Of a stretch of 39,296 nt of DNA, positions 1 through 39,296 are shown piece by piece; positions within the stretch are counted from its first letter, which is position 1; the number at the start of each line of letters is the position of its first letter. Under the pieces are notes generated by a model. It was not told the origin of the DNA and searched no databases. It saw only the letters and a program-made list of their open reading frames with translations. Source of the stretch: Chloroflexi bacterium GWC2_73_18 (GTDB taxonomy: Bacteria; Chloroflexota; Limnocylindria; Limnocylindrales; CSP1-4); assembly GCA_001794945.1 (NCBI GenBank), contig MGMJ01000053.1, positions 44,484 to 83,779 of the forward strand, read 5' to 3'. The translations under genes were made by a program, and so were the position numbers.

Positions 1-813
1 TACGGCAGCACCTACCCGTTCAACCCGTACCTCGTGCCCTGGACCAACTCGCTCTTCGAGAACGGCCCGGCCGACGCGATGGGGATCCGCGCGCGCTGGG
101 ACCAGGCGGGACACCCGGAGCGACGCCTCTGGGTCCTCGGCGGCGACGGGGCGATGTACGACATCGGCTTCCAGTCGCTCTCGCGGATGGTCGCCGCGGG
201 CGCCGACATCAAGGTCCTCGTCCTCGACACGCAGGTCTACTCGAACACCGGCGGGCAGGCCTCGACCGCCAGCTTCGGCGGCCAGGTCACCAAGCTCTCC
301 GCCTACGGCCGCGAACTCCACGGGCGGCCCGAGCGGCGCAAGGAGCTGGCGCGGATCCTGATGGCGCACGGCGAGGTCTACGTGGCGCAGACGACCGCCG
401 CCCACATCAACCACTTCTACCGCGCGGTGATGGAGGCGAACGAGTACCCCGGTCCGGCGGTGATCGTGGCCTACACGGCGTGCCAGCCGGAGCACGGGAT
501 CGCCGACGACGCCTCGACCCGCCAGGCCAAGCTCGCCGTCGACTCGCGCGCCTTCCCGCTCTTCACCTACGACCCGCGCCGCGGATCGACGATCAAGGAG
601 CGCCTCTCGCTGCAGGGGAACCCGGCGCTGCGCGAGGACTGGACGAAGCTCCCCGACGGTACCGTCGTCGACTTCCTCACCTTCGCCCGCACCGAGGGGC
701 GCTTCGCTCCGCACTTCGCCCCCGACGGGACGCCGACGGCGGAGATCCAGGCCACGCGCCAGGACCGGCTCGCCAACTGGCGGGGGCTTCAGGAGCTGGC
801 CGGCCTGCGCTGA
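1..813 (+). CDS. nifJ: Pyruvate:ferredoxin (flavodoxin) oxidoreductase, C-terminal part
   Basis: This is the last 270 residues of a gene that begins upstream of the window; the frame is open from base 1. The enzyme oxidises pyruvate and CoA to acetyl-CoA, CO2 and reduced ferredoxin in the cytoplasm. The visible part is the thiamine-diphosphate domain. It has the GDG-AMYDIG signature followed by VLDTQVYSNTGGQAS, which holds the Mg-diphosphate. A later Cys in YTACQPEHGI sits where the family has the last cysteine ligand of the cluster nearest the cofactor. The stop is 34 bp before an acetate-kinase-like gene, so the two are probably co-transcribed and form a pyruvate-to-acetate, ATP-yielding branch. 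No phosphotransacetylase is visible in the window. Confidence 0.95.
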   Translation, partial: YGSTYPFNPYLVPWTNSLFENGPADAMGIRARWDQAGHPERRLWVLGGDGAMYDIGFQSLSRMVAAGADIKVLVLDTQVYSNTGGQASTASFGGQVTKLSAYGRELHGRPERRKELARILMAHGEVYVAQTTAAHINHFYRAVMEANEYPGPAVIVAYTACQPEHGIADDASTRQAKLAVDSRAFPLFTYDPRRGSTIKERLSLQGNPALREDWTKLPDGTVVDFLTFARTEGRFAPHFAPDGTPTAEIQATRQDRLANWRGLQELAGLR

Positions 814-847
814 GGCGCCCGTCCGCCGCCAGTGGACTCCCGCGGCG

Positions 848-1978
848 ATGCGCATCCTCGTCCTGAACGCCGGATCGAGCTCGCTGAAGGCGAGCGTCCT
901 CGAACCGCCCGGCGAGGATCCGCTCCTCCGCGCCGGCGCCGACTGGGGCTCCGACGCGACCCGGGCAGCCGATCGAACGGGCGACGTCGCGGCGCTCTTG
1001 GCGAGACTGAGCGACGGCGGCGTCCCGCTCCGGTCGATCGAGGCGGTGGGGCACCGCGTGGTCCACGGCGGGACGCGCTTCACTGCCCCCGTGTGGATCG
1101 ACCGCGAGGTGCTGGCGGGGATCGAAGCGCTCCGGGAACTCGCGCCGCTGCACAACCGGATCGCCGCCGAGACGATCCGGGCGGCGCTCGCGGCGCTGCC
1201 CGGCGTTCCGCACGTCGCCGTCTTCGATACCGCCTTCCACGCGGGGCTGGCGCCAGCCGCGCACGTCTATCCGCTGCCCTGGGCCTGGTACGCGGAATGG
1301 GGGATCCGGCGCTTCGGCTTCCACGGCCTCGCGGTCGCCTGGGCGGTGGAGCGCGCGGCCGAGCTGCTCGGGCGTCCCGCCAGCGGGCTGGGGCTGGTCG
1401 TGGCACACCTCGGCAGTGGCTGCTCGGTCACGGCGACGTGGGGCGCTCGTTCGCTCGACACGTCGATGGGGCTGACGCCGCTGGAGGGCCTGATGATGGG
1501 GACCCGGGCAGGCTCGATCGATCCCGGCATCCTGCTCGCCGTGCTCCGGGACGGCCGGCTCGACCTCGACGGACTGACCGACGCGCTCGACCATCGCTCC
1601 GGGCTGCTGGGGGTTTCCGGGCGCACGGCTGACACGCGTGAGCTGCTGCCGGCGGCGGCCGCCGGTGACGAGCGCGCCGTCCTCGCCCTCGACATGTTCG
1701 CGCGCCGCGCCGCGGCCGGGATCGCGGCCGTGGCGACCTCGCTGCCGCGGTTCGACGGGCTCGTCTTCAGCGGCGGCATCGGTGAGCATGCCGGCACGGT
1801 CCGCGCCGCGATCGTCGCCCGGCTCGGGCCGCTCGGCATCGCTCCCGTCCCCGCCCGCGAGGTGGAGGCGGACGCCGTCCTGAGCCGGCCCGGGGCGGCG
1901 GTCGCCGTGATGCGCATCGAGGCCCGGGAAGACGTCGTCGTCGCCCGCCAGGTGGAGACGTTGCTGGCACGGCCCTGA
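848..1978 (+). CDS. ackA: Acetate kinase family protein
   Basis: 376 residues of the ASKHA-fold acetate/propionate kinase family, interconverting acyl phosphate plus ADP with carboxylate plus ATP. Family landmarks are present: LNAGSSSLK (7-14), GHRVVHGG with R70, LAPLHN with H102, VFDTAFH with D127, GFHG with H159, AHLGSG with H187, GTRAGSIDPG with R220, and FSGGIGEH near the C terminus. These match the catalytic His, Arg and Asp of characterised acetate kinases. Several flanking positions deviate from the usual enzyme: FHGTSH is FHGLAV, GTRSGD is GTRAGS and HLGNG is HLGSG. Acetate kinase is likely, but another short-chain acyl substrate cannot be excluded. It follows nifJ by 34 bp, which fits conversion of acetyl-CoA-derived acetyl phosphate to acetate. 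Confidence 0.88.
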   Translation: MRILVLNAGSSSLKASVLEPPGEDPLLRAGADWGSDATRAADRTGDVAALLARLSDGGVPLRSIEAVGHRVVHGGTRFTAPVWIDREVLAGIEALRELAPLHNRIAAETIRAALAALPGVPHVAVFDTAFHAGLAPAAHVYPLPWAWYAEWGIRRFGFHGLAVAWAVERAAELLGRPASGLGLVVAHLGSGCSVTATWGARSLDTSMGLTPLEGLMMGTRAGSIDPGILLAVLRDGRLDLDGLTDALDHRSGLLGVSGRTADTRELLPAAAAGDERAVLALDMFARRAAAGIAAVATSLPRFDGLVFSGGIGEHAGTVRAAIVARLGPLGIAPVPAREVEADAVLSRPGAAVAVMRIEAREDVVVARQVETLLARP

Positions 1979-1995
1979 GCAGGCCGGCGGCGTGA

Positions 1996-2017
1996 CCATC
2001 CGGACCGGGCCGTTCGG
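1996..2017 (-). repeat. Dispersed intergenic repeat, copy 1
   Basis: Read on the minus strand, this 22-bp segment matches 19 of 22 bases of the segment at 8644-8665 on the plus strand. The shared pattern is CCGAAYGGCCCGG, then CCG and ATGG. Both copies lie in short intergenic spaces flanking the hydrogenase operon. A looser relative is seen near 2043-2063. Confidence 0.45.
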
Positions 2018-2075
2018 TCCCCTGCCGGCCCGCCGTGGACCGGCCCGGACCGGTCCGATGGCACTTGGGCCCGGG

Positions 2076-2108
2076 CCCCGGCGTTTGCCAGATTCCGTCT
2101 GGCCGGGG
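2076..2108 (+). terminator. Hairpin upstream of hydrogenase operon
   Basis: An inner stem GCCAGA/TCTGGC (2087-2092 with 2098-2103) surrounds the loop TTCCG. An outer stem CCCCG/CGGGG (2076-2080 with 2104-2108) has a six-base bulge on its left side. There is no T-run, so it is either a Rho-type or weak terminator for ackA or a leader structure for the hydrogenase mRNA. Confidence 0.4.
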
Positions 2109-2164
2109 CACGCTGCCCAAGGGCGGGCCCCGACCTCATTGGCCCGTACCTGGAGGAGTGTGCC

Positions 2165-3394
2165 GTGGTCGGCTCGACGACGCTGGACGCGAGGCCGCTC
2201 ACCCTCTTCGAGGAGCTCGCCCGGCGCGGCGTCTCGCGCCGGCGCTTCCTGCGGTTCTGCACTGCCATGGCGGCGACGCTCGCGCTGCCGGCGAGCTACG
2301 CGCCGCGAATCGCCCGTGCCCTGGAGACGAAGCCGAAACCGGTCGTCGTCTGGCGCGAGTTCCAGGATTGCACCGGCAACACCATGTCGATGCTGCGGTC
2401 GAGCCACCCCGACATCGCCGAGTTGGTCCTCGAGGCGGTCTCGCTCGAGTACCACGAGACGATCATGGCCGGCGCCGGCCGGGCCGCCGAGGAGGTCGTC
2501 GAACGCGTCCGGCGCGAGCACCGGGGCGACTACGTCGCCATCGTCGAGGGCGCCATCCCGATCGCCGAGGGCGGCATCTACTGCACCATCGGCGGCCGCA
2601 CCGCGCTCGACCTGGTCGGCGAGGTCTGCCGCGACGCGGCCTTGACGATCGCCATCGGCGCGTGCGCCTGGGACGGCGGCCTCGTCGCCCAGGGGCCGAC
2701 CGGCGCGGTCGGCGTCGACGCCGCGGTCCCCGGCCTGCCGGCGCTCATCAACCTGGGCGGCTGCCCACATAACGTCGCCAACACGGCGGCGGTCCTGGTC
2801 CACTACCTGACCTTCGGCGAGCCGCCAGCGCTCGATCGCTACAAGCGGCCCCTCTTCGCCTACGGGCACGTCGTCCACGACCAGTGCGAGCGGCGTGCCC
2901 ACTTCGACGCCGGTCGCTACGTCGAGGCGTGGGGGGACGAGGGCCACCGGAGGGGCTGGTGCCTCTACAAGATGGGCTGCAAGGGACCGCAGGCGACCTA
3001 CAACTGCCCGACCGTTCGCTGGAACGACGGGACGAGCTGGCCGGTCAAGGCGGGGCATGGCTGCATCGCCTGCGCGTCACCGGACTTCTGGGCGACGATG
3101 AGCCCCTTCTACGCGCGGCTCCCCGACGTGCACATGATCGGGGTCGACATCGACGCCCAGACGCTCGGGGTGGGGCTGGTCGGGGCGGTCGCCGGCCTCA
3201 CCGTCCTGCACGGGGCGGGGAAGGCGATCCAGCACCGGCGTGCGCGGCACCGGGCGACGCTCGACGCCGCCGGCCGGGTCGTGCCGGGCCCGCTCGAGCC
3301 GGGCCCGGTCGAACCGCCCGCGGAAACGCCCCCGACCGGGCCACCTGCCGAACCTCCTGCCGCGGAGCCGCCGGCCTGCGCCGGCCTGAGCTGA
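2165..3394 (+). CDS. [NiFe] hydrogenase small subunit, group 1 type, Tat-exported
   Basis: 409 residues. This subunit carries the Fe-S relay that moves electrons from the H2-oxidising site to a membrane cytochrome. The N terminus has a twin-arginine signal (SRRRFLRF, 24-31). It is followed by a core resembling HybO/HupS, including the phrase SLEYHE. Medial and distal cluster ligands are all visible in the HDQCERR, GWCLYKMGC, NCPTVRW and GHGCIAC motifs. Proximal ligands C69, C167 and C200 are present, but the fourth canonical Cys is Asn (N72 in CTGNT). A hydrophobic helix (about 325-350) follows as a membrane anchor, then a Pro-rich tail. The GTG start has GGAGGA upstream. The large subunit follows 10 bp downstream. 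Confidence 0.95.
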   Translation: MVGSTTLDARPLTLFEELARRGVSRRRFLRFCTAMAATLALPASYAPRIARALETKPKPVVVWREFQDCTGNTMSMLRSSHPDIAELVLEAVSLEYHETIMAGAGRAAEEVVERVRREHRGDYVAIVEGAIPIAEGGIYCTIGGRTALDLVGEVCRDAALTIAIGACAWDGGLVAQGPTGAVGVDAAVPGLPALINLGGCPHNVANTAAVLVHYLTFGEPPALDRYKRPLFAYGHVVHDQCERRAHFDAGRYVEAWGDEGHRRGWCLYKMGCKGPQATYNCPTVRWNDGTSWPVKAGHGCIACASPDFWATMSPFYARLPDVHMIGVDIDAQTLGVGLVGAVAGLTVLHGAGKAIQHRRARHRATLDAAGRVVPGPLEPGPVEPPAETPPTGPPAEPPAAEPPACAGLS

Positions 3395-3404
3395 GGGCAC
3401 CCCG

Positions 3405-5114
3405 ATGCCGAACGTCATCATCGATCCGGTCACGCGCATCGAAGGACACCTGCGCATCGAGGCGAAGGTGGAGGGCGGCCAGGTCGCGGAGGCCTGGTCG
3501 AGCGGCACGATGTTCCGCGGCATGGAGCTGATCCTGCGCGGCCGCGACCCGCGCGAGGCATGGATCTGGGCGCAGCGGATCTGCGGCGTCTGCACCACCG
3601 TCCACGCCCTCGCCTCGGTGCGCGCGGTCGAGGACGCGCTCCGGATCGAGATCCCGCCCAACGCCCGTCTCATCCGCAGCCTGATGGCGGGCGCGCAGCA
3701 GATCCAGGACCACGTCGTCCACTTCTACCACCTGCACGCGCTCGACTGGGTCGACGTGACGAGCGCGCTGCGCGCCGACCCGGCCGCCACCGCGCGCCTG
3801 GCGGCGAGCCTTTCGGACTGGCCGAAGTCGTCGGCCGGCTACTTCCGCCAGGTGCGCGAGCGCCTCGAGCGGGTGGTGGCGAGCGGCCAGCTCAGCCTCT
3901 TCGCCAGCGGCTACTGGGGCCACCCCGCCTACCGGCTGCCGCCCGAGGCGAACCTGCTGGCGGTCGCCCACTACCTGGAGGCGCTCGACTGGCAGCGCGA
4001 CGTCATCCGCGTCCACGCCGTCCTCGGCGGCAAGAACCCGCACCCGCAGACCTACCTGGTCGGCGGCATGGCGACGGCGATCGACCCCAACGAGCCGGAG
4101 GCGCTCAACCTGGAGCGGATCGGCTTCATCGCCGAGCGGATCCAGGCGATGCGTGCCTTCGTCGAGCAGGTCTACATCCCTGACGTCAAGGCGGTCGCCG
4201 GCTTCTACCCCGACTGGTTCGCCCTTGGCGCCGGGCATCGCAACTACCTCGCCTACGGCGGCCTGCCGCGCGGCAGCATCGGCGACCCGAGCACGTTCGA
4301 CTTCCCGCGCGGTATCGTCCTGGGCGGGGACCTCGCGACGGTCCACCCGCTCGACCAGGCGAGGATCACCGAGTCGATCGCGCGCTCCTACTACGACTAC
4401 AGCGGCGGCGACGCCGAAGTGCGCCACCCCTGGGACGGCGAGACGACGCCGCATTACACGGGCCCGACGCCGCCCTACACCGAGCTCCAGCGGGACGCCA
4501 AGTACTCCTGGCTCAAGGCGCCGCGCTACGAGGGGAAGGTGATGGAGGTCGGTCCCCTGGCCCGGATGCTGGTCGCCTATGCCGGTGGTGTGCCTCGCGT
4601 GCGCGAACTCGTCGACGGCGTCCTGCAGGACCTGGGCGCACAGCCCGCAGCGCTCCTCTCGACGCTCGGACGCGTCGCCGCCCGAGCGGTCGAGACCGCC
4701 TACCTGCTCGACCTGATGGACGGCTGGCTCGACGGGCTGGCGCACAACATGATGAGCGGCGACCTGCGGATCCACGACGGGAGTCGCTGGGAGCCGTCGA
4801 CCTGGCCGGCCGAGGCGGAGGGGTGGGGAGCGCACGAGGCGCCGCGCGGTTCGCTCGGCCACTGGGTCCGCATCGAGGCCGGCCGGATCGCCGGCTACCA
4901 GGCGATCGTGCCGAGCACCTGGAACGCCGGGCCGCGCGACGCCGCCGGCCAGCCCGGTCCCTTCGAGGCGGCGCTCGCCGGCACGCCGGTCGCGGAGCCG
5001 GAACGTCCCCTCGAGCTCCTGCGCACGATCCACAGCTTCGATCCCTGTGTCGCCTGCGCCGTCCACGTCGTCGATGCGCGGGGGCGCGAGCGGGTCCGCG
5101 TGGAGGTCGCCTGA
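3405..5114 (+). CDS. [NiFe] hydrogenase large (catalytic) subunit, group 1 type
   Basis: 569 residues. It binds the Ni-Fe(CN)2CO centre and splits H2; it is carried to the outer face of the membrane together with the Tat-signal small subunit. The four Ni ligands are C60 and C63 in RICGVC and C548 and C551 in DPCVACAVH. The chain continues 15 residues past His554 (starting VVDARG), which is the extension normally clipped by a maturation protease after Ni insertion; that protease is encoded at 8087-8608. The tail resembles E. coli HybC. Sequence around HFYHLHALDWVDV is typical of membrane-bound uptake hydrogenases. The stop is one base before the cytochrome b start, indicating tight translational coupling. 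Confidence 0.96.
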   Translation: MPNVIIDPVTRIEGHLRIEAKVEGGQVAEAWSSGTMFRGMELILRGRDPREAWIWAQRICGVCTTVHALASVRAVEDALRIEIPPNARLIRSLMAGAQQIQDHVVHFYHLHALDWVDVTSALRADPAATARLAASLSDWPKSSAGYFRQVRERLERVVASGQLSLFASGYWGHPAYRLPPEANLLAVAHYLEALDWQRDVIRVHAVLGGKNPHPQTYLVGGMATAIDPNEPEALNLERIGFIAERIQAMRAFVEQVYIPDVKAVAGFYPDWFALGAGHRNYLAYGGLPRGSIGDPSTFDFPRGIVLGGDLATVHPLDQARITESIARSYYDYSGGDAEVRHPWDGETTPHYTGPTPPYTELQRDAKYSWLKAPRYEGKVMEVGPLARMLVAYAGGVPRVRELVDGVLQDLGAQPAALLSTLGRVAARAVETAYLLDLMDGWLDGLAHNMMSGDLRIHDGSRWEPSTWPAEAEGWGAHEAPRGSLGHWVRIEAGRIAGYQAIVPSTWNAGPRDAAGQPGPFEAALAGTPVAEPERPLELLRTIHSFDPCVACAVHVVDARGRERVRVEVA

Positions 5115-5115
5115 G

Positions 5116-5823
5116 ATGGCCGAGCGGGTCCTCGGCGAGCGGGTCTACGTCTGGGAGCCGCTCGTCCGGGTCGTCCACTGGACGGTCGTCGTCTCGATGG
5201 TGGTGCTCACGATCACGGGGCTCTACATCCACGGGCCCTTCCTGAGCCCGGCCGCGGGGGACACCGCCGCGGCGCTGATGGCACAGGTCCGCTTCGTCCA
5301 CGAGCTCTTCGCCATCGTCTTCACCATCGCCGTCGGGCTGCGCGTCTACTGGGCCTTCGCCGGCAACGGGTACGCCTCCTGGCGGGCGCTGGTTCCGCAC
5401 ACGCGGCCGCAGTGGCGCAACCTCGCCGAGACGGGGCGCTTCTACGGTCTGCGCCGCCTGGAACCGCCGCCGGGGATGGGGCACAACGCGCTGGCGGCCG
5501 TCGCCTACCTCGTCGTCTACGCTGGCTTCGCCGGCCAGATCCTGACCGGCCTCCTCCTCTTCGGCTGGATCGCCGGGGTGGGACCGGTGCAGGCGCTCTT
5601 CGGCTGGATCGTCGGGTTCGTGCCGGGCGGCATCATGACCGTCCGCCTCCTGCACTACATCCTGACCTTCCTCTTCCTGGTCTTCACCGTCCACCACGTC
5701 TACAGCTCGGTGCTGACCGACCTGGTCGAGCGCAACGGCCTCCTCTCGAGTATCGTGACCGGCTGGAAGACCCGCTGGCTGGGCCACCCCGGCGAGGCCG
5801 CGGAGGACGACGTCGATGCATGA
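5116..5823 (+). CDS. Ni/Fe-hydrogenase b-type cytochrome subunit
   Basis: 235 residues of the HyaC/HupC/CybH family. It anchors the hydrogenase and passes electrons from the small subunit to the quinone pool through two b haems. Four hydrophobic helices lie at roughly 20-40, 60-82, 125-148 and 175-200. Candidate haem ligands fall where the family has them: H21 (VVHW), H62 (VHEL), H180 (LLHYI) and H193/H194 (VHHVY). An in-frame upstream GTG exists inside the large-subunit gene, but the ATG at 5116, right after the preceding stop, gives the expected N terminus (ERVYVWEPLVRVVHW). The 3' end overlaps hypA by 8 bp. Confidence 0.93.
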   Translation: MAERVLGERVYVWEPLVRVVHWTVVVSMVVLTITGLYIHGPFLSPAAGDTAAALMAQVRFVHELFAIVFTIAVGLRVYWAFAGNGYASWRALVPHTRPQWRNLAETGRFYGLRRLEPPPGMGHNALAAVAYLVVYAGFAGQILTGLLLFGWIAGVGPVQALFGWIVGFVPGGIMTVRLLHYILTFLFLVFTVHHVYSSVLTDLVERNGLLSSIVTGWKTRWLGHPGEAAEDDVDA

Positions 5824-6130
5824 GGCGGGCCTGATCGAGGCAGCCCTGGACGGCGCGCTGCGGAGGGCGTCCGCCCCGGCCGCGCTCGAGCTGCACATCA
5901 GCGACCCCGTGCGGGTCGGCGGCGAGGCGGCCCGGTTCCACCTCGAGCTGGCGCTGCGCGCCCGCGGGCTGGGTGAGCTGCCGGTCGAGCTCCGCATCGA
6001 TCCGGTCGACTGCCCCGCCTGCGCCGTCGCCGTCGTGCCCGACCCGGCTGCCCCCTTCTGTCCGGGGTGCGGCTGGCCGCTGCCGCGGCGCGACGGCCCG
6101 GGTCTCGAGATCCGGGCACGGAGGCGCTAG
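5816..6130 (+). CDS. hypA: Hydrogenase maturation nickel metallochaperone HypA
   Basis: 104 residues. HypA binds Ni(II) through its N terminus and, with HypB, loads it into the large subunit. The diagnostic N terminus Met-His-Glu (1-3) is intact. The structural zinc site is two CxxC pairs, C66/C69 (DCPAC) and C82/C85 (FCPGC). It overlaps the cytochrome gene by 8 bp and precedes hypC by 4 bp, so it is part of the hydrogenase operon. No hypB is in the window, so the GTPase partner must be encoded elsewhere. Confidence 0.92.
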   Translation: MHEAGLIEAALDGALRRASAPAALELHISDPVRVGGEAARFHLELALRARGLGELPVELRIDPVDCPACAVAVVPDPAAPFCPGCGWPLPRRDGPGLEIRARRR

Positions 6131-6134
6131 CCCC

Positions 6135-6389
6135 ATGTGCGTCTCGTTCCCGGCGCAGGTGGTGGCCGTCGACGCGGGCGGAGCGGCCGTCCTCAGCGAG
6201 GGCCGCACCCGCCGTGCCTCCACGCTCCTCTACCCGGGGATCGCCCCCGGGGAGTGGGTGATGGTCGCCGCCGGCACGATCGTGCAACGCCTCAGCGCCG
6301 AGGAGGCCGGCGAGATCCGCTCGGCGCTACTCGAGGCACTCCGTCTGGTCGAACGTGAGAAAGGAGTCGACGATGCCGCCCCGTCCTGA
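6135..6389 (+). CDS. hypC: HypC/HupF-family hydrogenase chaperone lacking the conserved His
   Basis: 84 residues. HypC normally works with HypD to carry the Fe(CN)2CO unit and deliver it to the large subunit. The ATG at 6135 gives the family N terminus Met-Cys (MCVSFP), where Cys2 is the iron ligand; an upstream in-frame start would bury this Cys. The small beta-barrel pattern is recognisable (QVVAVD, then PGEWVMVAAGT). Two differences stand out. The usual Pro-Gly after the Cys motif is Pro-Ala, and the VHxGF segment, whose His is the second iron ligand in E. coli HypC, reads VAAGT (Ala45). It overlaps the next gene by 17 bp. The family assignment is firm; whether it carries the iron unit alone is doubtful. 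Confidence 0.88.
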   Translation: MCVSFPAQVVAVDAGGAAVLSEGRTRRASTLLYPGIAPGEWVMVAAGTIVQRLSAEEAGEIRSALLEALRLVEREKGVDDAAPS

Positions 6390-7323
6390 GCAGGCAAGGC
6401 CGCGTCCCCCGCGAATCCCCGCCACCGCGGCCTGGGGTGTCGGGCTCGCCGTCGCCACCGCCCTCATCAGCGGCCTGGCGATCTACCTCAACGCCTTCGC
6501 CGTCAGGCAGGTCCCCGACGCGGCCGTTTACACGACGCTCAAGAACGGGGTGGCTGCGCTCGTCCTGATCGCGCTCGCCACCGGCGGGGCGCGCCTCGAT
6601 CGGCGCCCTCTCCGACCGCGGCAGTGGGGCGGGCTCCTCGTCCTGGGCGTCATCGGCGGCGGGATCCCGTTCCTCCTGTTCTTCAACGGGCTCGCCCAGG
6701 CGAGCGCGCCGAGCGCCGCCTTCATCCACAAGACGCTCTTCGTCTGGGTCGCCCTCCTCGCCGTCCCGTTCCTCGGCGAGCGGCTGGGCCGGGCGCAGGT
6801 GGCGGCCCTGGCGCTCCTGCTGGCCGGGCAGGCGATCGTGCTGCCGCCGGCCGGCCTCCGCTGGGGGAGCGGCGAGACGCTGATGGCCGCGGCCACGCTC
6901 CTGTGGGCGCTCGAGGTGATCGTGGCGAAGCGGCTGCTCGCCTCGGTTCCCTCCGGCATCGCCGCCGCCGCGCGGATGGGCTTCGGGCTCGTCTTCCTGG
7001 CCGGCTACCTGGCCGCCACCGGCCGGCTCGGCGCGCTCGTCGAGGTGAGCGCCGCCGGGTGGGCGTGGTCGGTCGTCACCGGCCTGATCCTGACCGGCTA
7101 CGTGGCCACCTGGTACGCCGCGCTGCAGCGCGCCCCGGCGAGCGTCGTGGCGAGCGTTCTCGTGGTGGGAGCCGTGGTGACCGCGGCGCTCCAGGCGGCG
7201 GGCTCCGGGACCGCCCCGCAGCCGGCGGTCGTCGGCGGCTACGTGCTGATCGCCGGCGCCGCGGCGATGGTCGGCTGGCTGGCCCTGCGGCGCCGGGCGG
7301 CCCGGGCCGCGGCGACCGCCTGA
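6373..7323 (+). CDS. DMT superfamily (EamA/RhaT) permease in hydrogenase operon
   Basis: 316 residues with about ten hydrophobic helices and two internal EamA-type repeats, as in drug/metabolite transporters. The first repeat includes AVYTTLKNGVAALVLIAL and PFLGERLG; the second includes ASVVASVLVVGAVVTAAL. I chose the ATG at 6373 because AAAGGAG precedes it by about seven bases; a GTG at 6355 is also in frame. The start lies inside hypC (17-bp overlap), so translation is coupled to hydrogenase maturation genes, and the next gene follows after 20 bp. The substrate cannot be read from sequence: a metal, a metabolite for cofactor assembly, or an unrelated function are all open. Confidence 0.88.
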   Translation: MPPRPEQARPRPPRIPATAAWGVGLAVATALISGLAIYLNAFAVRQVPDAAVYTTLKNGVAALVLIALATGGARLDRRPLRPRQWGGLLVLGVIGGGIPFLLFFNGLAQASAPSAAFIHKTLFVWVALLAVPFLGERLGRAQVAALALLLAGQAIVLPPAGLRWGSGETLMAAATLLWALEVIVAKRLLASVPSGIAAAARMGFGLVFLAGYLAATGRLGALVEVSAAGWAWSVVTGLILTGYVATWYAALQRAPASVVASVLVVGAVVTAALQAAGSGTAPQPAVVGGYVLIAGAAAMVGWLALRRRAARAAATA

Positions 7324-7343
7324 ACGGGGGACCGGGAGACGGC

Positions 7344-8090
7344 ATGCCGGACGGCCGCGTCCCCGGGCCGGTCCTCTTCGCCCGCTACGCCTTCGGGCCC
7401 AACCGGCTCGGCTACTGCGGACCCGACGACGCGCGCGGGCTCCTCGATGCCGCCGTGGCGGGGGACGACGGCGACCTGCGCCAGCTGGCGCAGGGCTTCG
7501 AGGGCGCCTACCCGTATCTCGATCTGATCGCCCGCGCCAACGGGATCGCCGACCCGCTCGACGCCACCGTGGTGGAGGCGTACTGGCTCGGCAACGAGCT
7601 GCTCCGTCGCGTTCCCGCGGCGGCGCTCCACGACTCGCTCGGGGAGCGTTTCCGCCCGCGCCTCCGCCCCGAGGGCTGGCGCTGGCTCGCCACCAAGGCG
7701 CCGGCCGGGGCGCACCCGGTCCACGCCTTCCACGTCTTCGACGTCTTCCCGCGGCTCGGGTTGATGCGGAGTGGCGCCCTCGACGGGGCGCTCGGGGTGA
7801 TGGACGCCTGCCGGATCCGCTGGGGCGAGGTCCGCTCGGTCGAGGGCGAGCGCCTGCTCGTCGATGTGGCGCCGCTCACCCTCGTCGAGGGGAAGATGCG
7901 CCTCGGGGAGCGGCGGCCCGAGCTGGTGCAGCGCTGGCTCGACGGGACCGGCTTCGTCGACGGCGTGGCCGCTGGCGACGTCGTCTCGATCCACTGGGGC
8001 TGGGCCTGCGACCGCCTTGACGCACGGCGGCTCCGCAACCTGGCGGCCTGGACGACGCGCCAGCTCCGCCTCGCCAACCGGACGGTGTGA
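7344..8090 (+). CDS. DUF6390-like hydrogenase-associated protein with HypC-like C-terminal domain
   Basis: 248 residues. The N-terminal part (1-150) has LFARYAFGPNRLGYCGPDD, FEGAYPYLDLIARANGI and AFHVFDVFPRLG, which I recognise as a hydrogenase-linked family of unknown function (DUF6390, recalled without a search). The C-terminal part (153-248) reproduces the HypC layout: C156 followed five residues later by G161, then EVRSVEG and VDV, and later GDVVSIHWGWA with H217. C156 and H217 align with HypC Cys2 and His51, the iron-unit ligands. The gene sits between the permease and the maturation protease, overlapping the latter by 4 bp. I infer a role in building or inserting the active-site iron group. 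The family is fairly sure; the HypC relationship is my reading from pattern alone. Confidence 0.8.
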   Translation: MPDGRVPGPVLFARYAFGPNRLGYCGPDDARGLLDAAVAGDDGDLRQLAQGFEGAYPYLDLIARANGIADPLDATVVEAYWLGNELLRRVPAAALHDSLGERFRPRLRPEGWRWLATKAPAGAHPVHAFHVFDVFPRLGLMRSGALDGALGVMDACRIRWGEVRSVEGERLLVDVAPLTLVEGKMRLGERRPELVQRWLDGTGFVDGVAAGDVVSIHWGWACDRLDARRLRNLAAWTTRQLRLANRTV

Positions 8091-8608
8091 GGGTGGCCGA
8101 CCGCCGGCCGCGCTACGCCGTCCTCGGGTTGGGCAACCGGCTGCAGGGCGACGAGGCGCTCGGCGCCATGGTCGTGGAACGCCTGCGGGCCGAGCCGCCG
8201 GACGCCGGCCCCGGGTCGCTGGAGCTGATCGACGGCGGCACGGTCGGGCTCGGCCTCCTGCCGTACGTCGCCGGCCTCGACGGCCTGGTCGTCGTCGACG
8301 CGATCGAGGCGGGGCGCGCGCCGGGCACGCGGATCGACCTGGACGGGCGGCGGCTGGTGCGCCACGGGACGGCGATGGGCGTCCACGACCTGGGGGCCCG
8401 CGAGCTGCTCGGGGCGCTCCTGGTCACCGGCGCCCTACCGCGCCGCGTCCGGGTCGTCGGCGCGCAGCCCGCGTCGCTCGCGCTGGGGACCGACCTGAGC
8501 GCGGCCGTCGCCGCCGCGCTCCCCGGCGTCTGCCGGGCGATCCGGCGCCGCGTCGGCGCCTGGGCGGCGGCCGATGCGGCCCGCGCGGGAGGGCGGCGCG
8601 CCGCCTGA
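8087..8608 (+). CDS. Hydrogenase maturation endopeptidase (HybD/HyaD/HupD family)
   Basis: 173 residues. This protease removes the C-terminal extension of the large subunit once Ni is bound. Family motifs are clear: GLGNRLQGDEALG contains the metal-sensing Glu, VVVDAIE the Asp, and MGVHDLG the His. The GTG at 8087 overlaps the previous stop (GTGA); a GTG at 8093 would also keep the fold. Its likely substrate is the 15-residue tail of the large subunit at 5069-5111. It is the last gene of the hydrogenase operon. Confidence 0.9.
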   Translation: MRVADRRPRYAVLGLGNRLQGDEALGAMVVERLRAEPPDAGPGSLELIDGGTVGLGLLPYVAGLDGLVVVDAIEAGRAPGTRIDLDGRRLVRHGTAMGVHDLGARELLGALLVTGALPRRVRVVGAQPASLALGTDLSAAVAAALPGVCRAIRRRVGAWAAADAARAGGRRAA

Positions 8609-8643
8609 GAAGCCCCGGCCCCCGCCAGGAGCCGCCGGATCGG

Positions 8644-8665
8644 CCGAATGGCCCGGGCCGCATGG
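8644..8665 (+). repeat. Dispersed intergenic repeat, copy 2
   Basis: This segment matches the reverse complement of 1996-2017 at 19 of 22 positions. It lies between the hydrogenase operon and the ArsR gene, upstream of the ArsR operator. Confidence 0.45.
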
Positions 8666-8692
8666 CTCGGGAGACCGGGCCGGAACGCACTG

Positions 8693-8708
8693 ATGCGCAT
8701 CTGCGCAT
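8693..8708 (+). promoter_or_regulatory. Palindromic operator of the ArsR-type repressor
   Basis: A perfect inverted repeat ATGCGCA-TC-TGCGCAT, two 7-bp arms around a 2-bp spacer, lies 17 bp before the repressor start. It falls between a plausible -35 position and the -10-like GATAGT (8714-8719). A bound repressor would therefore block the promoter of its own gene and of the sulfur genes downstream. This arrangement is typical of ArsR-family autoregulation. Confidence 0.75.
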
Positions 8709-8713
8709 AGGCC

Positions 8714-8719
8714 GATAGT
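8714..8719 (+). promoter_or_regulatory. -10-like box, arsR promoter
   Basis: GATAGT ends six bases before the ATG at 8726. Transcription would start at or next to the start codon, giving a leaderless mRNA. There is no Shine-Dalgarno sequence between the box and the ATG. Confidence 0.5.
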
Positions 8720-8725
8720 GGCGCC

Positions 8726-9073
8726 ATGGACGCCATCGACGTGCTCCAGGCCGAGGTGCTAAAGGCGCTCTCCAGCCCCCGCCGCCTGGAGATCATCCAC
8801 CGCCTGGCCGATGGACCGCTCGAGGTGGGCCGGCTCGCCGAGGAGCTCGGGATCAGCCAGCCGAACGTCTCGCAGCACCTCTCGGTCCTCCGTGCCGCCG
8901 GTCTCGTGGAAGCCGAGCGGCGCGGCCGGGACGTCCGCTACGCCATCACCGACCCCGATGTCCTCGTCGCCTGCGAGCTGATGCGCCGCGTCCTGCGGCG
9001 CCGGCTCACCCGGCTCGCCGACCTGACCGACGAGCCGGTCGAGACGACTGGGGCCGCCACCGTCACCGCCTGA
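8726..9073 (+). CDS. ArsR-family winged-helix transcriptional regulator
   Basis: 115 residues. The winged helix-turn-helix is clear: LKALSSPRRLEIIHRL, then LAEELGISQPNVSQHLSVLR as recognition region, then the wing RRGRDVRYAI. It heads a module with DsrE-like, TusA and sulfide:quinone-reductase-like genes, so it probably controls a response to sulfide or persulfide. Known persulfide sensors of this family (BigR/SqrR) use two cysteines. This protein has only one, C83, near the dimerisation helix, and it has no CxC metal site. The signal is therefore uncertain. A palindromic operator lies directly upstream. Confidence 0.9.
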   Translation: MDAIDVLQAEVLKALSSPRRLEIIHRLADGPLEVGRLAEELGISQPNVSQHLSVLRAAGLVEAERRGRDVRYAITDPDVLVACELMRRVLRRRLTRLADLTDEPVETTGAATVTA

Positions 9074-9083
9074 GGAGCCCTCC

Positions 9084-9497
9084 ATGGAAGAACGCCTCGC
9101 CCTGGTCCTCTTCTCCGGGACCGATGACAAGCTCCAGGCCGCCGCCGTGCTGACGGCCGGCGCCGCGGCGCTCGGCCGACCGGTCCACATCTTCCTGCAG
9201 TACTGGGCGCTCGATGCCTTCCGCGCCGACCGGATCGCCGGGGACCACGGCCTCGCCCCCGAGGCGGGCGCCGAGGGCCGCGCCGCGGTCGACGCGCTGG
9301 CGAAGGCCGGCCAGGCGAGCTGGGCCGAGACGCTCCGCCAGGCCAAGGAGCTGGGCGACGTCCGGATCGAGGCCTGCTCGCTCTCGATGGACCTGCTCGA
9401 CCTCGAACCGTCCGACCTCGATCCGCTCGTCGACGGCGTGGAGGGCGTCACCGCCTTCTGGGTGAACGCGGGCGAGGGGCAGGTCGTCTTCATCTGA
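9084..9497 (+). CDS. DsrE/DsrF-like sulfur relay family protein
   Basis: 137 residues of the DsrE-like family, whose members bind or pass persulfide sulfur. The N terminus (RLALVLFSGTDDKLQAA) matches the family's beta-alpha start. A single conserved-type cysteine, C98 in IEACSLSMDLL, sits where related proteins carry the reactive Cys. The ATG follows the repressor by 10 bp with GGAG upstream. Its neighbour TusA is the usual partner in sulfur transfer, so it probably accepts sulfur from or donates it to TusA. Confidence 0.85.
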   Translation: MEERLALVLFSGTDDKLQAAAVLTAGAAALGRPVHIFLQYWALDAFRADRIAGDHGLAPEAGAEGRAAVDALAKAGQASWAETLRQAKELGDVRIEACSLSMDLLDLEPSDLDPLVDGVEGVTAFWVNAGEGQVVFI

Positions 9498-9560
9498 AAG
9501 AAACCGGCGGCCAGGTCGCCCGGCCCCGCGCCGGCCCGCTACCGAAAGGAAGGAACCTAG

Positions 9561-9812
9561 ATGACCGAAACGACGACCGAGCCGACGATCACCCGCACCA
9601 TCGACGCGCGGGGCAGCTTCTGCCCCGGCCCCCTGATGGAGCTGATCCGGGCGATCCGCGAGGGGCAGGTCGGCGACGTGATCGCCGTCCGCTCGAGCGA
9701 CCGGGGCTCGAAGGTGGATATCCCCAAGTGGGTCGAGAAAGCCGGCCACCGGCTGATCGGCGCCTTCGAGCGCGAGGGCTACGACGAGTTGGTCGTGGAG
9801 AAGCGCCGCTAG
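9561..9812 (+). CDS. tusA: TusA-family sulfur carrier protein
   Basis: 83 residues. TusA proteins carry sulfur as a persulfide on the first Cys of a CPxP motif. Here it is C21 in DARGSFCPGPLMEL. The later segment GDVIAVRSSDRGSKVDIPKW and a C-terminal strand complete the small alpha/beta fold. A strong AAAGGAAGG site precedes the ATG. It lies between the DsrE-like and flavoprotein genes, which points to oxidative sulfur metabolism rather than tRNA thiolation. Confidence 0.93.
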   Translation: MTETTTEPTITRTIDARGSFCPGPLMELIRAIREGQVGDVIAVRSSDRGSKVDIPKWVEKAGHRLIGAFEREGYDELVVEKRR

Positions 9813-9828
9813 CGAAGGAGAGCCCCCC

Positions 9829-10983
9829 GTGCAGCGGATCCTCATCCTCGGTGGCGGCGTCGGCGGGACGCTCACCGCCAACCTGCTGGCGAAGAAGCTG
9901 CGCGGTCCGATCGAGAGCCGTGACGTCAGCGTCACGGTGGTCGACCAGACCGGGCAGCACACTTACCAGCCCGGCTTCATGTACATCGCCATGGGCCACG
10001 AGCGGGCCGAGCGTCTCCAGCGGCCCGAGCGCTCCCTCCTCGACCGCCGGGTCGAGCTGGTCGTCGGCGCCGCCTCGCGCATCGACGAGGCGGCGCGCAC
10101 GGTCACCCTCGAGGACGGCCGCCGCCTCCCCTACGATCACCTGGTGCTGGCGACCGGCTCGCGGATCGTGCCCGAGGAGATCCCCTTCTTCGACCAGGAA
10201 GCCCACCACTTCTACACCGCCGAGGCGGCGCTCCGTCTCCGCCGGGCGCTCGACGCCTTCACCGGCGGAAAGGTCGTCATCGGCATCGCCGGCATGCCCT
10301 ACAAGTGCCCGCCGGCGCCGCTCGAGGTCGCCTTCCTCATCGAGGCCGAGCTGCGGGAGCGCGGGCTGCGCGGGCGCTCGGAGGTCCACTTCTGCTCGCC
10401 GATCGGGCGTGCCTTCACCATCGAGACGGTGAGCGAGATGGCGACGCCGATCCTGGAGCAGAAGGGGATCGAGCTGCACACCTTCGTCAACATCGAGACG
10501 ATCGACCCCGAGCGCAGGGTGGTGCAGAGCCTCGAGGGCGAGGAGTTCGCCTACGACCTGCTCGTGCTCGTGCCGCCGCATAGGGGCGCCAGGGTCGTCA
10601 TCGACAGCGGCCTCGCGCCGCCGTCCGGCTGGCTCCCCACCGACCAGCACACCCTCCAGGTCGGCGGGCGGCCGAACGTCTACGCCATCGGCGACGCGAC
10701 CGACCTGCCGATCTCCAAGGCCGGCTCGACGGCCCACTTCGAGGCTCCGGTCGTGGCCGAGCGGATCGCCGCCTCGGTCCGCGGCCGCGAACCCGACGCG
10801 AAGGCCGGCAACTACCAGGGCAAGGTCGTCTGCTTCTTCGAGATCGGGGACGGGAAGGGGACGCTCCTCCGCTTCGACTACCTGAACCCGCCGCATCCCC
10901 CGAAGCCGAACCGCATCTGGCACCTCGGCAAGATCGTCTTCAACAAGACCTACTGGTTCACCGTCCCGAAGGGTCGCGTCTAG
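9829..10983 (+). CDS. Sulfide:quinone oxidoreductase-like FAD flavoprotein
   Basis: 384 residues. Enzymes of this family oxidise sulfide to zero-valent sulfur and pass electrons to quinone (or cytochrome) at the membrane. The N terminus has the FAD-binding ILGGGVGGTLTAN; LVLATGSR and VYAIGDATDL are the second and third nucleotide motifs. Two redox cysteines are where the family has them: C160 (GMPYKCPPAP) and C335 (GKVVCFFE). The third cysteine found in many SQRs, near residue 125, is absent, as in some SQR types and in flavocytochrome c sulfide dehydrogenase. The GTG start has GGAG about 10 bases upstream. It ends the sulfur operon. Confidence 0.88.
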   Translation: MQRILILGGGVGGTLTANLLAKKLRGPIESRDVSVTVVDQTGQHTYQPGFMYIAMGHERAERLQRPERSLLDRRVELVVGAASRIDEAARTVTLEDGRRLPYDHLVLATGSRIVPEEIPFFDQEAHHFYTAEAALRLRRALDAFTGGKVVIGIAGMPYKCPPAPLEVAFLIEAELRERGLRGRSEVHFCSPIGRAFTIETVSEMATPILEQKGIELHTFVNIETIDPERRVVQSLEGEEFAYDLLVLVPPHRGARVVIDSGLAPPSGWLPTDQHTLQVGGRPNVYAIGDATDLPISKAGSTAHFEAPVVAERIAASVRGREPDAKAGNYQGKVVCFFEIGDGKGTLLRFDYLNPPHPPKPNRIWHLGKIVFNKTYWFTVPKGRV

Positions 10984-10988
10984 GTTCT

Positions 10989-11083
10989 TCTCTCGCCCGC
11001 GCTCGTAGCGGCGGGCGGCCACGTACCATTGCGTCACCCGCGGCCCGGGTCGTGGTCGGGCGCCGCGGTCGAGGTGGAGGGCC
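10989..11083 (+). repeat. 95-bp direct repeat, copy A
   Basis: Begins six bases after the flavoprotein stop. Its first 45 or so bases are identical to copy B at 11549. The rest differs by only a few substitutions and one indel. It contains a hairpin with 7-bp arms CGCCCGC/GCGGGCG, and ends with the ribosome-site-like GAGGTGGAGG. In this copy no gene follows that ribosome site. Confidence 0.9.
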
Positions 11084-11163
11084 TCCCAGGGCGGGCCGGC
11101 TCGGCGGCGGCTCTCGTGGGCGGCGGCAACGGCGTGGGCGGTGGGGTGGGCTGGCCGGCTCGC

Positions 11164-11180
11164 GTTCTGCTGGCCAGGAC
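11164..11180. repeat. 17-bp palindromic repeat, island 1 copy
   Basis: GTTCTGCTGGCCAGGAC, a near-palindrome matching the consensus GTYCTGCTGGSCAGRAC that also occurs at 37791 and 38011. It is followed by AAACCCC, as ACAGACCCC follows the 37791 copy. Confidence 0.6.
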
Positions 11181-11548
11181 AAACCCCGCGTCGACCCGCC
11201 CCAACGCGCCCAGGGCCGCCCAGGGCCACGTAGCGCATCGACCGGGCGACGGAACGAAGACGCAGGGCCCCGGTCTGAACCGTCCTGCCGGCTGCCAGGG
11301 GGCACCTGGGGGGCCGCGGCTCCCGCCCCGGAAGGGGACCGGCGCGGGGCCCTGGTCTCGCCCACCGCCCTGGACGCGCGCCCCCGCCCGAACGCTCGCC
11401 TACCTCCCCGATAGGTGGCCGAGGGCTGGGCTTTGATCTACTGCGCAGAACGTCGGCCGAAGGCCGGCCGGGCAGGCCCCCACCGCGGCGAGGCCGGCCG
11501 CGAGGGCCGGTGCCGAGTCGCCGGCAGCGGCGACATGGCGGGGCTCTG

Positions 11549-11644
11549 TCTCTCGCCCGCGCTCGTAGCGGCGGGCGGCCACGTACCATTGCGTGATCCG
11601 CGGCGCGGGTCGGGGGTCGGGCGCCGCGGTCGAGGTGGAGGGCC
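11549..11644 (+). repeat. 95-bp direct repeat, copy B (leader of histidine kinase gene)
   Basis: Same element as copy A, 560 bp further on. It ends in GAGGTGGAGG five to eight bases before the ATG of the histidine kinase, so here it supplies the ribosome binding site and probably the 5' leader. The hairpin with CGCCCGC/GCGGGCG arms is conserved. Confidence 0.9.
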
Positions 11645-11648
11645 CTGC

Positions 11649-14261
11649 ATGCCGCCCCACGTCAGGCGCACGAAGATCGAGGAGGAGAGGGGCGGCCCCA
11701 CCGCGCCGGGCACCGCCGCGCTCGAGGGCGAGCCGACCGCCGCGGTGGGGGCGGCTTACCGCGGCCTCGTCGAGGAGATCCCGACGGTCAGCTACCTGGC
11801 GGCGCTCGACGAGGTCGTCAGCACGCTCTACGTGAGTCCCGAGCTCGAATCCCTCCTGGGCTACACGGCCGTGGAGTGGCTCGCGCGCCCGGAGCTGTGG
11901 AGCGAGTGCCTCCACGCGGACGACCGCGCCCGCGTCCTCGCCGCGGTCGCGCGCACGCGGGAGACCGGCGAGACGGCACCGCTCGAGTACCGGCTCCTCC
12001 AGCGCGACGGCCGGGTCCGCTGGTTCCGCGACGACGCGGTGGCGCTGAGGGACGAAGCCGGCCGGCCGGTGATGCTGCGCGGCTCCATGACCGACATCAC
12101 CGATCGCCGAGAGGCGGAACAGGGGCTCCGCGACGCGGAGGCGCGCTATCGCGCCCTGGTTGAGCAGATCCCGGCCATCGTCTTCCTCGACGAGATCGGT
12201 CCCGAGGGGATCCGTCCGCTCTATGTCAGCCCGCAGATCGAGGCGATCCTCGGTTTCTCCCCCGAGGAGTGGCTGAGCGACGCGGGGCTGCTCCAGCGCC
12301 GACTCCACCCCGACGACCGCGTCCGCGTCGTGGCCCAGATCGAGCGCCACCACGCCACCGGCCAGCCGTTCGTGAGCGAGTACCGCCTCATCGCGCGCGA
12401 CGGCCGCGTCGTCTGGGTCCACGATGCCGACACCGGCTGGAACGCCGACGACGCGTCGTGGCCGCGCCGCTCGCAGGGGGTCATCCTCGACATCACCGCG
12501 CTCCGCGAGGCCGAGAGGGCGCTCCGGCGGCGTGACGCCATCCTCGCCGCGCTCGCCGACGTCAGCCAGCGGTTGCTGGCGGGCGACGCTCCCGACGAGG
12601 CGTTCCCGGCGGTGCTCGCCTCGCTCGGCGGTGCCGCGGGGGCGGCGCGGGCCTACGTCTTGGAGAACGACCCGGTCATCGGTGGTCCGACCTACCGGAT
12701 GCGCCACGTGTGGCCGGACCCGGCCAGGGGCGGCTGGCCGGCGGCCGAACGCCCGCGCCGCTACCCGGGCGGCGCGCGGGGGCGCTGGGTCGCCGCGTTC
12801 CGCGCCGGACGACCCGTGGTGGAGACGGTCAGTCAGCTTCCGGCCGGGGAACGGCGGGCCGCGGTGGCGCGGGGGGTCGGCTCGTTCGCGGCCGTCCCGG
12901 TCTTCTGCGGCGGCGAGTGGTGGGGGGTACTGGGACTGGCCGACGACGCGGTCGAGCGGAGCTGGTCGGCGGCCGAGGTGGAGGCCCTGCGCAGCGTCGC
13001 CAGCGCCCTCGGCGCGGCGCTGGCCCGGCGCGCCAGCGAGGAGGCCGAGCGAGAGCAGCGCGGATTCGCCGAGGCGCTGGGCGACAGCGCCGCCGCCCTC
13101 AACAGCGCGCTGGAGGTCGACGACGTGCTCGACCGGATCCTGGCCGACGTCAGGCGGGTCGTCGCACACGATACCGCCGACGTCATGCTCGTCGAGAACG
13201 GCGTTGCGCGGGTCGTCCGGCACCGCGGCTACGCGGAGCTCGGGCTGGAACGCCACGTCGTCGATCTGCGGATCCGTCTCGAGACGATGCCGCTCCTGCT
13301 GCAGATGACGCGCGACGGGAGACCGGCCCTCGTCGCCGACACGCGCACGAACCCCGCCTGGACCGGGCTGCCGCGGCTCCGCTGGATACGCTCCTACCTG
13401 GGTGCGGCGATCCGCGTGGAAGGCGATGTCATCGGCTTCCTCAACCTCGACAGCGCGCAGGCGGGCTTCTTCCGCGAATCGGACGCGGAGCGTCTGCAGG
13501 CGTTCGCCGACCAGGCCGGCGTCGCCATCCAGCACGGCCGGCTCTTCGCGGAGCTGCGGGCGGGACGCGAGCAGCTCCAGCAGCTTTCGCGCCGCCTGAT
13601 GGAGATCCAGGAGGCCGAACGACGTCACCTCGCCCGCGAGCTGCACGACGAGGTCGGGCAGGCGCTGACGGCCATCAATCTCGCGCTCGGGGCGACCGAA
13701 CGAGCCGCGGCCGCCGATCGCGGCGCGGCGCTCGCGCAGGCCCGCGGGCAGGTCAACGAGCTGATCGCGCGGGTGCGAGGTCTCTCGCTCGAGCTGAGGC
13801 CGGCGATGCTCGACGACCTTGGGCTGCTCCCGGCGCTCCTCTGGCTGGTGGAGCGCTACGCGGGCCAGGGCGGGCTCCGCGTCGACTTCGAGCAGAAGGG
13901 CTTGGAGCGGCGCCTCCCCGCCCAGGTCGAGACGGCCGCCTACCGCGTCGTCCAGGAGGCGCTCACCAACGCTGCCCGCCACGCCGATGTCGCCGACGTC
14001 CGTCTGCGCGTCCGAGCCGGGACGCGCGCGCTGCGGGTCGAGATCCGCGACGAGGGTCGCGGTTTCGACCCGCAGGCGGCCCCGGCGCCCGGCGCCGCCT
14101 CCGGGCTGGCCGGGATGCGAGAGCGGGTCGCCCTGCTGGGCGGCCGGCTGGCGGTCAGCTCGGGGCCCGGGACAGGGACGATCGTCGAGGTCGAGATCCC
14201 GCTGCAGGGCGGCGGGCGGCGGCCTGCTGCCGGTGAAGCGGTCGGCGGGGCGTCGAGGTGA
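11649..14261 (+). CDS. PAS-PAS-GAF-GAF sensor histidine kinase (NarL-type partner)
   Basis: 870 residues, no signal peptide or membrane helix, so a cytoplasmic sensor. Domains in order: PAS (about 35-155, ending SMTDITDRREAE), PAS (about 160-300, ending VILDITALREAE), GAF (about 305-465), GAF (about 475-640), a HisKA_3 dimerisation helix with phospho-acceptor H666 in RHLARELHDEVGQ, and an HATPase (about 745-860, DEGRGF and GLAGMRERV). The LARELHDEVGQ form is typical of kinases paired with NarL/FixJ regulators, and such a regulator follows with a 4-bp overlap. I chose the ATG at 11649, which has GAGGTGGAGG upstream. The ligand is unknown; the neighbouring sulfur genes hint at redox or sulfur sensing only by proximity. 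Confidence 0.92.
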   Translation: MPPHVRRTKIEEERGGPTAPGTAALEGEPTAAVGAAYRGLVEEIPTVSYLAALDEVVSTLYVSPELESLLGYTAVEWLARPELWSECLHADDRARVLAAVARTRETGETAPLEYRLLQRDGRVRWFRDDAVALRDEAGRPVMLRGSMTDITDRREAEQGLRDAEARYRALVEQIPAIVFLDEIGPEGIRPLYVSPQIEAILGFSPEEWLSDAGLLQRRLHPDDRVRVVAQIERHHATGQPFVSEYRLIARDGRVVWVHDADTGWNADDASWPRRSQGVILDITALREAERALRRRDAILAALADVSQRLLAGDAPDEAFPAVLASLGGAAGAARAYVLENDPVIGGPTYRMRHVWPDPARGGWPAAERPRRYPGGARGRWVAAFRAGRPVVETVSQLPAGERRAAVARGVGSFAAVPVFCGGEWWGVLGLADDAVERSWSAAEVEALRSVASALGAALARRASEEAEREQRGFAEALGDSAAALNSALEVDDVLDRILADVRRVVAHDTADVMLVENGVARVVRHRGYAELGLERHVVDLRIRLETMPLLLQMTRDGRPALVADTRTNPAWTGLPRLRWIRSYLGAAIRVEGDVIGFLNLDSAQAGFFRESDAERLQAFADQAGVAIQHGRLFAELRAGREQLQQLSRRLMEIQEAERRHLARELHDEVGQALTAINLALGATERAAAADRGAALAQARGQVNELIARVRGLSLELRPAMLDDLGLLPALLWLVERYAGQGGLRVDFEQKGLERRLPAQVETAAYRVVQEALTNAARHADVADVRLRVRAGTRALRVEIRDEGRGFDPQAAPAPGAASGLAGMRERVALLGGRLAVSSGPGTGTIVEVEIPLQGGGRRPAAGEAVGGASR

Positions 14262-14911
14262 CCATCTCGATCCTGCTGGCCGAGGATCACCACGTCGTGC
14301 GCCAGGGCCTGCGGGCGCTGCTCGAAGCGGAGCCGGGGCTGCGCCTGATCGGCGAGGCGGCCGACGGTCCGCAGGCGGCCCGGCTCGTCGAGCTGCTCCG
14401 CCCCGACGTGCTCGTCCTCGACCTCGTGTTGCCCGGTCTCCCGGGGCTCGAGGTGCTGCGCCTGGCGGCGCGGCGCTCGCCGCGCACGCGCGTCGTCATC
14501 CTCTCGATGCACGCCGATCCGGCCTACGTCTCGGAGGCGCTGCAGGCGGGGGCCCGGGCGTACCTGCTCAAGGAGTCGACCGCGGACGAGCTCCTGCACG
14601 CGATCCGCGAGGTCGCCGCCGGCCGGACCTACCTCGGTCCGCCGCTCTCCGACGAAGCGGTGGTGGGGTACCGCCAGCGCGCCCAGGCGGCCGGCGGCGA
14701 TCCGTACCAGCTGCTCACCCCGCGCGAGCGCGAGGTCTTCCACCTGGCCGCCGAGGGGCTGAGCGCCAGCGTGATCGCCGCCCGCCTCGTCATCGGTCGG
14801 CGGACCGCCGAGACGCACCTCGCCAACCTGATGCGCAAACTCGGCCTGCGCGGGCGGGCCGAGCTGGTCCGCTACGCGTTCCGGCGCGGGGTCGCGCGTT
14901 TCGAGGAGTGA
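14258..14911 (+). CDS. NarL/FixJ-family response regulator
   Basis: 217 residues. The receiver domain (1-120) has the acidic pair E9/D10, phospho-acceptor D55 in VLVLDLVLPG and a conserved Lys in LLKEST. The LuxR-type helix-turn-helix (about 148-210) begins LTPREREVFHLAAEGLS and includes TAETHLANLMRKLGL. The GTG start overlaps the kinase stop (GTGA), so the pair is translationally coupled. Target genes are unknown. An inverted repeat just downstream (14946-14961) could be a site for this or a related regulator. Confidence 0.95.
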   Translation: MTISILLAEDHHVVRQGLRALLEAEPGLRLIGEAADGPQAARLVELLRPDVLVLDLVLPGLPGLEVLRLAARRSPRTRVVILSMHADPAYVSEALQAGARAYLLKESTADELLHAIREVAAGRTYLGPPLSDEAVVGYRQRAQAAGGDPYQLLTPREREVFHLAAEGLSASVIAARLVIGRRTAETHLANLMRKLGLRGRAELVRYAFRRGVARFEE

Positions 14912-15280
14912 CGGCACCCAAGCGGCGCCGTGGGACCCTGCGAATTCCGTAAGTCTACGGATGGTGGAGCGGCGTGATGGGGCGCATCCTTGCGCCGCGT
15001 CGCCGCCCTGGGGGGCGGCGGCGGTCGTGACGCTCGAGGCGTGCGCGGGGAAGTACGCCGGACCGGACGGGTCCCGAGCGGATTGACGAGCGCCCGTGGG
15101 GTGGGGACGTCAACGGGAACGCCGCTTCGGGGGGACCGGCGCCTCGACCCCGACGCCACGGGCGCACGCCAGTCGTCCCGGGTCGGGCACCTCCCGCCGC
15201 CCCGTGCCGTCCGTGCCGGTCGCCCCCGACCTGCGAGAATGGCCCCGACCGCCCACCCGTTCCAACGAGGTCCGACCGCC
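14912..15280. other. Intergenic region upstream of DUF2520 gene
   Basis: 369 bp without a convincing gene. It holds TCCGTA-AGTC-TACGGA (14946-14961), a GGCGCA/TGCGCC hairpin (14981-14996), a widely spaced TTGACG/CGTCAA inverted repeat (15083-15113), and a -10-like GAGAAT (15235-15240) ahead of the DUF2520 start. The DUF2520 frame is open back to 14990, but that upstream part has no recognisable content. Confidence 0.6.
14946..14961. promoter_or_regulatory. Inverted repeat TCCGTA/TACGGA
   Basis: Two 6-bp arms around AGTC, 35 bp past the response regulator stop. The short arms and lack of a T-run argue against a terminator. The symmetry suits a dimeric regulator such as a NarL-type protein, but no promoter is evident next to it. 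Confidence 0.3.
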
Positions 15281-16288
15281 GTGCGCGCCTGGGACGATCG
15301 TCCGCCCGAGCCCGCGGCCCACGCCGAGCCTGTCGCTGCCGCGCGACAGACGCCGCCGGGGACGGACGCCCACGAGCACGAGCGCGAGCACGGGCACTCC
15401 CACGGGCGCGACCACGGGCTCGGTCGTCCGCGCATCGGCATCGTGGGAGCCGGGAGGGTCGGCACCGTCCTCGGCGTCGCCTTCCAGCGCGCCGGCTGGC
15501 CGGTGGCCGCGGTCGCCTCGCGCGATGCGGAGCGGCGCGCGCGCTTCGGCGCGCTGGTGCCCGGGGCGATCGGCGTCACCGGTCCGGAGGGCTTCCTCGA
15601 CGCCGTAGACCTGATCTTCCTCGCCGTCCCGGACGACGCCATCGGCCCGCTGACCGCGGAGCTCCGCCTCTACAGCGGCCAGTCGCTGGTCCACACCAGC
15701 GGTCTCCTCCCGGCGGCGGTCCTGGCGCCGGCCCAGGCGGCGGGCACGATGGTGGCGAGCTTCCACCCGCTCGTCGCTTTCGCCGAGCTCGAGCGTGCGC
15801 TGCATGACCTGGAGGGCGCGACCGTGGCGCTCGAGGGCGACGAGCCGCTGGTCGCGCTCCTGGCCGACCTGGCCGAGGCGATCGGCGCGGTGCCGGTCCG
15901 CATTGAGGCGGGCGGGAAGGCGGCGTACCACGCGGCGGCGGTCCTCGCCGCCGGGGGCTTCGTCGCCCTCCTCGACGCGATCGCCCTGCTCGCCCGCGGC
16001 GCCGGCCTGGACGAGGCGGGCGCCCTGGCCGTCTACGCTCCGCTGATCCGCCAGAGCCTGGCCAACGCCGAGGCGCTGGGGATCGCCGCCGCCCAGACCG
16101 GCCCGATCGTGCGCGGCGACGCGGGCACCGTCGAGGCGCACGTGGAGGCGATGCGGCGGCTGGCGCCGGGGGCCCTCGAGCTCTACGCGGCGGCGGCGCG
16201 TCGGGAGATCGCCCTGGCCGAGGGCCGCGGCGGTCTCTCCTCCGAGGCGGCCGAGCGACTTCGTGCCTTGCTTGCAAAGAGGCGCTGA
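15281..16288 (+). CDS. DUF2520 / Rossmann-like NADP-binding protein with His-rich N terminus
   Basis: 335 residues. A Rossmann fold (about 50-165) starts with RIGIVGAGRVGTVL, a GxGxxG dinucleotide site; the C-terminal half matches the helical DUF2520 domain related to ProC-type dehydrogenases (LVHTSGLLPAAVL, SFHPLVAFAE, KAAYHAAAVLAAGG). The reaction is not established for this family. The N terminus is unusual: six His within residues 31-45 (HEHEREHGHSHGRDH), a likely metal-binding tail. I chose the GTG at 15281 because it has a GAGG ribosome site and follows a -10-like GAGAAT; an ATG at 15239 is the main alternative and overlaps that box. Confidence 0.82.
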   Translation: MRAWDDRPPEPAAHAEPVAAARQTPPGTDAHEHEREHGHSHGRDHGLGRPRIGIVGAGRVGTVLGVAFQRAGWPVAAVASRDAERRARFGALVPGAIGVTGPEGFLDAVDLIFLAVPDDAIGPLTAELRLYSGQSLVHTSGLLPAAVLAPAQAAGTMVASFHPLVAFAELERALHDLEGATVALEGDEPLVALLADLAEAIGAVPVRIEAGGKAAYHAAAVLAAGGFVALLDAIALLARGAGLDEAGALAVYAPLIRQSLANAEALGIAAAQTGPIVRGDAGTVEAHVEAMRRLAPGALELYAAAARREIALAEGRGGLSSEAAERLRALLAKRR

Positions 16289-16293
16289 TTCGG

Positions 16294-16299
16294 TACGAT
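16294..16299 (+). promoter_or_regulatory. -10-like box TACGAT
   Basis: TACGAT ends seven bases before an ATG at 16307. A -35-like TTGCAA lies about 16 bases upstream, inside the end of the DUF2520 gene. It could drive the small ORF at 16307 and the Nudix-gcv operon. Confidence 0.4.
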
Positions 16300-16306
16300 G
16301 AGGACC

Positions 16307-16600
16307 ATGCAGCGCAGCCCCGGCAACCGGCAACTGGCCGTCCCCGCCACCCGCTTCGTGCGTCCCTCGCGGCGTACCCGCGAACGTCACCTCGGCCTTC
16401 ACCGGCTCCTGCCCGGCCCCGTGCCGGCGGCCGCGGCCCGCCTCGCGGAGTCGCAGCGTCGTGCGCTGGTGGCCTGCCTTCGTACGGGCGCCGGCGGCGC
16501 CCGTCCCGCCCCTCGCCGGCCGGTGGTGTGCGGTCGGCTTCGCCCTTCGTTCCGCATCACCTGGGCGCCGGCCGAACGCGCGGTTCGGTGGCGCGCCTGA
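16307..16600 (+). CDS. Small uncharacterised ORF (97 aa), doubtful
   Basis: I do not recognise this protein. It is Arg-, Pro- and Ala-rich with no clear motif. In favour: it follows a TACGAT box by seven bases with GAGG between, its first half keeps mostly G or C in third codon positions, and nothing else fills the space. Against: the composition is also what a non-coding frame yields at this G+C content, and it overlaps the two plausible Nudix starts. It may instead be the untranslated leader of the Nudix-gcv transcript. Confidence 0.25.
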   Translation: MQRSPGNRQLAVPATRFVRPSRRTRERHLGLHRLLPGPVPAAAARLAESQRRALVACLRTGAGGARPAPRRPVVCGRLRPSFRITWAPAERAVRWRA

Positions 16601-17049
16601 GGTCGGCGCGCGCGACCTCCGCCGGCGGGGTCGTCGTCCGTCACCGTGACGGCCGCGATCAGCTCGTCCTCGGTCGGCGCACCCGTGAGCGCGCCGGCGT
16701 CGTCTGGAGCCTTCCCAAGGGGACGCCGCAGCCGGGGGAAGCGGCCCACGCCACGGCGCTGCGCGAGGTGGGCGAGGAGACCGGCCTGCAGGTCCGCATC
16801 CTCGGGCCACTGCCGGACATCCACTATGTCTTCGTGCGCGCCGGTACGCGCTACTTCAAGACGGTCCACTACTTCCTGATGGAGGCGGTCGGCGGCGACC
16901 TCGCCCGGCACGACCGGGAGTTCGAGGAGGTCCGCTGGGTGGACTTCGCGGCGACGGCGGGCTTTCCCATGTTCGAGACGGAGCGGGCCCTCGTGGGGCA
17001 GGCGGCCGAGGGGCTCGGCACCCGTGCGGGGGAGAGCTCCCCCGCGTGA
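16528..17049 (+). CDS. Nudix hydrolase
   Basis: 173 residues. A complete Nudix box spans residues 65-87 (G at 65, E71, then REVGEETGL at 79-87), binding Mg and hydrolysing a nucleoside-diphosphate-linked compound. The sequence before it (SAGGVVVRH, LVLGRR, WSLPKG) is typical of the MutT-like fold. The substrate cannot be told; the style resembles small (di)nucleoside polyphosphate hydrolases. The start is uncertain: GTG 16528, or GTG 16588, which begins closer to the conserved fold. The stop overlaps the gcvT start (GTGA), tying it to the glycine cleavage operon. Confidence 0.88.
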   Translation: MRSASPFVPHHLGAGRTRGSVARLRSARATSAGGVVVRHRDGRDQLVLGRRTRERAGVVWSLPKGTPQPGEAAHATALREVGEETGLQVRILGPLPDIHYVFVRAGTRYFKTVHYFLMEAVGGDLARHDREFEEVRWVDFAATAGFPMFETERALVGQAAEGLGTRAGESSPA

Positions 17050-18161
17050 CGCGAAGCAGCCCGCTCGCCGACCGACACCGCGCCCTGGGCGCGCGCTTCA
17101 CGGAGTTCGGCGGCTGGGAGATGCCGGTCCAGTACGGCGGCATCATCGACGAGCACCGCGCCGTCCGGGCGCGCGCCGGGCTCTTCGACCTCTGCCACAT
17201 GGGCGAGCTGTGGGTCGAGGGGCGGCAGGCCGGCGAGGCGCTCGCCCACGCCCTGGTCGGTGACCCGCCCGCGCTCGTCCCGGGTCGGGCCCACTACACC
17301 ATGATCTGCGCCCCCGACGGTGGCGTCATCGACGACCTGATCGTCTACCGCCTGCCCGACCCGCGGCCCGGCGAGCGGCGCTACCTCGTCGTCGCCAACG
17401 CGGCGAACGCGGAGACGGTCGCCGCGGAGCTGCGGACCCGCCTCCACGGCTTCGTCGCGCGCTTCGACGACCGGACCGCCGAGACGGCGCTCATGGCGGT
17501 CCAGGGGCCGGCGTCCGCGGCGATCGTGAGTCGGCTGACCGACCTCGAGCTCGGTGCCATCGGCTACTACGCCATCGCCGCCGCTCGCGTCGCCGGCCAC
17601 GAGGCGCTGGTGGCGCGGACCGGTTACACGGGCGAGGACGGCTTCGAGGTCTTCGTGCCGGTCAAGCTGGCAGGAGCGCTGTGGGACGCGCTCCTCGCCG
17701 CCGGTGCCGACGTCGGGCTCCTGCCGTGCGGGCTGGGCGCGCGCGACACGCTCCGCCTGGAGGCCGGCATGCCGCTCTACGGCAACGAGCTGGACCGCGC
17801 GACCAACCCCTACGAGGCCGGCCTGGGGCGCGTCGTCAAGCTCGACAAGCCGGGCGACTTCGTCGGCCGCGCGGCGCTGGTGCGGGTGGCGGCGTCCGGG
17901 CCGGCCAGGCGCCTTGTCGGGTTGATCGTGCGCGGCCGCGGCATCGCGCGCCACGGCTACCCGGTCCACCGCGGCGAGGGCGGCGCGGCGATCGGGACCG
18001 TCACCAGCGGCACGCTCTCCCCGACGCTCGGGGTGCCGATCGCGATGGCCTACCTGCCACCCGCTCACGCGGAGCCGGGTACGATGGTGGCGGTCGGCAT
18101 CCGCGATGCTCTCGTCCCCGCCGAGGTGGTGCCGCTCCCGTTCTACCGACGTGTCGCCTGA
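17046..18161 (+). CDS. gcvT: Glycine cleavage system T protein (aminomethyltransferase)
   Basis: 371 residues, normal for the family. GcvT moves the methylene group from aminomethyl-lipoyl GcvH to tetrahydrofolate, releasing ammonia. Recognisable motifs are FTEFGGWEMPVQYGGI, LFDLCHMGE, the folate-site Asp segment GGVIDDLIVYR, RTGYTGEDGFEVF, and the C-terminal beta-barrel with IGTVTSGTLSPTLG. The GTG start overlaps the Nudix stop, and gcvH follows after 13 bp. No glycine riboswitch can fit upstream, because there is no leader between the genes. Confidence 0.95.
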   Translation: MTRSSPLADRHRALGARFTEFGGWEMPVQYGGIIDEHRAVRARAGLFDLCHMGELWVEGRQAGEALAHALVGDPPALVPGRAHYTMICAPDGGVIDDLIVYRLPDPRPGERRYLVVANAANAETVAAELRTRLHGFVARFDDRTAETALMAVQGPASAAIVSRLTDLELGAIGYYAIAAARVAGHEALVARTGYTGEDGFEVFVPVKLAGALWDALLAAGADVGLLPCGLGARDTLRLEAGMPLYGNELDRATNPYEAGLGRVVKLDKPGDFVGRAALVRVAASGPARRLVGLIVRGRGIARHGYPVHRGEGGAAIGTVTSGTLSPTLGVPIAMAYLPPAHAEPGTMVAVGIRDALVPAEVVPLPFYRRVA

Positions 18162-18174
18162 GGAGAGCCGAGCC

Positions 18175-18558
18175 GTGGACGTGCCGAGCGACCTGCGCTA
18201 CACCGACGATCACGAGTGGATCCGGGACGAGGGCGAGACGGGTACGATCGGCATCACCGCCTTCGCCTCGGAGCAGCTCGGCGACATCGTTTTCGTCGAG
18301 CTGCCGGCGCCCGGGACGCGCCTCGCCGCCGGGCAGGCCTTCGGCGTCGTCGAATCGGTCAAGGCGGTGAGCGACCTCTACGCACCCGTCGGGGGCGAGG
18401 TGGTCGAGGCGAACGGCGAGCTGGCGAGCCGCCCCGAGCTCGTCAACGCGGATCCCTACGGCGGCGGCTGGATGGTGCGGCTGCGGCTGGATGACCGCGC
18501 CGAGCTGGAGGGCCTCCGCGACGCGGCCGCCTACGGGACCCTCCTGGCCGAGGCGTAG
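18175..18558 (+). CDS. gcvH: Glycine cleavage system H protein (lipoyl carrier)
   Basis: 127 residues, standard length. It carries the aminomethyl intermediate on lipoate between the P, T and L proteins. The lipoylation site is K63 in VVESVKAVSDLYAP, and the N-terminal YTDDHEWI is the family signature. I chose the GTG at 18175, preceded by AGGAGAG, over an in-frame GTG inside gcvT. The L protein (dihydrolipoyl dehydrogenase) is not in the window. Confidence 0.96.
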   Translation: MDVPSDLRYTDDHEWIRDEGETGTIGITAFASEQLGDIVFVELPAPGTRLAAGQAFGVVESVKAVSDLYAPVGGEVVEANGELASRPELVNADPYGGGWMVRLRLDDRAELEGLRDAAAYGTLLAEA

Positions 18559-18571
18559 GAGCCCCGCCGCC

Positions 18572-19960
18572 GTGCCGTACCAGCCGCATACGCCCGACGA
18601 CCGGGCGCGGATGCTGGCGACGCTCGGGCTGACGAGCGTCGACGAGCTCTTCGAGGAGATCCCGCCGGCGGTCAGGGCGCGCGGCCTCGATCTGCCGTCG
18701 GCCCTGAGCGAGGCCGAGCTGTCACGGGAGCTGGAGCGCCTGGCGGCCCGCAACCGGACCGACCTCGTCTCCTTCCTCGGCGCCGGCGTCTACCGCCACT
18801 TCATCCCGGCCGCCGTCGACGAGGTGCTCCGCCGGGGCGAGTTCTACACCGCCTACACGCCCTACCAGCCGGAGCTCTCCCAGGGGACGCTGCAGACGAT
18901 CTACGAGTACCAGTCGCTGCTGGCCGAGCTGACCGGCCTCGACGTCGTCTCGGCCTCCCACTACGACGGGGCGACGGCGACCGCCGAGGCGGCGCTCATG
19001 ACAGTGCGCGCCACGCGGCGCGGACGGATCCTGGTGAGCCGCGCCGTCCACCCGCACTACCGCGAGACGCTGCGCACGTACGTCCACCCGACCGGCTTCA
19101 CCGTCGAGGAGCTGCCGGTCGTCGCCACCGGCCCGGCCGCCGGGACGACCGACCTGGCCGCCCTGGAGGCCGCCCTGGCCGTCGACGCCGCCCCCGTGGC
19201 CGGCGTTCTCATCGCCCAGCCGAACCTCTACGGCCTGCTCGAGCCGATGGCGGACGCCTCGCGCGTGGCGCACGCCGCGGGCGCCCTCTTCGTGGCGGTC
19301 GTCGAGCCGGTCTCGCTGGCCGTCCTCGCGCCGCCAGGCGCCTACGGCGCGGACGTCGCCGCCGGCGAGGGGCAGCCGCTGGGAATCGCGCCGCAGTACG
19401 GCGGGCCGTACCTGGGGATCCTGGCTGCCACCGAGGCGCTGATGCGCCAGGTACCGGGCCGCCTGGTCGGCCTCGCCCGGGACCTCGAGGGCAGGCGCGC
19501 CTACGTCATGACCCTGCGCGCCCGAGAGCAGGACATCCGCCGGGAGCGGGCGGCGAGCAACATCTGCACCAACCAGGCGCTCTGCGCCCTGGCCGCCACC
19601 GTCTACCTGGCGACCCTCGGGCCGCACGGGCTGCGCGACGTGGCGGCCGGCGGCGCAGCTCGCGCCCGCGAGCTCGAGGTGACGCTCGCCGCCGCCGGGG
19701 CGCCGCGCCTCCACCCCGGGCCGTACCTCAACGAGTTCGCCGTGCGCGTGCCGGACGCACCGGACGCGCACGCTCGCCTGCTGGAGGACGGGATCCTGGC
19801 CGGCGTCCCGCTGGCGACGCTCGAGCCCGGCCGTGCCGACGTCGCCGGCGCCCTCCTCGTCTGCGCCACCGAGGTGACCACGGGCGACGAGATCGCGCGC
19901 TTCGGCGCCGCGCTTCGCTCGCTCCTGGCGAGCCCGGCCGCGGCGGGGGTGCGGTCGTGA
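18572..19960 (+). CDS. gcvPA: Glycine dehydrogenase (decarboxylating) subunit 1
   Basis: 462 residues. It is the alpha half of a two-subunit P protein that decarboxylates glycine with pyridoxal phosphate. The N terminus (PYQPHTPDDRARML) and FLGAGVYRHFIP, TAYTPYQPELSQGTLQ and ASHYDGATA are typical. The GTG at 18572 has AGGAG upstream and gives the family's expected N terminus. It overlaps gcvPB by 4 bp, consistent with 1:1 assembly. The cofactor lysine lies in the partner subunit. Confidence 0.95.
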   Translation: MPYQPHTPDDRARMLATLGLTSVDELFEEIPPAVRARGLDLPSALSEAELSRELERLAARNRTDLVSFLGAGVYRHFIPAAVDEVLRRGEFYTAYTPYQPELSQGTLQTIYEYQSLLAELTGLDVVSASHYDGATATAEAALMTVRATRRGRILVSRAVHPHYRETLRTYVHPTGFTVEELPVVATGPAAGTTDLAALEAALAVDAAPVAGVLIAQPNLYGLLEPMADASRVAHAAGALFVAVVEPVSLAVLAPPGAYGADVAAGEGQPLGIAPQYGGPYLGILAATEALMRQVPGRLVGLARDLEGRRAYVMTLRAREQDIRRERAASNICTNQALCALAATVYLATLGPHGLRDVAAGGAARARELEVTLAAAGAPRLHPGPYLNEFAVRVPDAPDAHARLLEDGILAGVPLATLEPGRADVAGALLVCATEVTTGDEIARFGAALRSLLASPAAAGVRS

Positions 19961-21456
19961 ACGGCGTCCGCCCGGTCCTCGAGCCGACCCTCTTCGAGCG
20001 CTCGCGGCCGGGTCGCGGCGACGGCAAGGTACCTCATCCGCCGCGGGACGCCCTGGCCGGCGTCCCCGCCGAGCAGCGTCGGACCGCCCCGCCGGCGCTC
20101 CCCGAGCTCTCCGAGCCGGAGGTGATCCGCCATTTCGTGCGGCTCTCGCACCTCAACTACTCAGTCGACGCGGGCTTCTACCCGCTCGGCTCGTGCACCA
20201 TGAAGTACAACCCCAAGCTGAACGAGTGGGCGGCCCGCCTGCCGGGCTTCGCCGCGCTGCACCCGCTGGCCCCCGAGGCGCTGGCGCAGGGGACGCTGCA
20301 GCTTCTCTGGGAGCTGGAGCGGCTCCTCGCCGAGATCGGCGGCATGAAGGCGGTGACGCTCCAGCCGGCGGCCGGGGCGCAGGGCGAGCTGACCGGCATC
20401 CTGATGGCGCGTGCCTACCACGAGTGGCGAGGGGACGACGCCCGCCGGAAGGTGATCGTCCCCGATTCCTCGCACGGGACCAACCCGGCCACGGCGTCGA
20501 TGGCCGGCTTCGAGACGGTCCATGTCGCCTCCGACGGGCGCGGGGACGTCGATCTCGAGACCCTCCGCGGCGCGCTCGGGCAGGACGTGGCGGCGGTCAT
20601 GCTGACCAACCCCTCCACCCTCGGGCTCTTCGAGGAGAAGATCTGCGACATCCTCGAGGCGATCCACGCCGCCGGCGCCCTCGCCTACATGGACGGCGCC
20701 AACCTCAACGCCGTGCTCGGTCGCTTCAAGCCCGGGACCGCCGGCTTCGATGTCATGCACTTCAACGTGCACAAGACCTTCTCCACCCCGCACGGTGGGG
20801 GCGGCCCGGGCGCCGGCCCGGTCGGGGTGGGGGAGACGCTGGAGCCGTTCCTGCCCGGCCCGCGCGTCCTTCGCGATGGCGACGGCACCTTCCGGCTGGA
20901 GCGCCCCGGTGAACGGCCGGACTCGATCGGGCGGGTCCGCGCCTTCCACGGCAACGTCGGCGTGCTGGTGCGCGCCTACGCCTACATCCGTGCCCACGGC
21001 GGCCCAGGCCTCATGCGCGTCTCGGAGGACGCGGTGCTCGCCGCCAACTACGTGCGGGCCCGGATCCGGGGAGCCTACGACATCCCCTTCGACCGGATCT
21101 GCAAACACGAGTTCGTCGCCTCTGCGAAGTCCCTCAAGGCGCGGACCGGGGTGCGCACCCTCGACGTCGCCAAGCGCCTCATCGACCACGGCTTCCACCC
21201 GCCCACGATCTACTTCCCGCTGGTCGTGGAGGAGGCGCTCCTCATCGAGCCGACCGAGACCGAGACGCTCGAGACGCTCGACGCCTTCGCCGACGCGCTC
21301 CTGGCGATCGCCGAGGAGGCGGAGCGCGATCCCGGGACGGTCACCTCGGCTCCCCACGAGGCGCCGATCGGGCGCGTCGACGAGGCGACGGCGGCGCGCC
21401 AGCCGAACCTGCGCTGGTGCCCGGCGGCCGGCGCGGAGACGCCATGCCCGGACTGA
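19957..21456 (+). CDS. gcvPB: Glycine dehydrogenase (decarboxylating) subunit 2
   Basis: 499 residues. This is the cofactor-bearing half of the split P protein; the pyridoxal phosphate lysine is K273 in HFNVHKTFSTPHGGGG. Other landmarks are YPLGSCTMKYNPK, PAAGAQGELTG and DSSHGTNPATA. The GTG start overlaps the gcvPA stop. It ends the T-H-P1-P2 operon; a structured region and a new promoter follow. Confidence 0.96.
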   Translation: MNGVRPVLEPTLFERSRPGRGDGKVPHPPRDALAGVPAEQRRTAPPALPELSEPEVIRHFVRLSHLNYSVDAGFYPLGSCTMKYNPKLNEWAARLPGFAALHPLAPEALAQGTLQLLWELERLLAEIGGMKAVTLQPAAGAQGELTGILMARAYHEWRGDDARRKVIVPDSSHGTNPATASMAGFETVHVASDGRGDVDLETLRGALGQDVAAVMLTNPSTLGLFEEKICDILEAIHAAGALAYMDGANLNAVLGRFKPGTAGFDVMHFNVHKTFSTPHGGGGPGAGPVGVGETLEPFLPGPRVLRDGDGTFRLERPGERPDSIGRVRAFHGNVGVLVRAYAYIRAHGGPGLMRVSEDAVLAANYVRARIRGAYDIPFDRICKHEFVASAKSLKARTGVRTLDVAKRLIDHGFHPPTIYFPLVVEEALLIEPTETETLETLDAFADALLAIAEEAERDPGTVTSAPHEAPIGRVDEATAARQPNLRWCPAAGAETPCPD

Positions 21457-21493
21457 TGCGGCCGGCTCGAGGGCGCTGGCGACGCGGGACCTT

Positions 21494-21533
21494 CGGCACT
21501 GTCGGCGGTCCGGGCCGGCGACCTAGAGTGCCG
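21494..21533 (+). terminator. Stem-loop after the glycine cleavage operon
   Basis: CGGCACT (21494-21500) pairs with AGTGCCG (21527-21533), extended inward by GTCG/CGAC after a CTAG bulge. There is no T-run. Its place, 37 bp past gcvPB and before a clear promoter, suits transcription termination. Confidence 0.4.
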
Positions 21534-21563
21534 TCACCGACGGTCCCCGCGTGCGGTCGCGCG

Positions 21564-21594
21564 TTGACACCGCTCGTCGCGGGGCGCCTATAAT
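21564..21594 (+). promoter_or_regulatory. Sigma-70-type promoter of the first peptide ABC operon
   Basis: A perfect -35 TTGACA (21564-21569) and a perfect -10 TATAAT (21589-21594) are separated by 19 bp, two longer than optimal. Transcription would begin about 110 bp before the lipoprotein ATG, leaving a long G+C-rich leader that ends in a strong ribosome site (GGAGAGGAG). Confidence 0.75.
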
Positions 21595-21713
21595 CCGCCG
21601 AGCCGCGGCGTCGTCGCACACGTGGCGAGGAGGCGCCGCCCGGGACGCGGGCGACGGCCGGCCCACGGGTGGAGCGCCGGCGGCGCGGGAGAAAGGATAG
21701 GAGAGGAGCGATC

Positions 21714-23516
21714 ATGAGCAAACGCCTCATCGCGATCTTCGGGTCGGCGGTGATCCTGCTCGCCGCGTGCGGCGCCCAGGCGACGCCGTCGCCGAGCGCG
21801 ACGGCTACCGCCACCACCCCGCCAACGACACCGCCATCGCCCACCCCGACGCCCGGGCCCGAGCCGCCGAACCTGGAAGGCTCGAACTACAAGCCCGAGG
21901 CGGTCGGCAACACCGGCGGCACGCTCGTCCTGGCCGAGTGGCAGACGCTGACCACGCTCAACGCCTTCTACGCCCAGGCGTTCACCGACGTCGAGGCGGC
22001 GACACCCTCGTTCCTCAGCTTGGTCGACACCTCGTACGACCTCAAGTACGTCCCGGAGATCTCCTCGACGGTCCCGCTGACGACGAACGGTGGCGTCACC
22101 GTGACCGGCACGAAGATGGACGTCACGTACAAGATCTTCACGGGGGCCAAGTGGTCCGACGGGCAGCCGATCACCTGCGCCGACCTCCAGGCGACCGTCG
22201 ACTGGGTCATGGACACGACGCAGACCGGCCTGGCGGGCGGGATCATCGGCTACGAGGACATCGAGTCGGTCGAGGACAAGGGCGGCGGCGAGTGCGTCGT
22301 CCACTTCGGGAAGTTCTATGCCGGCTACATCAACCTCTTCGCGCCGCTCCTGCCCAAGCACTACATCGAGAGCATCCCGGTCGCCGAGGCGCACGAGAAG
22401 CTCTACCCGCTCGAGGACCTCGCCTCTGGCGTCTACAGCGGCCCGTACATCCCGAGCGAGTACCAGAGCGGCGCCCAGCTCACCTACGTCAAGAACCCCA
22501 ACTACGAGTCGTGGACGGGCAAGACGCTCGCCTTCGACCAGGTCATCTTCAAGTACTACCCGGACAACCCCGACGGCATGATCGCCGGCTTCGACCTGGG
22601 CGAGTACGACCTGGGGATGAACCTGAACCACTCCGACATCCCGAAACTGCAGGGGAAGAACAGGGTCATCACCGAGGACACCGCCACCTACGAGCAGCAC
22701 TCCATCAACAACCGGACGCTGGCCAAGAAGTTCGGCGAGGCCGACGTCGTCACCATCAAGCAGGCGCTCGCCCTGGCGACCGACCGGGCGGAGATCACCC
22801 AGCGCGCCCTGGGCGGCACGGTCGAGCCGATGGGGAGCAGCAACATCTCCCAGCTCTACTGGTACTACAAGGAGGAGCCGCCGCTCGAGTACGACCCCGA
22901 CAAGGCGAAGGCGCTCCTCGACGGGGCCGGCTGGACGGTGGGGGCGGACGGCATCCGCGAGAAGAACGGCGTCAAGCTCGAGCTGATGTACTGCACCTCG
23001 ACGCGGCCCTACCGGATCGACTCGCTCGGCCTCGTCGCGGCGCAGCTCGCCAAGGTCGGGGTCAAGGCGGACGTCAACATCGTCCCCGCCCAGCCCGACC
23101 TCTTCGGCGAGTGGGAGGCGGTCGCCGACGACACGCCCTGCAACCTGATCCACGGCAACTACGATGTGGCCCAGTTCGCCTGGGTCTCGCCGCTCGACCC
23201 GACCGGCAGCTACAACGCCTACCACTCCTCGGGGATCCCCGAGGACAACGAGGCGCACAGCGGGCAGAACAACACGCGCACGGAGATCCCGGAGCTCGAC
23301 GTGGCCTGGGACGAGGTCCTCAACAACATCGACCTGATCAAGATCCGCGAGGCGATGTGGGTCGTCCAGGACATCTACGCCTCGAACGTGATCGAGATCC
23401 CGCTCTTCAGCTGGAAGAACGTGTACCTGGTCAACCCCAAGCTCCACAACGTGGTCGGCAACCCGACGACCGCTACGGTCGTCTGGAACATCGAGGACTT
23501 CTGGCTCGAGCCGTAA
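21714..23516 (+). CDS. Oligopeptide ABC transporter substrate-binding lipoprotein (system 1)
   Basis: 600 residues, SBP family 5 (DppA/OppA type). A signal peptide ends in the lipobox LLAAC with C19 as the lipidated residue. A Pro/Thr/Ser-rich linker (about 22-50) then holds the binding domain away from the membrane. Family sequence includes FTGAKWSDGQPITCADLQ, SGPYIPSEYQSG and YDPDKAKALLDGAGW. It captures peptides or similar solutes outside the cell and hands them to the permeases encoded next. The ATG at 21714 follows a strong ribosome site. It is separated from the permease genes by two hairpins, which probably set a higher expression level for this protein. Confidence 0.93.
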   Translation: MSKRLIAIFGSAVILLAACGAQATPSPSATATATTPPTTPPSPTPTPGPEPPNLEGSNYKPEAVGNTGGTLVLAEWQTLTTLNAFYAQAFTDVEAATPSFLSLVDTSYDLKYVPEISSTVPLTTNGGVTVTGTKMDVTYKIFTGAKWSDGQPITCADLQATVDWVMDTTQTGLAGGIIGYEDIESVEDKGGGECVVHFGKFYAGYINLFAPLLPKHYIESIPVAEAHEKLYPLEDLASGVYSGPYIPSEYQSGAQLTYVKNPNYESWTGKTLAFDQVIFKYYPDNPDGMIAGFDLGEYDLGMNLNHSDIPKLQGKNRVITEDTATYEQHSINNRTLAKKFGEADVVTIKQALALATDRAEITQRALGGTVEPMGSSNISQLYWYYKEEPPLEYDPDKAKALLDGAGWTVGADGIREKNGVKLELMYCTSTRPYRIDSLGLVAAQLAKVGVKADVNIVPAQPDLFGEWEAVADDTPCNLIHGNYDVAQFAWVSPLDPTGSYNAYHSSGIPEDNEAHSGQNNTRTEIPELDVAWDEVLNNIDLIKIREAMWVVQDIYASNVIEIPLFSWKNVYLVNPKLHNVVGNPTTATVVWNIEDFWLEP

Positions 23517-23534
23517 GACCGACTCGCCGGGCCT

Positions 23535-23554
23535 GGCCGGGCTCCGTCCCGGCC
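23535..23554 (+). terminator. Small hairpin after lipoprotein gene 1
   Basis: GGCCGGG/CCCGGCC arms of 7 bp around CTCCGT, 18 bp past the stop codon. It is the first of two hairpins between the binding protein and the permease. Confidence 0.45.
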
Positions 23555-23579
23555 GGTCCTCCGACGAGCACCACGAGAT

Positions 23580-23611
23580 GGGACTGCGGAGCCACGCGGC
23601 TCCGCAGTCCC
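23580..23611 (+). terminator. 14-bp perfect hairpin between binding protein and permease (system 1)
   Basis: Arms GGGACTGCGGAGCC and GGCTCCGCAGTCCC pair perfectly around the loop ACGC. No T-run follows, so it is better read as an mRNA stabiliser or attenuator than a full terminator. The second peptide operon has a hairpin of the same geometry at 29781-29812. Confidence 0.7.
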
Positions 23612-23623
23612 CGCATTCCCCCC

Positions 23624-23629
23624 TAGAAT
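23624..23629 (+). promoter_or_regulatory. -10-like TAGAAT before permease gene
   Basis: TAGAAT lies nine bases before the permease GTG at 23639, just past the 14-bp hairpin. It could provide an internal, nearly leaderless promoter for the permease and ATPase genes. No clear -35 is visible. Confidence 0.35.
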
Positions 23630-23638
23630 GAGCGCGCC

Positions 23639-24736
23639 GTGATCCGCTACATCGTTCGCAGGCTGCTCGAAGCGATCCCGGTCGTCATCCTGACCTCGGT
23701 CCTCATCTACGGCATCCTGCTCATCGCGCCGGGCGGACCGACCGCCCGCTTCGCCCAGAACCCGCGCATCACTGGCGAGCAGATCGCCGCTTTCAAGCAC
23801 CGCTGGGGCCTCGACCAGCCGATCCCGATCCAGTACTGCCGCTGGGCCGGGATCTGCAATCCGGACGGCGAGGGCCTCGGCATCTTCATCAGCAACAAGG
23901 GGTTGCCGAACATCCTCCCCGAGGCGCTCGGCGGCGGCGACAACGGCATGCTCCACGGCGACTTCGGTTTTTCCATCGTCGACGGTCGCCCGGTCACCAG
24001 CGTCATCTCCGAGCGGGTCGTGCCGACGCTGATCCTGGCCGGCACCGCCTGGCTCCTCTGGGTCGTGATCGCCTTCCTCACCGGCGTCTACGCCGCGGTG
24101 CGACGGTACGGACTCTTCGACTCGGCGCTCACCGTCTTCAACTACGTCGGCTTCTCGCTGCCGACCTTCTGGCTCGGCATCATGCTGATCGCCGTCTTCG
24201 CCAGCCAGCTCAGGATCTTCCCGGCGAGCGGGATGTGGGACACGCGGACGGTGCCGGCCTTCGGCACGGACCGCTACTGGACGCTCCTGGGCGAGGACCC
24301 GGGGTACGTCCTGACCGACCTGCTGCGGCACCTGGTCCTGCCGGTGATCACGCTCATCGTGGTCAGCATCGCCGGCGACTCGCGCTTCGTCCGCTCGTCG
24401 ATGCTCGACGCACTCAACCAGGACTACGTCCGGACCGCCCGCGCCAAGGGCGTGCCCGAGTGGCGGGTCGTCACGAAGCACGCGCTGCGCAACGCGCTGC
24501 TGCCGGTCGTCACCAACCTGGGCCTCGAGATCCCCTTCCTCTTCACCGGCGCGATCGCCACGGAGACGATCTTCAGCTGGCCGGGGATGGGCCGCGCCTT
24601 CATCCAGGCGACCAACAACTACGACTACCCGGTGCTGATGGGGATCCTGGTTATCACCGCCATCATCGTGATTAGCGCCAACCTGCTCGCGGACATCCTC
24701 TACGCCGTGGTCGACCCGAGGATCAGCTATGGCTGA
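23639..24736 (+). CDS. Oligopeptide ABC transporter permease, DppB type (system 1)
   Basis: 365 residues with six membrane helices. The N-terminal helix IVRRLLEAIPVVILTSVLIY is typical of DppB/OppB. The EAA-type coupling segment reads [29 protein letters not shown] periplasmic loop of some 60 residues between helices 1 and 2 is slightly enlarged (includes QYCRWAGIC). The GTG has no ribosome site but a TAGAAT box nine bases upstream. The gene overlaps the next permease by 8 bp. Confidence 0.94.
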   Translation: MIRYIVRRLLEAIPVVILTSVLIYGILLIAPGGPTARFAQNPRITGEQIAAFKHRWGLDQPIPIQYCRWAGICNPDGEGLGIFISNKGLPNILPEALGGGDNGMLHGDFGFSIVDGRPVTSVISERVVPTLILAGTAWLLWVVIAFLTGVYAAVRRYGLFDSALTVFNYVGFSLPTFWLGIMLIAVFASQLRIFPASGMWDTRTVPAFGTDRYWTLLGEDPGYVLTDLLRHLVLPVITLIVVSIAGDSRFVRSSMLDALNQDYVRTARAKGVPEWRVVTKHALRNALLPVVTNLGLEIPFLFTGAIATETIFSWPGMGRAFIQATNNYDYPVLMGILVITAIIVISANLLADILYAVVDPRISYG

Positions 24737-25709
24737 GCGTACCGTCGCCGTCACCGCCGACCTGACGCCGGCCGAACTCGAGCAGCTCCTCCTGGAGCGT
24801 CCCGACTACGAGGTCCAGCTCGAGTCGCTCAACCAGTGGCAGCTCGCCTGGCGCCGCTTCCGGCGCCACCGGCTGGCGCTCGCAGGCGCGGCGCTCTTCC
24901 TGGCCCTGGTGGCGATCGCCATCATCGGACCCTTCTTCGTCCACTACGACTACTACGAGATCCCGCACCCCGACGAGCTCGTCTACGCCGGCCGGCCGCC
25001 GTCGTGGATCAGCGGCGACTGGGACCCCCCGCTGCTGATGGGCGAGACCGCGCGGCTGCAGCGCGACATCCTGGGGCTGGTCGTCAACGGGGCACGGCTC
25101 TCGCTCGTGATCGGCGTGGGGGCGACGATCATCTCGGTGGTCATCGGCGCCGTCTGGGGCGGCGTCGCCGGTTACTTCGGCGGCTGGCTCGACTCGGTCA
25201 TGATGCGGATCGTCGACAGCCTGCTCACGCTGCCGATCCTCTTCCTGATCCTCGTCGCCGGGAAGTTCCTGGGCCGCGGCGACTGGCCCTCGGTGATGCT
25301 GATCTTCGGGCTCTTCGGCTGGCTCGGCCTCTCGCGCCTGGTGCGCAGCCTCTTCCTGAGCCTGCGCGAGGAGGACTTCGTCGACGCGGCACGCGCCGTC
25401 GGCGTCTCCGACGGGCGGATCATCCTGCGCCACATCCTCCCCAACACGCTCTCCCCGATCATCGTGGCGGCGACGCTGAGCGTGGCGGGTGTGATCATCG
25501 GCGAGGCGTTCGTCAGCTTCCTCGGCTTCGGGGTCGACATCACCCAGCCGACGTGGGGAAACGTCCTGACCAGCTCGCTCGACTTCCTGCAGCAGGGCAA
25601 CTGGTGGTGGGCGTTCTTCCCCGGCTTTGCCATCGTGCTGACCGTGCTCGGCATCAACTTCATGGGCGACGGGCTCCGGGACGCGCTCGATCCTCGGGCG
25701 CGCATATGA
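24729..25709 (+). CDS. Oligopeptide ABC transporter permease, DppC type (system 1)
   Basis: 326 residues. A hydrophilic N-terminal extension of about 50 residues precedes the first helix ([19 protein letters not shown]). The DppC-like core follows, with coupling segment [24 protein letters not shown] and [11 protein letters not shown]. It pairs with the DppB-type protein to form the channel. It overlaps the ATPase gene by 4 bp (ATGA). Confidence 0.94.
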
Positions 25710-26797
25710 CGAGCGTCCTGGCGTCCGCCCAGGGCGGCACCCGCGCCGACGACGTCGTCCTCGACGTGCGCGACCTGCGCACCTACTTCCACGTCATGGA
25801 CGGGACCGTGCGCGCCGTCGACGGCGTCGACTTCCAGATCCGCCGTAGCGGGCGTCTCGCCCTCGTCGGCGAGTCCGGTTGCGGCAAGAGCGTCACCGCG
25901 CTGACGATCATGCGCCTGATCGACCAACCGCCCGGTGAGATCGCCAGCGGCGAGGTCTGGTTCGACGGTCGCGACCTGCTGACCCTCCCGGCGGACCAGA
26001 TGCGGGCCGTGCGCGGCGGCGAGATCGCCATGATCTTCCAGGAGCCGATGACCAGCCTCAATCCGGTCCTCACCGTGGGCGACCAGATCGGCGAGGCGGT
26101 CAAGCTCCACCAGCACCTCCGCGACCGCGAGGCGTTCGAGGCCGCCGTGCAGGCGCTTAGGGACGTCGGCGTGCCGGCGCCCGAGCGGCGCGTCAAGCAG
26201 TACCCCCACGAGCTCTCGGGCGGGATGCGCCAGCGCGTCATGATCGCCATGGCCCTCAGCTGCCGCCCCAAGCTGCTGATCGCCGACGAGCCGACGACCG
26301 CCCTCGACGTCACCATCCAGCGCCAGATCCTGGAGCTGATCAAGGAGATCCAGGAACGAACCGGCACGGCGCTCCTGCTCATCACCCACGACCTCGGCGT
26401 CGTCGCCGAGACGGTCGACGAGGTGGTCGTCATGTACGCCGGGCGCATCGTCGAGACCGGCACGGTGGAGGAGGTGCTGCTCGAACCACGGCACCCTTAC
26501 ACGCGCGGACTCCTCTCCTCGATCCCGTCGAGGGGAAAGCGCGGGCAGCGACTGAGCGTCATCAAGGGCGTCGTCCCCAATCCCTTCCGCATGCCGCCCG
26601 GCTGCAAGTTCGAGCCGCGCTGCCCCTACGCCTGGGAGACGAGCGTCCAGGGGGAGCCGACGTGCGCCCAGAATGAGCCCGAGCTCCTCTCGCTCGGCGA
26701 CGGGCGCGCCTCGCGCTGCTGGCTGCACGACCCGCGCTTCACCGGGCGCCTGCGCGACTACGAGCGGCCCACCGCCGGCGCGGAGGAGGCGCGATGA
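25706..26797 (+). CDS. Oligopeptide ABC transporter ATPase, DppD type (system 1)
   Basis: 363 residues. Walker A is GESGCGKS, the signature LSGGMRQR, and Walker [13 protein letters not shown], followed by the H-loop LLITHDLG. The C-terminal oligopeptide-transporter extension carries four cysteines ([10 protein letters not shown], then two more), an arrangement linked in this family to an Fe-S cluster. I chose the ATG at 25706, which overlaps the previous stop (ATGA), over far upstream in-frame codons. It works as a heterodimer with the DppF-type ATPase next door. Confidence 0.95.
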
Positions 26798-27936
26798 GCG
26801 GTCCGGACGGCGGAGCCGCGGGCGGCGGACCCGGCGAGGCCGGGAACGGCGTCCCGATCGTCGAGATCGAGGATCTCAAGACCTACTTCCCGATCCGGAC
26901 CGGGATCCTTCGTCGCCTCGCCGGCTACGTCCGTGCCGTCGACGGCGTCAGCTTCGAGATCCGCCGCGGCGAGGTCTTCGGCCTGGTGGGCGAATCGGGC
27001 TGCGGCAAGACCACGCTCGGCCGGACGCTGCTCCGCCTCCAGCGGCCGACCGGCGGAGTCGCTCGGCTCGAGGGACGGAATGTCCTCGAGTTCCGCGGGC
27101 GGGACCTCAGGAAGATGCGGCGGCGGATGCAGATCATCTTCCAGGACCCGGTCGGCAGCCTCAACCCGCGCATGCCGGTGAGCGACATCATCGGCGAAGG
27201 GCTCCTTGCCCAGGCCGACGTGGAGAACCGCTGGGGCGAGCGCAAGGTGCGCGACAAGCGGGTCGGCGACTACCTCGAGGAGGTCGGGCTCCGCCGCGAC
27301 TACGCCCGCCGCTACCCCCACGAGTTCAGCGGCGGCCAGCGACAGCGGATCGGCATCGCCCGGGCGCTCGCCCTCGACCCAGAGTTCATCTTCGCCGACG
27401 AGCCGGTCTCCGCCCTCGACGTCTCGATCCAGTCGCAGATCCTCAACCTGCTGCTCGACCTGCGCGACCGCCACGACCTCACCTACCTCTTCGTGGCGCA
27501 CAACCTGTCGGTCATCCAGTACATCAGTGACCGGGTCGGGGTGATGTACCTGGGCAAGCTGGTGGAGCTGTCGCCGGTAGCGGAGCTCTACGCCAACCCG
27601 CGACACCCCTACACCATCGCCCTCCTCTCGGCGGTGCCCGACCCGGACCCGCGCGTCCGCAAGAAGCGGATCGTGCTGACCGGCGACGTGCCCAGCCCCG
27701 CCGCCCCGCCGCCCGGCTGCCGCTTCCACACCCGCTGCTGGCTGCGGGAGCAGCTTGGCGACCCCGAGGAGTGTGCGACAATCGACCCGCCGTTCAGGGA
27801 GATCGGCGGCGGCCACCGCGTCGCCTGCCACTTCGCCGAGAGGATCCGCGAAGAGGTTTCGACGGCGGCGGTGATCGGCGTGGAGGAGCCGCCGGGAGTC
27901 CCGGGAGGAGCGGACCCCATTTCACAGGCGTCCTGA
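26794..27936 (+). CDS. Oligopeptide ABC transporter ATPase, DppF type (system 1)
   Basis: 380 residues. Walker A GESGCGKT, signature FSGGQRQR and Walker [13 protein letters not shown] are intact. The Q-loop region reads [16 protein letters not shown], characteristic of the DppF half. The C-terminal cysteine extension ([13 protein letters not shown], then EECA and VACHFAE) is present. A short acidic, Gly-rich tail follows. It ends system 1; the lipoprotein of system 2 begins 80 bp later. Confidence 0.95.
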
Positions 27937-27978
27937 GGAGATCACGAGACCGGCCCGGGCAGCGGCCCGCACCGTAGC

Positions 27979-28000
27979 CCCGATCGGAACAACGATCGGG
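27979..28000. promoter_or_regulatory. Inverted repeat upstream of lipoprotein gene 2
   Basis: CCCGATCG and CGATCGGG (8-bp arms) flank GAACAA, ending four bases before the ribosome site AGGAGGAGG. It may be an operator, a leader hairpin that affects translation, or the end of system 1 transcription. Confidence 0.45.
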
Positions 28001-28016
28001 AACAGGAGGAGGATCG

Positions 28017-29753
28017 ATGCAGAAACCGAGACTGCTGGCCGTGGCCTTCGCCGCGGCCCTCGTCTTCAGCGCCTGCCAGGCACAGGCGACACCGACACCG
28101 ACGGCGCAGCCGACGCCGACGCCCCCGCCCGGCGAGACGGCCGGCCCCACTCCGACCGCGGCGCCGACGCCGACGCCCAGCGGCGGCCCGGTGAGCGGCG
28201 GGACCCTCATCTTCGGCGCCTCGTCCGATCCGGCCACGCTCGACGTGGTGCAGATCCAGGACGGCGAGTCGTTCCGCATCGCCCAGCAGATCTACGACAC
28301 GCTGCTGCGCCTCAAGCCCGGCAGCGCATCGGAGCTCGAGTCCGGTCTGGCCAAGACCTGGGACGTGACGGACGGCGGCACGACGATCGTCTTCCACCTC
28401 GAGGAGGGCGTGAAGTTCCACGACGGGACGCCGGCCGACGCCGAGGCCATCGCCTTCAACGTCAACCGCTGGAAGAACATGCCCGAGGAGCTGCAGGGCC
28501 TGCAGTACTACCCGGGCGCCGTCTTCGGCGGCTTCGGCGACGACTCGAACATCATCTCGGCCGAGGCGACCGGCGACCTCGACGTCACGATGAAGCTGAA
28601 GAACCCGCGGTCGGACATCCTGCTCGCCATGACCCTCATCCCGTTCGGGATCCAGAGTCCCAAGGCGCTCACTGACCACGAGGCCGACAAGGCCGACAGC
28701 GACTACTGGCAGACCGCCCCGACGGGGACCGGTCCCTTCAAGTTCGAGGGCGACTTCGTCGCCGGCGACCACTACACCATCGTGCGCAACGACGACTACT
28801 GGGACGAGATGCATCCCGCCTACCTCGACGAGGTCGTCTTCAAGCCGATCGCCGACGGCACCCAGCGCGTCGCCGCGCTGCAGGCGGGCACGGTCGACAT
28901 CATCGACCAGGTCGATCCCAACCTGATCCCCCAGATCGACGGCGACGCCAACCTCCAGCGGCTCAACCGGACGCCGATGAACTCCGGCTGGATCGGCTTC
29001 AACCAGCGGCAGGAGCCGTTCGACGATCTCGACGTCCGCATGGCGGTCGCCTACGCGATCGACAAGCAGGCGATCGTCGACGCCTTCTTCCCCGGCGTCG
29101 GCCAGCCGGCCGACTCCGACATGTTCCCCTCGTTCGCGGCCTACGAGCCGGGCGCGTTCCCCGGCGAGTACAACACGGCCAAGGCGAAGGAGCTGCTCGA
29201 GGGATCGAGCTGCCCGCCGCCGTGCGCCATCGACTTCTGGTACCCGGACGAGGTCTCGCGCCCGTACATGGTCGACCCCAAGGGCGAGTTCGAGGCGATG
29301 CGGCCCATGCTCGAGGCGGCCGGCTTCGCGGTGACGCCGCAGCACAAGCCGTGGCGGCAGGGATACCTGACCGACGAGGCGAACGGCGCCTACGGGCTCT
29401 TCCTGATCGGCTGGATCTACGACTACGGCGACCCGGCCAACGGGCCGGGCATCTTCTACTCGAAGTCGACGGCCGAATGCGGCGGCGTCGTGCCGACCGG
29501 GCCGATCAACTGCGAGTACGGGCAGGAGAACCAGGCCGCCTACGACCTGATGCAGCAGGCGATCGCCGAGGCCGATCCGGCCAAGGCGACCGACCTCTGG
29601 AAGCAGACGATGAAGATGATCGGGGCGGACCTGCCCAAGGTCCCGCTCGTCTGGACGTTCGGCGTCCTGGCGGCGACCACGCAGGTCAACGGGTACGTTC
29701 CCAGCCCGACCCAGTCGGAGTACTTCAACCTGGTCTGGAAGTCGGCCGACTAG
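28017..29753 (+). CDS. Oligopeptide ABC transporter substrate-binding lipoprotein (system 2)
   Basis: 578 residues, SBP family 5. The signal peptide ends at the lipobox FSAC (C20), followed by a Pro/Thr linker to about residue 58. The binding domain begins GGTLIFGASSDPATLDV and includes FHLEEGVKFHDGTPADAEAI and PTGTGPFKFEGD, closer to classical DppA/OppA proteins than system 1's protein. Ligand specificity is not readable. The ATG has an excellent AGGAGGAGG site. It begins a second complete transporter operon directly after the first, pointing to duplication and divergence. Confidence 0.94.
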   Translation: MQKPRLLAVAFAAALVFSACQAQATPTPTAQPTPTPPPGETAGPTPTAAPTPTPSGGPVSGGTLIFGASSDPATLDVVQIQDGESFRIAQQIYDTLLRLKPGSASELESGLAKTWDVTDGGTTIVFHLEEGVKFHDGTPADAEAIAFNVNRWKNMPEELQGLQYYPGAVFGGFGDDSNIISAEATGDLDVTMKLKNPRSDILLAMTLIPFGIQSPKALTDHEADKADSDYWQTAPTGTGPFKFEGDFVAGDHYTIVRNDDYWDEMHPAYLDEVVFKPIADGTQRVAALQAGTVDIIDQVDPNLIPQIDGDANLQRLNRTPMNSGWIGFNQRQEPFDDLDVRMAVAYAIDKQAIVDAFFPGVGQPADSDMFPSFAAYEPGAFPGEYNTAKAKELLEGSSCPPPCAIDFWYPDEVSRPYMVDPKGEFEAMRPMLEAAGFAVTPQHKPWRQGYLTDEANGAYGLFLIGWIYDYGDPANGPGIFYSKSTAECGGVVPTGPINCEYGQENQAAYDLMQQAIAEADPAKATDLWKQTMKMIGADLPKVPLVWTFGVLAATTQVNGYVPSPTQSEYFNLVWKSAD

Positions 29754-29780
29754 GCCGACCCCGAACCGACAGCGCGACCC

Positions 29781-29812
29781 GGTCCCCGGGGGAGTCCGCT
29801 CCCCCGGGGACC
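29781..29812 (+). terminator. 14-bp perfect hairpin between binding protein and permease (system 2)
   Basis: Arms GGTCCCCGGGGGAG and CTCCCCCGGGGACC pair perfectly around TCCG, a stable UNCG-class tetraloop in RNA. There is no T-run. It has the same arm length, loop length and position as the hairpin in system 1, though the sequences differ. Confidence 0.72.
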
Positions 29813-29843
29813 ACGTGATTGCAGAGGGGACCCGGCGCTCCGC

Positions 29844-30860
29844 ATGCTCAAGTTCATCGTCCGACGCCTCATCATGCTCGCCCCGATCCTGCTCGGGCTC
29901 TCGCTGGTGATGGCGTTCTTCCTCCACCTCCTGCCGGGGACCCCCTGCGCCAACATCCTCGGCGAGCGGGCCACCGCCGCGCAGCTCCAGAAGTGCGAGC
30001 ACAACCTCGGCTACGATCGGCCGCCGATCGTGCAGTGGGCCGACTACGTCGTCAACGCCGTCCAGCTCGACTTCGGCACCTCCTTCAGCGGGGCCCGGCT
30101 GCCGGTCCTGGACGCCTTCCTTCAGCGCTTCCCCGCCACGATCGAACTGACCCTGGCGGCGATGCTCTTCGCCGTAGGCGTGGGTATCCCCCTGGGGATC
30201 GCCGCCGCCAAGCGCCGGCAGTCCCTCCTCGACGGGGCGGCCACCGTCGTCTCGCTGATCGGCATCTCGATCCCGATCTTCTTCCTCGGCCTCATCCTGG
30301 TCTACGTCTTCGGGGTCTGGTTGCACTGGCTCCCGGCCGGCGGGCGTTTCGACCTGCGGGAGTTCGACTTCAAGGGGGCGGGCACCAACTTCCTGCTCTG
30401 GGAGTCGCTCGTGATCGACCGCGACCCGGCCAAGTTCCTCGACGTCGTGGGCCACCTGATCCTGCCTGGCATCACACTGGGGACGATCCCGCTCGCCTTC
30501 GTTATGCGGATCACGCGCTCCGCCGTCATCGAGGTCCTCAACGAGGACTACGTGCGGACGGCACGGGCCAAGGGGCTGTCGGCGCGGCGGATCGACAGCC
30601 GCCACGTGCTCCGCAACGCGCTCCTGCCGGTGGTCACCGTCATCGGGCTGCAGTCCGGGCTCCTCCTCGGCGGCGCCGTGCTGACCGAGACCGTCTACTC
30701 GTGGGGCGGCGTCGGGACCTGGCTCTTCACCGCCGCCGTGGACAAGGACTACGCGGTGATCCAGAGCGGAACGCTCCTCCTGGCGAGCGTCTTCGTCCTC
30801 GTCAACCTGGCGGTGGACGTCTCGTACGCCTTCCTCAACCCGCGCATCCGGTACGCGTAG
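29844..30860 (+). CDS. Oligopeptide ABC transporter permease, DppB type (system 2)
   Basis: 338 residues with six membrane helices, starting [20 protein letters not shown]. The coupling segment [29 protein letters not shown] is nearly the same as in system 1. The loop between helices 1 and 2 is of usual size ([20 protein letters not shown]). The ATG at 29844 is preceded by GAGGGGA at a slightly long distance. The following permease starts two bases after the stop. Confidence 0.95.
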
Positions 30861-30862
30861 CG

Positions 30863-31756
30863 ATGAGCATCGCCCAGCTCGAGATGCCGGCCCAGAGCGC
30901 GATCGTCAGCCGCGGGTTGTGGCGGGATGCGGCGCGTCGCCTGAGGCGCAACCGCGCCGGCATGGTCGGCCTCGTCCTGATCGCCCTCTTCGTCTTCGTG
31001 GCGATCGCGGCGCCGCTGATCGCACCCTACGGACCCAACGTCGGCCGGATCCAGGACAAGTTCCTGCCGCCCAGCCCCGAACACCTCCTGGGGACCGATC
31101 TGCAGGGCCGGGACCTGCTGTCCCGGATCCTCTTCGGGGCCCGCTCCTCGCTCTACGTGGGGCTCCTGTCGGTGTCGATCGGCTTCGGCGTCGGAGTCAC
31201 CTACGGCGCCCTGGCCGGTTTCATCGGCGGCTGGATCGACTTCTGGGCGATGCGCTTCGTGGACATCGTGCTCGCGATGCCCGGGCTGCTGCTCACCATC
31301 GCCATCGTCGTCTGGCTCGGCCCCGGCCTCGATCGGATCGCCTTTGCCATCGCGGTCGGCAACATGCCGATCTTCGCGCGAATCGTGCGCTCCAGCATCC
31401 TCGCGCTCAAGGAGAGCGACTTCGTCCTCGCCGCGCGCTCGATGGGCGCCTCGAGCCCGCGGATCCTGCTGGCCCACGTGCTGCCCAACGCCCTGACGCC
31501 GGTCATCGTGCAGGCGACGCTCACCCTGGCGACCGCCATCATCGACGCGGCGGGCCTCCAGTTCCTCGGCTTCGGCGACCAGGACCCCGGGATCCCCGAG
31601 TGGGGCGCCATGCTCACCGACACGTTCCGCTACATCCAGGCGGGCGCCACCTTCACCGCCCTCTTCCCGGGGATGGCGATCGTCATCAGCGTGCTCGGCT
31701 TCAACCTGCTCGGCGACGGGCTGCGCGAGTCGCTCGACCCGCGCCTCAAGCGGTAG
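30863..31756 (+). CDS. Oligopeptide ABC transporter permease, DppC type (system 2)
   Basis: 297 residues, with the short cytoplasmic N terminus usual for DppC. The phrase [21 protein letters not shown] and the coupling segment [24 protein letters not shown] identify the family. The ATG at 30863 directly follows the previous stop. Six hydrophobic helices are visible. The ATPase gene follows after 6 bp. Confidence 0.95.
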
Positions 31757-31762
31757 GGAGCG

Positions 31763-32815
31763 ATGGTCCTCCTCTCCGTTGCGGACCTCGAGGTCCGCTT
31801 CCACACCGCCGACGCGACGGTCCACGCCGTCAACGGGGTGAGCTTCGAGCTCGAGGAGGGCGAGACGCTCGGGCTGGTGGGCGAGTCGGGCTGTGGCAAG
31901 AGCGTCACCTCGCTGGCGATCATGCGGCTCCTGCCCCAGCCGGCCGGCCGCATCACGGGCGGGACGGTGACCTTCCGCGACGCCATCTTGACGGAGCTTC
32001 CCGAGGACGAGATGCGCGATCTGCGCGGCAAAGAGATCGCCATGGTCTTCCAGGACCCCATGACCAGTCTCAACCCGGTACTGACCGTCGGGGAGCAGCT
32101 GACCGAGACGCTGATGGCGCATCGGCAGATGACGCGCCAGCAGGCGCGCGCCCGAGCCGTCGCGCTGCTCGAGATGGTGGGGATCCCGCGGCCGGCGACC
32201 CGGCTCGGCGCCTACCCGCACCAGTTCAGCGGCGGGATGCGCCAACGGGTCATGATCGCCATGGCGCTCGCGCTCGAGCCCAAGGTCCTCATCGCCGACG
32301 AGCCGACGACCGCCCTGGACGTCACCATCCAGGCCCAGATCCTGGACCTGGTGAGGAACCTGACGGCCGACTTCGGCACCGCCGTCATCCTGATCACCCA
32401 CGACCTGGGCGTGGTGGCCGGGATGACCGGGCGCGTCAACGTGATGTATGCCGGCTTCGTCGTGGAGACCGGGACCACCGCGGAGCTCTTCGCCCATCCG
32501 CGTCACCCCTACACCGTGGGCCTCCTCCGCTCCATCCCACGGCTCGACGACACCCGCCACGAGGATCTCGTCCCGATCGAGGGTCAGCCGCCCGACATGA
32601 CGGTGGCGCCGCGTGGCTGCCCCTTCGCGCCGCGCTGCGCCTGGCGGGAGGAGCGCTGCGTGGCGGAGAACCCGGCGCTCGAGCCGGTCGTGCCGGGGAC
32701 GCCGATCGTCACCACGGGTCCTGGTGCCACCCACCGGGCCGCCTGCTGGTACCCGGCAACGGACGAGGAGGCGCGCCACGGCGCCCCGCTCCGGGCGGCC
32801 GGAGGTGCGGCGTGA
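31763..32815 (+). CDS. Oligopeptide ABC transporter ATPase, DppD type (system 2)
   Basis: 350 residues. Walker A GESGCGKS, signature FSGGMRQR, Walker [13 protein letters not shown] and H-loop LITHDLG are complete. The C-terminal extension has the cysteine set seen in this family ([11 protein letters not shown], then ERCV and AACWYP). It overlaps the DppF-type gene by 4 bp. An AGGGAG site lies before the ATG. Confidence 0.95.
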
Positions 32816-33882
32816 GCACGTCGGACGGCGCGCTCCTCCGCGTCGAGGGGCTGAGGGTCTACTTCCCCATCAAGAGCGGGATCATCCTCGAGCGCCACGT
32901 CGGCGACGTGCGCGCGGTGGACGGCGTCGACTTCGAGCTCCGGCGTGGTGAGACGCTCGGGCTGGTCGGCGAATCGGGGTGTGGCAAGACGACGACCGGA
33001 AGGGCGATCGTTCGCCTCTACCGCCCGACCGCCGGCTCGATCCGCTTCGACGGGCAGGAGCTGGCCGGCCTCGAGGGCGAGGCGCTGCGCCGGGTGCGGC
33101 GGCAGATGCAGATGATCTTCCAGGATCCCTTCGCCTCGCTCAACCCGCGGATGACGTTGGGGAGCATCGTCAAGGAGCCGCTCACCATCCACGGGATCGG
33201 GTCGCCGAAGGAGCGCGAGGGGCGGGTCCGCCAGCTGCTCGAGGTGGTCGGGCTGAACCCCGGTTTCGTCAACCGCTACCCTCACGAGTTCTCGGGTGGG
33301 CAGCGTCAGCGGATCGGCGTCGCGCGGGCGCTCGCCGTCCAGCCGGACCTGGTCGTCGCTGACGAGCCGATCAGCGCCCTCGACGTCTCGATCCAGGCGC
33401 AGATCCTCAACCTGCTCGAGCGGTTGCAGGGCGAGTTCGGGCTGACCTACCTCTTCATCGCCCACGACCTCTCGGTGGTGCGCCACATCAGCGACCGCGT
33501 GGCCGTGATGTACGTGGGGCGCATCGCCGAGGTCGCCTCGTCCCGCGACATCTTCCTGGGGCCGCTCCATCCCTACACCGTGGCGCTCCTCTCGGCGATT
33601 CCGATCCCCGACCCGGCCGTCGAAGCCCGTCGGCGGCGGATCATCCTGAAGGGCGACGTGCCGAACCCGGTCGCCCCACCGCCCGGCTGCCGCTTCCACA
33701 CGCGCTGCTGGCTGCGCGGGCGGCTCGGCAACCCGGCCGAGTGCGAGGCGGTCGACCCGCGGGTGCGCGACCTCGCCGCCGGGCACCAGGTCGCCTGCCA
33801 CTTCGCCGAGCAGGTCGACGGCTCGGCCGAACAGCGCCTCGTCACCGGGCGCGGCGCGCCGCCGGCGTCGTCGCCGGCCTGA
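32812..33882 (+). CDS. Oligopeptide ABC transporter ATPase, DppF type (system 2)
   Basis: 356 residues. Walker A GESGCGKT, signature FSGGQRQR, Walker [13 protein letters not shown] and the DppF-type [16 protein letters not shown] are present. The C-terminal cysteine extension ([13 protein letters not shown] and VACHFAE) closely resembles the paralogue in system 1. The GTG at 32812 overlaps the previous stop. It runs convergent to a minus-strand gene with only 11 bp between the stops. Confidence 0.95.
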
Positions 33883-33893
33883 CCGGCCGGACG

Positions 33894-34856
33894 TTACGCG
33901 CCGATGGTGAGGAGGGGGTCGCCGGCGTTCATCGCCAGCGAGGTGACGAGGAAGAGGACCTCGCCGCCCACCGGCGCCTCGACCCGCTGGAGGACCTGCC
34001 CGAAGACGTCCTGCACCTCGCCGACGTACTGCCCCGTCTCCACGTGCTCGCCCACCGTCACGGCGGGGTGGAAGCAGCCCGTCGCCGACGAACGGAGCCA
34101 GACGTCGCCCGAGAGCCGGCGCGAAGCCATCGGCGGCGCATCGGCCGGGGCCGCGAGCAGCCCGGTCGCGGCCAGCGCCCGCCGGAGGCCGCCGGCGTGG
34201 CGCGCCACGTCCGCCTCGGGCCAGAGCCCCTGGCCGCCCACCTCGCCCAGGAGCGCCGGGATCCCCAGCTCGGCGGCGCTGGTCGTGGTCGAGCCCTTGA
34301 GGCCGCCGAAGACCATGTAATCGAGCCCGTACGCCTCGGCCATCGCCAGGGCGACCGCGTCGACGGCCGGATCGCCGGTCTCCTCGAGGCCGGTGAAGGA
34401 GGTGAGCGCCTCGTTCATGTCGCCGCAGTGCATGTCGATGTAGCGCTGGGACGGGGCGATGACGCGGGTGTAGAGCCAGTTGGCGAGCCGCTCGGAGGCG
34501 CTCCCGTCGGGACTCCCCGGGAAGACTCGGTTGAGGTTCTTCCCGTCGAGCGGGTTGAGGTAGATCGAGCGCGCGGCGAAGGCGGCCGGGTTGGCGATCG
34601 GGACGGCCACGAGCGAACCGGCCAGCTCGGCCGGGTCGAGCGACATGGCGACGCGGCGCAGGGCCGCGATCGCGACGTACTCGGCGCCGTGGATCCCGGA
34701 GGTGACGCCCACGCGGGGCCCCGGGCGGGCGCCGTTGACGAGGATGACCGGCACCTGGACGGTCGCCGGTCCGAGGTCGATGCCGATGTGGCCGGTCGTC
34801 CGCTTCCCGGGAGCGGCGGCCAGCCCGTCGACGGCGAGGGCGGTGGCTTCGGACAC
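33894..34856 (-). CDS. Succinylglutamate desuccinylase/aspartoacylase (M14) family deacylase
   Basis: 320 residues, the only confident minus-strand gene. Family enzymes are zinc amidohydrolases that remove acyl groups from amino acids or related amides. Zinc ligands H56 and E59 (SGIHGAEY) and H143 (YIDMHCGD) are present, as is the substrate-binding DGKNLNRVFPG (R110). A C-terminal beta domain is predicted by AVTVGEHVETGQYVGEV. The GTG start at 34856 has GAGGTG upstream. Its position beside the peptide transporters suggests use on imported acylated amino acids or peptides. The exact substrate is not readable. Confidence 0.9.
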   Translation of the reverse strand: MSEATALAVDGLAAAPGKRTTGHIGIDLGPATVQVPVILVNGARPGPRVGVTSGIHGAEYVAIAALRRVAMSLDPAELAGSLVAVPIANPAAFAARSIYLNPLDGKNLNRVFPGSPDGSASERLANWLYTRVIAPSQRYIDMHCGDMNEALTSFTGLEETGDPAVDAVALAMAEAYGLDYMVFGGLKGSTTTSAAELGIPALLGEVGGQGLWPEADVARHAGGLRRALAATGLLAAPADAPPMASRRLSGDVWLRSSATGCFHPAVTVGEHVETGQYVGEVQDVFGQVLQRVEAPVGGEVLFLVTSLAMNAGDPLLTIGA

Positions 34857-34943
34857 GTGACACCTCGGGATCGCTGACGGTGTGCCCCTCCCGCGAAGGA
34901 TAGCGAATCGTGCCGCGGCGCCCGTCCGCGCGACGGCGCGGCG

Positions 34944-34949
34944 TACACT
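34944..34949 (+). promoter_or_regulatory. -10 box TACACT of the NAD synthetase operon
   Basis: TACACT ends six bases before the GTG at 34956, so the transcript should start at or beside the start codon. It lies in the 99-bp divergent gap shared with the deacylase gene. No clear -35 is visible. Confidence 0.5.
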
Positions 34950-34955
34950 CGGGCG

Positions 34956-35909
34956 GTGCAGCCGCTCCGCATCGCCCTCGCCCAGATCGCGCCCCGCCTC
35001 GGCGAGCTCGAAGCGAACCTCGCACGTCACCGTGAGCTGCTCGCGGAGGCGCGCGCCGGCGGCGCCGACCTCGTCGTCTTCCCCGAGCTGGGCCTCACCG
35101 GCTACCTGCTGCAGGACCTCGCCGCCGAGGTCGCCATGCGGATCGACGACCCGCGCCTGACGCGCCTGGCCGCCGGGACCGCCGGCTGTTCGGCCGTCGT
35201 CGGCTTCGTCGAGGAGTCGGCCGACCACCGCCTCTTCATCGCCGCCGCCCTGCTGGAGGACGGCGAGGTCCGCCATGTCCACCGCAAGGTCTTCCTGCCC
35301 ACCTACGGCCTCTTCGACGAGCGGCGTTTCTTCGCCGCCGGGACCGTCCTGCGCGCCGTGCCGAGCCGGCTCGGAGTGGGGATCGGGCTCGCCGTCTGCG
35401 AGGACTTCTGGCACCTCGCCGTGCCGCAGCTGCTCGCTCTCGACGGGGCCCAGATCCTGGTCAACATCTCCTCGTCGCCCGGCCGCGACGTCGCCGCCGT
35501 AAACGAGGTCGGCCTCGGCACCGCCACCTCGTGGCGGACGATGATGCGCACCTACGCGCAGCTGACGACCTCGTTCGTCGTCTTCTGCAACCGCGTCGGC
35601 GTCGACGAGTCGGTCACCTTCTGGGGCGGCTCGGAGGTGATCGCCCCCACCGGCGAGGCGCGGTTCAGCGCGCCGCTCCACGACGAGGGGCTCTACACTG
35701 TCGACGTCGACCTGGCCGAGCTGCGCCGCGAGCGGATCGCCCTGCCGCTCCTGCGCGACGAGCGCCCGGAGATGGTGCTGCGTCAGCTCGAGCGGATCGT
35801 CCTCGAGCGCGCCGGCCTGGCGCCCGATTCGACCGCCGAGCCGGGGGCGGGACCGGGTCTCGACGTCGCCCCAGAGCCGGCGGACGCCCGCGGCAGGCGC
35901 ACCGCGTGA
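34956..35909 (+). CDS. Carbon-nitrogen hydrolase, glutaminase component of NAD+ synthetase
   Basis: 317 residues of the nitrilase superfamily. The catalytic triad is E44 (FPELGLTGY), K111 (HRKVFLPTYG) and C148 (VCEDFWH). These sequences match the glutaminase domain that is normally fused to the N terminus of glutamine-dependent NadE. The synthetase domain is encoded by the next gene, overlapping by 4 bp, so this protein very likely supplies ammonia to it. The last 30 residues are a Pro/Gly/Ala-rich tail. The GTG at 34956 has no ribosome site and appears to be leaderless. Confidence 0.88.
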   Translation: MQPLRIALAQIAPRLGELEANLARHRELLAEARAGGADLVVFPELGLTGYLLQDLAAEVAMRIDDPRLTRLAAGTAGCSAVVGFVEESADHRLFIAAALLEDGEVRHVHRKVFLPTYGLFDERRFFAAGTVLRAVPSRLGVGIGLAVCEDFWHLAVPQLLALDGAQILVNISSSPGRDVAAVNEVGLGTATSWRTMMRTYAQLTTSFVVFCNRVGVDESVTFWGGSEVIAPTGEARFSAPLHDEGLYTVDVDLAELRRERIALPLLRDERPEMVLRQLERIVLERAGLAPDSTAEPGAGPGLDVAPEPADARGRRTA

Positions 35910-36793
35910 GCGCAAAGGCGCTCTTCACGCTCCCGCCCGAGCTGGCGATCGACACCGACGTGGCCCGCCGGATCATCGCCGAGTTCATTCGCGGCCAGCT
36001 CCGCCAGGCCGGCTTCGAGCGGGCGCTCGTCGGCCTCTCGGGCGGCATCGATTCGGCCGTGGTCGCCTGCCTGACGGCCGAGGCGATCGGCCCGGAGCGG
36101 CTCCTCTGCGTCCTGATGCCCTACCGGACCAGCTCGCCAGCCTCGCGCGCCGACGCCGAGGAGGTGGTCGGCCGGCTCGGCTGCGCCGGCACGCTGGTCG
36201 ACGTCAGCCCCATGGTGGACGGCTACTTCGGGGCGGCGATCGCCGGCGTGGGCGGCGGCGAGGCGAGCGCCGTGCGGCGCGGCAACCTCATGGCCCGCAT
36301 GCGGATGGCGGTCCTCTACGACCACTCGGTCACGTGGGGCGGCCTCGTGGTGGGGACCGGCAACAAGACCGAGACGCTGATCGGCTACACGACGCTCTTC
36401 GGCGACTCGGCCTCCGCCTTCAACCCGATCGGCGACCTCTACAAGACCCAGGTGCGCCAGCTGGCGGTCGCCATCGGCGTGCCCGAGCGGATCATCACCA
36501 AGGCGCCCTCGGCCGACCTCTGGCCGGGCCAGACCGACGAGGGCGAGGTCGGCTTCAGCTACGCCGAGATCGACCGGCTCCTCTACTGGATGGTCGACAA
36601 GCGCCGCAGTGACGAGGAGCTGGCGGCGATGGGCTTCGAGCCGGGGTTCGTCGCCCGGGTGACGCGGATGGTCGCCACCTCGGAGTTCAAGCGCCAGGTG
36701 CCGCCGATCGCCAAGATCGGGCCGCGCACCGCCGGGATCGACTACCTCTACCCGCGGCGGCGGCCGGGTTCGGCGCGACGATCGGGTGGCTGA
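35906..36793 (+). CDS. nadE: NAD+ synthetase, ATP-pyrophosphatase component
   Basis: 295 residues. It adenylates nicotinate adenine dinucleotide and amidates it to NAD+. The PP-loop is SGGIDS (45-50), followed by GTGNKTE, YTTLFGDSASAFNPIGDLYK and KAPSADLWPGQTDE, all NadE signatures. The length is that of a stand-alone NadE, but the gene overlaps a separate glutaminase gene (GTGA), so the usual bacterial fusion is split into two proteins here. It overlaps rsmI by 8 bp. Confidence 0.95.
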   Translation: MSAKALFTLPPELAIDTDVARRIIAEFIRGQLRQAGFERALVGLSGGIDSAVVACLTAEAIGPERLLCVLMPYRTSSPASRADAEEVVGRLGCAGTLVDVSPMVDGYFGAAIAGVGGGEASAVRRGNLMARMRMAVLYDHSVTWGGLVVGTGNKTETLIGYTTLFGDSASAFNPIGDLYKTQVRQLAVAIGVPERIITKAPSADLWPGQTDEGEVGFSYAEIDRLLYWMVDKRRSDEELAAMGFEPGFVARVTRMVATSEFKRQVPPIAKIGPRTAGIDYLYPRRRPGSARRSGG

Positions 36794-37682
36794 GGGAGCG
36801 ACGGCCGGGGTGGGGGAGGGCGGGGGCGGCACCCTCCACGTCGTGGCCACCCCGATCGGCAACCTCGGCGACGTGACGCTCCGCTCGCTCGAGGTGCTGC
36901 GCGCGGTACCGCTCGTCGCCGCCGAGGACACGCGGATCGCGCGGCGCCTCTTCGCCCGCTTCGGGATCCGCACGCCGCTCGTGCCCTACCACGCCCGCAA
37001 CGCCGCGGCGCGGACGCCGGAGCTGCTGGCGCATCTGGCCGGCGGGGCCGACCTCGCCCTTGTCACCGACGCGGGGACGCCGCTCGTGAGCGACCCCGGC
37101 GCGGAGCTGGTGGCCGCCTGGGCGGCGCGGGGCGGTCGGGTAGTCCCGATCCCGGGTGCCTCGGCCGTCCTCGCCGCGCTCGTCGCCAGCGGGATCGTGG
37201 CGCCGCGCTGGGCGTTCGAAGGCTTCCTGCCGCGGCGCGGACCCGAGCGTCACGCCCGTCTGGAGCAGATCGCGGACGACGAGCGCGCCACCGTCCTCTT
37301 CGAGGCGCCCGGCCGAGCCGCGGCGACGCTGGGCGACCTTGCCGCGACCTGCGGGGCGGACCGGCCGGCGGCCCTCTGCCGCGAGCTGACGAAGGTGTAC
37401 GAGGAGGCTTGGCGCGGGGCGCTCGGGGAGCTGGCGGCGCGCGCGGCGGGCGAGCCGCCCCGCGGCGAGGTGACGATCGTCGTGGCCGGGACGGCGCCGG
37501 CGCCGCGGACCCGCGCTCGATCGCGGCCGCAGCTCGAACCGGCGGCGCGCATCACCCTGACCGAGGGTCGGGCGCGCGTGGCCCGGCGCGTCGCCGCCGG
37601 GGAGGGCCGGGCCGCCGCCGCCCGCGCGGTCGCCCGCGAGACCGGCCTCGACCGTCGCGCGCTCTACCGCGCCGGCGGCTGA
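36786..37682 (+). CDS. rsmI: 16S rRNA (cytidine1402-2'-O)-methyltransferase
   Basis: 298 residues of the tetrapyrrole-methylase fold. RsmI methylates the ribose of C1402 in the ribosomal decoding centre using S-adenosylmethionine. Motifs in order: LHVVATPIGNLGDVTLRSLE, AAEDTRIARRLF, VTDAGTPLVSDPGAELV and VPIPGASAVLAAL. The GTG start overlaps nadE by 8 bp. A short Gly-rich leader of about 15 residues precedes the conserved core. The C terminus is Arg/Ala-rich. Confidence 0.94.
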   Translation: MAEGATAGVGEGGGGTLHVVATPIGNLGDVTLRSLEVLRAVPLVAAEDTRIARRLFARFGIRTPLVPYHARNAAARTPELLAHLAGGADLALVTDAGTPLVSDPGAELVAAWAARGGRVVPIPGASAVLAALVASGIVAPRWAFEGFLPRRGPERHARLEQIADDERATVLFEAPGRAAATLGDLAATCGADRPAALCRELTKVYEEAWRGALGELAARAAGEPPRGEVTIVVAGTAPAPRTRARSRPQLEPAARITLTEGRARVARRVAAGEGRAAAARAVARETGLDRRALYRAGG

Positions 37683-37716
37683 GCGGCGGTCCGTCGGGAT
37701 CCCGGCGCACCGGCGT

Positions 37717-37738
37717 CCGTGCGGCCTGCCCGCGCCGC
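37717..37738 (+). repeat. 22-bp direct repeat, left copy
   Basis: Matches 38108-38129 at 21 of 22 positions; the shared stretch includes CGGCCTGCCCGCGCCGC. The two copies bracket about 370 bp carrying the palindromic repeats. Confidence 0.6.
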
Positions 37739-37790
37739 GGCGGGCTCGAAGAGCCGCGCCTGGTCCCCGTCGTGCCTCCCCCGTGCCCGC

Positions 37791-37807
37791 GTTCTGCTGG
37801 GCAGAAC
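37791..37807. repeat. 17-bp palindromic repeat, island 2 copy 1
   Basis: GTTCTGCTGGGCAGAAC, a perfect inverted repeat of GTTCTGC around TGG. It shares its sequence with 38011-38027 (one difference) and 11164-11180 (two differences). Confidence 0.65.
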
Positions 37808-37839
37808 AGACCCCGGTTGCGCGGCCGATCGGGGTGGCG

Positions 37840-37859
37840 GAGCGCCCCTCCGGGCGCTC
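37840..37859 (+). terminator. Hairpin downstream of rsmI
   Basis: GAGCGCCC and GGGCGCTC (8-bp arms) around CTCC. There is no T-run. It may end the nad-rsmI transcript, or belong to the repeat island. Confidence 0.4.
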
Positions 37860-38010
37860 GGAGCGGTGCCCGGGCCGCGCGGCAGGGAGTGAACGTGGCA
37901 GCCCCCGGCCGCCGGCGGACCGCCCGATCGGCCCGGCACGGTCCAGGAGCCGTCTTCCCGGTCCCGCGGCCGCCGGAAGCGACCGGGTCGACGCCCCACT
38001 GGTGGCGTTT

Positions 38011-38027
38011 GTCCTGCTGGGCAGAAC
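38011..38027. repeat. 17-bp palindromic repeat, island 2 copy 2
   Basis: GTCCTGCTGGGCAGAAC, one base different from the copy at 37791. It is preceded by GGCGTTT and followed by GGGGGCC. Confidence 0.65.
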
Positions 38028-38107
38028 GGGGGCCGGGCCAGGCTGTCACCGGCCCGCATGGCACGGCACCGGCCTCCGCGCCCGCGGGGACCGCGGCGCC
38101 GCGGCGC

Positions 38108-38129
38108 CCGTCCGGCCTGCCCGCGCCGC
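38108..38129 (+). repeat. 22-bp direct repeat, right copy
   Basis: One mismatch to 37717-37738. Its end abuts the -10-like TAGACT of the antiporter promoter. Confidence 0.6.
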
Positions 38130-38135
38130 TAGACT
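38130..38135 (+). promoter_or_regulatory. -10 box TAGACT of antiporter gene
   Basis: TAGACT ends seven bases before the ATG at 38143. Transcription would begin at or close to the start codon, although GGGGG between them could still act as a weak ribosome site. Confidence 0.45.
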
Positions 38136-38142
38136 GCGGGGG

Positions 38143-39234
38143 ATGACCCTTCCGGTCCTGCGCGAGCTCTCTCCGCTCGGACGTGCCGCGCTCCTGGCCA
38201 CCCTCGCCGCCAGCGTCACCACGCTCCTCCTCGAGTTCGTCCTCCACGCCGACAAGGCACTCATCTTCATCGTCAGCGGCGCGGCGATCCTGGGGCTCGC
38301 CTGGGTCGTCGGCTCGGCGACCGAGCGGATCGGGGCGCTCGCCGGACCGCAGGTCGGCGGCATCCTCAACGCCACCTTCGGCAACGTGGCCGAGCTGATC
38401 ATCGCCTTCTTCGCGCTCGAGGCCGGGCTCCTCGACGTCGTGAAGGCGTCGCTCACCGGCTCGATCATCGGCAACCTGCTCCTCGTGCTCGGCGCGGCGC
38501 TCGCCCTCGGGGGGCGGCGCAACGGGACGCAGCGCTTCAACGCGCGGATCGCCGCCACCAACTCGACGCTGCTGGCGATCGCCGTCGTCGGCCTCTTCGT
38601 GCCCGCCGTCTTCGCCTTCTCCACCGCCGGCGATCCCTCGGGCAGCCGGATCGCGGAGAGCGCCTTCACGGCGATCGTCCTGATCGCCCTCTACCTGCTC
38701 GCTCTCGCCTACAGCTTCAGCCACCCCGAGGAGATGCTCGGCGCCGAGCACTCCGAGGAGCATGGCGGCCCCGCCTGGTCGCGCCGCATGGCGATCGGTG
38801 TCCTGCTCGGCGCGGCGGCGCTCCTCGCCGTCCTGTCGGAGACGCTGGTCGACTCGGTCGAACCGTTCATCGAGGCGTTCGACCTGACCCCCTTCTTCGT
38901 CGGCGTCATCATCATCCCCACCATCGGCAACCTGGCCGAACACCTCGTCGCCGTCCAGCTCGCCTGGCGCGATCGCGTCGACTTCGCCATGGCGGTGGCG
39001 ATCGGCTCGAGCCTCCAGATCGCCCTCTTCGTGGCGCCCGTGCTCGTCCTCGCCGGCGTCGTCCTCGGCCGGTCGATGGACCTCGTCTTCGAGCCGCTCG
39101 AGGTCGCCGCCGTCGGCACCGCCGTCGCCGTGGCGACGCTGATCACCCTCGATGGCGAGTCGAACGAGCTGGAGGGCGTGCTCCTCCTGGGCGTCTACCT
39201 GATCCTGGCCGCCGGCTTCTTCTTCCTCCGCTAG
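38143..39234 (+). CDS. cax: Calcium/proton exchanger (CaCA family, Cax type)
   Basis: 363 residues with about eleven membrane helices. Cax antiporters export Ca2+ (or similar cations) in exchange for protons. Both conserved ion-binding repeats are visible: GGILNATFGNVAELI in the first half and GVIIIPTIGNLAEH in the second. A short acidic loop (HPEEMLGAEHSEEH) separates the halves. The ATG at 38143 gives the usual short N terminus; earlier in-frame codons extend into the repeat island and match nothing. It is probably a single-gene transcript. Confidence 0.93.
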   Translation: MTLPVLRELSPLGRAALLATLAASVTTLLLEFVLHADKALIFIVSGAAILGLAWVVGSATERIGALAGPQVGGILNATFGNVAELIIAFFALEAGLLDVVKASLTGSIIGNLLLVLGAALALGGRRNGTQRFNARIAATNSTLLAIAVVGLFVPAVFAFSTAGDPSGSRIAESAFTAIVLIALYLLALAYSFSHPEEMLGAEHSEEHGGPAWSRRMAIGVLLGAAALLAVLSETLVDSVEPFIEAFDLTPFFVGVIIIPTIGNLAEHLVAVQLAWRDRVDFAMAVAIGSSLQIALFVAPVLVLAGVVLGRSMDLVFEPLEVAAVGTAVAVATLITLDGESNELEGVLLLGVYLILAAGFFFLR

Positions 39235-39273
39235 AAGCGCCGGCGAAGCGACGGTGAAGCGTCAGCGAAGAGG
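39230..39273 (+). promoter_or_regulatory. Four 11-bp-phased repeats, candidate response-regulator site
   Basis: GAAGCG, GAAGCG, GAAGCG and GAAGAG begin at 39234, 39245, 39256 and 39267, exactly one 11-bp step apart; the clearest units are CGGCGAAGCGA and CGGTGAAGCGT. A -10-like TAGTCT follows at 39281. Direct repeats on one helix face upstream of a -10 are the usual target of PhoB/OmpR-family regulators. The first unit overlaps the antiporter stop codon; the controlled gene lies beyond the window. Confidence 0.55.
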
Positions 39274-39296
39274 CGGCTGCTAGTCTTCCCCGGTCA

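Follow-up and report, generated by a model that had tools for sequence, protein, structure and literature searches.

The window is a stretch of 39,296 nucleotides from the genome of Chloroflexi bacterium GWC2_73_18. It carries a [NiFe]-hydrogenase operon in which the gene for a DUF6390 protein lies directly before the maturation protease gene:

2165..3394, + strand: hydrogenase small subunit with a Tat signal (TIGR00391, E 1.5e-117; TAT_signal_seq)
3405..5114, + strand: [NiFe]-hydrogenase large subunit with the motifs RICGVC, DPCVAC, APRG and VPSTWN (PF00374, E 1e-226)
5047..5823, + strand: cytochrome b561 subunit (PF01292, E 4e-28)
5816..6130, + strand: divergent hypA-like gene with an MHE start and two CxxC motifs (PF01155, E 0.0049, under the cut-off)
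6135..6389, + strand: hypC, with Cys2 kept and Ala at the His51 position, VMVAAGTIV (PF01455, E 2.3e-15)
6355..7323, + strand: EamA-type transporter between hypC and the DUF6390 gene (PF00892, E 2.4e-24)
7344..8090, + strand: DUF6390 protein, 248 residues (open reading frame and translation; PF19927, E 1.8e-82)
7344..7784, + strand: N-terminal all-helical domain of DUF6390, about residues 1-147 (AF2 model)
7416-7418, + strand: invariant C25 in the N-terminal domain
7722-7724, + strand: invariant H127 in the N-terminal domain
7785..8087, + strand: C-terminal HypC-like OB-barrel domain, about residues 148-248 (hhalign, model and PDB matches)
7809..7811, + strand: codon of C156, invariant in 43/43 homologues and aligned with HypC Cys2
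7992..7994, + strand: codon of H217, invariant in 43/43 homologues and aligned with HypC His51
8007..8009, + strand: codon of C222, a near-invariant Cys (41/43) in HWxWxCD
8087..8608, + strand: hydrogenase maturation protease, overlapping the DUF6390 stop codon (TIGR00072, E 3.7e-32)

The hypC gene of this operon encodes the only HypC that a search found in its own genome. After the operon follow genes for an ArsR-type regulator (8726-9073) and a DsrE-like protein (9084-9497), both recognized by Pfam, and then genes for a TusA-like protein (9561-9812) and a sulfide:quinone reductase-like protein (9829-10983), as judged by eye.

DUF6390 (PF19927) is an uncharacterised Pfam family without an assigned function, and a search of open papers found none that deals with it. 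The protein of the window is a full-length member, matching the family model with 277 bits against a cut-off of 25 over positions 4-240 of 244. In HypC, Cys2 and His51 hold the iron unit Fe(CN)2CO. The original prediction, made from the sequence of the window, was that the C-terminal part of the DUF6390 protein has the layout of HypC, with C156 and H217 in the places of these two ligands. The translation has C156, G161, EVRSVEG, VDV and GDVVSIHWGWA with H217 where they had been placed. The conservation of C156 and H217, on which the prediction hinged, is complete in a set of 43 DUF6390 homologues from Chloroflexota and Actinomycetota (43/43), where they are among just 18 invariant alignment columns; C25, H127 and W218 are likewise invariant.

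Comparisons of single sequences with Pfam models give only a weak signal. The window protein matches the HypC model (PF01455) with an E value of 0.17 and 12.5 bits against a gathering cut-off of 28.5, and the window's own HypC matches the DUF6390 model with an E value of 0.23. Across the family, 11 of the 43 members match Pfam HypC (best E 0.0037), and no second family recurs. The signal is stronger when profiles are used. The three top matches of the DUF6390 profile among 177,635 PDB sequences are HypC chains (E 0.047-0.36), and a profile of the C-terminal domain alone reaches HypC with an E value of 0.0014. With hhalign, DUF6390 aligns with 21 canonical HypC proteins at a probability of 82% (E 1e-5). 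A wider HypC alignment was made of rows with a domain E <1e-15 plus one more, all of them HypC by position and start; its rows were picked from the matches of an iterated HypC-locating model that may contain DUF6390 rows and that was itself kept out of the homology claim. Against this wider alignment the C-terminal domain reaches a probability of 96.6% (E 5.8e-10), C156 being aligned with Cys2 and H217 with His51, and the full-length profile scores 53.0, compared with at most 18.6 against 100 column-shuffled versions of that HypC alignment.

The predicted structure points the same way. For the whole protein the AlphaFold model reaches a pLDDT of 87.9 and a pTM of 0.89, and for the isolated C-terminal domain a pLDDT of 94.3. 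When the isolated domain was compared by Foldseek with 350,542 PDB chains, HypC 2z1c came first (probability 1.00, TM 0.65 by target length, E 3.2e-3), followed in fifth place by E. coli HypC 2ot2; most of the other matches are generic OB folds, S17 for example. The full-length model gave only generic OB-fold matches in the top 50, none with an E value <1e-3, so that the isolated domain was needed for HypC to reach the top of the list. Chance similarity to HypC was rejected on the invariance of the two residues, the profile scores against shuffled controls and the PDB profile search. Because of the profile homology and the predicted fold, the HypC-type domain of DUF6390 is judged to be real. 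The fold comparison and the profile comparison with HypC that had been suggested for the prediction thus both came out in its favor, as did the idea of a fused, internal HypC-type domain, which is consistent with the layout, the fold and the retention of both ligand positions.

DUF6390 shares with the HypC/HybG/HupF proteins (PF01455) an OB-type barrel, a Cys heading strand 1, a C-terminal helix, a GDxVxxHxG/WxA block that contains the His, and the setting in a hydrogenase operon. It is nevertheless not a plain HypC. A helical domain of about 147 residues, for which no relative was detected, precedes the barrel, and the Cys is internal, whereas that of HypC is exposed at the N terminus by removal of Met. 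This difference, to which attention had been drawn from the start, is a true one, C156 being placed where a predicted helix ends. The Cys and His blocks are separated by about 17 more residues than in HypC; the places of the motifs stand as described, and the overall spacing differs from that of HypC. Furthermore, DUF6390 has HWxWxCD where HypC has HVGFA, scores under the HypC gathering cut-off and occurs beside a separate HypC. The N-terminal domain was considered as a relative of HypD, HypE, HypF or the hydrogenase large subunit, and this was rejected since the hhalign scores lie within or about the shuffled range. For HypD the probability is <1%, inside that range, and for the large subunit it is 0.1%, under the shuffled maximum; the HypD, HypE and HypF alignments used are small (5, 4 and 2 sequences).

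The distribution of DUF6390 was determined in 400 evenly sampled Chloroflexota genomes, of which 35 encode DUF6390, 195 HypC and 162 HypD. All 35 DUF6390 genomes contain HypC, and in 33 of them the coordinates place it no more than about 2 kb from DUF6390. Profile searches found HypD in 0/35 of these genomes, and neither HypE nor HypF was found above the curated cut-off in any of the 35. Their weak HypE matches reach as far as expected of other AIR-synthase-like proteins, and their weak HypF matches are confined to single domains (the acylphosphatase, YrdC or Kae1 regions). Among the HypC-bearing Chloroflexota, HypD is present in 0/35 genomes with DUF6390 and in 156/160 without it (p 1.5e-34, uncorrected for kinship). 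Within single families (f1, f13, f22, f44 and f46) some members have DUF6390 and others HypD, and the pattern is therefore not that of one lineage. HypD and HypF were also not found in three Acidimicrobiia and three further Chloroflexota/Thermomicrobiales DUF6390 records, one of which (L034) duplicates the contig of G285, already counted among the 35. Four HypC-bearing Chloroflexota bins (G011, G053, G244 and G258) have neither HypD nor DUF6390.

The pattern is different in the Actinomycetia. Streptomyces, Antrihabitans and one Pseudonocardiales genome have DUF6390 together with HypD and HypF, and in a second Pseudonocardiales genome (L042) HypF is present and HypD was not found. Every HypD-bearing row of the DUF6390 family tree belongs to the Actinomycetia. 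As the two coexist there, DUF6390 is not purely a substitute.

The missing HypD, HypE and HypF might be present and have been overlooked through incomplete bins or failing models. Most of the 35 genomes are indeed metagenome bins that are 80-95% complete. An artefact of this kind is nonetheless extremely improbable: the count of 0/35 includes a genome that is 99% complete in two contigs (G347), and HypD is detected by these models in 162 Chloroflexota genomes, some of which belong to the same families. HypF was matched in 7/7 Actinomycetia tested (E <1e-210), showing that the HypF search works.

The HypC proteins that accompany DUF6390 are themselves unusual. In the 35 Chloroflexota genomes Cys2 of HypC is kept in all, and His51 is lost in 23, where it is replaced by A, G, D, Y, F, N or Q. 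By contrast, both residues are present in 40/40 HypC proteins from HypD-bearing genomes. These 40 consist of 21 plus 19, the 19 being taken from lower-scoring matches to lessen bias; a twentieth such sequence was left out of the count since it comes from G011. DUF6390 always keeps both ligand positions, unlike the HypC in those 23 genomes. In E. coli HypCD, exchange of the His led to loss of activity and cofactor (PMC12134894). With HypD, HypE and HypF absent and His51 often lost from the neighboring HypC, DUF6390 becomes a candidate to stand in for part of the usual maturation pathway rather than an extra carrier. The original prediction had taken the protein for a fused, internal version of the iron-unit carrier or for a receptor for it on the large subunit; the HypC-type domain agrees with the first of these.

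The hydrogenases encoded at DUF6390 loci appear ordinary in their active-site residues. Their large subunits span several hydrogenase groups, and the complete ones have both CxxC pairs. They include group 1h-type enzymes, a class that scavenges atmospheric H2. The Cys ligands, the xRG arginine and the P-S/T motif are identical to those of large subunits from HypD-bearing genomes, with which overall identity is up to 82% (L141 against L174) and, for the window protein, 71% (against L176). The arginine and the P-S/T motif line the cyanide ligands. As these active-site motifs are unchanged, a normal NiFe(CN)2CO site is expected from the sequences, which makes the lack of a cyanide route a real puzzle: to our knowledge, HypE and HypF are the only such route. 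A clear hydrogenase was recognized in about 20 of the 35 genomes (PF00374 E <1e-30 plus neighborhoods), a figure that is blurred by cross-matches to NuoD, rests on the best three candidates per genome and is not a hydrogenase census of the phylum.

The absence of HypE and HypF might also mean that the hydrogenases of genomes with DUF6390 only have no normal NiFe(CN)2CO site and are inactive or use other iron ligands, DUF6390 serving that purpose. This is very unlikely in view of the close identity of the large subunits to enzymes from HypD genomes, the same ligand and cyanide-pocket motifs in several hydrogenase groups, and the conservation of the genes across many families.

In five loci (L036, L149, L156, L159 and L160) a CooC-like ATPase gene, recognized by eye, lies near the small subunit gene, and the hydrogenases there carry RACGVCGGVH/DPCMPCTTH motifs. 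The large-subunit gene of L159 (4137-5512) is split in the assembly into two pieces without CxxC motifs; it may be broken, or the split may come from a sequencing error.

The HypC homology with both ligands, the linkage to hypC and hydrogenase genes and the distribution complementary to that of HypD, taken with the absence of HypE and HypF above cut-off, the loss of His51 from HypC and the unchanged active-site residues of the hydrogenases, lead us to propose that DUF6390 acts in maturation by handling the iron unit and, together with HypC, replaces the HypD scaffold where HypD, HypE and HypF have been lost. The position of the DUF6390 gene immediately after hypC, hypD and hypE in Streptomyces and the lack of any other unknown gene common to the loci also favor it. 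We regard the chances of this proposal as evenly balanced. DUF6390 would be a two-domain [NiFe]-hydrogenase maturation factor in which C156 and H217 of the HypC-type barrel bind the iron unit in the manner of Cys2 and His51 of HypC, and in which the N-terminal helical domain, with its invariant C25 and H127, may give further ligands or a docking face. In the Chloroflexota and Acidimicrobiia that lack HypD, HypE and HypF, DUF6390 would take the place of HypD as the partner of HypC. HypC, reduced to Cys2 only in most lineages, and DUF6390 would assemble or carry the iron unit and then pass it on to the large subunit. We infer the iron binding by C156 and H217, the partnership with HypC and the hand-over to the large subunit. 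HypD is the [4Fe-4S] scaffold with which HypC works, and DUF6390 resembles it in the proposed role as partner of HypC and in the complementary distribution in Chloroflexota; it differs in having no detectable sequence relation to HypD and no sign of an iron-sulfur cluster. The four HypC-bearing Chloroflexota genomes with neither HypD nor DUF6390 count against the replacement, as do the coexistence of DUF6390 with HypD in some Actinomycetia, the internal position of the Cys, the prevalence of bins among the genomes and the recognition of a clear hydrogenase in about 20 rather than all 35 of them.

The HypC-like barrel might instead only dock the large-subunit precursor. DUF6390 would then be a folding or docking chaperone or a nickel-insertion factor, and C156 and H217 would hold no iron unit. 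HypC proteins do bind large-subunit precursors (PMC12134894), the DUF6390 gene adjoins the protease gene in the window, and HypA at DUF6390 loci can be divergent. However, C156 and H217, precisely the ligand positions, show no change in 43/43 homologues while the HypC of the same operon loses His51, and we consider such a role unlikely.

The coexistence of DUF6390 with HypD, HypE and HypF in Actinomycetia raises the possibility that it is a relay, which may have sufficed once these three proteins were lost and replaced by other enzymes. In the Actinomycetia the DUF6390 gene sits within the hyp operon, the order in Streptomyces being protease, hypC/hypF, hypC, hypD, hypE and then DUF6390. DUF6390 would in this case be a second, dedicated carrier downstream of the usual pathway that passes the finished Fe(CN)2CO to the large subunit, and in genomes without HypD, HypE and HypF other enzymes would make the unit. 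A downstream relay role has been proposed for HoxL, HoxV and HupF. The HoxV/HupK and HoxL/HupF proteins of O2-tolerant membrane hydrogenases are, like DUF6390, extra iron-unit handling proteins beside HypC, and the HypC-type ligand residues and the place beside hypD and hypE in Streptomyces would suit a relay. HoxV/HupK, however, resemble the large subunit and DUF6390 does not, and the HoxV/HupK and HoxL/HupF systems keep HypD, HypE and HypF, unlike the genomes with DUF6390 only. A relay also leaves unexplained the very exact match between the presence of DUF6390 and the lack of HypD, and we consider this role rather doubtful.

Returning to the replacement of HypD, a protein of 248 residues that is unlike HypD, HypE and HypF is unlikely to do the work of all three. 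As DUF6390 occurs in Chloroflexota only where these proteins are missing, an undescribed route to the iron-cyanide core is possible. Somewhat more tentatively than the role of DUF6390 itself, we suggest that the DUF6390-bearing Chloroflexota and Acidimicrobiia build the iron-cyanide-carbonyl core without HypD, HypE or HypF, on a scaffold of DUF6390 and HypC and with an undescribed source of cyanide. No description of hydrogenase maturation free of HypD, HypE and HypF was found in the open papers searched. Genomes without these proteins that have unchanged hydrogenase motifs and DUF6390 point to an alternative means of building or handling the cofactor, for which DUF6390 is a named gene to test, and a smaller maturation set would help the heterologous production of hydrogenases.

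A shared neighbor of DUF6390 was considered as the missing cyanide enzyme and rejected, because a comparison of neighbor clusters showed no other unknown gene common to the DUF6390 loci. Transporter genes, of the EamA type or of iron-type and SBP_bac_5-type ABC systems, are found repeatedly, but at some of these loci only. An EamA-type transporter gene (cluster c15) adjoins DUF6390 in the window and in L034, L143, L153, L155 and L160. A three-gene ABC transporter set, iron-type by resemblance, with an SBP_bac_6/11-type binding protein, a permease and an ATPase, lies directly downstream of DUF6390 in L037, L148, L149, L150 and L156; at L150, the second DUF6390 copy of G111, this set is present and no hydrogenase gene was seen nearby. 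Genes for a peptide/nickel-type ABC binding protein (SBP_bac_5) and a permease are found near DUF6390 in L144, L145, L150 and L159.
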